DNA of 64,000 nucleotides from Sulfurimonas denitrificans DSM 1251 (GTDB lineage: Bacteria; Campylobacterota; Campylobacteria; Campylobacterales; Sulfurimonadaceae). Location: contig NC_007575.1 in assembly GCF_000012965.1 (NCBI RefSeq), positions 1,426,001 to 1,490,000 of the forward strand, written 5' to 3'. Position numbers and translations under genes: made by a program. Below the pieces are notes generated by a model. That model did no database searches. It saw only the letters and a program-made list of their open reading frames with translations, and was not told the DNA's origin. Below, piece by piece: positions 1 to 64,000 of the stretch. Position 1 is the stretch's first letter; every line of letters begins with the position of its first letter.

Positions 1-70
1 TAGGATTATATCTGCTAGAAATGCTACAAAAAAAGAACAAAAAATTTATAATGAAAGGTGTCCATTATGA
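1..70 (+). CDS. BrnT-like toxin, C-terminal end only (cut by window edge)
   Basis: The frame beginning at base 2 is open and reads RIISARNATKKEQKIYNE before a TGA at 68-70. BrnT-family ribonuclease toxins typically end with an arginine-rich RIISARKATKKE tail, so this looks like the last 22 or so residues of such a toxin; the rest lies outside the window. Its stop overlaps the ATG of the next gene (67), the usual toxin-then-antitoxin order of brnTA pairs. The short length limits confidence. Confidence 0.6.
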   Translation, partial: RIISARNATKKEQKIYNERCPL

Positions 71-276
71 AAAAAGAGTACGATTTTACAAATGCAGAAC
101 AAGGCAAGTTTTATAGACCTCTCAACGAATTAGATATCCCAATATATTTGGATGATGATGTCAAAACTTTTTTTATGCAAAAATTGAAAAACAGAGATAA
201 AGATGTTTCTTTAAGCAACATTATCAATTCATTATTAAAACAAGATATAGAAATTTCTAAAAAACTAGCAGTTTAA
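67..276 (+). CDS. Small antitoxin-like protein (BrnA/CopG type)
   Basis: A 69-residue protein. The C-terminal half has the pattern IPIYLDDDVKTFF followed by SLSNIINSLLKQDIE, a short strand and two helices as in ribbon-helix-helix antitoxins of the BrnA/CopG kind. I chose ATG 67 over the upstream GTG 58 because GAAAGG at 53-58 sits at ribosome-binding distance and because this overlaps the preceding toxin stop by 4 bases. It probably neutralises the BrnT-like toxin and represses its own operon; both roles are inferred from family and context. The alternative is an unrelated conserved small protein. Confidence 0.6.
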   Translation: MKKEYDFTNAEQGKFYRPLNELDIPIYLDDDVKTFFMQKLKNRDKDVSLSNIINSLLKQDIEISKKLAV

Positions 277-310
277 TGCTACACCCCAAATACTTGAAAC
301 AATTTGCATC

Positions 311-517
311 TTATATATTTTTTAGCAAATCATTGACCGATAGACTCATTTTATTGACTGCAAATACTTTGTTGCCAAGATCCTTGAAACTCGCTCCAAA
401 ATGATATACGGTTTCATCACAGATCGAAAATCTATCATGAAAGTTTTTGGTGATTTTTACTTCAAGATTGCGGTATTGTTTGTTGTATTTTTCTATATCA
501 AGTTGTAGTTTTTTATA
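311..517 (-). pseudogene. C-terminal remnant of an ORF6N-type protein
   Basis: The minus-strand frame ending at TAA 311-313 is open through about 517 and encodes LDIEKYNKQYRNLEVKITK, then FHDRFSICDETVYHFGASFKDLG and NKVFAVNKMS. An HDRF, YHFGASxKDLG tail is what I recognise at the C-terminus of many ORF6N-domain proteins. No start codon or N-terminal domain lies upstream in this frame; instead the frame runs into the RhuM fragment. It is therefore a remnant, not a functional gene. The ORF6N assignment is from memory of the family tail. Confidence 0.55.
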
Positions 518-747
518 TTTCTTTTTACGCTTCTGCCACCTTCTTGCCGAACTACCGAGAAATCCTCGACAGTTGAATTTTCAGATAGCTCTTTTTCTTT
601 GTAAATATTCTTCAAATGCAGACTAATATTATCACTGCTCGTCTCAAATAATTCAGCTATTTGAACTTGATTAAGCCAAATATTTTCTTCATTAATTGAG
701 ATTTTTAGCTCTAATTCTCCATCATTATAAACCACTACATCAGACAT
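493..747 (-). pseudogene. RhuM-family protein, N-terminal fragment
   Basis: The first 84 codons match the start of RhuM-family proteins: SDVVVYNDGELELKISI, then IWLNQVQIAELF (a helix-turn-helix-like segment), HLKNIYKEKELSENSTV and VKRNIKNYNL. Complete RhuM proteins continue with a DMIISVGYRVNS block and run to roughly 300 residues; here the frame hits TAG at 493-495 directly after YNLI. ATG 747 matches the family start better than the in-frame upstream start at 789. The fragment merges into the ORF6N remnant just downstream, so it is a broken gene. Confidence 0.7.
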
Positions 748-876
748 ACATATCCCTGCTAATATTAGATTTACACAACTATAATACAAAATAAAAATTT
801 GATTTAAAAATATTGCATTTTGAAATATTATTTTACTTTATGATTTTTTTATAAGATAAATTCACACAAACTCAAT

Positions 877-2013
877 CTATGTTATTAAAGAGATATATCC
901 CTCTCTTTTAGAAACATTGCAAGCTGAGAATCTATGTTTATGATGTGGCGTTGAAACTTTTCGTTGCACCATAATAGAGGGTTTACCGATGTCGGAGCTT
1001 ATCCATTGTCTATTTAATCTTTCTGCAACAACTGCTGTTGTTCCACTTCCTCCAAAAAAGTCAGCTATTAATTGTCCTTTTATGGTAGATGACTTTATAA
1101 TTCTTTCCATTAAAGCAACTGGTTTTTGCGTAGCATAACTAACTCTTTCTTTTGACATTGAGTTTTCATAAGGAATATCCCATACATCGTTAGGAATCAT
1201 TCCTTCATCAGGATAATATATTCTCCATTTTCCAGCATCAAACCTTTTTCTACATTTTTTACCATTATCATCAATATCTCTAAAATGGCTTTCTATATAA
1301 TCATCTGAATAAGGAATTTTTGCTTCTTCAGTGTTAAAAAATGCGTCATCTGATTTACCATAAACAAAAATTTGGTCATGCTTTTGTGCAAATTTATCTT
1401 TTGGTCGTCCTAATGTTGAATAATGCCAAATTATCTCATTCCTAAATTTCCCTTTCCCAAAAATATCATCAAGCAAAATCTTGACATAATGTCCAACATG
1501 CCAATCAATATGCACATAAATAGAGCCTTTTTCACTTAAAAGCTCACGCATCAAAACTAAACGGGGATATATCATCTTGAGGTAACTCACCGTGCCGTCT
1601 TTCCATGTGTCGGCATAGGCAAATTGCTCAATTACGGTTGGTTTTTGACTGAGGTTTATATTTGGAAGCGTGATTTTGGTGCGGTAATCCGCTTTGCTGT
1701 CAAAAGGTGGGTCGATGTAGATAAGGTCTATCTTGCCTCGCATACTCTCAAGCCCACTTGTCGCATCTCCTGCTAAAAGCCCTTGCATGACTAAAATATT
1801 ATCCCCATAAATAAGCCTGTTTTTCCACTCACTCTCATCAGAACTCGGCATCTCACCACGAAAAAGTCCGCTTACATCTTTAGAGGGCAAAACCAACTCA
1901 TTTGTTTGAAGTGCAAGAGCATTTCCGCTATTTATCCGCTCCAAAATCCTAGCCGCTTCAGCACGCCCCTCTTTAACAATTTTTGGTAACTCTTCTATAA
2001 GTGATAAAGCCAT
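877..2013 (-). CDS. Type III-like N6-adenine/N4-cytosine DNA methyltransferase, C-terminally truncated
   Basis: A 378-residue beta-class amino-methyltransferase: catalytic motif DPPF (residues 101-104) precedes the SAM-binding motif FGGSGTT (320-326), and the intervening target-recognition part includes the WDIPY and TQKP stretches usual in Mod subunits. The match to the family continues to about residue 352 ([10 protein letters not shown]). After that come about 26 unfamiliar residues ([10 protein letters not shown] onward) and a stop, whereas relatives are much longer. A second frame is open across the same end. No restriction (Res) subunit is adjacent. The catalytic core is intact, but the protein is probably a truncated leftover; it might still be an orphan methylase. 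Confidence 0.75.
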
Positions 2014-2166
2014 TATTTGTCTCTTTTTTAAGTTTTTGAGATAAATATTATCTTCTTTATACTTAAAGAGCTAACTATTAGCTATAAATATGTAAATATC
2101 GCTAAATATTGTTGTGTTGGATAATCAGAGATAATAAGTTACTTTTTTTGCTAAAAAAGGCGAAAA

Positions 2167-2364
2167 ATGGCACAAATGACTCAACGAGATATGGCTGGAT
2201 ATTTAGGTGTTGCAACCGCAACTATAAGAAATTGGAGAAAAGAAAAACCACATTTATATGAAATAGTCATGAAAGGCTTTGCGTTTGAAGAAGCGGTAAA
2301 AAAAGCCCAGCAAAACGCTGATGAGTTAAAAGCTTTACAAGAGCAGTTTAAAGGCAAGAGATAG
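2167..2364 (+). CDS. Small helix-turn-helix DNA-binding protein
   Basis: A 65-residue protein with a clear N-terminal helix-turn-helix: MTQRDMAGYLGVATATIRNW resembles phage and plasmid regulators that recruit by sequence (MTQxxxAxxLGVxxxTIxNW). The rest is a basic helical tail (EEAVKKAQQNADELKALQEQ). A weak purine-rich AAAAAGGCG precedes the ATG. It is oriented away from the methyltransferase and may regulate nearby genes, but the sequence does not show a target. It is probably part of the accessory patch. Confidence 0.6.
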   Translation: MAQMTQRDMAGYLGVATATIRNWRKEKPHLYEIVMKGFAFEEAVKKAQQNADELKALQEQFKGKR

Positions 2365-2470
2365 TTTTTATAAATTTTACTACTTGTAAAGACAAACTAA
2401 CAATAAGTTTTCATAACCTTATATGCTCCAATAAGACATAATTATTTCATAAATCAAAAAAGGTGTAAAT

Positions 2471-2710
2471 GTGCAGACTATACAACTACAAGTAGATGAT
2501 AGTAAACTTGAAACTTTTTTAACCCTTATCAGTAATCTTAAAGACGGTATGGTAAAAAATCTAACGCTAATGCCAAGTGATGAGCTAGATAATGAGACAA
2601 AAACATATATGCAAACAAAACAGTTTGAAAAAGACAAAGCTTATTTTCAAAAATGTTTAGACGATATAGAAAACGGAAAAACGAAAACTCAAACTTTCAA
2701 CATATTCTAG
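2471..2710 (+). CDS. Small protein of unknown function, antitoxin-like
   Basis: A 79-residue acidic and lysine-rich protein. The start is GTG 2471, supported by AAAAAGG at 2457-2463; an ATG two bases upstream is in another frame. The opening MQTIQLQVDDSKLETFLTLI resembles small proteins found beside RelE/ParE-type toxins, followed by a helical region (TKQFEKDKAYFQKCLDDIEN). No toxin follows: the next gene is on the opposite strand. If it is an antitoxin it is solitary. The function is not established. Confidence 0.55.
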   Translation: MQTIQLQVDDSKLETFLTLISNLKDGMVKNLTLMPSDELDNETKTYMQTKQFEKDKAYFQKCLDDIENGKTKTQTFNIF

Positions 2711-2730
2711 TTTATTACCCAAAAGTAAGG

Positions 2731-4902
2731 CTAAACACCTATCAAATCGGTTGGACGACCAAAATAGTAGCCTTGAAATTCGTCCACACCGTAACTCTTT
2801 AGAAGCTCAAATATCTCCTTGGTTTCAACATACTCTGCAACTGTTGTTATTCCTAACTCTTTTGCAAATCTAACGATGCTTTGAACCAAAATCCTTGACT
2901 CATTATCCTCTAGTATATCTTTTATAAGTGAGCCGTCTATCTTTAGATAATCTGGTTTTATCTGCAAGATATGTGCATAGTTTGCATAACCGCTTCCAAA
3001 GTCATCAATCGCAATCAAAATTCCTATATCTCTTAATTTTTTTACAACATGTAAGAGTCTCTCAAAGTTCTCAACACCCTCTTGTTCTGTAATTTCTACT
3101 ACAACTCTATTTGGTGATTCAAACTTCTCTATGCCTATTATTAGCGCTTCCATGATAGATGGATTTAAAAAATCATTTGGTAAAAAATTTACAGAAATTT
3201 TCTCACTTCTTGAGGCAAAGATACTGAAGCTTTGTTCTAGCATCTCTTTTGCTATTTTTATATATGAGCCGCTTTTCATTGATATATCTAAAAATTCTGC
3301 GGGAGAGAGTATGTTTTTTTTGCCATTATCAAACTCTACTATTCTAACAAGAGCCTCATACTTCACAATAGTTCCATTTTTATCAGTAATTGGTTGAAAA
3401 AATGGAACTACATTTTTATGCTCAAGAGCATGTTTAATAGTTTTTTTAATATTTAATATTGTCTGTGATGACTCTTTTGTATCTACATTTTTTGAATATA
3501 TCATATAACTCAAAGAGTTCTTCTTAGCCTTCTTCAGTGCCATTTGTGCATCTTCTAAGGAGTGTGCATGATCATGCGCAATGCCAGAATATATCTCAAT
3601 ACTAATAATTTCATCAACTCCATGAATGACTATATTTAGTGAATTTATTTTACAATGAAGCTCCTCTGTAAGTTTTGAGTAGCTATCTTCATCAAAATTT
3701 TCATCATTTTTCAAGAGGACATACTCATCAGAAGAGATTCTATATACCTCAAAACTGTGCTCTTGTGCAAACTCTTTAAAAGCATGTGCAACTTGAATAA
3801 GCGTCTCATTTCCAACATGTACACCATAGAGTTCATTCAAAAGGCTAAACTCTTTTATATTACTTAAAATCAGTACTTTACTCTTTTGCGAAGTTAAAGC
3901 ATCATCTAGTGCATATCTATTTTTTAAATTTGTCAAATGATCTTTATAGACCTGCTTTGAAAAGTGTTTGAGAATTTTATTGAAACCAAAATGCAAAATT
4001 CCTACTAGAATAAACATCATCAAAGCTATCATAAAAAATAGCATGTATATAAAATTTGTATTTTTCTCCGCTATATCTCTAATATCAAAACCAACAATCA
4101 AATGTCCAAGACTCTCTGAGAGATGATTTTTTAGTGATATATTCATGCTTACTTTATACAAACTCTCACTTCTATTCTCATCCATAAAATATTTTTTTAA
4201 ATTTTGTTTATTATCAATTAACACATATCTATCATCTATCGCTACTGTCCCTTTTTCTTCTTTATTGGAGAAAATATCAAGCAATTTTTTATCAATAGCA
4301 ATGCCTAGTTCCGTCTTAAAAACCGCATTTAATTCATGTAAAAAATACTCTGGTGAAATTCCAAGCTCTAAATTCCCGACATATTTTTCATTATAAAATA
4401 TTGGTCTTGTAACACGATATGTCATCTCAAATTTACCCACTTCAAAACCATCAAATGAACGTTTAAAAAAATTTGTATCCGCTATGAGTTTTCTCTGCTG
4501 GCTCACCTTATCCCCAAAAAATTCAGGCTTGTGAGCACGATAAAGCGTAATACCATCCTCTGAGCGAAATGTTAAAATGTTTACAGCTTTTTTGCTCTGC
4601 TTTAATTTTTTATAGTATGGAGAGACAATAGAGTCTATCGCTTTATAGTCACCATTTGCTACAGCCTTAGATAGTCCATCACTTAAGAGAAGCTCATCTA
4701 AGCTTATATCTAAATATTCTTTTTCATCTTTTAAATTGATTTCAAAGAGTCTATGTGTTGATTCTACAACTCTCTCGAACTCACTATTTATGGATTTTTT
4801 AAGTTGATAGTTTAAAAACAGATATGCAATCAATGATGATGATAGTAAGATAAAGAGTGCGAGCATAAGCGTATTTCGCTTAGTTCTATTTGGTATATTC
4901 AT
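2731..4902 (-). CDS. Membrane-anchored EAL phosphodiesterase with degenerate GGDEF domain
   Basis: A 723-residue protein. TM1 is at about 11-33, a periplasmic sensory region of about 250 residues resembling a double-Cache fold follows, TM2 is at about 286-309, then a GGDEF-like domain and a C-terminal EAL domain. The GGDEF signature is replaced by SSDEY (near residue 388), so cyclase activity is unlikely. The EAL domain keeps its key motifs: EALVR (near 516), VSVNFLPND, VEITEQE, DDFGSGY, LKIDGSL, VAEYVET and FQGYYFG. The expected activity is c-di-GMP hydrolysis controlled by a periplasmic signal. It is a single-gene unit; its ligand cannot be read from the sequence. Confidence 0.88.
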   Translation of the reverse strand: MNIPNRTKRNTLMLALFILLSSSLIAYLFLNYQLKKSINSEFERVVESTHRLFEINLKDEKEYLDISLDELLLSDGLSKAVANGDYKAIDSIVSPYYKKLKQSKKAVNILTFRSEDGITLYRAHKPEFFGDKVSQQRKLIADTNFFKRSFDGFEVGKFEMTYRVTRPIFYNEKYVGNLELGISPEYFLHELNAVFKTELGIAIDKKLLDIFSNKEEKGTVAIDDRYVLIDNKQNLKKYFMDENRSESLYKVSMNISLKNHLSESLGHLIVGFDIRDIAEKNTNFIYMLFFMIALMMFILVGILHFGFNKILKHFSKQVYKDHLTNLKNRYALDDALTSQKSKVLILSNIKEFSLLNELYGVHVGNETLIQVAHAFKEFAQEHSFEVYRISSDEYVLLKNDENFDEDSYSKLTEELHCKINSLNIVIHGVDEIISIEIYSGIAHDHAHSLEDAQMALKKAKKNSLSYMIYSKNVDTKESSQTILNIKKTIKHALEHKNVVPFFQPITDKNGTIVKYEALVRIVEFDNGKKNILSPAEFLDISMKSGSYIKIAKEMLEQSFSIFASRSEKISVNFLPNDFLNPSIMEALIIGIEKFESPNRVVVEITEQEGVENFERLLHVVKKLRDIGILIAIDDFGSGYANYAHILQIKPDYLKIDGSLIKDILEDNESRILVQSIVRFAKELGITTVAEYVETKEIFELLKSYGVDEFQGYYFGRPTDLIGV

Positions 4903-4954
4903 AAAATAATATTCTTTAGTGTTTAAAATGTCGTTAAATTATATCTTTATTATC

Positions 4955-6283
4955 TTAAATTTTTGTATCCAGCCATCTTTTTTGCTTGTAAATATAGACG
5001 TAAATAATCCCTTTTATAAGAGTCTCAACATTCATAATTATAAATATTGCAACGATTCCATACCCCATTTTATATGCTATATATGAGGGGATTACTCTAA
5101 AAATCCAAAGAGAGACAATACTTACCTTTAACGTTGTTTTTGTAGCCCCAGCACCTCTTAGAGCCCCAGAATATACAAACATAATGGCAAGAGGAATTTG
5201 AGCAAGACCTACAAAGATAAGATAGTAAGATGCCACCGCTATAGTCTGTGCATCCTGAGTAAAAAAGCCGACTAAAAACTCTGGAAACATTATAAGAAAA
5301 AAGCCGACAAAGCCCATAAATATATAAGCAACTCTACCACTTATTATGCCCATTTTGTAAGCTTTTTCTCTGTTATTTGCACCCAAACTCTGACCAACCA
5401 AAGCAGTAGCGGCTATTGCAAATCCAAATCCTGGCATAAAAGCAATCCCCTCAATACGAAGCCCTACTTGATACCCCGCCAACTCCGCTGTCCCATAAGC
5501 TGCTATGATAGAGACAAAAAACAGAAATGAGATGCTAGATATTCCTCTCTCAAGTGCTGCACTCCAACCTACATGCCAAGCTCTGATAATATCTTTTATG
5601 CGAATAATTGGGATGATATTTAGTTTTGAGTATGGTTTTTTTAGAAGTATATAGTACGCTAAAAGATTAAAACAGTATGCCATAAGAGTAGCATAAGCTG
5701 CCCCTTCAATTCCCATTGCATCAAAACCGTAATGACCAAAAATAAAAACATAGTTTAAAAAAGCGTTAATTGCCGCTGAGACTAGCTTTATATAGAGTGA
5801 ATTTTTTGTATCTCCCGCCGCTGAGAGTGCGTTGTAGATGAGTGTGTCTATAAAGACAAGAATGATTCCAAGTGAGAGTATCTTAAAGTAGAGTGCGCCC
5901 TGCTCTACCACATCGCCCTGCGCACCCATAATAGCATAGAGATATTTACTCCCAAAATATCCGCCTATTGTTACAAAGATAGATAAGATAGAAGCGACTA
6001 TAAGCAGTGAGTAGAGAAGGGATGACGCTCTTCTCTTTCTCCCCTGCCCTATAAATCTGGAAATAAGAGCATTTCCACCCACAACATAGAGCGTCATTAA
6101 AACATTTATAACCATCATAAACTGCATGCTCATACCAACAGCTGCAAGAGCTGAGATACTAATCATTCCAACCATAAGCATATCTATGAGAATCTGTAAT
6201 ATATCTACGAGATGCTTTAGTGCGGCTGGAATTGCTATGGAGAGTACTTTGCGGGTATCTTTAGAGATTACTCTTGAAAAAAT
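4955..6283 (-). CDS. MATE-family multidrug/Na+ antiporter, probable ATT start
   Basis: A polytopic protein with typical MATE features: GGNALISRFIGQG near the N-terminus, AAGDTKNSLYIK, and in the second half GFGFAIAATALVGQSLGANN and GALRGAGATKTT. The first ATG (6181) would begin inside TM1. The frame is open back to 6313 and encodes the expected leader IFSRVISKDTRKVLSIAIPA, but there is no ATG, GTG or TTG in it. ATT 6283 has AAGAGG (6291-6296) seven bases upstream, so I set the start there, giving 442 residues, a normal MATE length. It overlaps the upstream gene by 16 bases. If ATT is wrong, the protein lacks most of TM1. The substrate is unknown. Confidence 0.82.
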   Translation of the reverse strand: MFSRVISKDTRKVLSIAIPAALKHLVDILQILIDMLMVGMISISALAAVGMSMQFMMVINVLMTLYVVGGNALISRFIGQGRKRRASSLLYSLLIVASILSIFVTIGGYFGSKYLYAIMGAQGDVVEQGALYFKILSLGIILVFIDTLIYNALSAAGDTKNSLYIKLVSAAINAFLNYVFIFGHYGFDAMGIEGAAYATLMAYCFNLLAYYILLKKPYSKLNIIPIIRIKDIIRAWHVGWSAALERGISSISFLFFVSIIAAYGTAELAGYQVGLRIEGIAFMPGFGFAIAATALVGQSLGANNREKAYKMGIISGRVAYIFMGFVGFFLIMFPEFLVGFFTQDAQTIAVASYYLIFVGLAQIPLAIMFVYSGALRGAGATKTTLKVSIVSLWIFRVIPSYIAYKMGYGIVAIFIIMNVETLIKGIIYVYIYKQKRWLDTKI

Positions 6284-6549
6284 TGTGATACCTCTTGCAT
6301 CGCCATTATTAGCTCATTTTTTGTTTTAAATTCTAGGATTTTTTTATCTTTTTCTTCCTCGGAAGGTGGAGTAAAATCAAAAACAAGCACAAAAGAGATA
6401 ATCTTTACCTTGCTACCATAAAGTTCTACCCACTCAAGGCTCATCTCTGCGATATCGCCATTTAGCTCAACGACAACAGCTGGATAAAGACGGATAAGTT
6501 TACTCAAATCAATCTCACCGATATTTGAGTTATAAATCATATTTTTCAT
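6268..6549 (-). CDS. Small conserved-looking protein of unknown function
   Basis: A 93-residue protein I do not recognise. It has no signal peptide or membrane span. The sequence suggests an alpha/beta fold: LYPAVVVELNGDIAEMSLEW, then VKIISFVLVFDF and a charged C-terminal helix (NELIMAMQEVSQFFQE). Its last codons overlap the probable start of the MATE exporter, so the two are likely translated in a coupled way; a purine-rich start context precedes ATG 6549. A role tied to the exporter is possible but not shown. Confidence 0.55.
   Translation of the reverse strand: MKNMIYNSNIGEIDLSKLIRLYPAVVVELNGDIAEMSLEWVELYGSKVKIISFVLVFDFTPPSEEEKDKKILEFKTKNELIMAMQEVSQFFQE
6291..6296 (-). promoter_or_regulatory. 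Ribosome binding site supporting the ATT start of the MATE gene
   Basis: AAGAGG on the minus strand lies seven bases before ATT 6283 inside the upstream small gene. No comparable site precedes the first canonical start at 6181. Confidence 0.5.
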
Positions 6550-6676
6550 ATAAAAACTTCTATAAATATATTTTTCGTATAGTAGCTAAGAGGAGTTTAT
6601 TATTGGCTTATCATTATTGGTTTATAAATGTAGCAATCTAAAAAATAACCATATTGAATCTCTGTGCAAATTTCAA

Positions 6677-6696
6677 TTTCACAAAAATTTCACAAA
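6677..6696 (+). promoter_or_regulatory. Direct repeat TTTCACAAA x2, spaced 11 bp, upstream of efflux operon
   Basis: TTTCACAAA occurs at 6677-6685 and again at 6688-6696, one helical turn apart. Two tandem half-sites on an 11-bp pitch is the usual layout for OmpR/PhoB-family response regulators, and this operon encodes one. A TATATT at 6715-6720 could be the -10 element. Identification as a binding site is inference. Confidence 0.4.
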
Positions 6697-6740
6697 TGTA
6701 CGCAATAATACGTCTATATTTCATATAAGGACCTATTTTT

Positions 6741-7991
6741 ATGAGTAAATTTTTAGCTCTTTTTTTAGCTCTTTTTGGTTTGGGCTTACATGCACAAACC
6801 CTGACGCTTGAAACCTGTATCGAAAAATCTCTGCGGAATCATCCAGATATCAAGAAACTCTCTCTTTTTCTTGAGCAGAGCTCTTTTGGAGTTGATGTAG
6901 CAAAAGCTGACTACTTGCCTCAAGTAAATCTAAGTGCAGATTATAATCCTCACAACACTTTTGTAATGCCACAAAATGGTGCTTTTAAAACCATAACTGG
7001 TGATAGCTGGCAAGTTGGTGCTCAGATAAATCAAAAAATATATGATTTCTCAAAAACCACCTCAACTATAAAAGCAAACGAAAAGAGTCAAAAAATAGCT
7101 TCTCTTTCACTCAAAGATGCAGAGGCTCTTCTTGGCTATAACATTAAAAACATCTACAACTTAGCACTATTTCAAACAAAAGCCCTACAAACTAGAGAGA
7201 GAGACTATCAAACTAAAGAGGAGCTATATAAACAAGCAGCGGCACTTGTTCGTGAAGGTTTAAAGACACAAGCAGATGAGATGAGTATGCTTAGTGCACT
7301 ATATAGCGCAGATGATGCAAGAGCACAAAGTAAAGCTGAACTTCATAAAGCGCTAACGACACTCTCTTTATATATGGGCGAAAAGGTAGAGTTTGACGCT
7401 ACTCTCAAAGATAACAGCATAGATAAAAGAGAGGATTTTAAAACTACAAAAGAAGATGTTATGCAAAAAAACTATGCTCTCTCTAGCGCACAAGAACTTA
7501 TCAAGAGAGATACACTTCTATATAGCGCAGTAAAAGCCCAAAATTATGGCTCTCTCGATGCAGTTGCCTCTTACACACGTCAAAGTTCACTAAACGAATA
7601 TGACGCTTCAATGGTTGGCATTGGAATAAAAATTCCAATATACAGCGGAGGTAGAATCTCAGCACAAGAGCAAATCTCTCGCATAGATATAGAGATGGCA
7701 AAAGAGGCATACAACACAAAAAAACTCCAACTGCAAGAGGAGATAGACAACCTTCTTATTGATTTACAAAGATTTCACTACACAACAAAGGCAAAAGAGG
7801 CTCTCATTGATTCTACTTTAGCTACAAAAACAATAGTAGAAGCAAGATACAAAGAGGGGCTATCAACCTACATAGAGGTGCTTGATGCTTCATCTCTAAA
7901 CTTACAAGCTACGCTAGGACTCTTAGAGTCAAAATTTGCTATACAAAAAATTATGGATAGATTAGAATATTTAAGAGGAGAGAGTGAGTGA
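6741..7991 (+). CDS. TolC-family outer-membrane efflux channel
   Basis: A 416-residue protein with an 18-residue signal peptide (KFLALFLALFGLGLHA) followed by the two helical OEP repeats of TolC-type channels. The opening LTLETCIEKSLRNHPDIKKL, the first repeat end LYMGE, the GIGIKIPIYSGGRISAQEQI turn and the C-terminal YKEGLSTYIEVLDASSLNLQA are all family hallmarks. It should form the trimeric outer-membrane and periplasmic duct of the exporter encoded next. It is the first gene of an operon; the next gene overlaps by 4 bases (ATGA-type). The direct repeat just upstream may be its control site. Confidence 0.92.
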   Translation: MSKFLALFLALFGLGLHAQTLTLETCIEKSLRNHPDIKKLSLFLEQSSFGVDVAKADYLPQVNLSADYNPHNTFVMPQNGAFKTITGDSWQVGAQINQKIYDFSKTTSTIKANEKSQKIASLSLKDAEALLGYNIKNIYNLALFQTKALQTRERDYQTKEELYKQAAALVREGLKTQADEMSMLSALYSADDARAQSKAELHKALTTLSLYMGEKVEFDATLKDNSIDKREDFKTTKEDVMQKNYALSSAQELIKRDTLLYSAVKAQNYGSLDAVASYTRQSSLNEYDASMVGIGIKIPIYSGGRISAQEQISRIDIEMAKEAYNTKKLQLQEEIDNLLIDLQRFHYTTKAKEALIDSTLATKTIVEARYKEGLSTYIEVLDASSLNLQATLGLLESKFAIQKIMDRLEYLRGESE

Positions 7992-9133
7992 AAAATTACT
8001 TAAAATATATAATACCAGGAGTTATAGTAGTCGCTATTGGAGCTATTTTTTACAATAAAGTTTATGTTGTAAAATCAACATTTCAAACTATAAAACCCTC
8101 AATTGGTGAGTTACATGTAACTATCCGTGGTATAGGAAATGTGGACGCTAAAAATATCTACAACATCACAGCACAGAGTGGCGGGAAGATAAATGAGATT
8201 TTTTTTGACGAGGGCGATTTTGTAAAAAAAGGAGACCTGCTCCTTATTATAGATAGCGTAGATATGCCTCTTTTAGTTGAAGAAGCAAAAGCCTCACTGC
8301 TGAAAGCTGGGTTTGAAGCATCATCTTCAAAAGAGAGCAAAGAGGCTCTTGAAGCTCAAAGAACTCTTATAGAATCAACTCACGCAAGATACAAAAAACT
8401 CTTAGAGCAGAAGTACTTATCTCAAGCAGAGTATGACAAAGCAAAGAGTGATTTAACCAATATAGATGCTCAAATAGCCTCTGCAAAAGCTAAAATTGCA
8501 TCTGCATCATCTGAAGAGTTACGACTTAAAAAGAGCATAGAAGCACTTAAAGAGAAGCTTCAAAGATTTAAAATTTACTCTCCAGTAGATGGATATATAA
8601 TCTCAAAAGATGCTGAGCTTGCCTCTTACGTTCTGCCCTCTTCTACTATTTTTAAAATCGTTGATCCAAAAACACTCTGGATTCGTACAAATATTGATGA
8701 GAGAGTAGCCTCAGAGCTAAAAGTAGGGCAAAAGGCAACGATCAACTTAAGATCTAAACCAAACGAAAATATCCCTGCAACGCTTCAAAGAGTTGTAGCA
8801 ACGAGCAACGCCGTAACACTCGAGAGAGAGATAAATGTCGGTTTTGATGTTACTCCAGATAAATTTTACATAAATGAACAAGCAGAGGTACATGTAGAAG
8901 TTGCAACATATAAAGACGCTATAAAAATACCTGCCAAACTTCTTAGAACTTACAAAGAGCAAAGAGGCGTTTGGGTAGCTGATGGGGATAGCGCTCTCTT
9001 TAAACCTATAGAAATTTTGGCACAAAATGACAACGAAGTTGCTGTTAAATCTGGAATAAGCGCAGAGGCAGAACTTCTCGAACTAGATATAAGTAAAAAA
9101 CCTCTAAGCAATGGAATGAAGATTTTTAGATGA
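7988..9133 (+). CDS. Membrane-fusion (HlyD/MacA-type) periplasmic adaptor
   Basis: A 381-residue protein: N-terminal membrane anchor (about 5-25), a split lipoyl domain (IYNITAQSGGKINEIFFDEG before, RFKIYSPVDGYIISKDAELA after), a long alpha-helical hairpin in between (about 90-185, rich in Ala, Lys and Glu), then a beta-barrel segment (LWIRTNIDERVASELKVGQK). This order is that of MacA/HlyD adaptors that link an inner-membrane transporter to TolC. It overlaps the channel gene by 4 bases and the permease gene by 4 bases, so the exporter is co-translated. Confidence 0.92.
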   Translation: MKNYLKYIIPGVIVVAIGAIFYNKVYVVKSTFQTIKPSIGELHVTIRGIGNVDAKNIYNITAQSGGKINEIFFDEGDFVKKGDLLLIIDSVDMPLLVEEAKASLLKAGFEASSSKESKEALEAQRTLIESTHARYKKLLEQKYLSQAEYDKAKSDLTNIDAQIASAKAKIASASSEELRLKKSIEALKEKLQRFKIYSPVDGYIISKDAELASYVLPSSTIFKIVDPKTLWIRTNIDERVASELKVGQKATINLRSKPNENIPATLQRVVATSNAVTLEREINVGFDVTPDKFYINEQAEVHVEVATYKDAIKIPAKLLRTYKEQRGVWVADGDSALFKPIEILAQNDNEVAVKSGISAEAELLELDISKKPLSNGMKIFR

Positions 9134-10275
9134 TTGATTTAGCTGCAAAAGATATCAAACATACTCTTGGCAAGTTTTTAGTAACTGCTATGGGTGTTGG
9201 AATGTTGCTTGGCATTGTTCTTATTATGATTGGCGTTTATCGTGGAATGATGGCTGATGCTGAAACTCTTTTAAATGATATAAAAGCTGATTTATGGATA
9301 GTTCAAGAAGATACACTAGGACCTTTTGCTGAATCTTCAAGAGTTTATAGAGATATGAGAGAGACTATCTATGTTATGCAAGGCATTGAGAAAAGTGAAG
9401 CGATGACATTTCAAAATATCCAGCTCCCATCTCGTGAGAAACCAGTTCGTGTTGTAGCGGTGGGTTATGACATCTATGGCTCAATAAACCCCATAAACGA
9501 GGCAAGATTAGTAGCAGGACGAGCTTTAAAAAATGAGCATTACGAAATCGTGGTAACGGATAAAACAGGGTTTGAATTAGGTGAAATAATCAAATTAGGA
9601 AGAAACAACTATACAGTAGTCGGTATCACACACGACACTGTTTCAAATGGCGGAGACCCTCTTGTTTATCTTAACCTAAAAGATGCGCAAGAGCTTCAGT
9701 TTCTATACTCAAATAAAGAGATTCAAAATAGTGTAGCAAGAGGGGTGAAAAACTCAGAATCTGATATGGTAAATGTCATAATTGCAAGAGTAAAAAGCGG
9801 CTACGACATAGAAGAAGTGGCATCAGAGATAAGAAAATGGCAACACAAAAGCGTATATAGTGCAAAAGATCAAAAAGAGATTTTGACAAAAAACCTCATA
9901 GAGAAATCCTCAAAACAGATAGGATTATTTACCGCTATTTTAGTTGTAGTCTCAACCATTATTATCGCTCTTATCATCTACACTATGACTCTAGAGAAGA
10001 TGAAAGAGATAGCTATTATGAAGCTTATGGGACTTCCAAACTCGATTATCATCTCAATGATTGTCAAAGAGACACTGCTTCTTGGGGTCTTTGCGTTTAT
10101 ATTTGGAAATATCTTCTCTCATCTTACTTACGATAAGTTTCCAAAGAGAATTGTCTTAGAAATTCCAGATGCATGGATGCTCTTTGGTGTTATCATCATA
10201 GCCTCTATACTAGCCTCTTTTGTTGGTGTTAAAAAAGTTATCAGTGCCGACCCTGCAGCGGCAATCGGAGGGTGA
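9130..10275 (+). CDS. ABC transporter permease, FtsX/MacB-type
   Basis: A 381-residue permease with one N-terminal span (LGKFLVTAMGVGMLLGIVLI), a large periplasmic MacB core (about 40-255) and three C-terminal spans (about 265-375). The cytoplasmic EKMKEIAIMKLMGLPNSII segment between C-terminal spans is the FtsX/MacB/LolC signature. Proteins of this type work by mechanotransmission with an adaptor and TolC. Unlike E. coli MacB, the ATPase is a separate protein encoded directly downstream. The substrate could be a small molecule, lipid or peptide; the sequence does not tell. Confidence 0.9.
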   Translation: MIDLAAKDIKHTLGKFLVTAMGVGMLLGIVLIMIGVYRGMMADAETLLNDIKADLWIVQEDTLGPFAESSRVYRDMRETIYVMQGIEKSEAMTFQNIQLPSREKPVRVVAVGYDIYGSINPINEARLVAGRALKNEHYEIVVTDKTGFELGEIIKLGRNNYTVVGITHDTVSNGGDPLVYLNLKDAQELQFLYSNKEIQNSVARGVKNSESDMVNVIIARVKSGYDIEEVASEIRKWQHKSVYSAKDQKEILTKNLIEKSSKQIGLFTAILVVVSTIIIALIIYTMTLEKMKEIAIMKLMGLPNSIIISMIVKETLLLGVFAFIFGNIFSHLTYDKFPKRIVLEIPDAWMLFGVIIIASILASFVGVKKVISADPAAAIGG

Positions 10276-10276
10276 A

Positions 10277-10990
10277 ATGGAAAAAAAATCTGCCATAAAA
10301 ATCAAAAAATTAGTTAAAAATTTTGGCAAAAATGATAGCTTAGTCAAAGTAATTGACAACGCCTCGTTTGAGATAAACAAAGGCGAACTTGTAGCACTTA
10401 TCGCTCCAAGCGGTGCAGGAAAAACGACACTTTTGATGATGATTGGGTGTGTGCTTGAGCCTACTAGCGGAGAGATTTGGTTAGGAGAAGAAGTGGTCTA
10501 TAACAACAAATGGATTGCAAAAGATACACGCCGTATTCGCAGAGAGAAGATAGGTTTTATCTTTCAAGCCCACTACCTCATTCCATTTTTAAATGTTATA
10601 GAAAATATAACACTTCTGCCTCAAGTCAACAAAGTAAGCGAAAAAGAGGCAAAACAAAAAGCGATGGAGCTGCTAGAGTATCTTGAGATTGCCGATAAAG
10701 CCCACGCTATGCCATCACAACTCTCAGGCGGACAAAACCAAAGAGTAGCAATAGCTAGAGCTTTAGCTAACAACCCAGAAATTATCTTAGCCGATGAGCC
10801 AACAGCCGCACTAGACGCCCATCGCTCAATCAGCGTTATAAAAATGCTCAAAAAAATAGCAATAGAGCAAAACGTAGCCATCATCACAGTTACCCATGAT
10901 GAGAGAATTTTACCCTACTTTGACAAGATTATGAAGATACAAAACAGAGGCATTGTTTTTGAAGAGCTAGATGAAAATCAGATACTTTAA
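10277..10990 (+). CDS. ABC transporter ATPase, LolD/MacB-type
   Basis: A 237-residue ATPase with Walker A PSGAGKTTLL, Q-loop FIFQAHYLIPFL, signature LSGGQNQRVAIARAL, Walker B IILADEPTAALD and H-loop VTHDERI. The residue before PSG is Ala where Gly is usual, which is tolerated. I chose ATG 10277, one base after the permease stop and preceded by GGAGGG, rather than an upstream TTG. It powers the FtsX-type permease. The same operon continues with the two-component genes after a 33-base gap. Confidence 0.92.
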   Translation: MEKKSAIKIKKLVKNFGKNDSLVKVIDNASFEINKGELVALIAPSGAGKTTLLMMIGCVLEPTSGEIWLGEEVVYNNKWIAKDTRRIRREKIGFIFQAHYLIPFLNVIENITLLPQVNKVSEKEAKQKAMELLEYLEIADKAHAMPSQLSGGQNQRVAIARALANNPEIILADEPTAALDAHRSISVIKMLKKIAIEQNVAIITVTHDERILPYFDKIMKIQNRGIVFEELDENQIL

Positions 10991-11023
10991 AATTTTCTTC
11001 ATGATTTGTAGATATAATTTTTT

Positions 11024-11683
11024 ATGAAAATTTTATATCTTGAAGATGACATAACTCTCTGTGATACTATTGCGGAATATCTCATTGAAGAGGGGTTTGA
11101 TGTTAAAGCAGTTTATGATGGAGAAGAAGCTTTAGAGCAAGTTTACAAAGAGAGTTTTGATCTGTTTTTATTTGATGTAAATGTTCCAAAAATCAATGGA
11201 TTTAAGCTATTACATGAGTTAAGAGGAGCAAATATTTTAACTCCTACCATCTTTACAACTTCACTTCAAGGTATAAATGATTTATCTATGGGTTATGAGA
11301 GTGGCGCTGATGACTATATCAAAAAGCCCTTTGCCTTAAAAGAGCTACTCTTTCGCATAAAAGCACTTCTAAAACGAGAGTTTAAATCACAAAATTTTAT
11401 TATTAAAATAGAAGATGGAGTAAAGTTTAACACCTTTACAAATGAGCTATATATTAGGGAGCGAAAAACAGCACTAAACCCAAAAGAGACTCTTTTGCTA
11501 AAACTTCTTCTAAAACATCAAAATGAGTGCGTCTTGCTAGAGGATATCTACTCCGAGCTCTGGACACATGATGAGCCATATAGCGATATGAGTTTAAGAA
11601 CGTATATAAAAAATCTACGTAAACTTATAGGAAAAGAGATGATAATAAGCATAAAAAAAGTTGGATATAAACTTGTACAGTAG
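11024..11683 (+). CDS. OmpR/PhoB-family response regulator
   Basis: A 219-residue protein with an N-terminal receiver (acidic pair at 8-9, phospho-acceptor Asp51 in LFDVNVPK, conserved Thr in FTTSLQ, Lys in YIKKPF) and a C-terminal winged-helix domain (LNPKETLLLKLLLKHQN; SLRTYIKNLRKLIG). It should bind DNA as a tandem dimer. Its place after the exporter genes suggests it controls them, possibly through the direct repeat at 6677-6696. Its 3' end overlaps the kinase gene by 23 bases. Confidence 0.93.
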   Translation: MKILYLEDDITLCDTIAEYLIEEGFDVKAVYDGEEALEQVYKESFDLFLFDVNVPKINGFKLLHELRGANILTPTIFTTSLQGINDLSMGYESGADDYIKKPFALKELLFRIKALLKREFKSQNFIIKIEDGVKFNTFTNELYIRERKTALNPKETLLLKLLLKHQNECVLLEDIYSELWTHDEPYSDMSLRTYIKNLRKLIGKEMIISIKKVGYKLVQ

Positions 11684-12821
11684 TGAAAAAAAAACCATTT
11701 TTTATGTGCTTGGACTTTATCTAAGTTCAACACTTCTGCTTATTGCCACGCTCTTTGGCAGCTACTACTTTTATAAGCAAGATGAGCTTATGCACTTGGA
11801 AGAAGATACCCTAAAGGAGTACAGCTCAAAGTTACAAGAAAAGCTCTTTGATGTACATGAAAATGGCGATGATAAGTACATGTACCCTAGATTTAAAGAG
11901 TTTGAGAGTGCCATTTATGATATTGACAAAAACCTTATCTTCTCTACAATAGATTCAAAAATAGAGACTCTTGATAATAAACTATATTTTAAAGAGGCTA
12001 AAACGTACTATGTATCTTCTATGAACCCTCACTATTTGGGCGCTGCTTTTATGGTTGTCCAAAAAAATACAAAATCATTAAATATTTTAAATGACCTCAT
12101 AGCAACAGCTATTTTCGTTATTATCCTCACCTTTATAACCTCCTATTTTCTTGTAAGAGCGGTACTAAAACCATTGAGAGACAACTTGCGACTGCTTGAC
12201 AACTTCATAAAAGAAACAACGCATGAGTTAAATACACCAATAACTACAATTATGGCAAACATAGAGACACTTGAGAGTAAAAACTGTGATGAAAAATCCC
12301 TCAAAAAATTACTAAGGATAAAAAGCGCAGCAGCTACCATCTCAAATCTTTATGAGGATTTGGTATATCTACTCTTAAACCACAAAATATCATCACAAAA
12401 TGAAGAGCTAAACTTATCTCAAATCTTGCACAATAGAGTTAGCTACTTCTCTTTTATGACAAATGCAAAAAAGCTCAATATAATAGTTGATATAGATGAT
12501 GACGTCACCTTTTTTGCAGACAAAAAAAAGATAGAAAAACTTATAGACAACATACTCTCAAACGCTATAAAATACACAAACAAAGCAACAACTATAACCA
12601 TTGTACTAAAGCCATCATATCTCTTAATTTCAGATGAGGGAAATGGGATGAGTCAAAAAGAGATAAGTGTGATTTTTCAAAGATACAAAAGATTTGATAA
12701 AACACAAGGCGGTTTTGGCATAGGATACAGCATCATAAAATCAATAATAGATGAGTACAATATAGATATAAACATAGAGTCAAAACTTCAAAAAGGTACA
12801 AAGGTAACGCTAAAATGGTAA
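11661..12821 (+). CDS. Sensor histidine kinase partner of the response regulator
   Basis: A 386-residue kinase: TM1 about 12-38, a periplasmic sensor of about 105 residues with no fold I recognise, TM2 about 143-169, no clear HAMP, then an H-box with His188 (KETTHELNTPI), N-box NILSNAIKYT, G1 box SDEGNGMS, F-box and G2 GGFGIGYSIIK. The frame has no ATG near the front; TTG 11661 or TTG 11673 is the likely start, both inside the regulator gene. It should sense an envelope signal and phosphorylate the preceding regulator. A monoheme cytochrome follows with a 7-base overlap, which hints at a redox or heme link. Confidence 0.88.
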   Translation: MDINLYSSEKKTIFYVLGLYLSSTLLLIATLFGSYYFYKQDELMHLEEDTLKEYSSKLQEKLFDVHENGDDKYMYPRFKEFESAIYDIDKNLIFSTIDSKIETLDNKLYFKEAKTYYVSSMNPHYLGAAFMVVQKNTKSLNILNDLIATAIFVIILTFITSYFLVRAVLKPLRDNLRLLDNFIKETTHELNTPITTIMANIETLESKNCDEKSLKKLLRIKSAAATISNLYEDLVYLLLNHKISSQNEELNLSQILHNRVSYFSFMTNAKKLNIIVDIDDDVTFFADKKKIEKLIDNILSNAIKYTNKATTITIVLKPSYLLISDEGNGMSQKEISVIFQRYKRFDKTQGGFGIGYSIIKSIIDEYNIDINIESKLQKGTKVTLKW

Positions 12822-13141
12822 AAGCTATATTTATTATCACTCTGTTTTTAAGCTCACTTTATGGTTCTACCTTTAAAAAAAATTGTCTAAGTTGTCACGA
12901 AAATGACTTTAAATTCAACATGATAATAAAAAAATATACCCAAAAATATAGCAGTGAGAAAAAAATTAAAGAGGCAATATTTGAATATTTAAGAGAGCCT
13001 ACAATCGAAAAAGCGATATTGCCTTATGAGTATATAAACAGATTTGGAATAAAAGCAAAAAGTAATTTAGATGATAAAACTCTAAGAGAGATGGTAGATA
13101 TTTACTACGAAATGTTTAATATAAAATCTAAAATTTATTGA
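12815..13141 (+). CDS. Small periplasmic monoheme c-type cytochrome-like protein
   Basis: A 108-residue protein with a signal peptide (VKAIFIITLFLSSLYGS) and one heme-binding motif CLSCH near residues 24-28. The rest is helical and charged (LREPTIEKAILPYEYINRFG) with a possible distal ligand Met in LREMVDIYYEMF. Its ATG overlaps the kinase stop, so it is the last gene of the efflux and two-component operon. It could be an accessory sensor subunit, an electron carrier or a by-stander; only the heme motif and export signal are seen directly. Confidence 0.75.
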   Translation: MVKAIFIITLFLSSLYGSTFKKNCLSCHENDFKFNMIIKKYTQKYSSEKKIKEAIFEYLREPTIEKAILPYEYINRFGIKAKSNLDDKTLREMVDIYYEMFNIKSKIY

Positions 13142-13398
13142 TTAAATATATTGGATATCTTTGCATCAGATATACTTTCCAAAAAAAATCAAAGTTTAAG
13201 AACAGAAATAAGTAAACTTAAGTTTTTAATAGAAAATAATTTTAAAATAAAAATTAGAACTATCTTTTTTGGTTAACATACTAATTGTACAATTCTCACA
13301 TTTATTTTATGGAGCTAAAAATATTAAGTTTAATAAACATAGTATCGATAACTTAAATAAATTCCAAACAAAAAATAGTTTAATTAGGGAGTTATAAA
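13142..13398 (+). other. Intergenic region without recognisable features
   Basis: This AT-rich stretch of 257 bases is the longest gene-free gap in the window. I find no open frame longer than about 20 codons with a start, no tRNA-like fold and no strong hairpin. It probably holds the promoter of the next gene, which has GGGAG at 13387-13391 as ribosome-binding site. Confidence 0.4.
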
Positions 13399-13686
13399 AT
13401 GAAGTGTCCTGTATGTACAAATGTTGATTTAGTTATGAGTGATAGACAGGGTGTTGAGATAGATTATTGCCCAACTTGTAGAGGTGTATGGCTTGACAGA
13501 GGCGAACTTGATAAGATAATCGAAAAAAGTGCATCTTCTTCAAGTGCAAATAATAGCAACTCACATGCTCAACCAAGATATGAAAATGCTCAAAAAGAAC
13601 ATTTCAATAAATATAATAGTCATGATAATAATGGATATCATAAAAAGAAAAAAGAGAGCTTTTTCTCAGAACTTTTCGATTTTTAA
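13399..13686 (+). CDS. Zinc-ribbon (zf-TFIIB family) protein
   Basis: A 95-residue protein. The first 45 residues are a zf-TFIIB domain: MKCPVC, then DRQGVEIDYCPTCRGVWLDR and GELDKIIEK. Two CxxC pairs would hold one zinc ion. The remainder is a low-complexity Ser/Asn/His-rich linker and a basic tail ending ESFFSELFDF. The cellular role of this family is not well established. It is 12 bases upstream of the antiporter gene and probably co-transcribed with it. Confidence 0.8.
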   Translation: MKCPVCTNVDLVMSDRQGVEIDYCPTCRGVWLDRGELDKIIEKSASSSSANNSNSHAQPRYENAQKEHFNKYNSHDNNGYHKKKKESFFSELFDF

Positions 13687-13698
13687 AAAAGAGGTTTA

Positions 13699-14679
13699 GT
13701 GATACTTTATATACTCGCAATTATTGCAGGATTTGTAATTCTTGTTTGGAGTGCGGATAAGTTTGTTAGTGGTGCGGCTTCTGTTGCAAAACATTTAGGA
13801 ATGCCTAGTTTACTGATAGGTATTTTGATAGTTGGATTTGGAACAAGTGCACCTGAAATGGTCGTCTCAGCTATTGCAGCGATGGAAGGTAATCCAGCAC
13901 TTGCTCTTGGTAATGCTTTGGGTTCTAATATTGTTAATATTGCTTTGATTTTAGGAGTTACAGCGATTGTCGCTCCTATTAGTGTGAAGTCAAAAATTGT
14001 AAGAAAAGAGATTCCTTTATTACTTTTAATTGTTTTACTCGCAGGATATATGTTAGTTGATAATGCGCTTACATTCAATGAAGGAATTGTCCTCATAATT
14101 GGTTTCTTTTCACTTATCGGTTGGTCAATTTTTGCCGCTATTAAAGGCAAAGGTGATGCACTAGAAGCTGAAATGGATAATGAGCTCATTGAACATAAAA
14201 TGAGTTTAAGGGCAGGAGTTATTTGGCTTATTATTGGTCTTGTTATGCTCATCGCAAGCTCTCGACTTTTAGTTTGGGGCGCTGTTGGAGTTGCTACAGA
14301 ATTTGGTGTGAGTGATTTGATTATTGGACTCACTATTGTCGCTCTTGGAACTTCTCTGCCTGAACTTGCAGCTTCTATCATAGCTGCAAGAAAAGGTGAA
14401 CATGACATCGCTATTGGAAATGTCGTTGGTTCTAATATGTTTAATATCTTAGCCGTTATAGGCATTGCAACGCTTATTGCACCTATGAATAATATTGCTT
14501 TAGAAGTATTGCAAAGAGATTGGCTTGTAATGTTAGTTTTAACAATTGCACTTTTAATCATGACTTATAGGTTTAAAAATCAAGATGGAAAGATTACTCG
14601 AATAAAAGGTATATTTTTAGTCGTTGCTTATGTTGCTTATAACACATACCTCGCGATGAGTTTAAGTGGAAATTTATAA
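13699..14679 (+). CDS. Calcium/sodium antiporter, CaCA family (YrbG-like)
   Basis: A 326-residue inner-membrane protein of about ten spans in two inverted halves, each carrying the alpha-repeat motif of cation/Ca2+ exchangers: GFGTSAPEMVVS with GNALGSNIVNIALILG in the first half and ALGTSLPELAAS with GNVVGSNMFNILAVIG in the second. The acidic residues in APEM and LPEL bind the cations. The start is GTG 13699; GAGG of AAAGAGG precedes it. It is expected to expel Ca2+ in exchange for Na+ or H+. A strong bidirectional terminator follows. Confidence 0.92.
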   Translation: MILYILAIIAGFVILVWSADKFVSGAASVAKHLGMPSLLIGILIVGFGTSAPEMVVSAIAAMEGNPALALGNALGSNIVNIALILGVTAIVAPISVKSKIVRKEIPLLLLIVLLAGYMLVDNALTFNEGIVLIIGFFSLIGWSIFAAIKGKGDALEAEMDNELIEHKMSLRAGVIWLIIGLVMLIASSRLLVWGAVGVATEFGVSDLIIGLTIVALGTSLPELAASIIAARKGEHDIAIGNVVGSNMFNILAVIGIATLIAPMNNIALEVLQRDWLVMLVLTIALLIMTYRFKNQDGKITRIKGIFLVVAYVAYNTYLAMSLSGNL

Positions 14680-14684
14680 TTTTT

Positions 14685-14720
14685 AAGAGAGTAAAAAGAG
14701 AGTTTTTTTACTCTCTTTTT
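14685..14720. terminator. Bidirectional rho-independent terminator
   Basis: A perfect 13-bp inverted repeat: AAGAGAGTAAAAA at 14685-14697 and TTTTTACTCTCTT at 14705-14717, with a 7-base loop and T-runs outside both arms. It separates the convergent antiporter and DUF808 genes and should work in both directions. Confidence 0.85.
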
Positions 14721-14755
14721 CATTTTTATTAAAAACTGAATTTATTGGTTTATTC

Positions 14756-15604
14756 TTAATTTTTTTGTCTCTTAAAAATCTTTACAATAAACAGAACTAC
14801 AACTCCGATAACTAAGCCAATCAACATGTCATTTAAAATTGCAGGGATTCCATCTATAAAGTAGTTATGAAAAAATTCTACTTTATGAGTTAAAATTCCA
14901 CCACCAACTAAAATCATCGCAAATGTTCCAACAAAGCCCAATGTTTTTATAAGTTTTGGCATGGCATTTATAAGAAAAAGTCCACTTTTTTGATGCTCTT
15001 TATCTATGAGATAAAATCCGACATTATCCATTCTAACTATCATTGCAACAAGTCCATAAACACCAAAAGTAGCAATGAGTGCAACTATTATAGTAGAAGA
15101 TACTTGCACCATAAATGGCTTTGTAGCGACCGCAGCAAGGGCGATTACTACAATCTCTATCGAGAGTATAAAGTCTGTTAAAATTGCTGATTTTATCTTT
15201 TGCTTTTCTATCTCTAAAATAGTCTCTGGCGTTGAGTTTAGTAGCTCTTCATTTTTCTCCTCACTAGCTTTATGAAATAGATACTCTTCAATCTTCTCAA
15301 CGCCCTCATAAAGCAAGAAAAGCGCACCAAACACAAGTATAACTGTAATCAAAGTTGGAGCTATTGCTGTTAGTAAAAATGCAACTGGCAAGATAATAAC
15401 TTTATTTTTCAGTGAACCTTTTGTTATCGCCCAAATAACCGCCAACTCTCTTGATTGCTCAAATCCTGTTGCCTTTTGAGCATTTACAGCCAAATCATCG
15501 CCAAGGATTGCCGCTGTTTTTTGAGTAGCAACTTTGCTAGCAACCGCCACATCATCAGCGAGCATTGCAATATCATCTAAAAGTAAAAAAATCCCCGATG
15601 CCAT
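14756..15604 (-). CDS. DUF808 family membrane protein (YedI-like)
   Basis: A 282-residue protein that opens with the characteristic DUF808 block SGIFLLLDDIAMLADDVAVA and continues with KTAAILGDDLAVNAQKATGF and RELAVIWAITKGSLKNK. It has about six hydrophobic spans after residue 65. The family is widespread and of unknown function, with transport suggested but unproven. It sits 22 bases downstream of the MFS gene and may share its transcript. Confidence 0.88.
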   Translation of the reverse strand: MASGIFLLLDDIAMLADDVAVASKVATQKTAAILGDDLAVNAQKATGFEQSRELAVIWAITKGSLKNKVIILPVAFLLTAIAPTLITVILVFGALFLLYEGVEKIEEYLFHKASEEKNEELLNSTPETILEIEKQKIKSAILTDFILSIEIVVIALAAVATKPFMVQVSSTIIVALIATFGVYGLVAMIVRMDNVGFYLIDKEHQKSGLFLINAMPKLIKTLGFVGTFAMILVGGGILTHKVEFFHNYFIDGIPAILNDMLIGLVIGVVVLFIVKIFKRQKN

Positions 15605-15626
15605 CTTTTGTGTTTTTCCTTGAGTT

Positions 15627-16835
15627 TTAAATTTTTACATCTTTTATATTTTGACTCTTTATTACCCATCTAAAATAGAGCGCACCAACTATAAACATAA
15701 CGCCAATGAGCGATGTTATAAACTCTAAAGAGAAGCCTTTTGTAGCCAAAAATCCTATCATGTAAGATGTAAAAGCCGCCGATAGCAAAAATAACATGTC
15801 GTTATACGCAACAATTCGTCCATAGTATTTAGAGTCTATATTTTGTTGCAAAAGCGTATATGTATATGACCACAACGTTGTAGTAAAAAGCCCAACAAAA
15901 ACACTAGCAACTAGTGACATGTAGAAATCCTTCATCAAATAAGCCCATAGCCAAATTGCCAAAGCTTGAAATAAAAAGAAGTAAGAGAATCTTTTATTAT
16001 TTACCCATTTTGATAAAAGTATAGGTCCTATTACCAGACCAATTGCCCTTGAAGTGTGCATCATTCCAAGCGCCAAAGAGGTAGCAATTATAGAAGCATA
16101 ATATTTATCTACCATCAAAGCAACCAAAGCATCAAAGGCAGTAAAACCTACAAAAGCATGAAGCATCATCAGATGCAGGGCACTTGGTGTTCGCTTAAGA
16201 TATCTAAAAGTGTCATGCATCATCTCTATAAAACTCTCTTTGCTTTTTATAAACTCTATATCTATTTTTGTCTTATAGAGAATATAAAAGGCAACAACAA
16301 ACATAAGTGCATCAAGAATAAATGCTACTTTTACTCCAAATAGATAGACAACAAAGCCGCTAAGTGCCATTCCTAAAGTGTAGGAGAATGACCAAATTAT
16401 TGAGTGTATCTCATTAGCTTTTTGCAGTTTTTTGCCATCTAGAATTTTTGGCAGAAGAGACATCTCTGTAGTGAAATAAAAACTAGCTGCTGACATCTTT
16501 AAAAAGACTAACATGTACAAAAGCCATAAATCTGAAATATTATTTACAAAAACAAGAAAAAGAGTTGTAAATATCTCAAATACAAGCAGAGATAAAAGAA
16601 GTTTTTTTGGTTTTACACTATCAATAATAGAGCCTGAAAATGGAGCTTGAATAATTCCTGAGAGAAAATGAAGCATAGCAGTAAAAGCAATAACCTCGGC
16701 AGATACATCCATTTTTAAGAGCAAAGTATAGATAGCCACATTGCTAAACCAAGCGCCAAAATAAGCTATTAACTGCACTATAGATAGGCGTTTTAAAGTA
16801 GGTTGGGATTGTAATAGCTTAATGTACTCATTCAT
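15627..16835 (-). CDS. MFS transporter
   Basis: A 402-residue protein with about twelve hydrophobic spans. The loop between spans 2 and 3 reads SGSIIDSVKPKKLL, a weakened form of the MFS motif GxLaDrxGrkxxl. The family resemblance is to the EntS/MFS_3 type exporters. The substrate is not evident. ATG 16835 follows a short AT-rich divergent region shared with flaG. Confidence 0.8.
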   Translation of the reverse strand: MNEYIKLLQSQPTLKRLSIVQLIAYFGAWFSNVAIYTLLLKMDVSAEVIAFTAMLHFLSGIIQAPFSGSIIDSVKPKKLLLSLLVFEIFTTLFLVFVNNISDLWLLYMLVFLKMSAASFYFTTEMSLLPKILDGKKLQKANEIHSIIWSFSYTLGMALSGFVVYLFGVKVAFILDALMFVVAFYILYKTKIDIEFIKSKESFIEMMHDTFRYLKRTPSALHLMMLHAFVGFTAFDALVALMVDKYYASIIATSLALGMMHTSRAIGLVIGPILLSKWVNNKRFSYFFLFQALAIWLWAYLMKDFYMSLVASVFVGLFTTTLWSYTYTLLQQNIDSKYYGRIVAYNDMLFLLSAAFTSYMIGFLATKGFSLEFITSLIGVMFIVGALYFRWVIKSQNIKDVKI

Positions 16836-16891
16836 AAATGCAAGGGTATCATAAAATTATGTAAAAAAAATAAAAAAAAATATCTTTAAAT

Positions 16892-16918
16892 TAAAGTATT
16901 TTTTTTTTATGCCGATTT
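16892..16918 (+). promoter_or_regulatory. Sigma-28 (FliA) promoter for flaG
   Basis: TAAA at 16892-16895, exactly 15 bases, then GCCGATTT at 16911-16918. This matches the FliA consensus TAAA-N15-GCCGATAA at eleven of twelve fixed positions. The start codon of flaG is 36 bases further on. Confidence 0.8.
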
Positions 16919-16954
16919 GGAGTCTAGTAATGTTATAAAAATAAGGAGTAAGTC

Positions 16955-17335
16955 ATGGATGGCATAGCAAATGTTGCAAAACAACAACAAACTCAAATGA
17001 GATCTGCTCAAGAGCAGACTCATCTACAGCAGACGCAAGTTCAACAACCAAAGCAAGTTGATTTGGTTAAAGAGATGCAAAAAGAGAGCACGGATGCTCC
17101 AAAAAAGATAGATTCTAAAGAGCAAGTTCAAGATTTAGTAAATCAACTAAACAAAGCACTTGCTCCAATGAATACGAATATTAAATTTGGTGTTGATCAA
17201 CAAGATATATTTTACGTTTCAGTTATAGAGTCTGAAACAAGCAAGATGATAAGAAGATTCCCAGCTGAGCAAGCGGCAGATTTTTTACCAAAGATGCGCG
17301 AAGTTACTGGAATTCTCTTTGATTCAAAAGGGTAG
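16955..17335 (+). CDS. flaG: FlaG family flagellar protein
   Basis: A 126-residue protein: a Gln-rich disordered N-terminus (about 1-45) and a C-terminal FlaG domain (LVNQLNKALAPMNTNIKF; VIESETSKMIRRFPAEQAAD). FlaG influences flagellar filament length and is normally encoded next to fliD; here it stands alone. The excellent sigma-28 promoter upstream places it in the late flagellar class, so the organism is motile and has FliA. AAGGAG at 16942-16947 is the ribosome-binding site. A hairpin straddles its stop codon. Confidence 0.9.
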   Translation: MDGIANVAKQQQTQMRSAQEQTHLQQTQVQQPKQVDLVKEMQKESTDAPKKIDSKEQVQDLVNQLNKALAPMNTNIKFGVDQQDIFYVSVIESETSKMIRRFPAEQAADFLPKMREVTGILFDSKG

Positions 17336-17354
17336 TCAAAAACCCTTTTGAATC
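17321..17354 (+). terminator. Hairpin overlapping the flaG stop codon
   Basis: GATTCAAAAGGG at 17321-17332 pairs perfectly with CCCTTTTGAATC at 17343-17354 (12 bp, 10-base loop). The TAG stop of flaG at 17333-17335 is in the loop. There is no pure T-run after it, so it may terminate weakly or protect the 3' end. Confidence 0.6.
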
Positions 17355-17471
17355 AGCTTTAATCTCTGCTTCTAATTTTTATCTACACTCTTTATCTTAT
17401 TTTGCTAACCCTTGTTTAATATCTTTTGTAGTAAAATCGCGCCAATTATTTTGCTTATAAGGGTTTTTACT

Positions 17472-18686
17472 ATGAAAAGAGAAGTTAAAAAAGTAGTTTT
17501 GGCATATTCTGGCGGACTTGATACTAGTGTTATTTTAAAATGGCTTCAAGATGAGTATAAGTGCGAAGTTGTTACTTTTACTGCTGATATCGGTCAAGGC
17601 GAAGAGGTTGAACCAGCTCGTGCTAAAGCATTAGCCTTAGGAATAAAACCTGAAAATATTTTTATTGATGACTTAAGAGAAGAGTTTGTAAAAGATTATG
17701 TTTTCCCTATGTTTAGAGCAAATGCTATTTATGAGGGCGAATATCTTCTTGGAACTTCAATAGCAAGACCACTCATCGCAAAAAGACAAGTTGAAATCGC
17801 TCACTTAACTAATGCAGATGGAGTGAGCCATGGCGCAACAGGAAAAGGGAACGATCAAGTTAGATTTGAGATGGGTTACTTGAGCAAAGACTCAACTCTT
17901 ACTGTTATCGCTCCATGGAGAGAATGGGATTTAAACTCAAGAGAAAAACTTTTAGCTTATGCTGAAGAGCATGGCATACAAATAGAGAAAAAAGGTAAAA
18001 AATCTCCTTACTCTATGGATGCAAATCTACTACATATATCATACGAAGGTGGAATTTTAGAAGATCCTAACGCGGAGCCAGAAGATAGCATGTGGTTATG
18101 GACTACAAAACCTGAAGATGCCCCAAACACCCCAGAATACATCACAATAGGCTATGAAAATGGAGACCCTGTCTCTTTAAACGGCGAAAAATTAACTCCT
18201 GCAACTATGTTAGAAACACTCAATAAAATAGCTGGCAAACATGGTATTGGGCGTGCAGATATTGTAGAGAACAGATATGTTGGTATGAAAAGCCGTGGAT
18301 GTTATGAAACACCAGGTGGAACTATCATGTTAAAAGGACACCGCGCAATTGAGTCTATCACATTAGACCGCGAAGAAGCTCACTTAAAAGATGAATTAAT
18401 GCCTCGTTATGCAAAACTCATCTATAACGGTTTTTGGTTCTCACCTGAGCGTGAAATGCTTCAAGCAGCAATCGATACAACACAAAAAAATGTAAAAGGT
18501 AGTGTAAAACTAAAACTATACAAAGGTTCTGTAATGGTTGTTGGACGCTCTTCTGAGTTTTCACTATTTAATCCAGAATATTGTACATTTGAAGAAGATG
18601 CGGTATATGACCAAAAAGATGCAGCAGGGTTTATCAAACTTAATGCGCTAAGATTTATTATTGCTGGCAAAGCAAGAAAAAAATAG
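17472..18686 (+). CDS. argG: Argininosuccinate synthase
   Basis: A 404-residue enzyme joining citrulline and aspartate with ATP to form argininosuccinate in arginine synthesis. The PP-loop [15 protein letters not shown] is at the N-terminus; also seen are [31 protein letters not shown] and the C-terminal signature block [15 protein letters not shown] 17472 (AAGGG upstream) is preferred over an in-frame start 60 bases earlier, which would add an unrelated leader. It begins a long co-directional run that continues into the FTR-rhodanese gene 18 bases downstream. Confidence 0.97.
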
Positions 18687-18704
18687 AACCCGCAGGAGAT
18701 AAAC

Positions 18705-19442
18705 ATGAGTATTATAAAAATAGATATGAATTCACCTGAATTTCAAGAAGAGTTACAAAAAACTATAAAATTTACAGATAAAGTAAATCACCAATTTGGT
18801 TGGGTTTACAATCCTCAAGAAGAGGTAAACGAAGGCGTACAAATGGGTCTTGCTAGAAACAAGATGATGTATGGTAAGCGCTTTTGTCCATGTTTTATGG
18901 TTGAAGTTGTAGATGAAAAACCAAGAAGCGTAGATGATAGAATCTGTCCATGTAAACCAGCAATTGAACAAGAGATTCCAGAAGATGGTGTTTGTCACTG
19001 TGGAATCTACTGTACACCTGAGTACGCTGCGAATAAAAGAGCTGAAATGGGCATGGAAGAAGCAGTTCATACGCACTCTCGTGGCTTAACTAAAGAAGAA
19101 GCAACCCTTTTACTAAATCAAAGAGAGCTAGATGGTGATGAAGTAGTCTCCCTTCTTGAAGCAAGAGAACTTGGCATGGTAACTTTCACGCTTGTTGATG
19201 TTCGTGAGCACATGGAGTGGCAGATGGGTCATATTAAAGGTGCAAATAAACTTGTTCCAACAAGTAGTTTTTTTGCTGCACTTGATGACGCTAAGCTAAA
19301 TAAAGAAGAAAATATAATTCTCTACTGTCATGTAGGAAGCAGAAGTGCTCACTGTGCTAGAATTTTAAGTGATATGGGATACACAAAAATAGGAAATTTA
19401 ACTTATGGAATCGTATCTTATGGCGGCGAAATAGAGAGATAA
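18705..19442 (+). CDS. Ferredoxin-thioredoxin reductase catalytic domain fused to rhodanese
   Basis: A 245-residue two-domain protein. Residues 61-103 carry the FTR-beta cysteine pattern: CPC (61-63), CPC (81-83), CHC (97-99) and an extra Cys103, enough for a [4Fe-4S] cluster next to a redox-active disulfide. The spacers (17 and 13 residues) are longer than the 16 and 8 I recall for plant FTR. Residues about 140-245 form a rhodanese domain with catalytic Cys208 in YCHVGSRS. The fusion suggests electron delivery from ferredoxin to a disulfide or persulfide. GGAG at 18694-18697 is the ribosome-binding site. It lies between argG and rplI, a pair I recall as neighbours in Campylobacter. No thioredoxin is nearby. 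Confidence 0.85.
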   Translation: MSIIKIDMNSPEFQEELQKTIKFTDKVNHQFGWVYNPQEEVNEGVQMGLARNKMMYGKRFCPCFMVEVVDEKPRSVDDRICPCKPAIEQEIPEDGVCHCGIYCTPEYAANKRAEMGMEEAVHTHSRGLTKEEATLLLNQRELDGDEVVSLLEARELGMVTFTLVDVREHMEWQMGHIKGANKLVPTSSFFAALDDAKLNKEENIILYCHVGSRSAHCARILSDMGYTKIGNLTYGIVSYGGEIER

Positions 19443-19453
19443 GGAAAAAAACA

Positions 19454-19900
19454 ATGAAAATACTTTTAATAAAAGATGTAAAAACACTTGGAAAAGCAGG
19501 TGAAGTTAAAGAGGTAAAAGATGGCTATGGTCAAAACTTTTTAATAGCAAAAGGTTTTGCAAAACATGCAACAGCTGAGATTTTAGCACAACACAAAGAA
19601 GATGAGAGAATTGCAGCAGAAAACTTAGCTAAGGAGATAGTGTCTCTTAAAGATTTAGCTACAAAGCTTGATAAAGCAGAGATTGTTATCACTAAAAAAC
19701 TAGGACAAAATGGACATCTATTTGGCTCAATTACAAAAGATGAAGTTGCTCATGCTCTCTTAGAGCAGCACAATGTAGAAATTGATAAAAAGCATATTAC
19801 AGATAAATTATCTATTAAAACTGCTGGTAAACATGACTTAGACTTAAGATTAGGTCACGGTATTCACGCTACATTACATGTGGATGTTGTAGGCGAATAA
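19454..19900 (+). CDS. rplI: Ribosomal protein bL9
   Basis: A 148-residue protein with the standard L9 start [18 protein letters not shown] and the [15 protein letters not shown] block that binds 23S rRNA, a long connecting helix and the C-terminal domain ending LHVDVVGE. The length is normal for the family. Its TAA overlaps the hslV ATG by one base. Confidence 0.97.
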
Positions 19901-20445
19901 TGTTTGACGCTACTACCATACTTGCATACAAAGGTAAAAATAGAGCTGTAATAGGCGGTGACGGTCAAGTTACCTTTGGCAACAGCGTATTAAAAGGCAA
20001 TGCTACAAAAATTCGTACTCTCTATAATGGCAAAATCTTAGCTGGTTTTGCAGGAAGCACTGCAGATGCTTTTAACCTTTTTGATATGTTTGAAGAGTTT
20101 TTAGAGGCAAAAAAAGGCGATATCTTAAAGTCTGTTGTTGAGTTTTCAAAAGCTTGGAGAAAAGATAAAGTTCTTCGCCGTCTTGAAGCTATGATGATAG
20201 TTTTAAATAGTGAACATATTTTCATACTTACAGGAAATGGCGATGTTGTAGAGCCTGAAGATGGGGAGATTGCTTCTATTGGGAGCGGCGGAAACTTTGC
20301 TATTTCAGCTGCACGAGCACTTAAAAAGCACTCTTCGCTTGATGAAGAAGCTCTAGTTAGAGAGAGCTTAAGCATAGCAGCCGATTTGTGTATATATACA
20401 AATCACAATATCAAAGTTCTTTCATTAGATGGAGAAAAGAAGTGA
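19900..20445 (+). CDS. hslV: ATP-dependent protease HslV, peptidase subunit
   Basis: A 181-residue threonine protease of the HslUV complex. The start [12 protein letters not shown] means that Thr5 becomes the N-terminal nucleophile after removal of MFDA, as in Helicobacter Hsl[11 protein letters not shown] and [14 protein letters not shown] are family blocks. It forms a double hexamer capped by HslU. It is translationally coupled on both sides: one-base overlap with rplI and four-base overlap with hslU. Confidence 0.96.
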
Positions 20446-21770
20446 ATTTAACGCCAAAAGAGATTGTTGAGTATCTAGATGAGTATGTAATATCTCAGCA
20501 AAATGCCAAAAAAACTATCGCTCTTGCTCTTAGAACTAGATATAGAAGAATGCAGCTAAGCCCTGAGCTTCAAAGCGATATAACACCAAAAAATATCCTT
20601 ATGATAGGCTCAACTGGAGTTGGTAAAACAGAGATTTCAAGACGTTTGGCAAAGATGATGAAAGTTCCTTTTATCAAAGTTGAAGCTAGTAAATATACAG
20701 AAGTTGGCTTTGTTGGACGTGATGTTGAGTCTATGATTAGAGATTTGGTTGTTGCCTCTATTGCTATTGTTAAAGCAGAAAAAGAGGAAGAAAATAGAGA
20801 AAAAATTGACAACTATATTTTAAATAAAATAGTTGAGAAACTTCTTCCACCTCTTCCACTTGGTGCTAGTGAGAGTAAAAAAGATGACTATCAAAGGCTT
20901 CTGAGTGTTATGGAAGAGAGAGTTTTATCTGGAGAGATGGATGATAAAATCATACAACTTGAAGTTCAAAAGATACATGTAGAATTCAATGATACAAATC
21001 TTCCTCCAGAGATGGCAAAAGTACAAGAGTCATTTTCTCGTGTATTTTCTCAAATGAACAAAGAGGACAACAAAAAAGAGCTAAGCGTAAAAGATGCCAA
21101 AATCATCTTAAGAGATGAAGCGAGCGCAAAACTCATAGACTCAACTCATATAAATGTTGAAGCCCTAAGACGTGCTGAAAATGGTGGAATTATTTTTCTT
21201 GATGAGATAGATAAAATAGCTATAAGCGAAAAGTCTCAAGGTAGAAATGATCCAAGTAAAGAGGGAGTTCAAAGAGATTTGTTGCCTATCGTTGAGGGAA
21301 GTAGCGTTTCTACAAAATATGGAACAATAAATACAGACCATATTCTATTTATCGCAGCTGGTGCTTTTCATCTATGCAAACCAAGCGATTTGATTCCAGA
21401 ACTTCAAGGAAGATTTCCTCTTAGAGTTGAGCTTGAATCTTTAAATGAAGAGACTCTGTACAAGATATTAACTCAAACAAAGAACTCTCTTCTAAGACAG
21501 TATGAAGCTCTTCTTAGCGTTGAGGGAATGAAGCTGACATTTGAAGATGAAGCTATAAAAGCCATCGCTAAATTAGCACATCGTGCAAATGAGATAGCCG
21601 AGGATATAGGAGCTAGAAGACTTCATACCGTTATAGAGAAAATCTTAGAAGATGTTAGCTTCAGTGCAAACGAGTATAAAGATAAAGAGTTTATAGTTAC
21701 TTCAAAATTAGTACATGAAAAGTTAGACACAATAGTTGAGAATGACGATCTCTCTAGATATATCTTATAG
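20442..21770 (+). CDS. hslU: HslU unfoldase (ATPase subunit of HslUV)
   Basis: A 442-residue AAA+ ATPase. It starts at GTG 20442 ([20 protein letters not shown]), giving the GTGA overlap with hslV. Walker A is STGVGKTEI, followed by the pore loop [15 protein letters not shown], the I-domain insertion (about 110-215), Walker [14 protein letters not shown], sensor block [11 protein letters not shown] and the C-terminal tail DDLSRYIL that inserts into HslV. It unfolds substrates and feeds them to HslV. Confidence 0.96.
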
Positions 21771-21779
21771 GAAAAAAAC

Positions 21780-22682
21780 ATGGCAAATCACGCCTCAACT
21801 AAAGAAACCAAAGCTGGTTTTGTTTCACTAATAGGTCGTCCAAACGCAGGAAAGAGCACTTTAATGAACTCTCTTTTGGGTGAAAACATTGCCATGGTTA
21901 GCCAAAAGGCAAATGCAACAAGAAAAAGATCAAATGCAATAGTTATGCACAATGATACTCAAATTATCTTTGTTGATACGCCAGGGTTACATGAGAGAGA
22001 AAAAGTGTTAAATCAGTTTATGCTTGATGAAGCACTCAAAGCCATGGGGGATTGTGATTTAATAGTTTATCTAGCTCCAATTACCGATAGTATTGAAAAC
22101 TATGAAAAATTTTTAAAACTTAACAACTCAAAAGTAAAACATATCATAGTCTTAAGCAAGATAGATCAAGTCTCACAAGATAAACTCTTTAAAAAAATAT
22201 TGCAATACAATCAATTCTCAGATAACTTTGAAGCATTAATCCCAATGGCAATTCCAAAAAAAATTGGACATAAAGATTTGCTTGAGACTATCTCAAAAAT
22301 GCTTCCTGCATCTCCGTTTCTTTTTGATCCAGAGGATTTGACAAGCGAATTAGTGCGTGATATATATGCTGGATTTATCAGAGAGGGAGTTTTTCAAAAT
22401 GTAAGTGATGAAATCCCTTATGAGTCTGATGTATTAATAGAAAAAATATATGAAGAGAAAAATGTAGATAGAATCATTGCAACCATAATTGTAGAAAAAG
22501 AGTCTCAAAAGGGAATCATTATCGGCAGAGGCGGGGAAGGCATAAAAAGAATAGGCAAATACTCAAGAGAAAAGATAGAGATGCTAAGTGGGAAAAAAGC
22601 ATACCTTGATTTACAAGTTGTTGTAAAAAAGGGTTGGAGTAAAGATAAATCATATTTACAAGAGATAGGTTACACATCATGA
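21780..22682 (+). CDS. era: GTPase Era, 16S rRNA-processing factor
   Basis: A 300-residue protein with G1 GRPNAGKST, G3 DTPG, G4 SKID (Ser instead of the usual Asn) and a C-terminal KH domain with GRGGEGIKRIGKYSREKIE. Era binds the 3' end of 16S rRNA and is needed for 30S maturation. It follows hslU by 9 bases and overlaps csd6 by 4 bases, an order I recall from Helicobacter pylori. Confidence 0.95.
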   Translation: MANHASTKETKAGFVSLIGRPNAGKSTLMNSLLGENIAMVSQKANATRKRSNAIVMHNDTQIIFVDTPGLHEREKVLNQFMLDEALKAMGDCDLIVYLAPITDSIENYEKFLKLNNSKVKHIIVLSKIDQVSQDKLFKKILQYNQFSDNFEALIPMAIPKKIGHKDLLETISKMLPASPFLFDPEDLTSELVRDIYAGFIREGVFQNVSDEIPYESDVLIEKIYEEKNVDRIIATIIVEKESQKGIIIGRGGEGIKRIGKYSREKIEMLSGKKAYLDLQVVVKKGWSKDKSYLQEIGYTS

Positions 22683-23644
22683 AACTACTACTACTTATAC
22701 TACTGAGTTTAAATGTTTACGCTGTTGATATATTAACAAGCTACAGAAATAATGGTACTGCTGACATCGAGAAGCAGATGGATTTGGAGCTATCAACTGA
22801 GCAATATTGGAAAACTCAAATAAAAGATGGGGATATAAATTTTGGATTTATCGAATCGTATGAAAATATTCTTACATGTGATAAATCACTATCGTCTCTA
22901 AATTTATATTCACTTGATGAAAATCAGAATTTTAAATTTAAAAAAAAATATAGTGCATTTACTGGAAAAATGAAAGGTGATAAAATAAAAGAGGGAGATT
23001 TAAGAACTCCAACAGGAATATATCAAATCACTCAAAAACTCTCAAAAGAGACTAAACTAGACCCATTCTATGGACCATTTGCTTTTGTTACATCATATCC
23101 AAATGTTTACGACACATACAAAGGAAAAAATGGTTCTGGAATATGGATACATGGACTTCCAGCGGAAGATAGAGATGAGTTTACAAGGGGTTGTATTGCA
23201 ATAAACAATTCAAGTATTGAGTGTTTAAATAAAAATATTGACATATCTAAAACACTTCTTATCATTAACGATTCTGAAGTTAAACAAAATGTTGCAAAAG
23301 AGAGTCTAGTCTCTATACTAGCACAATTATATGCTTGGAGACATGCATGGCTATACGATGATATAAAAAATTATTTAAGTTTTTACTCTCCTAACTTTGT
23401 TAGGTTTGATGGAATGGATATCGAAAAATTCAGAAGTTATAAAACAAGAGTTTTTCAAAAAAATGAGAAAAAAACTATTATTTTCAACAATATAAACGTT
23501 CTTCCTTACCCAAACAGCCCCAATATTTATGAAATAACATTTCAAGAGCACTATAAATCTGCTAGTTTTGAGTTCAATGGAGACAAAACTTTAGTAATTG
23601 AACTCGATGAAAACAAAAAAATGAAAATATTAACAGAAAAATAA
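22679..23644 (+). CDS. csd6: Cell-shape L,D-carboxypeptidase, YkuD family (Csd6/Pgp2-like)
   Basis: A 321-residue exported protein: signal peptide 1-15, a helical N-domain, a YkuD catalytic domain with His158 (WIHGLP) and Cys172 (EFTRGCIAI), and a C-terminal NTF2-like pocket domain (about 200-321). That arrangement is the one known for Helicobacter Csd6 and Campylobacter Pgp2, which trim muropeptide tetrapeptides to tripeptides or tripeptides to dipeptides and determine helical cell form. It overlaps era by 4 bases and lies 12 bases before the Csd4/Pgp1-like gene. Confidence 0.88.
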   Translation: MKLLLLILLSLNVYAVDILTSYRNNGTADIEKQMDLELSTEQYWKTQIKDGDINFGFIESYENILTCDKSLSSLNLYSLDENQNFKFKKKYSAFTGKMKGDKIKEGDLRTPTGIYQITQKLSKETKLDPFYGPFAFVTSYPNVYDTYKGKNGSGIWIHGLPAEDRDEFTRGCIAINNSSIECLNKNIDISKTLLIINDSEVKQNVAKESLVSILAQLYAWRHAWLYDDIKNYLSFYSPNFVRFDGMDIEKFRSYKTRVFQKNEKKTIIFNNINVLPYPNSPNIYEITFQEHYKSASFEFNGDKTLVIELDENKKMKILTEK

Positions 23645-23656
23645 AAGAGTATATTT

Positions 23657-24952
23657 ATGAAAAATATTTCACTAAAGCTCTCTTTATTTTTAATTCTTCT
23701 CTCTCCTCTCTTTGGAGAGATTCAACTAATTAAAAAAGAAAACAGCGATTCAAACACAACTCTTCTAGTCATTGGTGGGATACACGGCGATGAACCTGGT
23801 GGATATTTCGCCGCATCACTTTTAACAACACACTACAAAATAAATTCAAATAACTTATGGGTTGTTCCAAACCTAAACAAAGATAGTATCATCAAGGATA
23901 ACAGAGGCATAAATGGAGATATGAATAGAAAATTCTCTATAATAGAACAACATGACAAAGATATGCAAACCGTAGAGGATATAAAAGAGATAATTTTACA
24001 AAACAAAGTCTCTTTGGTTTTAAACCTTCATGATGGAAATGGATTTTATAGAAAAACAAACAAAGGAAATATATTTAATCCAAATGCGTGGGGTCAAACA
24101 TGTGTTATTGATCAATGCAGTCTAAATATTGATCAGCCCTTTGGCAATTTAAATAAAATTGCTCTTGATATAAAAGAGGCAATTAATAAAAAACTCATTG
24201 AAGAGCACCACACTTTTGATGTAAAAAATACAAATACTAAGTTTGAAGATGAAGCGATGAAGCTCTCTCTTACATATTTTGCAGTTACAAATAACAAGCC
24301 AGCTTTTGCGATAGAGAGTAGTAAAAATCTACCTTCGCTATCTCAAAAAGTTTTTTATCATCTCTTAGCAATAGAAGAATTTATGAATATTATGAATATC
24401 TCTTTTAAAAGAGAGTTTGAGCTAAACGAAAAAAATATAGATGAGATCCTAAAAGATAATGGTACTTTGAGTATAAATAACAATATTTCAATAAATTTAA
24501 CAAATATAAAAAAAACTTTAAGCTTTATTCCGATAAAATCAGAAAATAACAAGTTTAAATTTTCAAACACATTAGGCAACATTGTGAAAGAAGGTCAAAA
24601 TTTTGTTGTTTATATAGGCAATAAGATGATAACTACTCTTTCTCCACAATATTTTAAAATTGGAGATTCTTGTAAAGAAGAGTTTGAGGCAGTTGTTGAT
24701 GGCGAGAGAATCTCTTTAAAAAGTGTTTCAAATATTTTTGTTAATGACAATTTTAAAATTATTAAAGACGATGAATATCGTGTTAATATTATTGGCTACA
24801 AAGCAGTTGGCCAGATTGATGAGAGTGATATAAATGTTTCGCTTAAAGATTTTGACAAAAGATTCTCAATAGATGCTGATGAAAAAGTTTATAGAATTGA
24901 GTTTTATAAAAACAGTGAATTTTGTTCTATGTCAGAGGTTCATTTTAGATAG
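23657..24952 (+). CDS. csd4: Cell-shape D,L-carboxypeptidase, M14 family (Csd4/Pgp1-like)
   Basis: A 431-residue exported zinc carboxypeptidase: signal peptide 1-20, M14 domain to about residue 240, then two beta-rich domains. Probable zinc ligands are His43 and Glu46 in GGIHGDEPGG and His125 in LNLHDGNGF. H. pylori Csd4 is known for an unusual Gln at the first position; here it is the standard His. The family cleaves muropeptide tripeptide to dipeptide. It lies between csd6 and the pilus genes with gaps of 12 and 11 bases. Confidence 0.88.
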   Translation: MKNISLKLSLFLILLSPLFGEIQLIKKENSDSNTTLLVIGGIHGDEPGGYFAASLLTTHYKINSNNLWVVPNLNKDSIIKDNRGINGDMNRKFSIIEQHDKDMQTVEDIKEIILQNKVSLVLNLHDGNGFYRKTNKGNIFNPNAWGQTCVIDQCSLNIDQPFGNLNKIALDIKEAINKKLIEEHHTFDVKNTNTKFEDEAMKLSLTYFAVTNNKPAFAIESSKNLPSLSQKVFYHLLAIEEFMNIMNISFKREFELNEKNIDEILKDNGTLSINNNISINLTNIKKTLSFIPIKSENNKFKFSNTLGNIVKEGQNFVVYIGNKMITTLSPQYFKIGDSCKEEFEAVVDGERISLKSVSNIFVNDNFKIIKDDEYRVNIIGYKAVGQIDESDINVSLKDFDKRFSIDADEKVYRIEFYKNSEFCSMSEVHFR

Positions 24953-24963
24953 GATTATTCAAA

Positions 24964-26517
24964 ATGGGTAAAAAAGAATACCCATCCTTTTGCAGCGTAC
25001 TCTCAATTAATCCTTATAAAAACAGTTACATTTTAAATATTGAAAATAAGTTAAATTCAATAACCTCCACATCGTACACTAAAGAGCAATATGTAATCTC
25101 TTACCTTAATATAAATAAATTTATCAATACTCATATAGAAATTAGCAAAAACATACCTCAAGAGCATCTATATGATGCTATCTACAATAAAGCGTATGAT
25201 GAACTTGGTCTCGATCAAACAACTATGTACCAAATAGAGTATATTGAGATTTTTAATAAATTGGACGAAAATCATAGAAATTTTCATATATTTATAATTG
25301 ACCCTTTAACGGTTGAACATCTTTTTAAAAGTGCAGTTGAGACAATTAAATATATTGATTATATTACTCCCTCTCCTCTTTTAATTAAAGCTCTATATTC
25401 CAAAAACTTGATAGAAAAGAGTGGTCTGCACTGTTTTATCTATTTTCAAGAAAATGAGACCTTTATAGCAATATATAATGAGAAAGAGTTTCTCTATACA
25501 AAGTCTATAAACTACTCATTTATAGAGATGCATGAGAGATTTTGTCAATTATATGGTGAGATGGTTGAATATGAAGATTTTATATATTTTCTGTCTTATG
25601 AAGATTTAAAAACTACTCAGAGTATCTATAAAACATCTATTATAAAGCTATATAAAGAAGTTTTCGCAAACATAAACGATATTTTGACTTATGTAAAAAG
25701 AGCTTTGAATTTAGGAAAGTTTGAGACTCTATATGTAGATACTCAACTTCCCTCTATTACAAAAATAGATGAGATGGCAGAAGCTGAACTTGGAATTAAG
25801 TGCTCTAATTTTAATTTTAACTATGGATTTATAAACCACGATGCTCATACAGATCATATCCATGCATTAATGCATATCTATTCAACTCTCTTGGAGGAGG
25901 ATAGATACAAGTGTAATTTTACTATATATCATCGTCCTGCAAAATTTATGCAAAGATATAGCGGTCGCACTATACTACTCTTTGTTGCAACACTAACTCT
26001 TGCCTTTTTGTATCCTGTTTCATACTGGACACTAACATATACTAAGTCACTCCAATACAAGCTACTTGAAGAAGAATACACAAATTTACATAATTTAAAA
26101 ACGACAAGAGAGGCACTTATAAAGAGTAAAGAAGAGGGGAAAGATAAAGTTTTTAAACTTGTAAATGATGAAAAAGAGGAGTATCTAAATAGGAAAAATA
26201 CTCTTGTAAAAATTCATGATGTTAAAGTGAGCTATCCGATGAAAGCTGATTTATTGCAGATTTTCACAAAAGACTTTAACAAATTTAGCCTCAACCTAGA
26301 GAGCATTTTTTATACTGAAGTACAAAAGAGCCAAGAGGTGGAAGCTTCCAAAGAGTTCAAATTTGGCTTAGTCTCTGTGAATGATAAAAAGATAACTGAT
26401 TTAATCAAATACTTAACAAAAATATATGGCGAGAAATTTCACTTCTCTTTAACAGAAATAGTATATGACTCAGAAGAGAAGTTATACTTTGGCGAATTAA
26501 AAGTGAATTTAATATGA
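24964..26517 (+). CDS. PilM/PilN-like fused pilus assembly protein
   Basis: A 517-residue protein. Residues 1-330 are cytoplasmic and may be a divergent actin-like (PilM-type) domain, without clear ATP-binding motifs; a single span follows (about 335-358, TILLFVATLTLAFLYPVSYW), then a coiled coil (about 365-420) and a small periplasmic alpha/beta domain, the layout of PilN. It would correspond to PilM and PilN joined in one chain, linking cytoplasmic and periplasmic parts of the alignment complex. Assignment rests on topology and gene order, not on strong motifs. Overlap with the next gene is 4 bases. Confidence 0.65.
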   Translation: MGKKEYPSFCSVLSINPYKNSYILNIENKLNSITSTSYTKEQYVISYLNINKFINTHIEISKNIPQEHLYDAIYNKAYDELGLDQTTMYQIEYIEIFNKLDENHRNFHIFIIDPLTVEHLFKSAVETIKYIDYITPSPLLIKALYSKNLIEKSGLHCFIYFQENETFIAIYNEKEFLYTKSINYSFIEMHERFCQLYGEMVEYEDFIYFLSYEDLKTTQSIYKTSIIKLYKEVFANINDILTYVKRALNLGKFETLYVDTQLPSITKIDEMAEAELGIKCSNFNFNYGFINHDAHTDHIHALMHIYSTLLEEDRYKCNFTIYHRPAKFMQRYSGRTILLFVATLTLAFLYPVSYWTLTYTKSLQYKLLEEEYTNLHNLKTTREALIKSKEEGKDKVFKLVNDEKEEYLNRKNTLVKIHDVKVSYPMKADLLQIFTKDFNKFSLNLESIFYTEVQKSQEVEASKEFKFGLVSVNDKKITDLIKYLTKIYGEKFHFSLTEIVYDSEEKLYFGELKVNLI

Positions 26518-27155
26518 ATTTTAAATTAATGATTGAGGAGAGCTTAGAGAGAGTGGACTTCTTTTTTAAGCAAAAATCCCAAAAAGATATCTACATGGTG
26601 TATATTATGATAATTGTTGTTCTTTTTGCTTTAGCTTACCCATTTTATGAGAGCTCAGTCAATGAATTTAAAAGTGTTAAAGATAAAGTAGCTCAAGTAA
26701 CATCAAAAATAGCTGCTGATAATAGTTATCTTAGCGTAAATAGAGAGGAGGTACTCTTTAAACTGAGCGAAGAGATTGCTACTCTTGATAAAGAACTGAT
26801 TATTTTAAAAAATCAAAACAGTTATATAAAAGAGAAAATAGAGGCTATCTCATCACTCATATATCATGAGGAGACTTGGGGTGAGTATTTAAACTCTATC
26901 TCTATTCATGCTAAAAATCATAATATTATGATTGTCAATTTTTTAAACACATATTCGCTCTATAATAGAGCCTCTTTTGGACATGTTCTTGATATCTCCC
27001 TTAATGTTACTGGTGATTATTTAAATATCATAAAATTTATAAATTCACTAGAGCAGAGTGAATTAGTAGTTGATATTTATGACTTAGATATCAAGGCTCA
27101 AAATAGACTCAACACAAAAATTAATCTCTCGGTTTGGGGGATTACTCACCAATGA
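26514..27155 (+). CDS. PilO-like inner-membrane alignment protein
   Basis: A 213-residue bitopic protein: short cytoplasmic N-terminus, one span (about 25-45, VYIMIIVVLFALAYPFYE), a coiled coil (about 50-115) and a ferredoxin-like periplasmic domain (LDISLNVTGDYLNIIKFINS). This is the topology and the characteristic VTGDYLNI-FINSLEQ segment of PilO/MshJ proteins. It should pair with the PilN-like part of the preceding protein. Coupled by overlaps to both neighbours. Confidence 0.75.
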   Translation: MNFKLMIEESLERVDFFFKQKSQKDIYMVYIMIIVVLFALAYPFYESSVNEFKSVKDKVAQVTSKIAADNSYLSVNREEVLFKLSEEIATLDKELIILKNQNSYIKEKIEAISSLIYHEETWGEYLNSISIHAKNHNIMIVNFLNTYSLYNRASFGHVLDISLNVTGDYLNIIKFINSLEQSELVVDIYDLDIKAQNRLNTKINLSVWGITHQ

Positions 27156-27607
27156 AAATAACATTAATCATACTGCTTGCATTTCTGCTATCAAAGAGTC
27201 TCTTTGCCTCTGAACTAGGCTGGATTGATGAGCAAATAGAAACTATTAAGCTACCAAGAAAAGGTGTGGTTGCTTCAGATGCAATAAGCCCTTTTGTATT
27301 TTTAAAGAAAAACAGCTCAAAAGAGCAAGATAGTAAAAATAGCACTATATTATCACTTCAAAAAGCAGACATTACTGGCATAGAAAAACCAAAAAAAGAG
27401 ATTATTGACGCTTCTAGTTTTGATTTGAGTGCGATTATAAACTCTTCAGCCATGATTAATGGCAATTGGCACAAGATAAACGATGTTTTAAAGGGCTATA
27501 CACTCTTTGAAATAGACAAAGATAGTGTAATTTTAAAACAAGGCGACAACCTTATTCTCTTATCAACAGCAACAAAAAAAGAGGCTTTAAAATTCAAAAA
27601 TAATTAG
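27152..27607 (+). CDS. PilP-like periplasmic pilus protein
   Basis: A 151-residue protein with a signal peptide (KITLIILLAFLLSKSLFASE), a disordered stretch (about 45-85) and a small beta domain (MINGNWHKINDVLKGYTLFE, then VILKQGDNLILLST) that resembles the secretin-binding domain of PilP/MshK. ATG 27152 overlaps the PilO-like stop; the earlier in-frame TTG 27134 would spoil the signal peptide. It likely docks the inner-membrane complex to the secretin encoded next. Confidence 0.7.
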   Translation: MKITLIILLAFLLSKSLFASELGWIDEQIETIKLPRKGVVASDAISPFVFLKKNSSKEQDSKNSTILSLQKADITGIEKPKKEIIDASSFDLSAIINSSAMINGNWHKINDVLKGYTLFEIDKDSVILKQGDNLILLSTATKKEALKFKNN

Positions 27608-27617
27608 GAGAGATATT

Positions 27618-29309
27618 ATGAAACCCGTAAAAACAGCAATCTATTCTACACTTCTAACACTCCTCATCTCAAGCAGTGTTTATGCAGCAGATTGTTCTTA
27701 TGAACTCTTTAGCATCAACTCCAAAAAAAACACTAAAATAATTGACTTCGTTGAACAGCTTAGCGACGAGTGTAATTTCAGCATTATAGTCACTGATCCA
27801 AATACACAAAATTTTTTGAATACAAATTTAAACAAAACAAACTTAAACAACCTTACAATAGATGAAGTCTTAAATATTGTTTTAAAAGAGAATAATCTAA
27901 CATATACTCTTCAAAATAATCTACTAAGAATCTCATATCTTCAAACTAAGATGTTTGATATTGACTATATTCTCTCAGAGAGAGAAAGCTCATCTAAAAC
28001 AGATATTACTCTCTCTTCAGATGGAGCAACAATCTATTCTAAAAAAGGGTCAAGGTCTTCGACTATTCAAAAATCAGAGACAGAGGAGATAAACACTAGC
28101 GGTAGCTCTGCTGGTAAATCTGGAATGAATGTAAATAGCTCTGATAAAGTTTTATTCTGGCACGAACTAGATATTGAGTTTCAACATGTATTAAATAGAC
28201 CTCAAGATATTTATATTGCACAACCTCCTATTATAAATAAAAATGCTGGAATTATAACTGTTACAGCCACTCTAAAACAGATGCAAAGGTTTGAAGAGTA
28301 TCTAAAAAAACTTCAAGATAAAGTTCAGCTTCAAGTTCTTATAGATGTTCAACTGCTCTCAGTTACTCTAAGTGATGGTAAAACTACTGGCGTTGATTGG
28401 AGTCAATTATATAATTTACAAAATATGAATTTAACTTTTAATAAAGCAAAAAGAACTAACGTACATGGCGCTACTTGGGATAGTGCTTATGAAGGAGACA
28501 CTGTTGAAGGACTACTCTTAAGAGATAAAAGAGTTGAAGCGGCTCAAAGCAACATAGAAACTTACGGGCTAGAAGATTTGGCTGGGGTACGCACACCAGT
28601 TGATGCAACTTCAAAATTATTAACTATTAGCAGTAACTTTACTATCAACAATATTATCAAATTTCTTAAAACTCAAGGTGATGTATCTTCTATATCAAAC
28701 CCTAAAGTTTTAACGCTAAACAATCAGCCAGCACTAATCACAGCAGGAACAGAATATTTTTATAAAATTATATCAGATTCACTCTCAACAGCTGGAACAG
28801 GTGGTTCAGTGACGACACAAAATCAAGATTTACAATCAGTGTTTGCAGGAGTCCTTCTAGATATCACGCCAGAAATCTCAGATGATAATATGATAACACT
28901 AAAAATCAACCCTTCTCTATCAGAAACTACAACTGATATATCAATAACTCCTGGAGTAGAGAGAACAATGCCTCCAGACCTCCGTCGCCGCCAGCTCTCA
29001 TCTGTTGTGACGCTCAGGGATGGAGAGCGAATTATCTTAGGTGGATTAATTAACACAAGTAACAGCATAGATGTAAATAAAGTTCCTATTTTAGGTGATA
29101 TTCCTATACTTAACTATCTTTTTAAATATGAAAACAGATTAAAAACAACCCAAGAGTTGGTTATAGTAATTGAACCTCATATTGTCACAAAGAGAAAAAA
29201 TAATTTATCTCTATCAGAGCTTGGATACCAAACACTCTCAAGCGATCTCTTAAATAGTACAAAAAACGGACTTGATGCAACAACAAATGGCATAAGAGAG
29301 AATGATTGA
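27618..29309 (+). CDS. Type II/IV secretin, MshL/PilQ-type
   Basis: A 563-residue outer-membrane secretin: signal peptide 1-23, an STN domain (IIDFVEQLSDECNFSIIVTD; LTIDEVLNIVLKENNLTY), an N1-type domain, and the C-terminal secretin core with VQLQVLIDVQLLSV, ISNPKVLTLNNQPALI, VLLDITPEISDDN, the LRDGERIILGGLI signature and VPILGDIPILNYLFK. The overall plan is that of MshL. It forms the outer-membrane gate of a pilus or DNA-uptake machine. GGAG precedes the ATG; TGA overlaps the next start by 4 bases. Confidence 0.9.
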   Translation: MKPVKTAIYSTLLTLLISSSVYAADCSYELFSINSKKNTKIIDFVEQLSDECNFSIIVTDPNTQNFLNTNLNKTNLNNLTIDEVLNIVLKENNLTYTLQNNLLRISYLQTKMFDIDYILSERESSSKTDITLSSDGATIYSKKGSRSSTIQKSETEEINTSGSSAGKSGMNVNSSDKVLFWHELDIEFQHVLNRPQDIYIAQPPIINKNAGIITVTATLKQMQRFEEYLKKLQDKVQLQVLIDVQLLSVTLSDGKTTGVDWSQLYNLQNMNLTFNKAKRTNVHGATWDSAYEGDTVEGLLLRDKRVEAAQSNIETYGLEDLAGVRTPVDATSKLLTISSNFTINNIIKFLKTQGDVSSISNPKVLTLNNQPALITAGTEYFYKIISDSLSTAGTGGSVTTQNQDLQSVFAGVLLDITPEISDDNMITLKINPSLSETTTDISITPGVERTMPPDLRRRQLSSVVTLRDGERIILGGLINTSNSIDVNKVPILGDIPILNYLFKYENRLKTTQELVIVIEPHIVTKRKNNLSLSELGYQTLSSDLLNSTKNGLDATTNGIREND

Positions 29310-30082
29310 AACCAAGTATCTATGAAAACTCTAAAAGTACTTCTTTAGATACACTTCATGTTAAGGATTATATCAAACTTGAGAGAATTTCAAATATTTA
29401 TCAATCTTTACTAGAGTTCAAAACTAAAATAAATTCTTACTATCCGTATTTAATTATCATACTAATATCTACTATTTTCTCTCAAAATCTAGAACTTAAA
29501 GCTGAAAATATAAAACACGAAACACTAACAACTCCTAAATCTGAAAAAGCAGATGAGACTCTTTTAATGAGAGCAAATAATGGTGTGGCGATTATGGAAC
29601 AAAACAGAGTGCTTCTTACTCCATCATTCAACTTCATAGATCAAATAAATTCAAAGAGTAATGTCGAACATCACGCAATTATAACTTCAAAAACAACCGA
29701 AATTAATATAGAAAACATAGAAAAAAATACTCTACATGTAGAAGAGGAAAAAAGTTTTATAAACATACAGAGAAAAGATGAACAGAGCGCTATTGAAGAT
29801 GTTATAAAAAGATTTAACATAAGCCATAACCCAGAACTTAGCCTCTTTATTGCAAAAAAATATTATCATCTAGGCAATTATGAGCAAGCTTATAACTATG
29901 CTCTAATGACAAATAATATAAATAACAATATGCAATGGAGTTGGATTGTCTTCTCAAAATCACTTTTTAAACTAAATAAAAAAGAGTTGGCGGTGGAGAC
30001 TCTTAAAAAATATATCTCTTACTCTAACTCATCGCAAGCAAAACAGCTCTTAGATGAAATCACTTCAGGAGAATTTAAATGA
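29306..30082 (+). CDS. TPR protein of the pilus cluster (MshN-like)
   Basis: A 258-residue protein with a TTG start (TTGA overlap with the secretin stop). One span (about 48-60, YLIIILISTIFSQ) leaves the C-terminal part in the periplasm, where two or three TPR-like helices are visible (SLFIAKKYYHLGNYEQAYNY; LNKKELAVETLKKYI). MshN in MSHA clusters has the same place and plan. It may organise or stabilise the secretin. The primary sequence otherwise looks unlike known proteins to me. Confidence 0.65.
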   Translation: MKPSIYENSKSTSLDTLHVKDYIKLERISNIYQSLLEFKTKINSYYPYLIIILISTIFSQNLELKAENIKHETLTTPKSEKADETLLMRANNGVAIMEQNRVLLTPSFNFIDQINSKSNVEHHAIITSKTTEINIENIEKNTLHVEEEKSFINIQRKDEQSAIEDVIKRFNISHNPELSLFIAKKYYHLGNYEQAYNYALMTNNINNNMQWSWIVFSKSLFKLNKKELAVETLKKYISYSNSSQAKQLLDEITSGEFK

Positions 30083-30396
30083 AGATTTTATTAATAATTT
30101 TAACTGTGGTTATCCTAAGTGCAGATATTAAACAAGAGATGCTCCATCTTTATCAAAATAAAAATTTTGAAGAGGTTTGTAATCTTGGCTTTAAAAACTT
30201 TAATGCTAACTCAAAAGAAGCGCGAACAAACGCAACTTACTTTTCAACAATACTTTTACAAAAAAAACTTCTCTATTATGCAATGATTGATGAGGAAAAT
30301 AGCGCCTTGAAGTATAAACTCTATATTTTGATAGACAAGATTGTAATTAAAGAGTTTTATAACTCTAAGAGCATAAAAAAACATATTTATTGGTAG
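30079..30396 (+). CDS. Small exported protein of unknown function in the pilus cluster
   Basis: A 105-residue protein starting with a signal-like segment (KILLIILTVVILSADI), then TPR-like helices (EMLHLYQNKNFEEVCNLGFK) and a basic C-terminus. It overlaps the TPR gene by 4 bases and ends 8 bases before the ATPase gene, so it belongs to the same transcript. It occupies the position where Campylobacter cts clusters have a small protein (CtsX). I cannot name it more precisely. Confidence 0.6.
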   Translation: MKILLIILTVVILSADIKQEMLHLYQNKNFEEVCNLGFKNFNANSKEARTNATYFSTILLQKKLLYYAMIDEENSALKYKLYILIDKIVIKEFYNSKSIKKHIYW

Positions 30397-30404
30397 GGGA
30401 TATT

Positions 30405-32138
30405 ATGGACAGAATTACATCTGACTTAGTGGCAAATGGCTCTATTACCAAGAACCAAGTTGATAGATTAGTAGCTAAGGGTATTGATAGTAACTTAATT
30501 TTAAGAGACATCACCATATCTGGGTTTATGACAATGGATAGACTTATAGGATTTATCGTTGATAAAATTCAAGATGGAGAGTATCGTTTATCTATAGTAA
30601 ATAACTATGATTATATTCAAGAAAAAGATGTTCTTATAAAATTAGCTCAAAATTTAAATCTTACATTTCTAGATTTAGACTCAATAGATATGGATTATAG
30701 AGTTGTTGAGAAGATTTCACTTACACAACTAAAAAAATATTATGCGTTTCCTATCTCTGAGGATGAACTAAGTATAACTGTAGCTTTTTGTGATCCACTA
30801 AATATAGAAGCAAAAGAGTCAGTGCAGAGACTCTTTGCAAAAAAACCTATAAAAATCACTGTTGCGACTAAAGAGCAGATTGATTCTTACCTTTTTAAAG
30901 CAGAGTTAAAAGATAGCATTAAAGAGCTTGTAAAAAAAATCAGTGACGAACTTAACTCTATTAGTTCATTAGATGAGCAGCAAAAGTCTTCATCTATACT
31001 TCTATTAATTGATGTTATCTTAAGCACATGTATAAAAGATCGCTCTAGTGACGTGCATATTGAGCCGACAGAAAAAAACTGTGTTATAAGAACACGCATT
31101 GATGGTAAATTAGTGGAGATATTTATTTTCGAAAAAGATATATTTCCACCTCTTGCTTCCAGACTTAAGCTCTTAGCAAATCTAGATATTGCAGAGAAAA
31201 GAAAACCTCAAGATGGACGCTTCTCTATAATGGTTGGTACAAGAGATTATGACTTTCGTATCTCAACACTACCGATTTTGTATGGTGAATCAATTGTTAT
31301 GAGGGTTTTAGATAAACAAAAAGCTCTTGTAAGGCTTGAAGATGCTGGCATGGATTCTCTTAGTTATCAAAAATTTTTAAAATCACTACAAATTCCTTAC
31401 GGACTCATACTTGTAACTGGTCCAACTGGAAGTGGAAAAACAACTACACTTTATGGTGCTTTAAATGAGCTTAGAAATATTGAAGATAAAATAATAACTG
31501 TTGAAGACCCAGTTGAATATAGGATGAACCTAATCCAACAAGTACAAGTAAACCCAAAAGTAGGTCTTACATTTGCAACAGCTCTTCGTTCTATTCTAAG
31601 ACAAGATCCTAATAAGATAATGATTGGCGAAATTCGTGATTCAGAAACGTTAGAAATCGCTATAAAAGCTTCATTAACTGGTCACTTGGTATTATCAACC
31701 CTTCATACAAACAACTCAATAAGTGCAGTTACTCGCATGGTAGATATGGGTATTGCTCCCTATCTTATCAGTGGCTCTTTAGTAGCCATACAAGCGCAAA
31801 GGCTTGTTAGAAAAATCTGCCTTAATTGTAAAGTAGAAGATAAAGTTTCATCATCTGCCTTTGAAGAAGTAAAAAATTTAGCTCCAGCTCATAGCAAATT
31901 TTATATTGGCAAAGGGTGTAAAGAGTGTAGAGGGAGTGGGTATCTTGGGCGAGAGATGATTTGTGAAGTTTTAGTCATCAATGAGAAAATATCATCCCTA
32001 ATCGCAAAAAACGCATCTGCACAACTCATACATGCTCAAGCTCTTGAAGATGGATTTATAGACCTACTTCAAAACGGTATTGACAAAGCTCTTTTTGGAA
32101 TTACTACTTTAGAAGAAGTTTTAAGGGTGGCTAAATAA
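30405..32138 (+). CDS. Type IV pilus/type II secretion assembly ATPase, GspE/PilB family
   Basis: A 577-residue hexameric ATPase that drives pilus or pseudopilus extension. It has two N-terminal GspE-N type regions (to about 180), then the core: Walker A GPTGSGKTTTLYG (near 338), Asp box VEDPVEYRM, Walker B RQDPNKIMIGEIRD and His box GHLVLSTLHTNNS, and a zinc motif CLNC with CKEC near the C-terminus. ATG 30405 has AGGGG upstream and replaces an in-frame GTG 15 bases earlier. CtsE and MshE are the closest types. It overlaps the gspF gene by one base. Confidence 0.92.
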   Translation: MDRITSDLVANGSITKNQVDRLVAKGIDSNLILRDITISGFMTMDRLIGFIVDKIQDGEYRLSIVNNYDYIQEKDVLIKLAQNLNLTFLDLDSIDMDYRVVEKISLTQLKKYYAFPISEDELSITVAFCDPLNIEAKESVQRLFAKKPIKITVATKEQIDSYLFKAELKDSIKELVKKISDELNSISSLDEQQKSSSILLLIDVILSTCIKDRSSDVHIEPTEKNCVIRTRIDGKLVEIFIFEKDIFPPLASRLKLLANLDIAEKRKPQDGRFSIMVGTRDYDFRISTLPILYGESIVMRVLDKQKALVRLEDAGMDSLSYQKFLKSLQIPYGLILVTGPTGSGKTTTLYGALNELRNIEDKIITVEDPVEYRMNLIQQVQVNPKVGLTFATALRSILRQDPNKIMIGEIRDSETLEIAIKASLTGHLVLSTLHTNNSISAVTRMVDMGIAPYLISGSLVAIQAQRLVRKICLNCKVEDKVSSSAFEEVKNLAPAHSKFYIGKGCKECRGSGYLGREMICEVLVINEKISSLIAKNASAQLIHAQALEDGFIDLLQNGIDKALFGITTLEEVLRVAK

Positions 32139-33382
32139 TGAAATACTTTGTAACAACTATCCTAAATAAAGGTAAAAAAGAGCAGATTGGAATGTATGCT
32201 GAGGATAGAAAAGAGGTTAATGAGCTTGTAAAATTAAAACACTCTGGAATTATCTTAAAAATATCACAAGAGAGGGAACCTCTTGAAGCACAATTTAAAA
32301 GATTTAAAACAACTTTCTTAAGCAATATAAAAAAAAGAAAAATAGAACAAGATTCTCTAATCGCTTCTATAAGACAGCTAGCAGTTATGACAAATGCTGG
32401 TATTTCTATCTATGATTCACTTAATGAAATATCAAAATCAACAACAGATAAAACTCTAAAACTTGTATTTAAAAAATTATCAGAAGATATTAACTCTGGA
32501 CATTCACTCTCAAAACCGATGAATAATTTTCGTTATGAATTAGGAAACCTTTGCATTGCCATGGTTCAACTTGGAGAAAAAACAGGTAAAATTGATGATG
32601 CACTCTTCTCTCTTGCAAATATGCTTGAAGATGTTCGTGCGAATATTATCAAGTTTAAAAAGGCTATGTCATACCCTAAAAATGTAATGATAGCCATGGC
32701 AGTTGCTTTTAGCATCTTAATATCTTATGTTGTTCCTAATTTTAAAAATATGTTTGAAAAGCTAAATACACAACTTCCCATTCCAACAAAAATTTTACTA
32801 AAACTAGAGTATCTATTTAATAATTATGGGCTCTATATATTGATTTTTTTATCTATATCATCTGTTATTTTTAAATATTTAATTAATAACAATTACAATA
32901 TAAGATATGGTTGGCATAAAGTTTTACTAAAAATATATTTTATAAAAAACGTCATAATGTTTGCTACATTAAGTAGATTTACACTTATCTTATCAGAATT
33001 AATTCGTGCTGGCATTCCAATAACTCAAGCGCTTGAGACCTCAGTATCTATGGTAGAGAATCTCCCTCTAAAAAACAAGCTCGCTTCTGTAAGATTTGCT
33101 GTAGAGAAGGGTTCTTCTTTACATGTAGGTTTAGAAGATACAAAACTTTTTGAAAATATAATTATCCAAATGATAAGCGCTGCAGAGGATAGTGGCACAT
33201 TAGATACCATGACAGGAAAAGTTGCGGAGTATTATAAGATGAGATTTGATGCAGTAATTAATGGTTTATCAGAATCAATTGAGCCAGTTATGCTCTTTTT
33301 CATAGCAAGCATGGTTCTCTTGCTTGCTCTTGGAATATTTCTACCGATGTGGGATATAGGAAATGTTGTTATGGGTAGATAG
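32138..33382 (+). CDS. Type IV pilus/type II secretion inner-membrane platform, GspF/PilC family
   Basis: A 414-residue polytopic protein with two GspF domains: the first about residues 70-195 (AVMTNAGISIYDSLNEISK; LCIAMVQLGEKTGKIDDAL) and the second about 275-395 (LSELIRAGIPITQALETSV; ISAAEDSGTLDTMTGKVAEY), each followed by membrane spans. It is the platform turned by the GspE-type ATPase. It is the last gene of the cluster; a hairpin terminator follows within the end of the convergent yebC gene. There is no pilin or prepilin peptidase gene here. Confidence 0.92.
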   Translation: MKYFVTTILNKGKKEQIGMYAEDRKEVNELVKLKHSGIILKISQEREPLEAQFKRFKTTFLSNIKKRKIEQDSLIASIRQLAVMTNAGISIYDSLNEISKSTTDKTLKLVFKKLSEDINSGHSLSKPMNNFRYELGNLCIAMVQLGEKTGKIDDALFSLANMLEDVRANIIKFKKAMSYPKNVMIAMAVAFSILISYVVPNFKNMFEKLNTQLPIPTKILLKLEYLFNNYGLYILIFLSISSVIFKYLINNNYNIRYGWHKVLLKIYFIKNVIMFATLSRFTLILSELIRAGIPITQALETSVSMVENLPLKNKLASVRFAVEKGSSLHVGLEDTKLFENIIIQMISAAEDSGTLDTMTGKVAEYYKMRFDAVINGLSESIEPVMLFFIASMVLLLALGIFLPMWDIGNVVMGR

Positions 33383-33390
33383 AGAATCCT

Positions 33391-33435
33391 GTATTTGCAA
33401 ACACAGCTTCTATGCTATATTTGTAAATACTTTTT
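33391..33435 (+). terminator. Terminator of the pilus operon, inside the 3' end of yebC
   Basis: GTATTTGCAAA at 33391-33401 pairs with TTTGTAAATAC at 33420-33430 (10 of 11 bp), followed by TTTTT at 33431-33435 on the plus strand. The right arm lies in the last codons of the convergent yebC gene. Confidence 0.6.
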
Positions 33436-34120
33436 GAACATCTTCATCATCTTCTAGCTTATCTATTATTCTCTCAATATCTGCTTGCTGCTGCTCTGTG
33501 AGCGATATTGGAGAAGTTGCCATTCTTTCCAAATTTGCTTTTATAATCTCAATCTTCATATCTTCTAACGCACTATTAAGTGAGCCAAAGTTTTTGTAGT
33601 CAGTAGAGATGATTACTACGCCATCTTCCTCTTCTATCTCTTCTAATCCAGCATCAATCAACTCCAACTCTAACTCTTCAAGGTCCATATTATCTTTTAA
33701 TGCAAATTCAAAAATTGCTTTTCTATCAAACATAAACTCCAATGAGCCTTTTGTAAGCATCTCTGCACCATGTTTTGTTAATATATTTTTTACATTTGCA
33801 ACTGTTCTTGTATTATTATCAGTCATACACTCTATAAAAAATTGAGCTCCATGTGGAGCTTTTGCTTCAAAACTAACCTCTAACATACTTGCTGTATCTT
33901 TTGAAGTTGCTCTTTTAATGGCTGCTTCAATATTGTCTTTTGGCATATTTTCAGCTTTTGCATTAATGATTGCTGTTCTTAATCTAGCATTCATATCAGG
34001 GTCGCTTCCGCCCTCTTTTGCTGCCATTGTAATAATTTTTCCAAGTTTTGGAAACAATTTTGACATTGCTCCCCATCTTTTTAATTTCGATGCTTTTCTA
34101 TACTCAAAAGCTCTTCCCAT
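33410..34120 (-). CDS. yebC: YebC/PmpR family protein
   Basis: A 236-residue protein with the family pattern: [20 protein letters not shown] at the front, [28 protein letters not shown], and the acidic middle and C-terminal domains (VTKPFSL-like [15 protein letters not shown]). YebC proteins have been viewed as transcriptional regulators and, more recently, as factors that help translation of proline-rich stretches. It is a single-gene unit divergent from an unknown gene across a region with a perfect palindrome. Confidence 0.92.
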
Positions 34121-34163
34121 ACGCTTTCCCCTGACTATTATATATGCTTTAATCTATTTAGAC

Positions 34164-34189
34164 TGATTTTAAAATCAAAAATGTATAAT
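34164..34189 (+). promoter_or_regulatory. Palindromic operator candidate and -10 box between divergent genes
   Basis: TGATTTTAAAATCA at 34164-34177 is a perfect 14-bp palindrome in the 97-base divergent gap. TATAAT at 34184-34189 is a good -10 for the plus-strand gene, placing the palindrome over its -35 region. A dimeric repressor site is plausible; the cognate regulator is unknown. Confidence 0.5.
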
Positions 34190-34217
34190 AGCATAATACA
34201 ATCCAGTAGGAATTTAA

Positions 34218-34709
34218 ATGCTCTCAAATTTTAAGATTAAAAATCATTTTTTTAATGCTTTTCGTGAACTTTTTGTTCATCATCATGGCTCACTAGATTT
34301 TAGAGCAAAAATATTTGCACTTATTATTTTAGCAAATGATGAGATTAAACCAGACAACTATACCATTGTTAAAAATATAGGCATGAGTATATATAAAAAT
34401 GATGAGGAGAGGGCAAATTTGCTTCTGCTCTCAACAAAAGAAGTTGTTTCAAGAGTTAAGGAGCATAATAGCTTAGACATAGACACACTAATTGCAAACA
34501 TTCAAAAAGAGCTGAAATTAACACCTAGATACGCTAAGAAAATAGATGTGGATTCTCTTGAAGCACTATTAAATATTTCACACAATAGCGATACTCTTGC
34601 TTATCAAAAAAGTATGGTAGCGTTTTTAAAATCTATAAAAGAGGAGACGCTTTCTGAGAAAAAATCACAAATAGCGCAAGATGAAGAGAATATTGAATCT
34701 AAATATTAA
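34218..34709 (+). CDS. Conserved-looking protein of unknown function
   Basis: A 163-residue soluble, largely helical protein without signal peptide or membrane span. Visible segments are FRELFVHHHGSLDFRAKIFA and ILANDEIKPDNYTIVKNIGM, then a run of amphipathic helices and a polar tail. I do not recognise the family. Its start has AGTAGGA upstream, and its end overlaps the convergent TtcA-like gene by 11 bases. It is controlled from the palindrome-bearing promoter region, divergently from yebC. Confidence 0.65.
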   Translation: MLSNFKIKNHFFNAFRELFVHHHGSLDFRAKIFALIILANDEIKPDNYTIVKNIGMSIYKNDEERANLLLLSTKEVVSRVKEHNSLDIDTLIANIQKELKLTPRYAKKIDVDSLEALLNISHNSDTLAYQKSMVAFLKSIKEETLSEKKSQIAQDEENIESKY

Positions 34710-35457
34710 ATAAATCTTTATCAAAAAAACTCTCTTTTGAGATATTTTTAAATGAGGCATTTAAACTTTTGAAGAGAGTTGGGAACTCTTGTTCCATTTT
34801 TAAGAGCATATCTTTTGTACTAGCTCTTGCATGGGGCATTTTTATATCAAATCTCATTGATGGACATGCCTCATCACCAATCGTCTCTATATTATTTTCA
34901 CGAACAAACGCCTCTAACTGGCGTTCTCTCATCTCAATAAGAGGACGAATAACAATCACTCCTCTATCTGCCTTATACTTTGGAGCAAGGCTTCTAAGCT
35001 GACCATTATAGATAAAGTTCATAAAAAAACTCTCAGCTGCATCATCCATATGGTGACCAAGTGCTACTTTATTACATCCATATTTTTGGGCTGCACTATA
35101 GAGTGAGCCTCTTCTCATTCTTGAGAAAAAACTGCAAAAAGATGAATTTTTTCTTATCTTATCCTCTGCAATATCATAAATATTTGTATCGTAAACCTCA
35201 TAATCAATCTTATGTTCTTTACAGTGAGCTTTTAATTTCTCATAGTTTTCACCCATCCCATAAGAGATTGTAACTGCAATAAACTCAAATTTAAATGGGG
35301 CGCGGCGTTGCTGCTCTTTTAATGCATGTATAAGTGTAAGTGAATCTTTACCACCACTTAGACCAACTAAAATCTTATCGCCCTCTTCTATTAAGTTAAA
35401 CAGAGCATTTGTCTTACCAAGTTTTGACATAATTTTTTTAGATATTATTATTGACAT
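34699..35457 (-). CDS. ttcA: TtcA-like tRNA 2-thiocytidine synthetase (PP-loop ATPase)
   Basis: A 252-residue protein (start at Met in MSIIISKKIM, ATG 35457; an in-frame start 24 bases upstream is possible). It has PP-loop LVGLSGGKDSLT, the ALGHHMDDAAESFFMNFIYN block and GDEACPSM. TtcA thiolates C32 of tRNAs using a [4Fe-4S] cluster held by a CxxC pair and a later Cys. Here the pair reads CSFF (SSFCSFFSRMRRG): the second cysteine is Phe. Either the cluster is ligated differently or the function differs. It sits 63 bases after mtnN, as I recall for C. jejuni. Confidence 0.82.
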   Translation of the reverse strand: MSIIISKKIMSKLGKTNALFNLIEEGDKILVGLSGGKDSLTLIHALKEQQRRAPFKFEFIAVTISYGMGENYEKLKAHCKEHKIDYEVYDTNIYDIAEDKIRKNSSFCSFFSRMRRGSLYSAAQKYGCNKVALGHHMDDAAESFFMNFIYNGQLRSLAPKYKADRGVIVIRPLIEMRERQLEAFVRENNIETIGDEACPSMRFDIKMPHARASTKDMLLKMEQEFPTLFKSLNASFKNISKESFFDKDLFNI

Positions 35458-35520
35458 ATTAAGCTCACTTTTTTTGAGCATGAACTCTATGCTTAGAGGA
35501 GTTTAGGATTAAGAGTTTGT

Positions 35521-36234
35521 TCATTTTATATCTTGTAATGGAAGAGCCACAAGCTCATCAACCATTTTCATAATAAACTCTGCACTCTCTTTTGCACTAC
35601 TCTCTAAAAACTCATCAAAACTAAAACTAGCATCCATATCAGCAGCATCACTAATTGATCGAAGAATAAAAAAAGGAATATTTAGTGCGTTACAGACAAC
35701 CCCAACACTTCCGCCTTCCATTTCAAGAGCATCTGCACCAAATGTTGTTCCTATCCAATTTTTTCGCTCCTCGTTTGCTACAAACTGATCTCCAGTTGCA
35801 ATAATTCCCTCTTGAACGCTCTTACCCATCTCTAGGGCAACCTTTTTACTTAGTTCAATCATATCTTTATCAGCTTCAACAAACACAGATCCCTCAGGCA
35901 CATAACCATAAGGATGCCCAAAAGCAGTGATATCTAAATCATGTTGAGACAGTTTTGTAGCAACTATAAGATCTCCAACTTTTAAATTAGTTGATATTGC
36001 TCCAGCAACTCCTGAAAAAAGTAACTTTGTAGCTCCAAAATGTTCTATCATTGTTGCTGCACTGAGCGCTGAGAAGACCTTTCCAATTTTACTATAAGCA
36101 ATAACAAGTTCAACTCCTTGGTATGTTGCTTCATAGTACTTATTTCCTGCATAAGATGTACTCTTGTACGAACCTATTTTTTCTAATATCGGAGAAATTT
36201 CCTCAGGCATTGCGCCCATTATCGCTATTTTCAT
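35521..36234 (-). CDS. mtnN: 5'-methylthioadenosine/S-adenosylhomocysteine nucleosidase (also aminofutalosine hydrolase)
   Basis: A 237-residue PNP-fold hydrolase opening MKIAIMGAMPEEISPILEKI, with LLFSGVAGAI, catalytic TGDQFV and the nucleoside-binding ALEMEGGSV; the general acid Asp is in SISDAAD. In Campylobacter and Helicobacter this enzyme also cleaves 6-amino-6-deoxyfutalosine for menaquinone synthesis, so a dual role is likely. AAGGAT precedes ATG 36234. It lies downstream of fabD after a 158-base gap that probably contains its own promoter. Confidence 0.94.
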   Translation of the reverse strand: MKIAIMGAMPEEISPILEKIGSYKSTSYAGNKYYEATYQGVELVIAYSKIGKVFSALSAATMIEHFGATKLLFSGVAGAISTNLKVGDLIVATKLSQHDLDITAFGHPYGYVPEGSVFVEADKDMIELSKKVALEMGKSVQEGIIATGDQFVANEERKNWIGTTFGADALEMEGGSVGVVCNALNIPFFILRSISDAADMDASFSFDEFLESSAKESAEFIMKMVDELVALPLQDIK

Positions 36235-36392
36235 ATTTATCCTTAAATGTCTTGAGTATTTTTTATATCATGATAGTTTATGCAAAATCTTTCTACTCTT
36301 ATTAACCATACGACACTCAATCCCAATTTTTTATATTTACATGTAGCATAACAGGGTAATATACTGCAAATTTGAATGATTTAATTTAGGTG

Positions 36393-37331
36393 TTATTTAG
36401 AAATTTGCTCAACTACTTCAAGTAAAGATTTCATATCTGAAATGGTATATGTCTCAAGATCTGGTGCAATTCTTTTATTTAACCCTTTTAGAGTAGCGCC
36501 ATTTCCAAATTCTATAGCAATATCAACCTTGGAAACTATCTCTAAAATTGATTGCTTATACATAACTGGTTTTATCAACTGTTCTGTTAAAAGTTTTATT
36601 GCTTCATCTTTAGTGCTGTAAGGTTTTGTTGTAACATTTGAGATAACTGGAGCTTCAAAATTATCATGTATCATGCTCTGCATCAAGCTCTCTAGAGGAA
36701 TTTGTGCAGGTGAGAGAAGTTCGCAATGACTTGCTACTGACATGTTTAATAATAGTGCTCTTTTTGCACCAGCATCCTTAAATGTCTGCTCTAGTGAAGC
36801 TAAATCATTTTTCATGCCAGCTACGACAAGCTGTCCATCTTGATTATAGTTTGCTGGCCAAACTTTTTTGCCATCTTTTTGAGCATCACTGCAAATTGTC
36901 TCAACACTTTTATCATCAAGACCCATAACAACCATCATCCCAGCTTCAATATCTGTACATGCGTCTTGCATAAGCTGCCCACGTCTATGTACAAGCTCAA
37001 CAGCATCTACATATTCTATCGCCCCACTTGCACATAGTGCTGAAAATTCACCTAGTGAGTGCCCTAAAAATAACTCTGCTTTGATATCTGGACACTTATC
37101 TTTAAATAGACGATAAGCTATCATTTGAATAAGAAGTATAGCTGGCTGTGTATAAGCAGTCTGTCCAAGTAAATCATGTTCGCCAAATATTAACTCATCG
37201 AAATTAAGACCAACTCTTTTTCCAGCTTCCTCAAACATCTCTTTTGCTAACTCCGAATTTTCATAAAAATCCTTACCCATTCCAGTGGCTTGAGACCCCT
37301 GACCCGCAAAAATCATAGCTATTTTTTTCAT
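36393..37331 (-). CDS. fabD: Malonyl-CoA:ACP transacylase
   Basis: A 312-residue enzyme transferring malonyl from CoA to acyl carrier protein in fatty acid synthesis. Motifs: GQGSQATGMGKDFYE, nucleophile Ser in GHSLGEFSALCASGAI, MSVASHCELLSPAQ with the catalytic His, and the C-terminal EFGNGATLKGLNKRI. Length is normal. It is the downstream neighbour of the Fis-type regulator (9-base gap). Confidence 0.95.
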   Translation of the reverse strand: MKKIAMIFAGQGSQATGMGKDFYENSELAKEMFEEAGKRVGLNFDELIFGEHDLLGQTAYTQPAILLIQMIAYRLFKDKCPDIKAELFLGHSLGEFSALCASGAIEYVDAVELVHRRGQLMQDACTDIEAGMMVVMGLDDKSVETICSDAQKDGKKVWPANYNQDGQLVVAGMKNDLASLEQTFKDAGAKRALLLNMSVASHCELLSPAQIPLESLMQSMIHDNFEAPVISNVTTKPYSTKDEAIKLLTEQLIKPVMYKQSILEIVSKVDIAIEFGNGATLKGLNKRIAPDLETYTISDMKSLLEVVEQISK

Positions 37332-37340
37332 ATGTACCCT

Positions 37341-38090
37341 TTATAAGTATTTACTATTTTCAGATATTTTTTTTCTCAATGTATTTCTATTTAAACCAAG
37401 CTTATCTGAGAGCTGTAGTTGTGATTTAAATTTATGAAGTCCTGCTTTAATAAGCGGTACTTCATAAATGTGTAAAAAGTTTTTATAGTCACTATTTGAA
37501 CCAAGTTTTTCAAAAAAATAGTTCTCTATTATATTCATCAATTCATTCTCATTAATGTTTTGAAGCAAATATTGTATCATTATCTGCTTTTTCAATGAGT
37601 ATGAATTTCTACTTAAATCAGGTTTAATATCATTTATATTTAATGTTTTAGATAAGCCAAAAAGAGAAGTTGCCTCATTAATATATCTATTTATTAAAAA
37701 AGCAACATCTTCTGGTCTCTCTCTTAATGAGGGAATATCAAGTTTAATACTAAAAATTTTATCTATTATATCGTTCTTAAATGAGCTTGACGCAGTCGCA
37801 ATTACTCTAATATTGTTAATTATAATAAGCTCTAAAATTTTTTTGATATTTGGTGAATTTTCCAAATTAGCAATGATAACACTATCTACACTCTCAAGAG
37901 CAATTAGCAATGCATCATAATCTGATGCATCAAAAACAGGTGCTTCTGGAAGTATATAGCTTGCTAATGTCTTTTTTCCAACGCCTATTTCTCCAATAAC
38001 AAGAGCGTTAACACTAAGTGTTTTTAAAAGAGTAGCTGTTTTAAACGCTTGTGCCCATGAAGCAGACGTTGCTATATTTTTAGCATCCAC
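37341..38090 (-). CDS. Degenerate NtrC-type AAA+ protein with Fis helix-turn-helix
   Basis: A 249-residue protein. The likely start is GTG 38090, overlapping the slyD stop by 11 bases; the upstream in-frame ATG at 38150 would put 20 residues on slyD coding sequence. It has a Walker A-like GEIGVGKKTLA, a Walker B region reduced to VIIANLENS, the family block IPSLRERPEDVAFLINRY, and a C-terminal Fis-like HTH (KLGLNRNTLRKKI). The GAFTGA loop that contacts sigma-54 is absent and the domain is shortened. It probably binds DNA but does not activate sigma-54. Its targets are unknown. Confidence 0.7.
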   Translation of the reverse strand: MDAKNIATSASWAQAFKTATLLKTLSVNALVIGEIGVGKKTLASYILPEAPVFDASDYDALLIALESVDSVIIANLENSPNIKKILELIIINNIRVIATASSSFKNDIIDKIFSIKLDIPSLRERPEDVAFLINRYINEATSLFGLSKTLNINDIKPDLSRNSYSLKKQIMIQYLLQNINENELMNIIENYFFEKLGSNSDYKNFLHIYEVPLIKAGLHKFKSQLQLSDKLGLNRNTLRKKISENSKYL

Positions 38091-38592
38091 AACCAGTGCC
38101 ACTGTCAGTGCCACAACAATCATCATGTTGATTTTCTGCTGGAATACCACTCATCAACTCTTCTGCAGACGCCTCTCTTATGTTATTTACTATAACAAGA
38201 AAAGACAACTCTTTTCCAGCCAAAGGATGATTAAAATCTATAATAACATTTTCATTTCCTATCTCTTGGACTACAACTTGAACAGTACCACCATCCTCGC
38301 CTTGCCCATAAAGAGTCATTCCAACTTCTAAATCAATTCCTGCAAATTGATCTTTTGGAACTTCTTGCTTTGCTGCTGCGTCATATTCGCCATAAGCATC
38401 TTCAGCTTTTACCACCACATCTGCTTTATCACCAATAGACATATTAGTTATTGCGCTTTCTAAACCAGGAATAATTTGACCTCTTCCATACATAAAAACA
38501 AGTGGTAACCCACCAATATTACTATCTACTACTTTAGTTCCATCATTTACTTCGTACTCTATCGATACGATTTGATCTTTTTGTATTGCCAT
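38080..38592 (-). CDS. slyD: SlyD-type FKBP peptidyl-prolyl isomerase with metal-binding tail
   Basis: A 170-residue protein with the bacterial SlyD layout: FKBP halves (VSIEYEVNDGTKVVDSN; FMYGRGQIIPGLESAITNM) enclosing an insert-in-flap chaperone domain (about 70-125) with DFNHPLAGKEL. The last twenty residues are Cys- and His-rich (HDDCCG, GCGC), the kind of tail that binds nickel in E. coli SlyD and aids hydrogenase maturation. Hydrogenase maturation genes are present at the end of this window. GTG of the regulator overlaps its stop. Confidence 0.92.
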   Translation of the reverse strand: MAIQKDQIVSIEYEVNDGTKVVDSNIGGLPLVFMYGRGQIIPGLESAITNMSIGDKADVVVKAEDAYGEYDAAAKQEVPKDQFAGIDLEVGMTLYGQGEDGGTVQVVVQEIGNENVIIDFNHPLAGKELSFLVIVNNIREASAEELMSGIPAENQHDDCCGTDSGTGCGC

Positions 38593-38633
38593 ACCATGTG
38601 CCTTTAATTTGTTTTGTAGATTTTATCTAACTA

Positions 38634-39563
38634 TTATTTTATTGAGCTTAATTTCTTTTTTGCGATACCTGCTTGAGAACTATCTGGATATTGACTTTTC
38701 ACAGCATTATAAAATATTTCAGCATTTTTTTTATCTCCACTTTTCTCCATAGATATTGCGGTATGAAGAAGCAGTGTAGGCATGTAAGAGGCTTTGTCAT
38801 AAAGGGTAGCACTTTTTTTAAAGTAAGCTAATGCCTCGGAATAGTTGTTTTGATAATACTCAATCTCTCCAACCATATAGTGAGAATAAGCTGGTTTATA
38901 GTTTTTTGAAATAAGTTCTTTATAGAGTTCACTTGACTCTTTATATAGCTTTTTATCATAAAACTCTTTTGCTTTTGTATCTATCTCTGTATTAGAGAGT
39001 TCTTTATTTTGTGTAGCTTTTGGTTTTGTTGTTATTGTCGTTGCATTTAGCTCTTTTGCTATAAGATCTTTAAACTTATTAACATCACTTACCAATGAAT
39101 TGAACTCATTTTTAGTAACGTATGTTTTATTAATTACATCAATAAGCTTAGAGATCTCAGCGAGTTGAAGATTTATTTTTTCAATATCTTTAGCGTTTAC
39201 TTGAATTGAGTCTATGACTCGTTTATCGTATTCACTTTTATTATCTCTTTGAAGAAGTGACTCCTCTTCATATGACTTAAGTTTTAGTTTATTTTCACGA
39301 CTTGCTGCACTAATTGCTTCAATAATAGTTTGAAGTCCATCAATTCTTTCTCTTAAAGAATCAACTTCATTCGCTTGATTATTGCTTTTTACAACAACTT
39401 TTTGAAGATTTTTTTTTGTTTCAAGTAGTGTTGCCTCAGTAGAAGAGAGGCCATAAGGATTTGGATTATTTAAGTCGCCAGCACCGAACGCAGATGGTTC
39501 GGCACTAAACAAGTGTGCTTGTAAGACTATTGCCAATAAAGCAACTATTTTACTATTATTCAT
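38634..39563 (-). CDS. cpoB: Tol-Pal associated periplasmic TPR protein (CpoB/YbgF)
   Basis: A 309-residue exported protein: signal peptide 1-21, an N-terminal coiled coil (about 45-165, longer than in E. coli), a linker, and a C-terminal TPR domain (KEFYDKKLYKESSELYKELI; KPAYSHYMVGEIEYYQNNYS; SAISMEKSGDKKNAEIF-like). CpoB coordinates septal peptidoglycan synthesis with Tol-Pal constriction. It lies 3 bases after pal, the family's usual place. Confidence 0.88.
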   Translation of the reverse strand: MNNSKIVALLAIVLQAHLFSAEPSAFGAGDLNNPNPYGLSSTEATLLETKKNLQKVVVKSNNQANEVDSLRERIDGLQTIIEAISAASRENKLKLKSYEEESLLQRDNKSEYDKRVIDSIQVNAKDIEKINLQLAEISKLIDVINKTYVTKNEFNSLVSDVNKFKDLIAKELNATTITTKPKATQNKELSNTEIDTKAKEFYDKKLYKESSELYKELISKNYKPAYSHYMVGEIEYYQNNYSEALAYFKKSATLYDKASYMPTLLLHTAISMEKSGDKKNAEIFYNAVKSQYPDSSQAGIAKKKLSSIK

Positions 39564-39566
39564 CTA

Positions 39567-40097
39567 TTAAGGTAAAAGTTTAAAGTCAACTCTACGATTT
39601 TCTGCCCAGCACTCTTTTGTTTTATCTGTACAAGTAGGATTGCTCTCACCAAAACTTACCATAGAAATACGATTTGCATCAACGCCCTCTGCAACTAAAG
39701 CTTTTTTAACGCTCTCTGCTCTTTTTAAACCTAAAGCGAAGTTATACTCATCACTGCCCCACTCATCACAATTGCCTTCAAGTTTCAGTTGAAATTTACT
39801 TGCACTTGATTTTGCAACTGATGCATCTGTTGAAAGATTTGCTTGCATATCAGCTTTAATATTAAACTTGTCAAAATCGAAATAGATTGTTTTTAACTCT
39901 TTTTCAATTCTTGCCATATATTCAGCTGCAGTTTCTGTATTACTAGAAGTTGGAGCCTTTACAGACGAAGCAGATTTTGCTGGAGCAGCTTGTTCAGCAA
40001 CAGCACCATCATTTGCATCAACTTGAGGATCTTTATCTCCACATCCACTTAAAACCAAAAGAGCCGCAACGGCACTTGCTAAAACTATACTTTTCAT
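39567..40097 (-). CDS. pal: Peptidoglycan-associated lipoprotein Pal
   Basis: A 176-residue lipoprotein: lipobox LVLSGC with Cys19, an Ala/Ser-rich linker and an OmpA-like domain (IYFDFDKFNI; LKLEGNCDEWGSDEYNFALG; KRAESVKKALVAEGV; GESNPTC). The conserved Asp and Arg that bind diaminopimelate are in this domain. It anchors the outer membrane to peptidoglycan and partners with TolB. A TATAAT on the minus strand (40127-40132) shows it also has its own promoter. Confidence 0.93.
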   Translation of the reverse strand: MKSIVLASAVAALLVLSGCGDKDPQVDANDGAVAEQAAPAKSASSVKAPTSSNTETAAEYMARIEKELKTIYFDFDKFNIKADMQANLSTDASVAKSSASKFQLKLEGNCDEWGSDEYNFALGLKRAESVKKALVAEGVDANRISMVSFGESNPTCTDKTKECWAENRRVDFKLLP

Positions 40098-40126
40098 TTT
40101 TTACTACCTTATGTTATATTTGCGCA

Positions 40127-40132
40127 ATTATA
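40127..40132 (-). promoter_or_regulatory. -10 box upstream of pal
   Basis: TATAAT on the minus strand, 30 bases before the pal start and within the tolB-pal gap. Campylobacterota promoters often have no clear -35, so only the -10 is scored. Confidence 0.5.
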
Positions 40133-40169
40133 CCAAAATAAAATTAAATTTTATATATAATAAATATAA

Positions 40170-41423
40170 TTACCAATCAATTGATTGGATTTTTCCAAAT
40201 TGTAACGGAAAAAGATAGTTCTTATTGTGGTTCAATCTTATAATCCCTACCGAACTTTGTGATTGATAATTCTTTACAAAAATAACTGCATCACCATCTA
40301 CAGAAAATTTTGGAAACTCATTTACACCAACAGCGGTAAGCCTTCTTACAAAGTCACTCTCCATTGAAACTAAGTGTAAATTAAATGTATTGTTTGAAAA
40401 AGAGTCGGAACTCTCTCTTGCTTTATAAACCACATATTTACCATGAACACTACATGCTGAATTGCTTTTTCCATAATAAACTATCTGCTCAACACTACCA
40501 GATTTTATATTTAAAGAAAATACATTTGGATACCCTAATCTATCTGAAACAAAAATCACACTATCATCACCCATAAATTGTCCACCAACATCTATTCCAC
40601 CATAATTAGTCAGTTTTTTTGTATTTTGTGTTTTAATATCATATAAAAAAATATCTGGTTGACCATTTGGTGCCATAGTAAATAGTAGTTTTGATCCATC
40701 TTCATTTATATCAGAACATATCATCATTCCATCTGATGATTTTATGACTTTGCTTTTTCCAGTTTTTAAATCTAGATATTTTAGTGTTGGTTTAGTTTCA
40801 TTAAGAGAAGTGTAATAAAAAGCGCTTTGCTCCTTGTTTGCCCATTTAGGAAAAAGATTAAATCCACCCTTTACTATTACATGTTGATATGTTAAAGTGT
40901 AATCTGTCACAACTAGTTCACTTCTTTGTGGAGATAACATTCTTGAAAAAATTACTTTTCTTTTTATCCATTCAATTGGACTCTCTCCCATAAAACTATT
41001 TATATCATACGCAATTGTGTGAGCCACAAACATGTATATGTCTGAACTGTTTACTTTATAATTTTTGTTAAAAACAATACTGCCTTCTTTATTAAAAAGT
41101 TTTATATCAACATTTAAAGCGCTGTTATCATCTTGACTTAACTTGTATCTTAGTACATAATTCATATTTTTATTTTCAACAAGAACACTACTTGCATCAA
41201 AATTAACATCTCTTTGAACTTTATCTACATTAAAAATTGAAAGAACGTTTAAGTCAGCAACAACTGTTTTAAAAAATTTAGCCTTAAAAGTTGAATCATA
41301 GCTTACAGATGCATCTTCAAGAGCAATGGAAGGTAGAGTGTCAGCTTTTTTTACAACATCTATAGTTGCATCATTCGCAAACATAGAGACAATAACAAAT
41401 AGAATTGAAACAATAATTTTCAA
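40170..41423 (-). CDS. tolB: Tol-Pal system translocation protein TolB
   Basis: A 417-residue periplasmic protein with signal peptide (KIIVSILFVIVSMFA), an N-terminal alpha/beta domain (about 20-150) and a six-bladed beta-propeller with repeats such as GGFNLFPKWANKEQSAFYY, SSDGMMICSDINEDGSKLLF and MGDDSVIFVSDRLGYPNVF. It binds Pal and is released by pmf-driven TolA action. It follows the TolA-like gene by 3 bases. Confidence 0.92.
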   Translation of the reverse strand: MKIIVSILFVIVSMFANDATIDVVKKADTLPSIALEDASVSYDSTFKAKFFKTVVADLNVLSIFNVDKVQRDVNFDASSVLVENKNMNYVLRYKLSQDDNSALNVDIKLFNKEGSIVFNKNYKVNSSDIYMFVAHTIAYDINSFMGESPIEWIKRKVIFSRMLSPQRSELVVTDYTLTYQHVIVKGGFNLFPKWANKEQSAFYYTSLNETKPTLKYLDLKTGKSKVIKSSDGMMICSDINEDGSKLLFTMAPNGQPDIFLYDIKTQNTKKLTNYGGIDVGGQFMGDDSVIFVSDRLGYPNVFSLNIKSGSVEQIVYYGKSNSACSVHGKYVVYKARESSDSFSNNTFNLHLVSMESDFVRRLTAVGVNEFPKFSVDGDAVIFVKNYQSQSSVGIIRLNHNKNYLFPLQFGKIQSIDW

Positions 41424-41426
41424 AGC

Positions 41427-42194
41427 TTACTCCTGTGAAATTAAATTTATTTTATAAGTACCAGATTTATTATCAGGATTTTTTGGAAAAAGAACGTTTG
41501 TTAATCTTCCTTTTATTTTGTCACATTCACTATTAAAACTATCACTATCAGAATATGTAAGTATTCTAAAATCAATAACTTTCCCAAATGAATCAAGTTC
41601 TATGACAGCTTTTACCATCTTACCTTGAGAGTTCTCTGGCGGCGTAAAATATTGATAAACAATTGCTTGAATTTTAGCAAAATATTCATTTACTTCCGAT
41701 CCAGTCGAACTTTTAGAATCTTTTTCGGCTTTATCTTTACTATTTACTTTTTCAATTTTACTACTAACTGATTCAACTTTATTTTCTGTAGATTTTAAAC
41801 TTTTTTTGGACAACTCTTGCATAACTCTTTTGTCTATCTCTTTTTCTATTTTTTTGTCCTCTTTTTTTATATCTTTAGTCCATATCTGGCTAAATAAATT
41901 ATCTATATTTATCTCTTTTTTTTGAGGTGTCATTTCCGTTTTTTCTTGTTCTTCTTCTTTTACAACTGGCTTTTCAATCTCTTTTACAATAGGCGCATCA
42001 ACAGCTTTTTTTACATTAGTTGATTGAACATTTACCATATCTAAAGAGACAGATACAAAATCATCTTTTTTCAGTGCGTAACTTTTTACATCTTTTGACA
42101 TAATTATAGCTATAAAAAAAATAGCTATAAAAAAAGTAAAAAGAGATAGTGATATAAAACCACTAATATAAAAATAGGAGTCTTTATTAACCAT
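41427..42194 (-). CDS. TolA/TonB-like energy transducer
   Basis: A 255-residue protein: one N-terminal span (about 10-32), a long Lys/Glu-rich periplasmic stalk (about 60-170) and a small C-terminal domain of TonB/TolA type (VYQYFTPPENSQGKMVKAVI; GKVIDFRILTYSDSDSFNSE). Placed between tolR and tolB, it must be the TolA equivalent even though the sequence is strongly diverged. It overlaps tolR by 8 bases. Confidence 0.82.
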   Translation of the reverse strand: MVNKDSYFYISGFISLSLFTFFIAIFFIAIIMSKDVKSYALKKDDFVSVSLDMVNVQSTNVKKAVDAPIVKEIEKPVVKEEEQEKTEMTPQKKEINIDNLFSQIWTKDIKKEDKKIEKEIDKRVMQELSKKSLKSTENKVESVSSKIEKVNSKDKAEKDSKSSTGSEVNEYFAKIQAIVYQYFTPPENSQGKMVKAVIELDSFGKVIDFRILTYSDSDSFNSECDKIKGRLTNVLFPKNPDNKSGTYKINLISQE

Positions 42195-42579
42195 TAGTTG
42201 CTAATGAAACCTCAATAAAACCAGCTTGTTTTACAGCTGCAAGAACAGACATTACAACACCATAATCCAAACTCTTATCCGCACTTATTAAAACAGTGGC
42301 TTTTAAATCTAACTGTTTCGAATATAGAAAAAAATTATCTAAAAAAGCATTGAATTGAAAATTATCTTTATTTACTTTTAAATTTTTATCTTTATCTATA
42401 GTAATGTGAACAGGCGGTATTTTTGATAATGATTTTGTTTTTGAACTCTGAGGAAGGTTTATTTTTTCTTCATATATCATATTTGGCGCTATTACCATCA
42501 TGATAGCCAAGAGTACTAACATTACGTCCACCAAAGGAGTAATGTTTAATTCAGGTTTTTCATCCCAATTATATGCCAT
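42187..42579 (-). CDS. tolR: TolR/ExbD-type proton-channel subunit
   Basis: A 130-residue bitopic protein. The N-terminal span carries the essential Asp: NITPLVDVMLVLLAIMMV. The periplasmic domain ends YGVVMSVLAAVKQAGFIEVS. With the TolQ-like protein it forms the pmf-driven motor that energises the TolA-like protein. It follows tolQ by 3 bases. Confidence 0.92.
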   Translation of the reverse strand: MAYNWDEKPELNITPLVDVMLVLLAIMMVIAPNMIYEEKINLPQSSKTKSLSKIPPVHITIDKDKNLKVNKDNFQFNAFLDNFFLYSKQLDLKATVLISADKSLDYGVVMSVLAAVKQAGFIEVSLATNG

Positions 42580-42582
42580 GTA

Positions 42583-43149
42583 TTACACTTTTCTTGCAAG
42601 AATAGCATCGCTTTGCATCTCAAGAAAGCTAATTAATTCAAAAGATTTTCTCTTAAGTATCTGATGATATGTATATGAAAAAATAGCAACAAAAATACCT
42701 GCAGCTGTTGCTACAAGTGCATCGGAGACTCCAGCTGCAATAACTGACATGCCGCCACTACTTTGCCCAATGTGCGTGAATGTATCCAAAATTGAAACAA
42801 CAGTTCCAAAGAGCCCAATAAAAGGAGTAGTAGATGCGAATACAGAAAGAACTGAGAGTCCTTTTGTTGCCTCTTTTGTTGCAGCTTGCAATCCTAATGA
42901 CAATATATCTTTATTAATATTTGAACTAGATCTCAAAAAATTATTTAAGTATGATTGCGGACTTACAACAGAAGCTCCCATAAGAAGACTCTCAAGAGAT
43001 CTATTCTCAATTTCAAGCCAACTATTAATAGATAGGTATCTGTAGAAAAATACCCAATTTAAGACTATAAAATATATAGCTAAAAGGGCTAAAACACCCA
43101 GCGTAACTGGATGGCTTTTTATATAAAAATCAATAATTTCGTTAATCAT
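42583..43149 (-). CDS. tolQ: TolQ/ExbB-type proton-channel subunit
   Basis: A 188-residue protein with three spans (about 18-38, 97-120, 133-158) and the family blocks LSVLSVFASTTPFIGLFGTV and SDALVATAAGIFVAIFSYTY, which line the proton path. It starts the Tol-Pal genes only 5 bases after atpC, so ATP synthase and Tol-Pal genes probably share transcripts. Confidence 0.92.
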   Translation of the reverse strand: MINEIIDFYIKSHPVTLGVLALLAIYFIVLNWVFFYRYLSINSWLEIENRSLESLLMGASVVSPQSYLNNFLRSSSNINKDILSLGLQAATKEATKGLSVLSVFASTTPFIGLFGTVVSILDTFTHIGQSSGGMSVIAAGVSDALVATAAGIFVAIFSYTYHQILKRKSFELISFLEMQSDAILARKV

Positions 43150-43154
43150 TGTAT

Positions 43155-43547
43155 TTACAGTAAATTTTGAGCAGCCGACTCTAATCTTGCAGTAACAGTA
43201 GCTATTGCAGGGTTATTATCTTTTATAGATTCAATAAGTTCTTTAGCATCGTTCAGAGCTTTTGCAACGGCGCTTTCGCTATCACCACGAATTGCTACTG
43301 CACCCTCAACTAATACTATGACTTTTTTCTCATCAACTTCGACTACGCCCCAGTTGATAAGAACTGATTCGACTGATTTATCTTCTTTCTCTATATCAAT
43401 TACACCAGCTTCAAGCAGTGTAATTAATGAAGAGTGTTCTGCTAGAACACCAAACTCACCCTCTTCTCCAGGAAGAGTTACGCTAAGGGCTTCACCATTA
43501 TAGATTACGCCATTAGGAGTTAGGATTTCAAGTTTTAACTTACTCAT
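43155..43547 (-). CDS. atpC: F1F0 ATP synthase epsilon subunit
   Basis: A 130-residue protein. The N-terminal beta-sandwich is visible (LKLEILTPNGVIYNGEALSV; LPGEEGEFGVLAEHSSLITL) followed by the helical tail (AKALNDAKELIESIKD). It couples rotation between gamma and the c-ring and can inhibit hydrolysis. It is the last atp gene, 16 bases after atpD. Confidence 0.95.
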   Translation of the reverse strand: MSKLKLEILTPNGVIYNGEALSVTLPGEEGEFGVLAEHSSLITLLEAGVIDIEKEDKSVESVLINWGVVEVDEKKVIVLVEGAVAIRGDSESAVAKALNDAKELIESIKDNNPAIATVTARLESAAQNLL

Positions 43548-43563
43548 ATCAGTCCTTTATGAA

Positions 43564-45857
<2,294 letters not shown>

Positions 45858-45866
45858 AAATTATCC

Positions 45867-47384
45867 TTAAGCTACTATAAAGCTAGCTTTGAACTCTTCA
45901 AGTGCTTTTTTCATTAATGCGTTAGTATTATCATCTACTTTAGAAGTACTTCTAATATTTTCAAAGATTTGAGGATAAGATGCTTCAATAAATGGATACA
46001 ACTCAGCTTCAAAACGAACAACGTTTGATGGTGCCATATCATCAAAGAAACCTTCATTACCTGCAAAAATAATCAACACTTGTTTCTCAACAGATAGTGG
46101 AGAAAAAGGTGGTTGTTTTAGAACTTCAACCATTCTTTGTCCACGCTCAAGCTGCTTACGTGATGTCTCATCAAGGTCAGATGCAAACTGAGCAAATGCT
46201 TGTAATTCACGATATTGAGCAAGGTCAAGTCTAAGTGTTCCTGCAACTTGTTTAGTAGCTTTAATTTGAGCAGCACCACCAACACGAGATACAGAAAGAC
46301 CAACGTTAATCGCTGGACGCACACCTGAGTTAAATAGTTCAGTCTCTAAAAATATCTGACCATCAGTAATAGAAATTACGTTTGTTGGAATATAAGCAGA
46401 AACGTCACCAGCTTGTGTTTCGATGATTGGTAGCGCAGTTAAAGAACCAGCACCTCTCTCATCAGAAACTTTTGCAGCTCTCTCTAATAGACGAGAGTGG
46501 ATATAAAAAACGTCGCCAGGATAAGCTTCACGACCTGGAGGGCGACGAAGAATAAGCGACATCTCACGGTAAGCAACTGCATGTTTACTTAAATCGTCAT
46601 AAACGATTAAACCATGTCTTGCATTATCACGGAAGTACTCACCCATTGTAACACCCGTATAAGGAGCTAAAAATTGAAGAGCAGCAGCTTCAGCAGCCGT
46701 TGAAGACACAACAATTGTGTACTCCATTGCGCCATGATCTTCTAAACGACGGATTATTTGTGCAACAGTTGACTCTTTTTGTCCAACAGCAACATAAATA
46801 CACACAACACCATTACCTTTTTGATTAATAATAGCATCAAGAGCAACAGTTGTTTTACCAGTTTGTCTATCACCAATAATAAGCTCTCTTTGACCTCTAC
46901 CGATTGGAACTAGAGCATCAATAGCTTTAATACCCGTTGCTAAAGGTTCATGAACTGATTTACGTGCCATAATACCAGGAGCTTTCTCTTCAACGAAACG
47001 AGTTTCAGTTGTTTCAATCGGACCTTTTCCGTCAATTGGCTCACCAAGTGCATTTACAACACGCCCAAGGAGTGCGTCACCAACTGGAACACGAAGAAGT
47101 CGACCTAATCTTTTTACAGACATACCCTCTTTTAATAATGGGCCTGGTCCAAGGATAACAACACCTACAGTGCTTTCCTCAAGGTTCATAACTAAACCTC
47201 TCGTTCCCTCCTCAAACTCTACCATTTCTCCTGCCATAACATTGCTTAGTCCGTAAACTTGCGCAACACCATCTGCATATGAAACGATTTTACCTGTCTC
47301 GTTTATATCAACACTTAGTTCAAAGTTGTCAATACGCTCTTTGATTATTGAGCTGATTTCATCAGCTTGAATTTTTGCTACCAC
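45867..47384 (-). CDS. atpA: F1F0 ATP synthase alpha subunit
   Basis: A 505-residue nucleotide-binding subunit: P-loop [35 protein letters not shown], the alpha/beta signature [20 protein letters not shown] and C-terminal helical domain. The length is normal. It is within the atpF'FHAGDC order. Confidence 0.97.
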
Positions 47385-47407
47385 TACACGTCTCCTCTCG
47401 TTGAAAG

Positions 47408-47941
47408 TTAAATTGCTTTTATAATATGTTCTATCATTTGAGTATTGATTCTTGCTTTTGAGAAACTAATCTCAACACCAAGATCTTCAACATCTACTTT
47501 AATACCATTGAAATTATCTTTTACAAATTTCAATGATATTTTAGAATTAAATCTACTACCTAATCCATTGCCTAAATCTTCCATAACTTTTGAATCAACA
47601 ACGCTGTCACTATATACGACTCCGCTGTAAACTCTGTTCGTTTTTGCTATATCTTTTCTCATAACTTCTGCAATTGCAGGTATTATTTCGATACGATTAT
47701 GCTCAGCAAGTAGTTTAATTAAATTTTCAACTTCTTTATAACCAGCCGACTTAACTGCTGCTAATAAAATTTCTGATTTTTGATCTCTACTTACATCTGG
47801 GTTATTAATAATTTGAATAAATTTCTTATCATTAAAAGCTTCAGACAATATAGAGAATATCAAAGCTATTTCTCGCATTGATTCTGCATTAGACCCTTGC
47901 TTAATAGCTTTGAGATATCTCTTTGCAATCAACTCTTCCAT
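47408..47941 (-). CDS. atpH: F1F0 ATP synthase delta subunit
   Basis: A 177-residue peripheral-stalk subunit. The N-terminal helical bundle starts [20 protein letters not shown] and the C-terminal domain has [20 protein letters not shown] and [19 protein letters not shown]. Its ATG overlaps the atpF stop by one base. Sequence conservation is low, as usual in this family. Confidence 0.92.
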
Positions 47942-48450
47942 TATGCCACCTTCTTTAAGATAACATTAGCCATAGCTTCTTTGTCAAAAGAGTCATCACT
48001 CTGACTTAAGACTTCACCAAGTATGTTTTCAACGACACTTCTAACCATTTTTCTCTGTTCAAATTCCATAAGCGCAGCTTGCTGTTTTATCATTACTTCG
48101 ATATCATCATCACACTGTGCCATAATTGTGTCATTTAAAACTTTGTTCTCTTTTTTTGAACTTACTACTAAATCAGTAGCAAATTTTTCAGCCGCTACCA
48201 CTTTAGAAAGTACTTCTTTTTTAAGAGAAGCAGACTCTTTTAACTTATCTTGAACTTTTTTCATCTCATCGGCAATAGAGTTGCTTCTTGATGCAAAATA
48301 GTTCTTCGCCGGTTCTGCAACTAGATACCAGATAAGTCCAGCAAACAGTAAAAAGTTAACCGTTCTTTGGACAATATCAGTCTCTGCATTACCACTAGAT
48401 GCCAATGCATATGTTGATATCATTAGCATAAATACTAAAATTCTACTCAC
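47941..48450 (-). CDS. atpF: F1F0 ATP synthase b subunit
   Basis: A 169-residue protein: N-terminal signal-like or membrane segment (ILVFMLMISTYALA), span VNFLLFAGLIWYLVAEPAKN, then a long coiled coil. Together with the b' protein encoded 9 bases upstream, it makes a heterodimeric peripheral stalk, as in other Campylobacterota and in chloroplasts. Confidence 0.92.
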   Translation of the reverse strand: MSRILVFMLMISTYALASSGNAETDIVQRTVNFLLFAGLIWYLVAEPAKNYFASRSNSIADEMKKVQDKLKESASLKKEVLSKVVAAEKFATDLVVSSKKENKVLNDTIMAQCDDDIEVMIKQQAALMEFEQRKMVRSVVENILGEVLSQSDDSFDKEAMANVILKKVA

Positions 48451-48459
48451 ACGACATCC

Positions 48460-48882
48460 TTATATTTGACTAAATTTAGCTTTTACAGCTTCTTTGAACA
48501 GTGGCATTTGTGATTTTAAATCACCACTTAACTGCTCACGAGTACGAGCTAGTAACTGCTCAAATTCTAAATACTGACTAGCTAATTCAGCACGTTTTGC
48601 TTCTAATTTACTCTCTGCCAACTCTTTAGCATCCGCAATAACTTTTTCTCTCAGGGCCGAAGCTTCCAATTTAGCACTTACAATTATTGATTTAGCTTTT
48701 GATTCAAGTTCATTGATTTCATCATCATTAGAACCTACTTTTTCTAGGTCTTTTTTGATGTCTTCATCTCTTTTATTCATGTAAGCAAATAATGGATTGT
48801 AAAGCCAACTGTTTAGAACGGCAATAAGAGTAAGAAACACGATTAATGTAGCTACAAGCAGTATCGGATTTATATCTAACAT
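48460..48882 (-). CDS. atpF': F1F0 ATP synthase b' subunit
   Basis: A 140-residue protein with a span at 5-27 (NPILLVATLIVFLTLIAVLNSW), then LYNPLFAYMNKRDEDIKKDL and a coiled coil. It is the first gene of the operon: minus-strand AGGAGGT at 48886-48892 and a TATAAT at 48905-48910 precede it. Genes for subunits a (atpB) and c (atpE) are not in this window, as expected in this phylum where they lie elsewhere. Confidence 0.93.
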   Translation of the reverse strand: MLDINPILLVATLIVFLTLIAVLNSWLYNPLFAYMNKRDEDIKKDLEKVGSNDDEINELESKAKSIIVSAKLEASALREKVIADAKELAESKLEAKRAELASQYLEFEQLLARTREQLSGDLKSQMPLFKEAVKAKFSQI

Positions 48883-48885
48883 AGC

Positions 48886-48910
48886 ACCTCCTAAAAGTTG
48901 CGTGATTATA
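48886..48910 (-). promoter_or_regulatory. Promoter and strong ribosome binding site of the atp operon
   Basis: On the minus strand, TATAAT (48905-48910) and AGGAGGT (48886-48892, the best Shine-Dalgarno match I saw in the window) precede the atpF' start. The 124-base gap after parB fits an operon start here. Confidence 0.65.
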
Positions 48911-49006
48911 CTATTTTAAAATTAAAAGAATTGTTAAACTGATAAAATTTTTAAATTATTTTTATATTATTTATTAATAATGTTTAAAATATTCTACAAC
49001 ATAAAT

Positions 49007-49849
49007 TTATTTTGATATGTTTTGTAGAAATAGCTCCAATTGTAGTTCGTTCTTAAACTCAATTGTTAAATTTTTATTTGAACTTTTTGCTATAAATCCA
49101 AGCTGAAGCAATCTATCTTTTATAGCTTTAAAATCATATAAAGTTACTTCACTTTCTTTTTTTGTTTCATTATTATTATTTTTCATACTCTTAATAACCG
49201 TTTCAACTTCTCTAACACTTAGTTTTTGTCCAATAATAGAGTTTACGATAAGTTGCTGCTGCTTTTCATCAAGTCCAACTAAAACTTTTGCGTGGCCTGT
49301 TGTGATTTTTTTCTCAATAAGAGCTCTTTGAGTTTTTTGCGAAAGTTGCAGAAGTCTGATGGTATTTGTAATGTGCGTTCTACTTTTATGTATTTTTGTA
49401 GATAGCTCTTCTTGTGTAATGTTGTGAAGTTTAATAAGTTCACCATATGCATGTGCGAGTTCAATAGAGTTAAGCTCATCTCTTTGAATATTTTCAATAA
49501 GTGCAAACTGTCTCATCTTCTGTTCATCACTGTTTAAAACAATCGCACGAATTGTTTTTAATTTTGCCAATTTTGATGCACGAAGTCTTCTCTCTCCAGC
49601 AATTAAAACATAGCCATCAACATCTTCAGTTACTATAATTGGTTGGATAAGTCCATCATTTTTTATAGACTCTCCAAGTTCAAAAAGTGAACTCTCTTCA
49701 AAGTGTTTTCTTGGTTGATATGGATTTGGTCTTATATCTTTAAGAGGGATTTCTACAATTGAGTCCTTTTGAGGAACCTCATTTTCATAAGCTTCATCAA
49801 TTTCACCTAAAAGTTCACCCAATCCTCTGCCTAATCTTTGTGTCTTCAT
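49007..49849 (-). CDS. parB: Chromosome partitioning protein ParB (Spo0J-like)
   Basis: A 280-residue CTPase and DNA-binding protein: RGLGELLGEIDEAYE at the start, the ParB/Srx motif [20 protein letters not shown] with LIAGERRLRASKLAKL, the HTH (ITQEELSTKIHKSRTHITNT) and a C-terminal dimerisation domain. It loads on parS sites and works with ParA, whose gene overlaps by 4 bases. I saw no parS-like palindrome in the window. Confidence 0.95.
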   Translation of the reverse strand: MKTQRLGRGLGELLGEIDEAYENEVPQKDSIVEIPLKDIRPNPYQPRKHFEESSLFELGESIKNDGLIQPIIVTEDVDGYVLIAGERRLRASKLAKLKTIRAIVLNSDEQKMRQFALIENIQRDELNSIELAHAYGELIKLHNITQEELSTKIHKSRTHITNTIRLLQLSQKTQRALIEKKITTGHAKVLVGLDEKQQQLIVNSIIGQKLSVREVETVIKSMKNNNNETKKESEVTLYDFKAIKDRLLQLGFIAKSSNKNLTIEFKNELQLELFLQNISK

Positions 49850-50631
49850 ACTTTCATAATCGCTTGTGCTAAATTTTGATAAGAGACAGATCCCATCGAT
49901 TTTACATCATATAAAATTGCAGGTTTCCCAAATGATGGAGATTCTGCTAACTTAACATTTCTAGGAACTACTATAATCTCTCCATCCATATCTTTAAAAA
50001 GTTTAGCGCTAAAATGTTGTCTTAAATCAGCAAAAACTTGCTTTGATAGATTGTTTTGAGCACTAAACATGGTTGGTAGGAAACCTCTAATAACTAACTT
50101 CTGATTGATTGATTTTCTAACTAACTTTACAGTATTTAAAAGCTGTGCTAATCCTTCAAGTGCAAAAAATTCGCATTGAATTGGAATGATTACAGAATTT
50201 GAAGCTGAGAGCGCATTTATTGTCATTGGACCCAATGCTGGTGGAGAATCTATAATAATATAGTCATAATCTTTTAAAACACTAGATATTGCTTTTTTTA
50301 GTAACAGCTCACGACCTTTTGAATTTTGCGCATCATAATACTCTTTTTCTATACCAACCAAACCAATATTTGATGGTGCTAAGTGCAGAGTTGGAAGTTC
50401 TGATTTTAAGATAATATCTTTTAATTTTTTTGTGCCTATTAGTACATGGTATATATTAAACTCATAATCATTTCTGTGAAAACCTAATGAAGTTGTAGCA
50501 TTTGCCTGAGGGTCTGAGTCAATTAAAAGCACTTTTTTTTCTGCTACGGCAAGTGATGCAGCTAAGTTTACAGCAGTAGTCGTTTTACCAACGCCGCCCT
50601 TTTGGTTTGCAATTACAATCACTTCACTCAT
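49846..50631 (-). CDS. parA: Chromosome partitioning ATPase ParA (Soj-like)
   Basis: A 261-residue deviant-Walker ATPase: IANQKGGVGKTTTAVNLAAS with the signature Lys, IDSDPQANATTSLGFHR, DYIIIDSPPALGPMTINALS. It forms gradients on the nucleoid and moves ParB-bound origins. It overlaps both parB and birA by 4 bases. Confidence 0.95.
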   Translation of the reverse strand: MSEVIVIANQKGGVGKTTTAVNLAASLAVAEKKVLLIDSDPQANATTSLGFHRNDYEFNIYHVLIGTKKLKDIILKSELPTLHLAPSNIGLVGIEKEYYDAQNSKGRELLLKKAISSVLKDYDYIIIDSPPALGPMTINALSASNSVIIPIQCEFFALEGLAQLLNTVKLVRKSINQKLVIRGFLPTMFSAQNNLSKQVFADLRQHFSAKLFKDMDGEIIVVPRNVKLAESPSFGKPAILYDVKSMGSVSYQNLAQAIMKV

Positions 50632-51263
50632 CGTCTGCTATATATCCTCTCGCCGTTGATTACAATTGAGCCATCATCTTGCAATGTGACATTACCTAAA
50701 GAAATTATTAAATTTTTATCATGCGTGTAAAAGTTTTGATTCTTGTCAAATTCTAACTTATATTTACTAAAAACTTGCTTCCATAAGCTCTTTTTTTTGA
50801 TATTAATAAAATATCTCTCTAAAAGAAAATCTCTTTTTAAAACAATATCTAACTTTGTAAAACCTTCTGGTGATTCAACTATATTCAATCCGACGCCACA
50901 AACGACGTTATCTTTAACTATATTTGTAATCATGCCGCCAATTTTCTTTTCACATATATATAAATCATTTGGCCATTTAAGCCAAATTTTTGAGCCAAGT
51001 TCTTCTAATGTCTCTTTTAGTATATAGGAAAAATATATAGATGCCGACTCTAATTTCAAATCTGTTGGCAATTCGCTAAATGGAATTGCAAATGATAAAA
51101 AAAGATTGTTTTTTATAGAGTCCCACTTATTATCTCTACTACCAACGCCATCTGTTTGAACATCAGCTACAACAGCATAAGGAAGAGAAACCTCTTCTTT
51201 TAAAATTAACTCTTTTAAATATTTCTGCGTTGAATCAACGCACTCAAGATAGAGTATCTGCAA
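50628..51263 (-). CDS. birA: Biotin-[acetyl-CoA-carboxylase] ligase, short form without HTH
   Basis: A 211-residue enzyme that attaches biotin to the carboxyl carrier protein. It starts straight with the catalytic domain (LECVDSTQKYLKELI), with DGVGSRDNKWDS in place of the usual biotin-binding GRGRxGRxW, then LKWPNDLYICEKKIGGMI and GVGLNI. It lacks the N-terminal repressor HTH of E. coli BirA, so it does not regulate biotin genes. The changed loop (residues 36-47) is worth noting. It overlaps fmt by 20 bases. Confidence 0.9.
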   Translation of the reverse strand: MQILYLECVDSTQKYLKELILKEEVSLPYAVVADVQTDGVGSRDNKWDSIKNNLFLSFAIPFSELPTDLKLESASIYFSYILKETLEELGSKIWLKWPNDLYICEKKIGGMITNIVKDNVVCGVGLNIVESPEGFTKLDIVLKRDFLLERYFINIKKKSLWKQVFSKYKLEFDKNQNFYTHDKNLIISLGNVTLQDDGSIVINGERIYSRR

Positions 51264-52152
51264 TATTTAATCTTTTTCCATTTATATAAGAGAGCGCTGA
51301 CATCTCATTTTTTGACTCTGGCTGTAGCGTTATCACTTTTATACTCCCTTTTTTACATCCAACTATAATGCTATCTTTTTGAATATCTAAGATTCTACCA
51401 GACTCATTTTGACTCTCTTTTTCGAACAACTCAATCTTTTTTAACTTTAATCCTGATGTCAAATAGATACCTGGCCATGGAGTAAATGCGCGATATTTAT
51501 TAAATATAGCAGTAGCGTTATCAAACTCTACCTCACCATCTTGTTTGGTTATTTTTTTACAATGTGAAGATAGTGAATCATCTTGTATTTTTGGCGTATA
51601 TTGCACAAAGTTTTCTAGTACATCTATAGTCAAATCAGATGCAACTTCAGTAAGTCTTGAAAAAAGGGATTCTGACATCTCATCTGCATCTACCTCTATC
51701 TCTTTGATTTTTAAAATATCACCAGTATCAAGCCCCTCATTCATAAGCATTGCAGTTACACCTGTTTTAACATCGCCATGGAGGAGAGTTTGCTGGATTG
51801 GACTTGCGCCTCTGTAATGAGGCAAAATAGATGCATGTAGATTTATGCAAGGAGCGTGTTTTAGTATCTCAAGTGGTAGTATCTGACCATAAGCAGCTAC
51901 AACTATATAATCACACTCTATGCTTGTAACCTCTGCTACAGTCTCTTTATCTCTAAGTCTGCTTGGCTGAGAAATTGCAATACCATATTTGAGTGCTATA
52001 TTTTTTGCAGCTGGAGGAGTTAAGATTTTTTTGCGCCCTACTGGCTTATCAGGCTGTGTGTAAAGAGCTACTACTTCTATATTTTTTGTATTTAATAATT
52101 TTTCTAATATATGAGCTGCATAATCGGGTGTCCCCATGAAAATGATTTTCAT
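51244..52152 (-). CDS. fmt: Methionyl-tRNA formyltransferase
   Basis: A 302-residue enzyme: IIFMGTPDYAAHILEKLL, the formyl-binding region PCINLHASILPHYRGASPIQ with catalytic Asn/His, GVTAMLMNEGLDTGDILK and the C-terminal tRNA-binding domain (KYRAFTPWPGIYLTSGLKL). It formylates initiator Met-tRNA. It overlaps proB by one base and birA by 20 bases. Confidence 0.96.
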   Translation of the reverse strand: MKIIFMGTPDYAAHILEKLLNTKNIEVVALYTQPDKPVGRKKILTPPAAKNIALKYGIAISQPSRLRDKETVAEVTSIECDYIVVAAYGQILPLEILKHAPCINLHASILPHYRGASPIQQTLLHGDVKTGVTAMLMNEGLDTGDILKIKEIEVDADEMSESLFSRLTEVASDLTIDVLENFVQYTPKIQDDSLSSHCKKITKQDGEVEFDNATAIFNKYRAFTPWPGIYLTSGLKLKKIELFEKESQNESGRILDIQKDSIIVGCKKGSIKVITLQPESKNEMSALSYINGKRLNIADTLS

Positions 52153-52916
52153 TAATTACTACATGTAAAGAGAGTTCCGCCTGTGTGATTGCCCTCTAAC
52201 ATCAAGCTTTTTATATCATCTAAATTGTATCCGCTTGTAAGAACCATATCTATTTTATTATTCAAAAGATAGTTAGCGGCTTTTAGCTTTGTTAAAATTC
52301 CACCCGTTGCAAAAGCTCCATGAGGAGTTGCATCTTTTTCAAGCTCATCTGCATCAACACTATTTACAGTTTTTAAAGCCTTTGCATCTGAGAATTTTCT
52401 TGGATCTTTATCATAGTAAGCATCTATGTCGGAGAGAATTATCAGCAAATCTGAATCTGTATATTTTGCTACATAGGCTGATAGTTGATCATTATCTCCA
52501 ACTACTAACTCTTTTGTAGTTGTCGCATCATTCTCGTTTATAATGGGAATAACTCCATTTGATAAAAGTGTATCAACTGTATCTTTGATTTTTCTGCTCT
52601 CATCTTCCATTTTAAAATTTGCTGCAGTTACTAAAACCTGAGCTGTTAAAATACCATGCGTAGCAAATTTTTTAGCGTATTTTTTCATAAGTATTGGTTG
52701 TCCGATAGAGGCTAGTGCTTGTTTATTTTGTAATATACTTCTATCTAACTTTAGTGCTGTATATCCAGCAGCAACGGCACCAGATGAAACAAGTATCACT
52801 TCAGAGCTTTTTCTAAGTTCAACCAAGAAATCAACTAAATTTCTCATCCTCTGTAATGCTATCGCATCATTTTCTGTTAGTACTGCGCTTCCAACTTTAA
52901 CAACAACTCTTTTCAT
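52152..52916 (-). CDS. proB: Glutamate 5-kinase, short form without PUA domain
   Basis: A 254-residue amino acid kinase: VVVKVGSAVLTENDAIA, ILVSSGAVAAGYTALKL, PIINENDATTTKELVVGDND and PHGAFATGGILTKLKAA. It is about 110 residues shorter than the E. coli enzyme because the C-terminal PUA domain is missing, as in other Campylobacterota. First enzyme of proline synthesis. Confidence 0.95.
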   Translation of the reverse strand: MKRVVVKVGSAVLTENDAIALQRMRNLVDFLVELRKSSEVILVSSGAVAAGYTALKLDRSILQNKQALASIGQPILMKKYAKKFATHGILTAQVLVTAANFKMEDESRKIKDTVDTLLSNGVIPIINENDATTTKELVVGDNDQLSAYVAKYTDSDLLIILSDIDAYYDKDPRKFSDAKALKTVNSVDADELEKDATPHGAFATGGILTKLKAANYLLNNKIDMVLTSGYNLDDIKSLMLEGNHTGGTLFTCSN

Positions 52917-52944
52917 TTTTTTATCTCTATATTTTAAAAATCAA

Positions 52945-54054
52945 CTACTTACTATAAATTCTATTTGTTTGAACTAGGTTAAATAGTGCATGTTTTAGAG
53001 GGTCAATATTTTTGTTTGTCGCAGATGAGATTGGCATAACAAAATATGGAATCTCTCTGTCATATCCAAGAGTCTCATCTGCACTATCTTGAATAAAATA
53101 TGGAAGATTTTTATCAAAATTAAGATTACTGTTGCTAGTAGCCTTTACTCCTACAATTTCCATAAAACTATTTACCAAATCATTAATTTCATCTTGAGCA
53201 ACAGCATCTGCTCTTGTTAATGCGATTGCATATTTGCTACTTCCAAGTTTATCTGAAAATGCTCCGACTTCTGCTTTTAGTGTTTCTATCTGCTCTTTTA
53301 AATCTCTATATGAAGCTAAATCTACCATAAAGAGTAGTATCTGAGTTCTCTCAATATGTCTTAAAAACTCTATACCAAGACCTTTGCCCTCATGAGCTCC
53401 GCCAATAATTCCAGGAATATCTGCCATAATAAATGATTCAAAATCACCTATGTTAACTTGACCTAACTTTGGAGTAAGTGTTGTAAATTCATAGTTTGCA
53501 ATCTCTGGACGCGCATTTGATACTGTTGAGATAAGTGTTGATTTTCCTACGTTTGGAAAACCAACCAATCCAACATCCGCTATAAGCTTAAGGTCTAATT
53601 TTATTCTTCTAGTCTCGCCTTTTTCGCCAGGTTGAGCGTATGTTGGTCTTTGGTTTGTAGATGACTTAAAGTGAGTGTTTCCAAGCCCACCTCTTCCGCC
53701 GCTAATGAAAAGTTCTTCTTGCCCGTCTATGAGCATATCAAACAAAACTTCTTCACTGTCCATATCTATAATCTGTGTACCAGGTGGAACAATAATTACT
53801 TTTTTAACACCTGATTTTCCAGACATATTTGAGCTCTCGCCTGGAGCACCATTATCTGCTTTTATATGCATTTTCTTTTGAAAATGCGAGAGTGTATGAG
53901 TGTTGTTGTCACATTTAAACCAAATGTCACCACCTTTTCCACCATCACCGCCATTTGGGCCACCATTAACAACAAATTTTTCACGACGAAAAGAGACGCA
54001 TCCTTGCCCGCCTTTTCCTGAAGAAACTGTAAGTTCTACGACATCTGTAAACAT
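52945..54054 (-). CDS. obgE: GTPase ObgE/CgtA, 50S assembly factor
   Basis: A 369-residue protein with the glycine-rich Obg domain (VELTVSSGKGGQGCVSFRRE; NGGDGGKGGDIWFKCDNN) and a G domain: G1 GFPNVGKSTLIST, G2 NYEFTTLTPKLGQV, G3 DIPGIIGGAHEGKGLG. The G4 position reads TRAD, with Arg for the nearly invariant Lys of N/TKxD. It has no long C-terminal extension. It lies 132 bases after rpmA, where an RNA hairpin follows the rpmA stop. Confidence 0.94.
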   Translation of the reverse strand: MFTDVVELTVSSGKGGQGCVSFRREKFVVNGGPNGGDGGKGGDIWFKCDNNTHTLSHFQKKMHIKADNGAPGESSNMSGKSGVKKVIIVPPGTQIIDMDSEEVLFDMLIDGQEELFISGGRGGLGNTHFKSSTNQRPTYAQPGEKGETRRIKLDLKLIADVGLVGFPNVGKSTLISTVSNARPEIANYEFTTLTPKLGQVNIGDFESFIMADIPGIIGGAHEGKGLGIEFLRHIERTQILLFMVDLASYRDLKEQIETLKAEVGAFSDKLGSSKYAIALTRADAVAQDEINDLVNSFMEIVGVKATSNSNLNFDKNLPYFIQDSADETLGYDREIPYFVMPISSATNKNIDPLKHALFNLVQTNRIYSK

Positions 54055-54156
54055 GAAAATCCTTGAGTGTTAATACTTAAAAATAAACTATATCAAAAGA
54101 GTAAATTGTTAAATATTTAAATTATCTAGGCGTAAAAACCTAATATTTGAAGAGAA

Positions 54157-54180
54157 ATATATGGGCAAAAGCCCAAATAT
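54157..54180 (-). terminator. Hairpin just after rpmA
   Basis: ATATTTGGGC, a 4-base loop and GCCCATATAT form a 9-of-10 bp stem on the minus strand, 7 bases past the rpmA stop. There is no strong T-run, so this may be an attenuating or protective hairpin rather than a full terminator. Confidence 0.4.
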
Positions 54181-54186
54181 TATAAA

Positions 54187-54444
54187 TTATGCAGCAGGAA
54201 CGATTGAAACTTGTTGGCGTTTTTTATCTTTTCTGTGAAAAGTTACAACACCAGCAACTAGAGCAAAAATTGTATGGTCTTTTCCCATACCAACATTTTT
54301 ACCTGGATGAATTTTAGTTCCTCTTTGGCGAATGATGATGTTACCAGGTATTACAACCTCTCCACCATATTTTTTTACACCAAGTCTTCTACCAGCCGAG
54401 TCACGATTATTCTGTGTACTACCTTGACCTTTTTTATGTGCCAT
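54187..54444 (-). CDS. rpmA: Ribosomal protein bL27
   Basis: An 85-residue protein beginning [20 protein letters not shown] with the block [19 protein letters not shown]. The N-terminal tail reaches the peptidyl transferase centre and needs no cleavage here. It follows rplU by 31 bases. Confidence 0.97.
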
Positions 54445-54475
54445 CTTAATTCTCCTTAGTTAATTTACAGCTCTA

Positions 54476-54784
54476 TTATGCCGCTATTTTAGTGATACGA
54501 ACGCGTGTATAATCTCTTCTAAAGCCTCTTTTAACTTTAGAATCTTTACGACGACGCTTTTTAAAAGTTATAACTTTCTTATCACGACCCTCATTAATAA
54601 CCTCAGCAGTTACAACAGCGCCTTCTAAAAAAGGTGCTCCCATTTTAAGTTCGCCTGCGTTAACAGCTAGAACTTCTTTGATTTCAAAAGTAGCTTTAGG
54701 CTCAAGAGTCATTCTATCAAATAATAAAATGTCGCCTTCTTGAACTTTATACTGCTTGCCACCGTTTTTGATAATTGCGTACAT
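54476..54784 (-). CDS. rplU: Ribosomal protein bL21
   Basis: A 102-residue protein: [20 protein letters not shown] and [23 protein letters not shown] 54784 is chosen over the in-frame TTG 54790 because AAGGAA (54791-54796) directly abuts the TTG but is at normal distance from the ATG. It starts the rplU-rpmA unit and the long core block downstream. Confidence 0.96.
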
Positions 54785-54874
54785 ATACAATTCCTTAAAT
54801 CTTTAAATACTTATAGCTCTCAAAAAACATAAATCTAATGCTTTTATCGATTTCGTTTCTACAAAAAGTTCGGA

Positions 54875-54880
54875 ATTATA
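54875..54880 (-). promoter_or_regulatory. -10 box upstream of rplU
   Basis: Minus-strand TATAAT 91 bases before the rplU start, leaving a leader of about 80 bases. I do not see a known L21 autoregulatory fold in that leader. Confidence 0.5.
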
Positions 54881-54927
54881 CTCTTAGTAGCTTTAAGTTT
54901 TGTTTAACTTACAATAAAAACTTTTTA

Positions 54928-56154
54928 CTACTTATAAATTTCACAATTGAGTATTCTTATAAATTTTTCAGCTAGCTTATCATAAGTAAAATGTTCAAGT
55001 ACATAAGATTTTGCATTTCCCCCAAAATTGTCCCTTTCTGTTTTGTCCATATTATAAAATTTCAATATGGCAGTAGCTATCTCTTTTGAATTTTCAGCCT
55101 CAACAGATATACCACAATTAGACAAGCCAACGATATTATTTGACGTATCAATAGAGTGTAAGATTGGTTTAGCACTATACATGTAATCGTATAACTTGTT
55201 TGGAGAGACTCCGTATTTAAAAAGTTTTTCTTTTTGGAGTCCTATATAACAGACATCAAACAGCTCAAGCATTGAGTGAATTTCCAATTTTTCTATTGAA
55301 TCAATAAAAATAACATTTGATAAAGCTTCTGCTTTTTTTATTAAATTTTCTTTCTCTTGCCCATCGCCTACAATCACAAAGTAAATGTCACTATGTTTTG
55401 CTAAAATCTCTGCAGCTTCTATTAGATAAGTAATAGCATTTGAGATGCCTAATTTACCTGTGTATCCAATAATAAATCTATTTTTGGGAATTAAATCTGA
55501 AATAGATACATCCAACTTTTTTATATTTTTCATCTCTTGTAAAAAAATTCCATTTGAAACCCAGTTAGCTTCTCTATTGATACCCAGCTCTTTTACATGT
55601 TCTGTATAATTTTGAAGATTTGAGACTAAAATATCGGACTTTTTTAATGCAAACTTCTCAAATAAACCCATAAATTTTATAAATAGATTATTTTTTGAAA
55701 AACCACCAATCTCAACAAGAGTCATAGGCCAGATATCTCTTACTTCAAATACTAGCTTTGCATTAAATTTTTTTGATAAATAATATGCTGGAATAATTGC
55801 AAAAGGTGCAGTTGTTGAGCAGATTATTATATCTGGCTTTTCATCTAAATATTTAGTAACAAAAAAAAGTTTATAAGCAAATTCAAACCACTTTAATGCT
55901 CTTTTTTTATCAAATGATTTAGAATATTTCATAACTTTTACCCAAAGATAATCTACACCATCAATATTTTCATTTTTATATGAACTGTTTTGCATATTTG
56001 GAAACTTTTTTAAAAAGTGAGAGTACGAAGCAGTGATTATTGTAGTTTTATAACCTTTATTGATGAACTCTTTAGCAAGATAATAGTGCCTAAATGTCAT
56101 ACCATATCTTGGGCTGCCTGCATATTCATTAATAATTAAAATTTTTTTATTCAT
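54928..56154 (-). CDS. Glycosyltransferase family 4, WbuB-like
   Basis: A 408-residue GT-B enzyme. The start ILIINEYAGSPRYGMTFRHY and FEVRDIWPMTLVEIGGFSKN are typical of the WbuB group that transfers N-acetylated deoxy-sugars in O-antigen repeat synthesis; the C-terminal half has VGDGQEKENLIKKAEALSNV and GVSPNKLYDYMYSAKPILHS, the nucleotide-sugar site. The donor cannot be read off. It is the last gene of the polysaccharide run and overlaps the epimerase gene by 8 bases. Confidence 0.85.
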   Translation of the reverse strand: MNKKILIINEYAGSPRYGMTFRHYYLAKEFINKGYKTTIITASYSHFLKKFPNMQNSSYKNENIDGVDYLWVKVMKYSKSFDKKRALKWFEFAYKLFFVTKYLDEKPDIIICSTTAPFAIIPAYYLSKKFNAKLVFEVRDIWPMTLVEIGGFSKNNLFIKFMGLFEKFALKKSDILVSNLQNYTEHVKELGINREANWVSNGIFLQEMKNIKKLDVSISDLIPKNRFIIGYTGKLGISNAITYLIEAAEILAKHSDIYFVIVGDGQEKENLIKKAEALSNVIFIDSIEKLEIHSMLELFDVCYIGLQKEKLFKYGVSPNKLYDYMYSAKPILHSIDTSNNIVGLSNCGISVEAENSKEIATAILKFYNMDKTERDNFGGNAKSYVLEHFTYDKLAEKFIRILNCEIYK

Positions 56155-57214
56155 AAGACAATAGTTCTATTATAATTTTCTCACTAGCGCAACTACCGTA
56201 TAAATCTAATTTTTGAGGATAAATAATTTTAAATTTTAAATTGCTCTTGTAGGCTTCTACTATCTTCTCTTTATCTGCACCTGCTAAAGTATTTACTCCA
56301 CACTCTACTAACTCAAGCCATTCCGTCTCATCTCTTAGTGTGATGCAGGGCTTCTCAAAAAAATATGCCTCTTTTTGTACTCCACCGCTATCTGTCATGA
56401 CTAAGCTACAATTATCTATGAGCCATACCATCTCAAGATAGCCAACTGGGTCTAGTAATGTTAAATTTTGAGTGTTTAATTTTAAATCTTCAACTATCTT
56501 TTTTGTTCTTGGATGAAGTGGTAAAATGATTTGTCTCTCTTTTGCTATTTCGCTTAGAGCTTCAAAGATGCTCTTTAATCTTGTTTCATCATCTGTATTC
56601 TCAGCTCTATGAATAGTGCAAAGTATAAAATCATCTTTTATATCGCATACTGGTTTAACTGCAAGATTTTTATAAAAAATTGCTCCATCTTGCATAACAT
56701 CACCACTTTTTACTATCTTACATGTAAAGTTCTCGAACCCTTCATTTTTAAGATTTTGCACTGCTATGTCTGTTGGGCAAAACAGAATGTTGCTTACTCT
56801 ATCTGTGAGTATTCTGTTTATCTCTTCTGGCATTTTCATATTGAAACTTCTCAGACCAGCTTCTACATGTGCTAGTTTTATATGAAGTTTTGAAGCTACT
56901 ATGGCACCTGCTAGTGTGGAGTTTGTATCGCCATAAACCATTATCCAATCAGGTTTTACTTCAAGTGCAACTTCCTCTATCTTCTCTATCATCTGCCCAG
57001 TCATAGCGCCATGAGACTTCCCACCAATGCCTAAAAAATACTCAGGTTTGGGTATCTGCATCTCTTTAAAAAAAATATCACTCATATTTGCATCATAGTG
57101 CTGCCCAGTATGGACTATAATCTCTTTTATCTCTTTATGCTTTGCAATTTCTCTTGAAACGCTACCAGCTTTTATAAACTGAGGACGCGCTCCCAATATT
57201 GTGAGTATTTTCAT
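56147..57214 (-). CDS. UDP-N-acetylglucosamine 2-epimerase family (WecB/WbpI-like)
   Basis: A 355-residue enzyme with LTILGARPQFIKAGSVSREI, HTGQHYDANMSDIFFKEMQI, YGDTNSTLAGAIVASKL, HVEAGLRSFNMKMPEEINRI and TDSGGVQKEAYFFEKPC. It inverts C2 of a UDP-sugar. Alongside WlbA and WlbB homologues, the likely substrate is UDP-2,3-diacetamido-glucuronic acid (WbpI role), giving the manno form; plain UDP-GlcNAc (WecB role) is the alternative. It overlaps both neighbours. Confidence 0.85.
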   Translation of the reverse strand: MKILTILGARPQFIKAGSVSREIAKHKEIKEIIVHTGQHYDANMSDIFFKEMQIPKPEYFLGIGGKSHGAMTGQMIEKIEEVALEVKPDWIMVYGDTNSTLAGAIVASKLHIKLAHVEAGLRSFNMKMPEEINRILTDRVSNILFCPTDIAVQNLKNEGFENFTCKIVKSGDVMQDGAIFYKNLAVKPVCDIKDDFILCTIHRAENTDDETRLKSIFEALSEIAKERQIILPLHPRTKKIVEDLKLNTQNLTLLDPVGYLEMVWLIDNCSLVMTDSGGVQKEAYFFEKPCITLRDETEWLELVECGVNTLAGADKEKIVEAYKSNLKFKIIYPQKLDLYGSCASEKIIIELLSYE

Positions 57215-58308
57215 TTTAACAACTCCTCATATATTCCTATCATCTGCCTTACATTATCACTCCAATTATAGAGGTTTTTTACCCTTTCTCTGCCATTTTT
57301 ACCAATACGTTCTCTTAGATTTTTATCTAAGGCTAACTTTTCTATAGCTTCTGCCGTCTCTTGCGGATTTTTAGGAGGTACCACAAAGCCACTCACTCCA
57401 TCTTCTACTACTTCAGGAAGTCCGCCCACATTTGATACAACAACAGGTTTAGCACAAGAGGAAGCTTCTATTATTGCAACTCCAAAGCTTTCACTCTGTG
57501 ACACCGATACAAATAGTGATAGCATATTATGATATATTGGAACTTCTACAAATGGTATTTTTCCAGTAAATATTGTCTTATTATCAATTTTTAAATCTTT
57601 TACCAACTGCTTGAGCTCTAACTCTAAACTTCCACCACCTACAATTAAAAGCTTTAGAGGAAGGTTTGAATACTTCTCACTAACAATTTTAAATGCTCTT
57701 ATTAAGTACTCAATTCCATATTTTGTCTCAAGCGCTTTTAGCGTACCAATAACTATGTTATCTTTTTCAAATAAACTTTTAACTTCCATTGGCTTAAATT
57801 GTTCCATATCTACCCCAAATGGAGTCACTTCTATCTCTTTGTTTGTATATAATTTTGTCTCTTTTGCCATTACATGTGAAGTAGATAAAATCTTATCTGC
57901 TTTTTTTAGATTGTATTTTAGTATGAACTTATGCAGAGGTGATTTTAAAGGAAAACTAAATACATCACTACCCCATACAGACAAAACAAAGGGAGAAAAA
58001 CCGCTCAAAGCCCCAAGTAATCCATAGCTAGAAGCATAATGTGCATGAAGAATATCGGGTTGAAACTCTTTGATTATCTCTTTTATAGCAGACAGAGCTT
58101 TTAAATATTTAAGCTTTGATAAAGTGCTCTCATCTCTACTGAGAATTTCGCCTAATGTTTTTATGTTGATATTTTTAATATTGTCATAATCTTTTACACT
58201 CAGCTCTGCTAAAGAAAAAATAATAATATCTATGCCGCTTTTAGCTAAAGATGTAGCCCACTTTATGGTGTGCACAGAGTTAGAATCTGAGAGTAAGAGT
58301 AGCTTCAT
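57211..58308 (-). CDS. Glycosyltransferase family 4
   Basis: A 365-residue GT-B enzyme: MKLLLLSDSNSVHTIKWATS, ILHAHYASSYGLLGALSGF, VWGSDVFSFP, VTPFGVDMEQFKPM and the donor site VSQSESFGVAIIEASSCAKP with VVSNVGGLPEVVEDG. It should add a sugar to the lipid-linked repeat. The specificity is unknown. Four-base overlaps link it to the epimerase and flippase genes. Confidence 0.9.
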   Translation of the reverse strand: MKLLLLSDSNSVHTIKWATSLAKSGIDIIIFSLAELSVKDYDNIKNINIKTLGEILSRDESTLSKLKYLKALSAIKEIIKEFQPDILHAHYASSYGLLGALSGFSPFVLSVWGSDVFSFPLKSPLHKFILKYNLKKADKILSTSHVMAKETKLYTNKEIEVTPFGVDMEQFKPMEVKSLFEKDNIVIGTLKALETKYGIEYLIRAFKIVSEKYSNLPLKLLIVGGGSLELELKQLVKDLKIDNKTIFTGKIPFVEVPIYHNMLSLFVSVSQSESFGVAIIEASSCAKPVVVSNVGGLPEVVEDGVSGFVVPPKNPQETAEAIEKLALDKNLRERIGKNGRERVKNLYNWSDNVRQMIGIYEELLK

Positions 58309-59576
58309 TTTTTATATATCTTATTCAATATAACTATGTTGTATAAAAAAATTAAAAATATCTCTATGCCCGCTAAAGAGTAAAAAAATAGCAATATATT
58401 ATTTGACATTACTAATACGCTAACACTAATAACTTTACCAATTAATTGAGCTACTCCAAAATAAAATCCTATATTTTGAAGTCCTAAAACTAAATAAGCA
58501 CCACTTGTTGGTGAGGATATAAATGAAAATAGGTACATCCAAACTAAAACAGCAGCTATTACACCCGCTTCTTTCCAGTTTTCTCCAAAAAGAAAAGAGA
58601 ATAGTTCTTCTGCGTAAAAAAATATCAAAATCGTTGGAACAATGCCAATAGCAAATAAAAGAGTCCAAACTTTTAATAAAAGTAATTTTGCCGACTCTTT
58701 TTTATTGCTATTTATCCTATTAGAAAATTCTTGATAAAAATTTTGCCCGATAGCTCCGCCAATTAGCCCAGCGGGTACTGAGAGCATTCGCTCTACCAAC
58801 ATGTAATGCCCAACCAATGTTAAACTTTGATATAGTGATGAGATGGCTAATGTAGGTATTTTCAAAGAGATAGTGTCTAGCAGGGTCGTTGGCAAAGCAT
58901 ATTTTGGTTGTTTGATATATTTTTTTAGTAATGCAAATATTTTTATTTTTTTAATATACTCCATTTTACTTTTATCAATTTTCCAAACCATCTTTATCAA
59001 AAAAGCAGTAGCTATACTCTGTCCAAAAACTCCGCCTAGTATAAGTCCACTACTTCCAAAACCATTAAATCCCATACCAAGATTTACTGTAGCACTTGAA
59101 CTGCTTTGCACCACTTTGCTGATTGCAAGCCGCTTGTACTCTTTTTTTCTATTTGACCAGTAATTAAAACTTTGATAAATTCCTGTAAGTAGCACTGTGA
59201 TAGGGATAAAATAGAGCCAATTTGATATTTCAGGATTTTTTAGTACGTTTGTGATTTGAACATTGAAGACAAACACTATGACAAAAGATATAAAACTTAC
59301 AAAAAAAGATATGATAAGAGATAGTGCGACAATATTTATAGCATCTTCATCTTTTTTTGGAAGCATTATAGCCATCTCATATCGTCCTGTTGCGATAACA
59401 GATAGAATTGCTGCTATCGCCATGTAGAGCGCAAAGACTCCAAAATCTTCAGGTGTATAGATTCGAGTGAGTATCGGACTTATGGCTATGGGGATGGATT
59501 GAGCTATAGTTGTGCCCATCATGAGCGTTAAAATATTACGGCGAAACTCTGATTTTGGTCTAAGTTTGTTTATCAA
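58305..59576 (-). CDS. Polysaccharide flippase (Wzx/MOP superfamily)
   Basis: A 423-residue protein with about twelve spans. The start NILTLMMGTTIAQSIPIAIS followed by LTRIYTPEDFGVFALYMAIA and GRYEMAIMLPKKDEDA is typical of O-antigen flippases; it carries undecaprenyl-linked repeats across the membrane. No Wzy polymerase or chain-length regulator is visible nearby, so these are elsewhere or the locus uses another route. Confidence 0.88.
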   Translation of the reverse strand: MINKLRPKSEFRRNILTLMMGTTIAQSIPIAISPILTRIYTPEDFGVFALYMAIAAILSVIATGRYEMAIMLPKKDEDAINIVALSLIISFFVSFISFVIVFVFNVQITNVLKNPEISNWLYFIPITVLLTGIYQSFNYWSNRKKEYKRLAISKVVQSSSSATVNLGMGFNGFGSSGLILGGVFGQSIATAFLIKMVWKIDKSKMEYIKKIKIFALLKKYIKQPKYALPTTLLDTISLKIPTLAISSLYQSLTLVGHYMLVERMLSVPAGLIGGAIGQNFYQEFSNRINSNKKESAKLLLLKVWTLLFAIGIVPTILIFFYAEELFSFLFGENWKEAGVIAAVLVWMYLFSFISSPTSGAYLVLGLQNIGFYFGVAQLIGKVISVSVLVMSNNILLFFYSLAGIEIFLIFLYNIVILNKIYKK

Positions 59577-59602
59577 CTACAATCTCTCTACAATCTTCAT
59601 TT

Positions 59603-60181
59603 TCACTCTTCTATCAAAATTAAATTACTGTTTTGTATTTTGTACCTACTGCTATCAAAGCTATCAGTTGCTATGCCATCTTCATCAAACTTCAGCGTAT
59701 TTGCCGCCTTACTAACCCAACCTATCTGTTTTGCAGGAACGCCAACCATAAGAGCGTAAGGTTTTACATCTCTATTTACAACTGTTCCGCTTCCTATAAG
59801 CGCATATTCGCCTATAGTAACTCCGCAGATTATGGTTGCATTTGCTCCAATAGTACAGCCACGCTTAAGTAGTGTCTTTTTAAATTCCTGTTTTCTACTT
59901 ATGAAAGCTCTTGGGTTGGTTACATTTGTAAACACGCAAGAAGGACCTAAAAAAACATCATCCTCTATCTCTACACCCTCATATATCGAGATATTATTTT
60001 GGGCTTTTACCCCAGAGCCTATTTTAACATTTGGTCCCACTACACAGTTCTGTCCAAAAGAGCAGTTTTTACCAATCTCACTGCCACTTAATATATGTGA
60101 AAAATGCCAAATTTTCGTCTTTTCGCCTATTTTTACACTGCTATCTATATAGCAAGATTCGTGAGCAAAAAAAGAGGTCAT
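59603..60181 (-). CDS. wlbB: UDP-2-acetamido-3-amino-glucuronate N-acetyltransferase (WlbB/WbpD-like)
   Basis: A 192-residue left-handed beta-helix enzyme, with hexapeptide repeats from about residue 10 (CYIDSSVKIGEKTKIWHFSH; NCSFGQNCVVGPNVKIGSGV; GCTIGANATIICGVTIGEYA) and catalytic region NISIYEGVEIEDDVFLGPSC. This is the WbpD/WlbB group, which acetylates the 3-amino sugar. The start overlaps the WlbA stop (TAATG style). Confidence 0.86.
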   Translation of the reverse strand: MTSFFAHESCYIDSSVKIGEKTKIWHFSHILSGSEIGKNCSFGQNCVVGPNVKIGSGVKAQNNISIYEGVEIEDDVFLGPSCVFTNVTNPRAFISRKQEFKKTLLKRGCTIGANATIICGVTIGEYALIGSGTVVNRDVKPYALMVGVPAKQIGWVSKAANTLKFDEDGIATDSFDSSRYKIQNSNLILIEE

Positions 60182-61149
60182 TATATTAGTACCTTTTTAC
60201 AAAATGGATGATAATCACCTTGAAGTCCAAGAGGAGTGAGGCTTCGAATCTCTGAAACTATATTTATAGAATTTCTTGCATCCTCTAATCCAAATCCACC
60301 ACCATTTAGTATATCTTTATAACTAATAGTATGCAAATCTGCAAAACCATCACTAAACTCAAACTCTTCAGAGTCAACTTTGATACTTCTAAAAGTTCTC
60401 TTTCCTGTCGCTTTTACTTCATCTGGAATATAGTTATAATTTACACTCAAAAACCATCTAACATTTGCATGGCTTAGTTTTATAAACCCTGCATTTGTAT
60501 CTGCTTGTTTTACATGAACAATATTTTCTTCAACATCACCAAATATCCAAGAGAGCATATCAAAGAAATGAACTCCAATATTTGAAGCTATGCCGCCACT
60601 TTTTGCTTCATCCCCTTTCCATGAGGCAAAATACCATTTTCCTCTACTCGTTAAATATGTCAAATCAATATCATAAACTTTAGAAGGGTTTTTCTCTAAC
60701 TCTTTGGTTATTTTATTTTTAAGTGCAATGATAGAGTCATGCAATCTTAATTGCAAAATAGTATAAACTCTCTTCCCTCTTTGCGCCTCAATTGCTAAGA
60801 GTTCATCTATCTCTTTAGGATTTAAAACTAGTGGTTTTTCACATATAGCATGTGCGCCATTAAGCAAAGCAAATCGTATATGGGAGCTATGAAGATAGTT
60901 TGGCGATGCTATGGTTATGTACTCGATACTCTGTTTTTTATCTCTATGCCATTGGTCGATAAAGCTTGCAAAGCACTCAAATTCTGTGAAAAAATCAGCT
61001 TCTGCAAAGTTACTATCTATGATTCCTATTCCATCATATGGGTCAAGTGCAACAAGGAGTTCATGTCCTGTCTCTTTTATAGCCCTCATGTGCCTTGGAG
61101 CTATATATCCACTGGCACCAATTAGAGCAAAATTCTTTTTCTTTGACAT
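60181..61149 (-). CDS. wlbA: UDP-N-acetylglucosaminuronate 3-dehydrogenase (WlbA/WbpB-like), Gfo/Idh family
   Basis: A 322-residue NAD enzyme: Rossmann start KNFALIGASGYIAPRHMRAI, CEKPLVLNPKEIDEL, and the WlbA blocks GDEAKSGGIASNIGVHFFDM and DLHTISYKDILNGGGFGLED. It oxidises C3 before transamination. ATG 61149 (2 bases after the dehydrogenase stop) gives the standard start; an in-frame ATG 61164 adds five residues. The partner aminotransferase (WlbC/WbpE) is absent from the window. Confidence 0.87.
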   Translation of the reverse strand: MSKKKNFALIGASGYIAPRHMRAIKETGHELLVALDPYDGIGIIDSNFAEADFFTEFECFASFIDQWHRDKKQSIEYITIASPNYLHSSHIRFALLNGAHAICEKPLVLNPKEIDELLAIEAQRGKRVYTILQLRLHDSIIALKNKITKELEKNPSKVYDIDLTYLTSRGKWYFASWKGDEAKSGGIASNIGVHFFDMLSWIFGDVEENIVHVKQADTNAGFIKLSHANVRWFLSVNYNYIPDEVKATGKRTFRSIKVDSEEFEFSDGFADLHTISYKDILNGGGFGLEDARNSINIVSEIRSLTPLGLQGDYHPFCKKVLI

Positions 61150-61151
61150 CT

Positions 61152-62417
61152 CTAGAGTCTCCATGTTGGCTTTTCTACCAAACCTTTAACATCTACTATT
61201 ATAGGTTCTGCATTTGACATATTTGCATAATCGTCTGTAGAAATTTCTTTAAATTTATCATGTCCAACTGCTACAATAATTGAGTCATATTTTTTGCTAT
61301 TGAGCGGTAATTCATCTATAAAATTTAATTTTTTTGTTTCTCTATCACTTTTATCAACCCAATAATCATACACTTCAACATAGCATTCAAACTCTTGTAG
61401 CTCTTTTATGATATCGAGTACTTTAGAGTTTCTCATATCTGGGCAATTCTCTTTAAATGTAACACCCAAAATTAAGATTTTTGCATTTTTTAACTTCTTA
61501 TCAAATTTAACCATAAGTTTAATAGTTTTATCCGCTATGAGCTTACTCATACCGTTATTTATCTGTCTTGCACCCAAAATTAAATTTGGCATATATCCCA
61601 AAGATTGTGCTTTATGTGTAAGATAATATGGATCAACACCTATACAATGCCCGCCTACAAGCCCTGGGAAAAGCTTGATAAAGTTCCATTTAGTTGCTGC
61701 TGCTTCTATTACATCATAAGTATTGATATTCATTAAGTCAAATATCATGGCAAGCTCATTTATAAGAGCTATGTTTACATCTCGTTGAGTGTTTTCTACC
61801 ACTTTTGCAGCTTCTGCCACCTTGATTGTAGGAGCTAGATGTGTGCCTGCTCTTATTATAGATTTATATAAGTCATCTACTTTTTTGGCTATCTCTGGGG
61901 TAGAACCTGAGGTTATTTTTAATATATTTTCAACTGTATGCTCTTTATCTCCAGGATTAATTCTCTCTGGAGAGTAGCCACAAAAAAATGTTTTATTAAA
62001 TTTGAGTCCACTAAACTCTTCTAGTATCGGCACACAAATCTCTTCTGTAACACCTGGATAAACAGTAGATTCATAAATAACTATATCACCCTCTTTAAGC
62101 ACTTCACCAACACTCTGAGTTGATCTTATGATGGGAGTTAAATCTGGCTGATTGGTCTGATCTATTGGGGTTGGGACAGTTACTATATAAATGTTAGAGT
62201 CTTTGATATCTTCAATGTTTAAAGTAACTTTCATACCATTATCAAGAGATGATTTAATTTGAGTTTGTGAGAGCTCTAATGTTCTATCAAACCCACTATT
62301 TAGCTCATCTACTCTTGATTTATTTATATCAAACCCAACCACTTCATACTTTTTACTAAATGCATGAGCCAATGGAAGCCCAACATAGCCAAGTCCTATA
62401 ATACATATCTTGCTCAT
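61152..62417 (-). CDS. Nucleotide-sugar 6-dehydrogenase (TviB/WbpO-type)
   Basis: A 421-residue enzyme: ICIIGLGYVGLPLAHAFSKK, VTVPTPIDQTNQPDLTPI, ESTVYPGVTEEICVPILEEF, GYSPERINPGDKEHTVENIL and catalytic Cys in LVGGHCIGVDPYYLTHKAQS. It oxidises UDP-GlcNAc or UDP-GalNAc to the uronic acid in two NAD-dependent steps. It is the first gene of the polysaccharide operon; a TATAAT on the minus strand at 62489-62494 precedes it. Confidence 0.9.
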   Translation of the reverse strand: MSKICIIGLGYVGLPLAHAFSKKYEVVGFDINKSRVDELNSGFDRTLELSQTQIKSSLDNGMKVTLNIEDIKDSNIYIVTVPTPIDQTNQPDLTPIIRSTQSVGEVLKEGDIVIYESTVYPGVTEEICVPILEEFSGLKFNKTFFCGYSPERINPGDKEHTVENILKITSGSTPEIAKKVDDLYKSIIRAGTHLAPTIKVAEAAKVVENTQRDVNIALINELAMIFDLMNINTYDVIEAAATKWNFIKLFPGLVGGHCIGVDPYYLTHKAQSLGYMPNLILGARQINNGMSKLIADKTIKLMVKFDKKLKNAKILILGVTFKENCPDMRNSKVLDIIKELQEFECYVEVYDYWVDKSDRETKKLNFIDELPLNSKKYDSIIVAVGHDKFKEISTDDYANMSNAEPIIVDVKGLVEKPTWRL

Positions 62418-62488
62418 ATACTCTGGAATGCTCCTTATTTATTGGACACAAGTTCACTCACTTAACACTCATCTATTTTAAGCTTTTG

Positions 62489-62494
62489 ATTATA
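62489..62494 (-). promoter_or_regulatory. -10 box of the polysaccharide operon
   Basis: Minus-strand TATAAT 72 bases before the dehydrogenase start, in the 138-base gap after hypA. Nothing else is clear in this gap beyond a weak stem after hypA. Confidence 0.45.
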
Positions 62495-62555
62495 TCTTTT
62501 TTCAAATTATTTGGCGAAATATCTCCAAAATAACTCTCTTTTTTTTTAAAAATTT

Positions 62556-62897
62556 CTACTCAAGCTCTAATTGCATCAGGTACATATCTTCTCCATCAAG
62601 AACTCTTAAATCTGCACTTTTGCATTTTGGGCAGAGGTACTCGATGCCCTCTATCGTTGCCTCATTTAAACAGCTATTGCACTTTATGATAACTGGTTGA
62701 ATGTTTATGATAAACTCAGCCTCTTCGCAGATAGTTTTCTCTTTGAAAGTCTCAAATGCAGTTCTTAGTAGTTCAGGTTCAACCCCGCTCATAACGCCTA
62801 TTTTTATAACAACCTTGGTTACTTTTGTAGCACTGTTTTTTGAAGCGTTCTCTTCACATGAGTCTAAAAGTGATTGGACTATACTATATTCATGCAT
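62556..62897 (-). CDS. hypA: Hydrogenase maturation nickel chaperone HypA
   Basis: A 113-residue protein. The N-terminal MHEYSIVQSLLDSCEENA contains the nickel ligands (Met1-His2-Glu3), with VVIKIGVMSGVEPELLRTAF; a zinc ribbon follows (CNSCLNEATI; YLCPKCKS). It delivers nickel to [NiFe]-hydrogenase (and to urease in some relatives). It lies 43 bases after hypX. Confidence 0.96.
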   Translation of the reverse strand: MHEYSIVQSLLDSCEENASKNSATKVTKVVIKIGVMSGVEPELLRTAFETFKEKTICEEAEFIINIQPVIIKCNSCLNEATIEGIEYLCPKCKSADLRVLDGEDMYLMQLELE

Positions 62898-62940
62898 TAT
62901 TATTATTCCTTGATTTTATTTTGTCACGCACTAGTGCCTC

Positions 62941-64000
62941 TTATTTTAGTCTTTTAGGTGTTTCAATGGAACACACTTTATAGACAAAATCATATCTTAG
63001 TTTATGAAAAGAGCTATCTTTATCCCAAAACTCTGGATACATGATTTTCAACTCTTGCTCTTTTTTCTGCTCTATCATATAACCATTTTTAGACAAAAAA
63101 TCCTCTTTATCATATAAAAAATCACTATATTTATCGCCGTCTTCGCATAATTTTTGAGCAAACTCATCTAAAGAATCAAAGTAGTTATTCTCTTCAAAAA
63201 CTTCATCAATCATACCGATTTTCTTAGCTTTGTTTGCACTTAGAGGTAGGCACTTTGTTAAAAGCTCATCAGCTTTTACTTTACCAACTCTTTTTTCTAG
63301 CGTATAGGTGTGGTATTCGCTACCGCTAAGCCCCAAAGTTTTATAGTGCGGATTTAAAACGACTCCTTCTCGTGCAACGGCGTAATCACATGCAAGAGCC
63401 AAAAAAACTCCACCTGCCCCTGCATTTTTGCCTAAAGACGCAACCGTGACAACATCATCTGCAAAAAGTATTGATTTTACGACATCATTCATAGCGTTGA
63501 TGTTACTCCAACCATCTTCCCCCTGCTTTTTGGAGTCTTGGAGTATGTTTAGATGAATCCCGTTGCTAAAAAAATCCGCTCCGCCCATCAGAACTACAAC
63601 CTTGCAGCTCTCCCTTAGATACTCAAACGCATATTTTAGCCTTATGCACTGCTCAGAGTGCATGGCGCCATTGTGAAAATTAAAGTACAAATACCCAACT
63701 TCACCCATCACTTTAGAGCTTATCTCATGAAAAGTGATCTCTCCGACTTCACTAATCAAAGGTATTCGCACCTCTTTAACACCCTTTATCTTCTCTTTTA
63801 AAATATAGGTCGAGGGGAGTTTAAACTTTCCTACTTCTAACATGTGGCTTATCCAAAGAGCGCCATCAATAGTTCCAACACAAACCGCACCATCTCTTTT
63901 TGCGATTATCTCCTTTGGCTCTCCTTTTAAACTACTCTCTTGCCACGCACCAAAAAGATAGCACTCAACTCCCAAAAATTCATCCTTAACACCAGGGTAA
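62941..64000 (-). CDS. hypX: Hydrogenase maturation protein HypX (HoxX), 3' part
   Basis: The frame runs through the window end, so the N-terminus is missing; at least 352 residues are present. The visible front (YPGVKDEFLGVECYLFGAWQ) is the end of the formyltransferase-like half, and the rest is a crotonase-fold domain with VVVLMGGADFFSNGIHLNIL, WSNINAMNDVVKSILFADD and AGAGGVFLALACDYAVAREG, which identify HypX rather than an ordinary enoyl-CoA hydratase. HypX makes the active-site CO from formyl-tetrahydrofolate, allowing hydrogenase assembly with oxygen present. Confidence 0.9.
   Translation of the reverse strand, partial: YPGVKDEFLGVECYLFGAWQESSLKGEPKEIIAKRDGAVCVGTIDGALWISHMLEVGKFKLPSTYILKEKIKGVKEVRIPLISEVGEITFHEISSKVMGEVGYLYFNFHNGAMHSEQCIRLKYAFEYLRESCKVVVLMGGADFFSNGIHLNILQDSKKQGEDGWSNINAMNDVVKSILFADDVVTVASLGKNAGAGGVFLALACDYAVAREGVVLNPHYKTLGLSGSEYHTYTLEKRVGKVKADELLTKCLPLSANKAKKIGMIDEVFEENNYFDSLDEFAQKLCEDGDKYSDFLYDKEDFLSKNGYMIEQKKEQELKIMYPEFWDKDSSFHKLRYDFVYKVCSIETPKRLK

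Follow-up and report, generated by a model that had tools for sequence, protein, structure and literature searches.

The gene at 18705–19442 on the forward strand of the window (the whole 64,000-nucleotide stretch of Sulfurimonas denitrificans DSM 1251 DNA analysed here) raises the question of what an enzyme might do that carries the catalytic domain of a ferredoxin:thioredoxin reductase (FTR) and a rhodanese in a single chain. The ORF and its frame were confirmed; it encodes 245 residues and is preceded by AGGAG, a likely ribosome-binding site (18694–18698). In agreement with the original prediction, Pfam placed both domains in one polypeptide: the FTR catalytic domain FeThRed_B (PF02943) at residues 16–121 (18750–19067; 1.6e-35, 121.7 bits, cut-off 22) and a C-terminal rhodanese (PF00581) at residues 158–239 (19176–19421; 3.7e-15, 56.6 bits, cut-off 22.2). 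These were the only families over their cut-offs in a scan at E 1, which revealed no flavin pyridine-nucleotide-disulfide reductase domain in the 245-residue protein. The small, conserved gene is single-copy in S. denitrificans, being the only PF02943 match in the 2,201,561-bp, one-contig genome. PADLOC returned no match for the protein as a defence system. We read the fusion as a novel combination of domains within a known family, and judge persulfide reduction to be its most likely job.

Conservation was assessed on an alignment of 65 rows, which includes the window protein, leaves out four duplicate loci and is without some FTR-only genes masked by antisense ORFs (e.g. L041, L053, L055, L060, L064 and L067), which the survey of FTR-only loci and the FTR tree below do take in. 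Rhodanese residues were counted over the 52 rows that remain once 10 FTR-only rows and 3 TusA-like ones are excluded. The six cysteines of C61-P-C63 (18885–18893), C81-P-C83 (18945–18953) and C97-H98-C99 (18993–19001) are invariant in all 65 rows, and H98 is kept in 64. In the rhodanese half, C208 and the G211-S212-R213-S214 (GSRS) loop, which lie in the active loop C208-H-V-G-S-R-S214 (19326–19346), are invariant in all 52 rhodanese-bearing rows. Loss of the cysteines in orthologues, which by the original prediction's own terms would have refuted it, was therefore seen in neither domain, and both halves are probably catalytic. By homology with plant-type FTR, we take C61, C81, C83 and C97 to be the cluster ligands and C63 and C99 to be the active-site thiols that form the redox pair.

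A longer cysteine spacing and an extra Cys103 had been put forward as features that separate the protein from plant FTR. In the window protein, 17 residues separate the first two CXC pairs and 13 the last two; hand counts on alignments gave 16 and 8 residues in the plant chain 7bzk and 14 and 12 in the ferredoxin:disulfide reductases (FDRs) 4tpu and 7pwe. The spacing claim therefore stands mainly for the second spacer, whereas the first is hardly longer; to judge by these sequences, a long second spacer is ordinary among bacterial and archaeal ferredoxin:disulfide reductases. Cys103 (19011–19013), kept in 62 of the 65 rows, does set the protein apart. Within the tree set it is present in 36/36 fusions, 15/16 FTR-only and 3/3 split copies, and in 0/17 FTR+TusA-like and 0/8 archaeal copies, group counts that make it a mark of the Campylobacterota FTR clade. 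The linker also contains an H-x-H motif (19068–19076, residues 122–124), with H122 in 45 and H124 in 49 of the 65 rows, FTR-only proteins included, several of which terminate in HEH or HDH.

The fusion protein was modelled with AlphaFold2 from an alignment of 30 sequences. The model has a mean pLDDT of 91.4 and a pTM of 0.62, consistent with two sound domains whose relative orientation is unsure. By Foldseek, the FTR half matches 7pwe (E 5.3e-5), 7c3f (1.8e-4), 1dj7 (3.6e-4) and also 4tpu. The rhodanese half resembles GlpE, Sud (1qxn), a persulfide dioxygenase and the tails of persulfide reductases, including the NADH-dependent persulfide reductases 3nta and 6pfz and the CoADR-RHD 3icr. With VIA-align, the rhodanese part matched 3tp9 (Z 16.1) and GlpE 1gmx (Z 14.5); the matches listed by this program were all or nearly all rhodanese by range, and the FTR fold rests on Foldseek.

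Each half has counterparts in known systems. Plant and cyanobacterial FTR shares the catalytic-chain fold, the six cysteines and the histidine, but it works with a variable chain, has a second spacer of 8 residues instead of 13 and carries no fused rhodanese. The FDRs of Methanosarcina (4tpu) and Desulfotalea (the glutaredoxin-FDR 7pwe) resemble the window protein in their FTR catalytic fold, their three CXC pairs and their long second spacer (12 residues; here 13), and in 7pwe the FTR-type domain is likewise fused to a partner, glutaredoxin. Unlike the window protein, both are without a rhodanese and without a cysteine at the Cys103 position. Sud, a polysulfide-sulfur transferase (1qxn), and GlpE-type proteins share the single rhodanese domain but have no reductase domain. 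The persulfide reductases of the CoADR-rhodanese type (Npsr; 3nta, 6pfz and 3icr) have the same overall plan, in which a persulfide- or disulfide-reducing domain is followed by a single C-terminal rhodanese; their reductase half, however, is a flavoprotein that binds CoA and draws its electrons from NADH, whereas an FTR-type Fe-S domain takes its place here. In Npsr, the cysteine of the C-terminal rhodanese (~100 residues) accepts sulfur and the bound CoA ferries it to the reductase site, and the characterised rhodanese-tailed persulfide reductases are NADH-driven flavoproteins (PMC7969121).

Applying the logic of Npsr, in which a rhodanese cysteine takes the sulfur and a reductase site reduces it, we infer that the FTR–rhodanese protein may reduce persulfides with ferredoxin as donor, which would make it a probably cytosolic [4Fe-4S] analogue of that flavoenzyme. 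We give this assignment, with its putative cluster, donor and activity, an even chance of being correct. C208 of the rhodanese would pick up sulfane sulfur carried by polysulfide, thiosulfate or a small persulfide. At the FTR-type [4Fe-4S] site, reduced ferredoxin would then supply the electrons with which the C63/C99 pair reduces the resulting persulfide, and sulfide would be released as the product. The clade-specific Cys103, four residues past C99, may aid the hand-over of sulfur.

Beyond the retention of both catalytic residue sets, several observations favour persulfide reduction. The pairing of FTR and rhodanese recurs as adjacent separate genes at three loci and in Sulfurovum mangrovi; in a sister family FTR is combined with a TusA-like part, and at three loci with SelD as well, once more a chalcogen context; 7pwe offers a precedent for an FTR-type domain fused to a partner; the predicted structure resembles FTR and FDR in one half and rhodaneses, tails of persulfide reductases among them, in the other; and at L051 the fusion gene lies 136 bp downstream of genes for 2-oxoglutarate synthase, one subunit of which is 4Fe-4S ferredoxin-like. 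Against it stand the place of the gene among housekeeping genes (argG, rplI, hslVU and era) and not among sulfur genes, the occurrence of FTR-only genes without a rhodanese, and the unsure domain orientation of the model, across which C208 would have to reach C63/C99. Were the assignment correct, a soluble, ferredoxin-linked FTR-type enzyme would tie the handling of sulfane sulfur to the low-potential electron pool, and FTR, which is known for thioredoxin regulation, would gain a sulfide-releasing role.

Several reports touch on this chemistry. One that favours the assignment concerns MBS, for which reduction of sulfane sulfur at a [4Fe-4S] cluster has been proposed, modelled partly on FTR; molybdenum enzymes, too, act on polysulfide as reductases (PMC7684303). 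Two rhodanese-like genes are reported to be upregulated on sulfur in Sulfurovum indicum (PMC10045233), and rhodanese genes to be enriched in vent Sulfurimonas (PMC7952632). No description of an FTR–rhodanese fusion was found in the literature searched, a body that lacks most subscription papers.

Across a sample of 397 Campylobacterota genomes, 172 matched the protein at E 1e-10 or better. These matches were sorted by hand: 142 genomes contain an uninterrupted fusion over nearly the whole protein, and the remaining 30 have rhodanese-only, FTR-only or split matches. The fusion appears in eight family codes of the order (f1, f4, f5, f7, f8, f9, f10 and f11); none is found among the rows listed for f2, f3 and f6, f2 having one FTR-only gene (G167). 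Given this spread over eight codes, the tie to sulfur-oxidising chemolithotrophy that the original prediction held plausible stays a conjecture. Recurrence in 142 of 397 genomes is more than chance would give, and the fusion is no oddity of the S. denitrificans genome but is common to many of its relatives.

Other arrangements occur as well. FTR-only genes without a rhodanese in the stretch read were found at nine loci (L041, L044, L048, L049, L053, L067, L068, L069 and L071). In five of the genomes concerned (G013, G047, G074, G096 and G392), the phylum search detected no fusion elsewhere, which indicates that the FTR part is able to do without the rhodanese. A tandem of an FTR-only and a fusion gene is present at L038, L039, L042, L063, L138 and L151. 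FTR and rhodanese are adjacent separate genes at L060, L061 and L064, and a plasmid of Sulfurovum mangrovi has an annotated FTR/rhodanese pair (LN246_RS15100/RS15105). As for carriage on a mobile element, this plasmid record is the only one to span most of the protein, as two genes, and two phage matches cover rhodanese only; the idea was set aside. At L039 (5338–9377), and likewise at L038 and L042, two small proteins that match no family come after the tandem, then, at L039, an extra rhodanese, and then a CiaB homologue (NF033805; PF25448; identified by the scan of L039) and an 80-residue protein. Such redox neighbours may offer a clue to what CiaB originally did. At L038 and L042 the tandem lies opposite glnB–amtB, recognised by eye.

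A tree of the FTR part (80 rows, 102 columns) has 28 of 77 inner branches open, a bootstrap that has not settled and long archaeal branches; on it the fusion label changes 3 times, compared with a mean of 26.8 after shuffling, and the FTR+TusA-like group requires 1 change. A single origin of the fusion would be compatible with this tree. In three other phyla searched at differing thresholds, with one match listed per genome, 0 of 731 sampled genomes had a match spanning both domains. Of 235 deltaproteobacterial genomes, 33 matched at E 1e-12 (32 rhodanese only, 1 FTR only); at 1e-18, 3 of 249 Bacillota genomes matched, each with a single domain, and 0 of 247 Chlorobiota genomes did, a search that had no positive control in Chlorobiota. 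The fusion of a distant Campylobacterota MAG yielded two adjoining matches (1e-44 and 1e-47), so a fusion in these other phyla should have shown.

The protein might instead be a ferredoxin:disulfide reductase whose targets are disulfides of thioredoxin-like or other proteins; its rhodanese would then serve for docking or regulation and not carry the substrate. The nearest solved relatives of the FTR part, 4tpu from Methanosarcina and the glutaredoxin fusion 7pwe from Desulfotalea, are both FDRs and speak for this alternative, as do the existence of FTR-only genes and a thioredoxin-family gene that is listed second downstream of the plasmid-borne split pair of Sulfurovum; an FDR is also reported to reduce a Methanosarcina thioredoxin (PMC6262447). 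Partner genes were surveyed in 46 genomes (30 with the fusion, including that of S. denitrificans, and 16 others), which were hand-picked from the phylum search and not a random sample. The FTR variable chain (FTR-A, PF02941) was detected in 0 of the 46, with a positive Synechococcus control, so the reported absence of a variable subunit near the gene extends to the whole genome, and a plant-type heterodimeric FTR was rejected. NADPH-thioredoxin reductase (TrxB) matches occur in 46/46 genomes, 38 over the cut-off and 8 just under it, which argues against a role as the sole thioredoxin reductase. A plain thioredoxin reductase would be less needed in genomes that lack the variable chain and have TrxB, and a rhodanese catalytic loop that is invariant in 52/52 rows exceeds the needs of a docking domain. 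We consider disulfide reduction of this kind possible but rather unlikely.

In a second alternative, the protein would belong to a sulfur relay for tRNA thiolation, molybdopterin or Fe-S assembly, in which the rhodanese passes sulfur on and the FTR domain resolves the leftover disulfide. The weaker NCBIfam rhodanese matches do include MoeZ/MoeB- and MnmH-type domains, but these fall far below their cut-offs; the neighbouring genes belong to translation and proteolysis, but inspection by eye of up to five genes per side, most of them without a family scan, revealed no recurring relay partner. We regard such a relay as unlikely.

The FTR+TusA-like sister family bears on a third alternative. Among the best 80 of 462 relatives, this family occurs in Campylobacterota, Bacteroidota, Chlorobiota, Spirochaetes, Bacillota, Dehalococcoidia, Actinobacteria and one deltaproteobacterium. 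Its C-terminal part resembles SirA/TusA weakly, with a Pfam match (0.0096, below the cut-off) in one of three proteins tested; the predicted fold (model pLDDT 90.2) matches 3hz7 with E 0.033 and probability 1.00, and the TusA cysteine is missing in the sequences inspected. In two spirochaete MAGs and one deltaproteobacterial MAG, SelD, FTR and the TusA-like part are fused (L114:3675–5615, L119:3369–5666 and L112:1–1359, the last cut by the contig end). AIRS domains were identified in all three; SelD itself is over the cut-off for L114, the sole one subjected to an NCBIfam scan, and the SelD parts of L119 and L112 are 66–80% identical to that of L114. A survey of SelD reports fusions to NADH-dehydrogenase-like and NifS-like partners, which in prokaryotes are invariably N-terminal; FTR is not named where it treats fusions, and its main text never mentions ferredoxin (PMC4561486). 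In L114, L119 and L112, unlike in those fusions, the extension is C-terminal to SelD. This arrangement suggests a ferredoxin-driven supply of selenide. At L111, in a Bacillota MAG, an FTR+TusA-like gene (4983–5618) is immediately preceded by one whose product (4476–4814) matches, over the cut-off, the C-terminal half only of the selenium protein YedF; the pair looks like a split YedF plus an FTR domain. At L073, in a Helicobacteraceae MAG, an FTR+TusA-like gene (2385–3044) is located ~3 kb from a selD–mnmH pair (6166–7995).

By analogy with what the sister family may do, the fusion protein itself could make selenide for SelD. The three SelD fusions and the neighbouring YedF half would fit, as would selD over the cut-off in 17 of the 30 fusion genomes and its two copies in the S. 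denitrificans genome. By contrast, 13 of the 30 fusion genomes have no selD over the cut-off, which led us to reject selenide supply as a general role, and a tblastn search of 175 loci detected SelD only in FTR+TusA-like loci and in L067, ~5.5 kb from an FTR-only gene. A selenium function for the fusion is thus very improbable. The two selD copies of S. denitrificans lie at G000:C1:861192–862109 and 1217281–1218198; one has an in-frame TGA, likely encoding selenocysteine, and the other does not.

Returning to persulfide reduction, a broader view would be that the Fe-S persulfide reductase operates across Campylobacterota, sometimes beside an FTR-only partner, and belongs to a wider group, undescribed in the papers searched, that couples FTR-type domains to carriers of sulfur or selenium (rhodanese, TusA-like, or TusA-like plus SelD) and delivers sulfide or selenide at low potential. 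We advance this wider grouping tentatively, with the chances somewhat against it.

The fusion was also considered as a stand-in for sulfate assimilation. In the 46-genome set, cysH is over the cut-off in 12/30 fusion genomes, S. denitrificans included, and in 2/16 others; with four weaker matches the counts become 14/30 and 4/16. There is thus no anti-correlation, and the idea is unsupported. CysI is over its own cut-off in 0 of the 46 genomes, 11 of which have weaker matches at E 1e-30, a result that says nothing either way. The cysH match of S. denitrificans that exceeds the cut-off lies at G000:C1:156733–157368 and conflicts with a published RAST table that gives CysI but no CysH for strain DSM1251 (PMC7952632).

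The gene is preceded by argG (17472–18686, forward strand, 18-bp gap) and followed by rplI, encoding L9 (19454–19900, forward strand, 11-bp gap), beyond which lie hslV, hslU and era; NCBIfam identified all five neighbours. Synteny was scored at 53 loci (32 from the same family and 21 from others; two of the 53, L061 and L064, are split genes matched through stops), with argG and rplI counted when they shared its strand and lay within 1 kb. Both flank the gene at 31 of the 32 own-family loci and at 2 of the 21 others (L045 and L047); one of the two is present at L032 and L043, and neither at 18 loci. The place between argG and rplI is old within the family and is also seen outside it. The original prediction had read this position as an insertion. 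That the gene was recently inserted into the S. denitrificans genome, or is an oddity it gained by horizontal transfer, might be suspected from the apparent run of housekeeping genes around it and from the 18 of 53 loci at which the gene lies elsewhere, but it is hardly credible, contradicted for this genome by the two kept neighbours and further countered by the spread of the fusion through the phylum and the few changes of the fusion label on the FTR tree. An rplI homologue also adjoins the FTR-only gene of L055, from f2.
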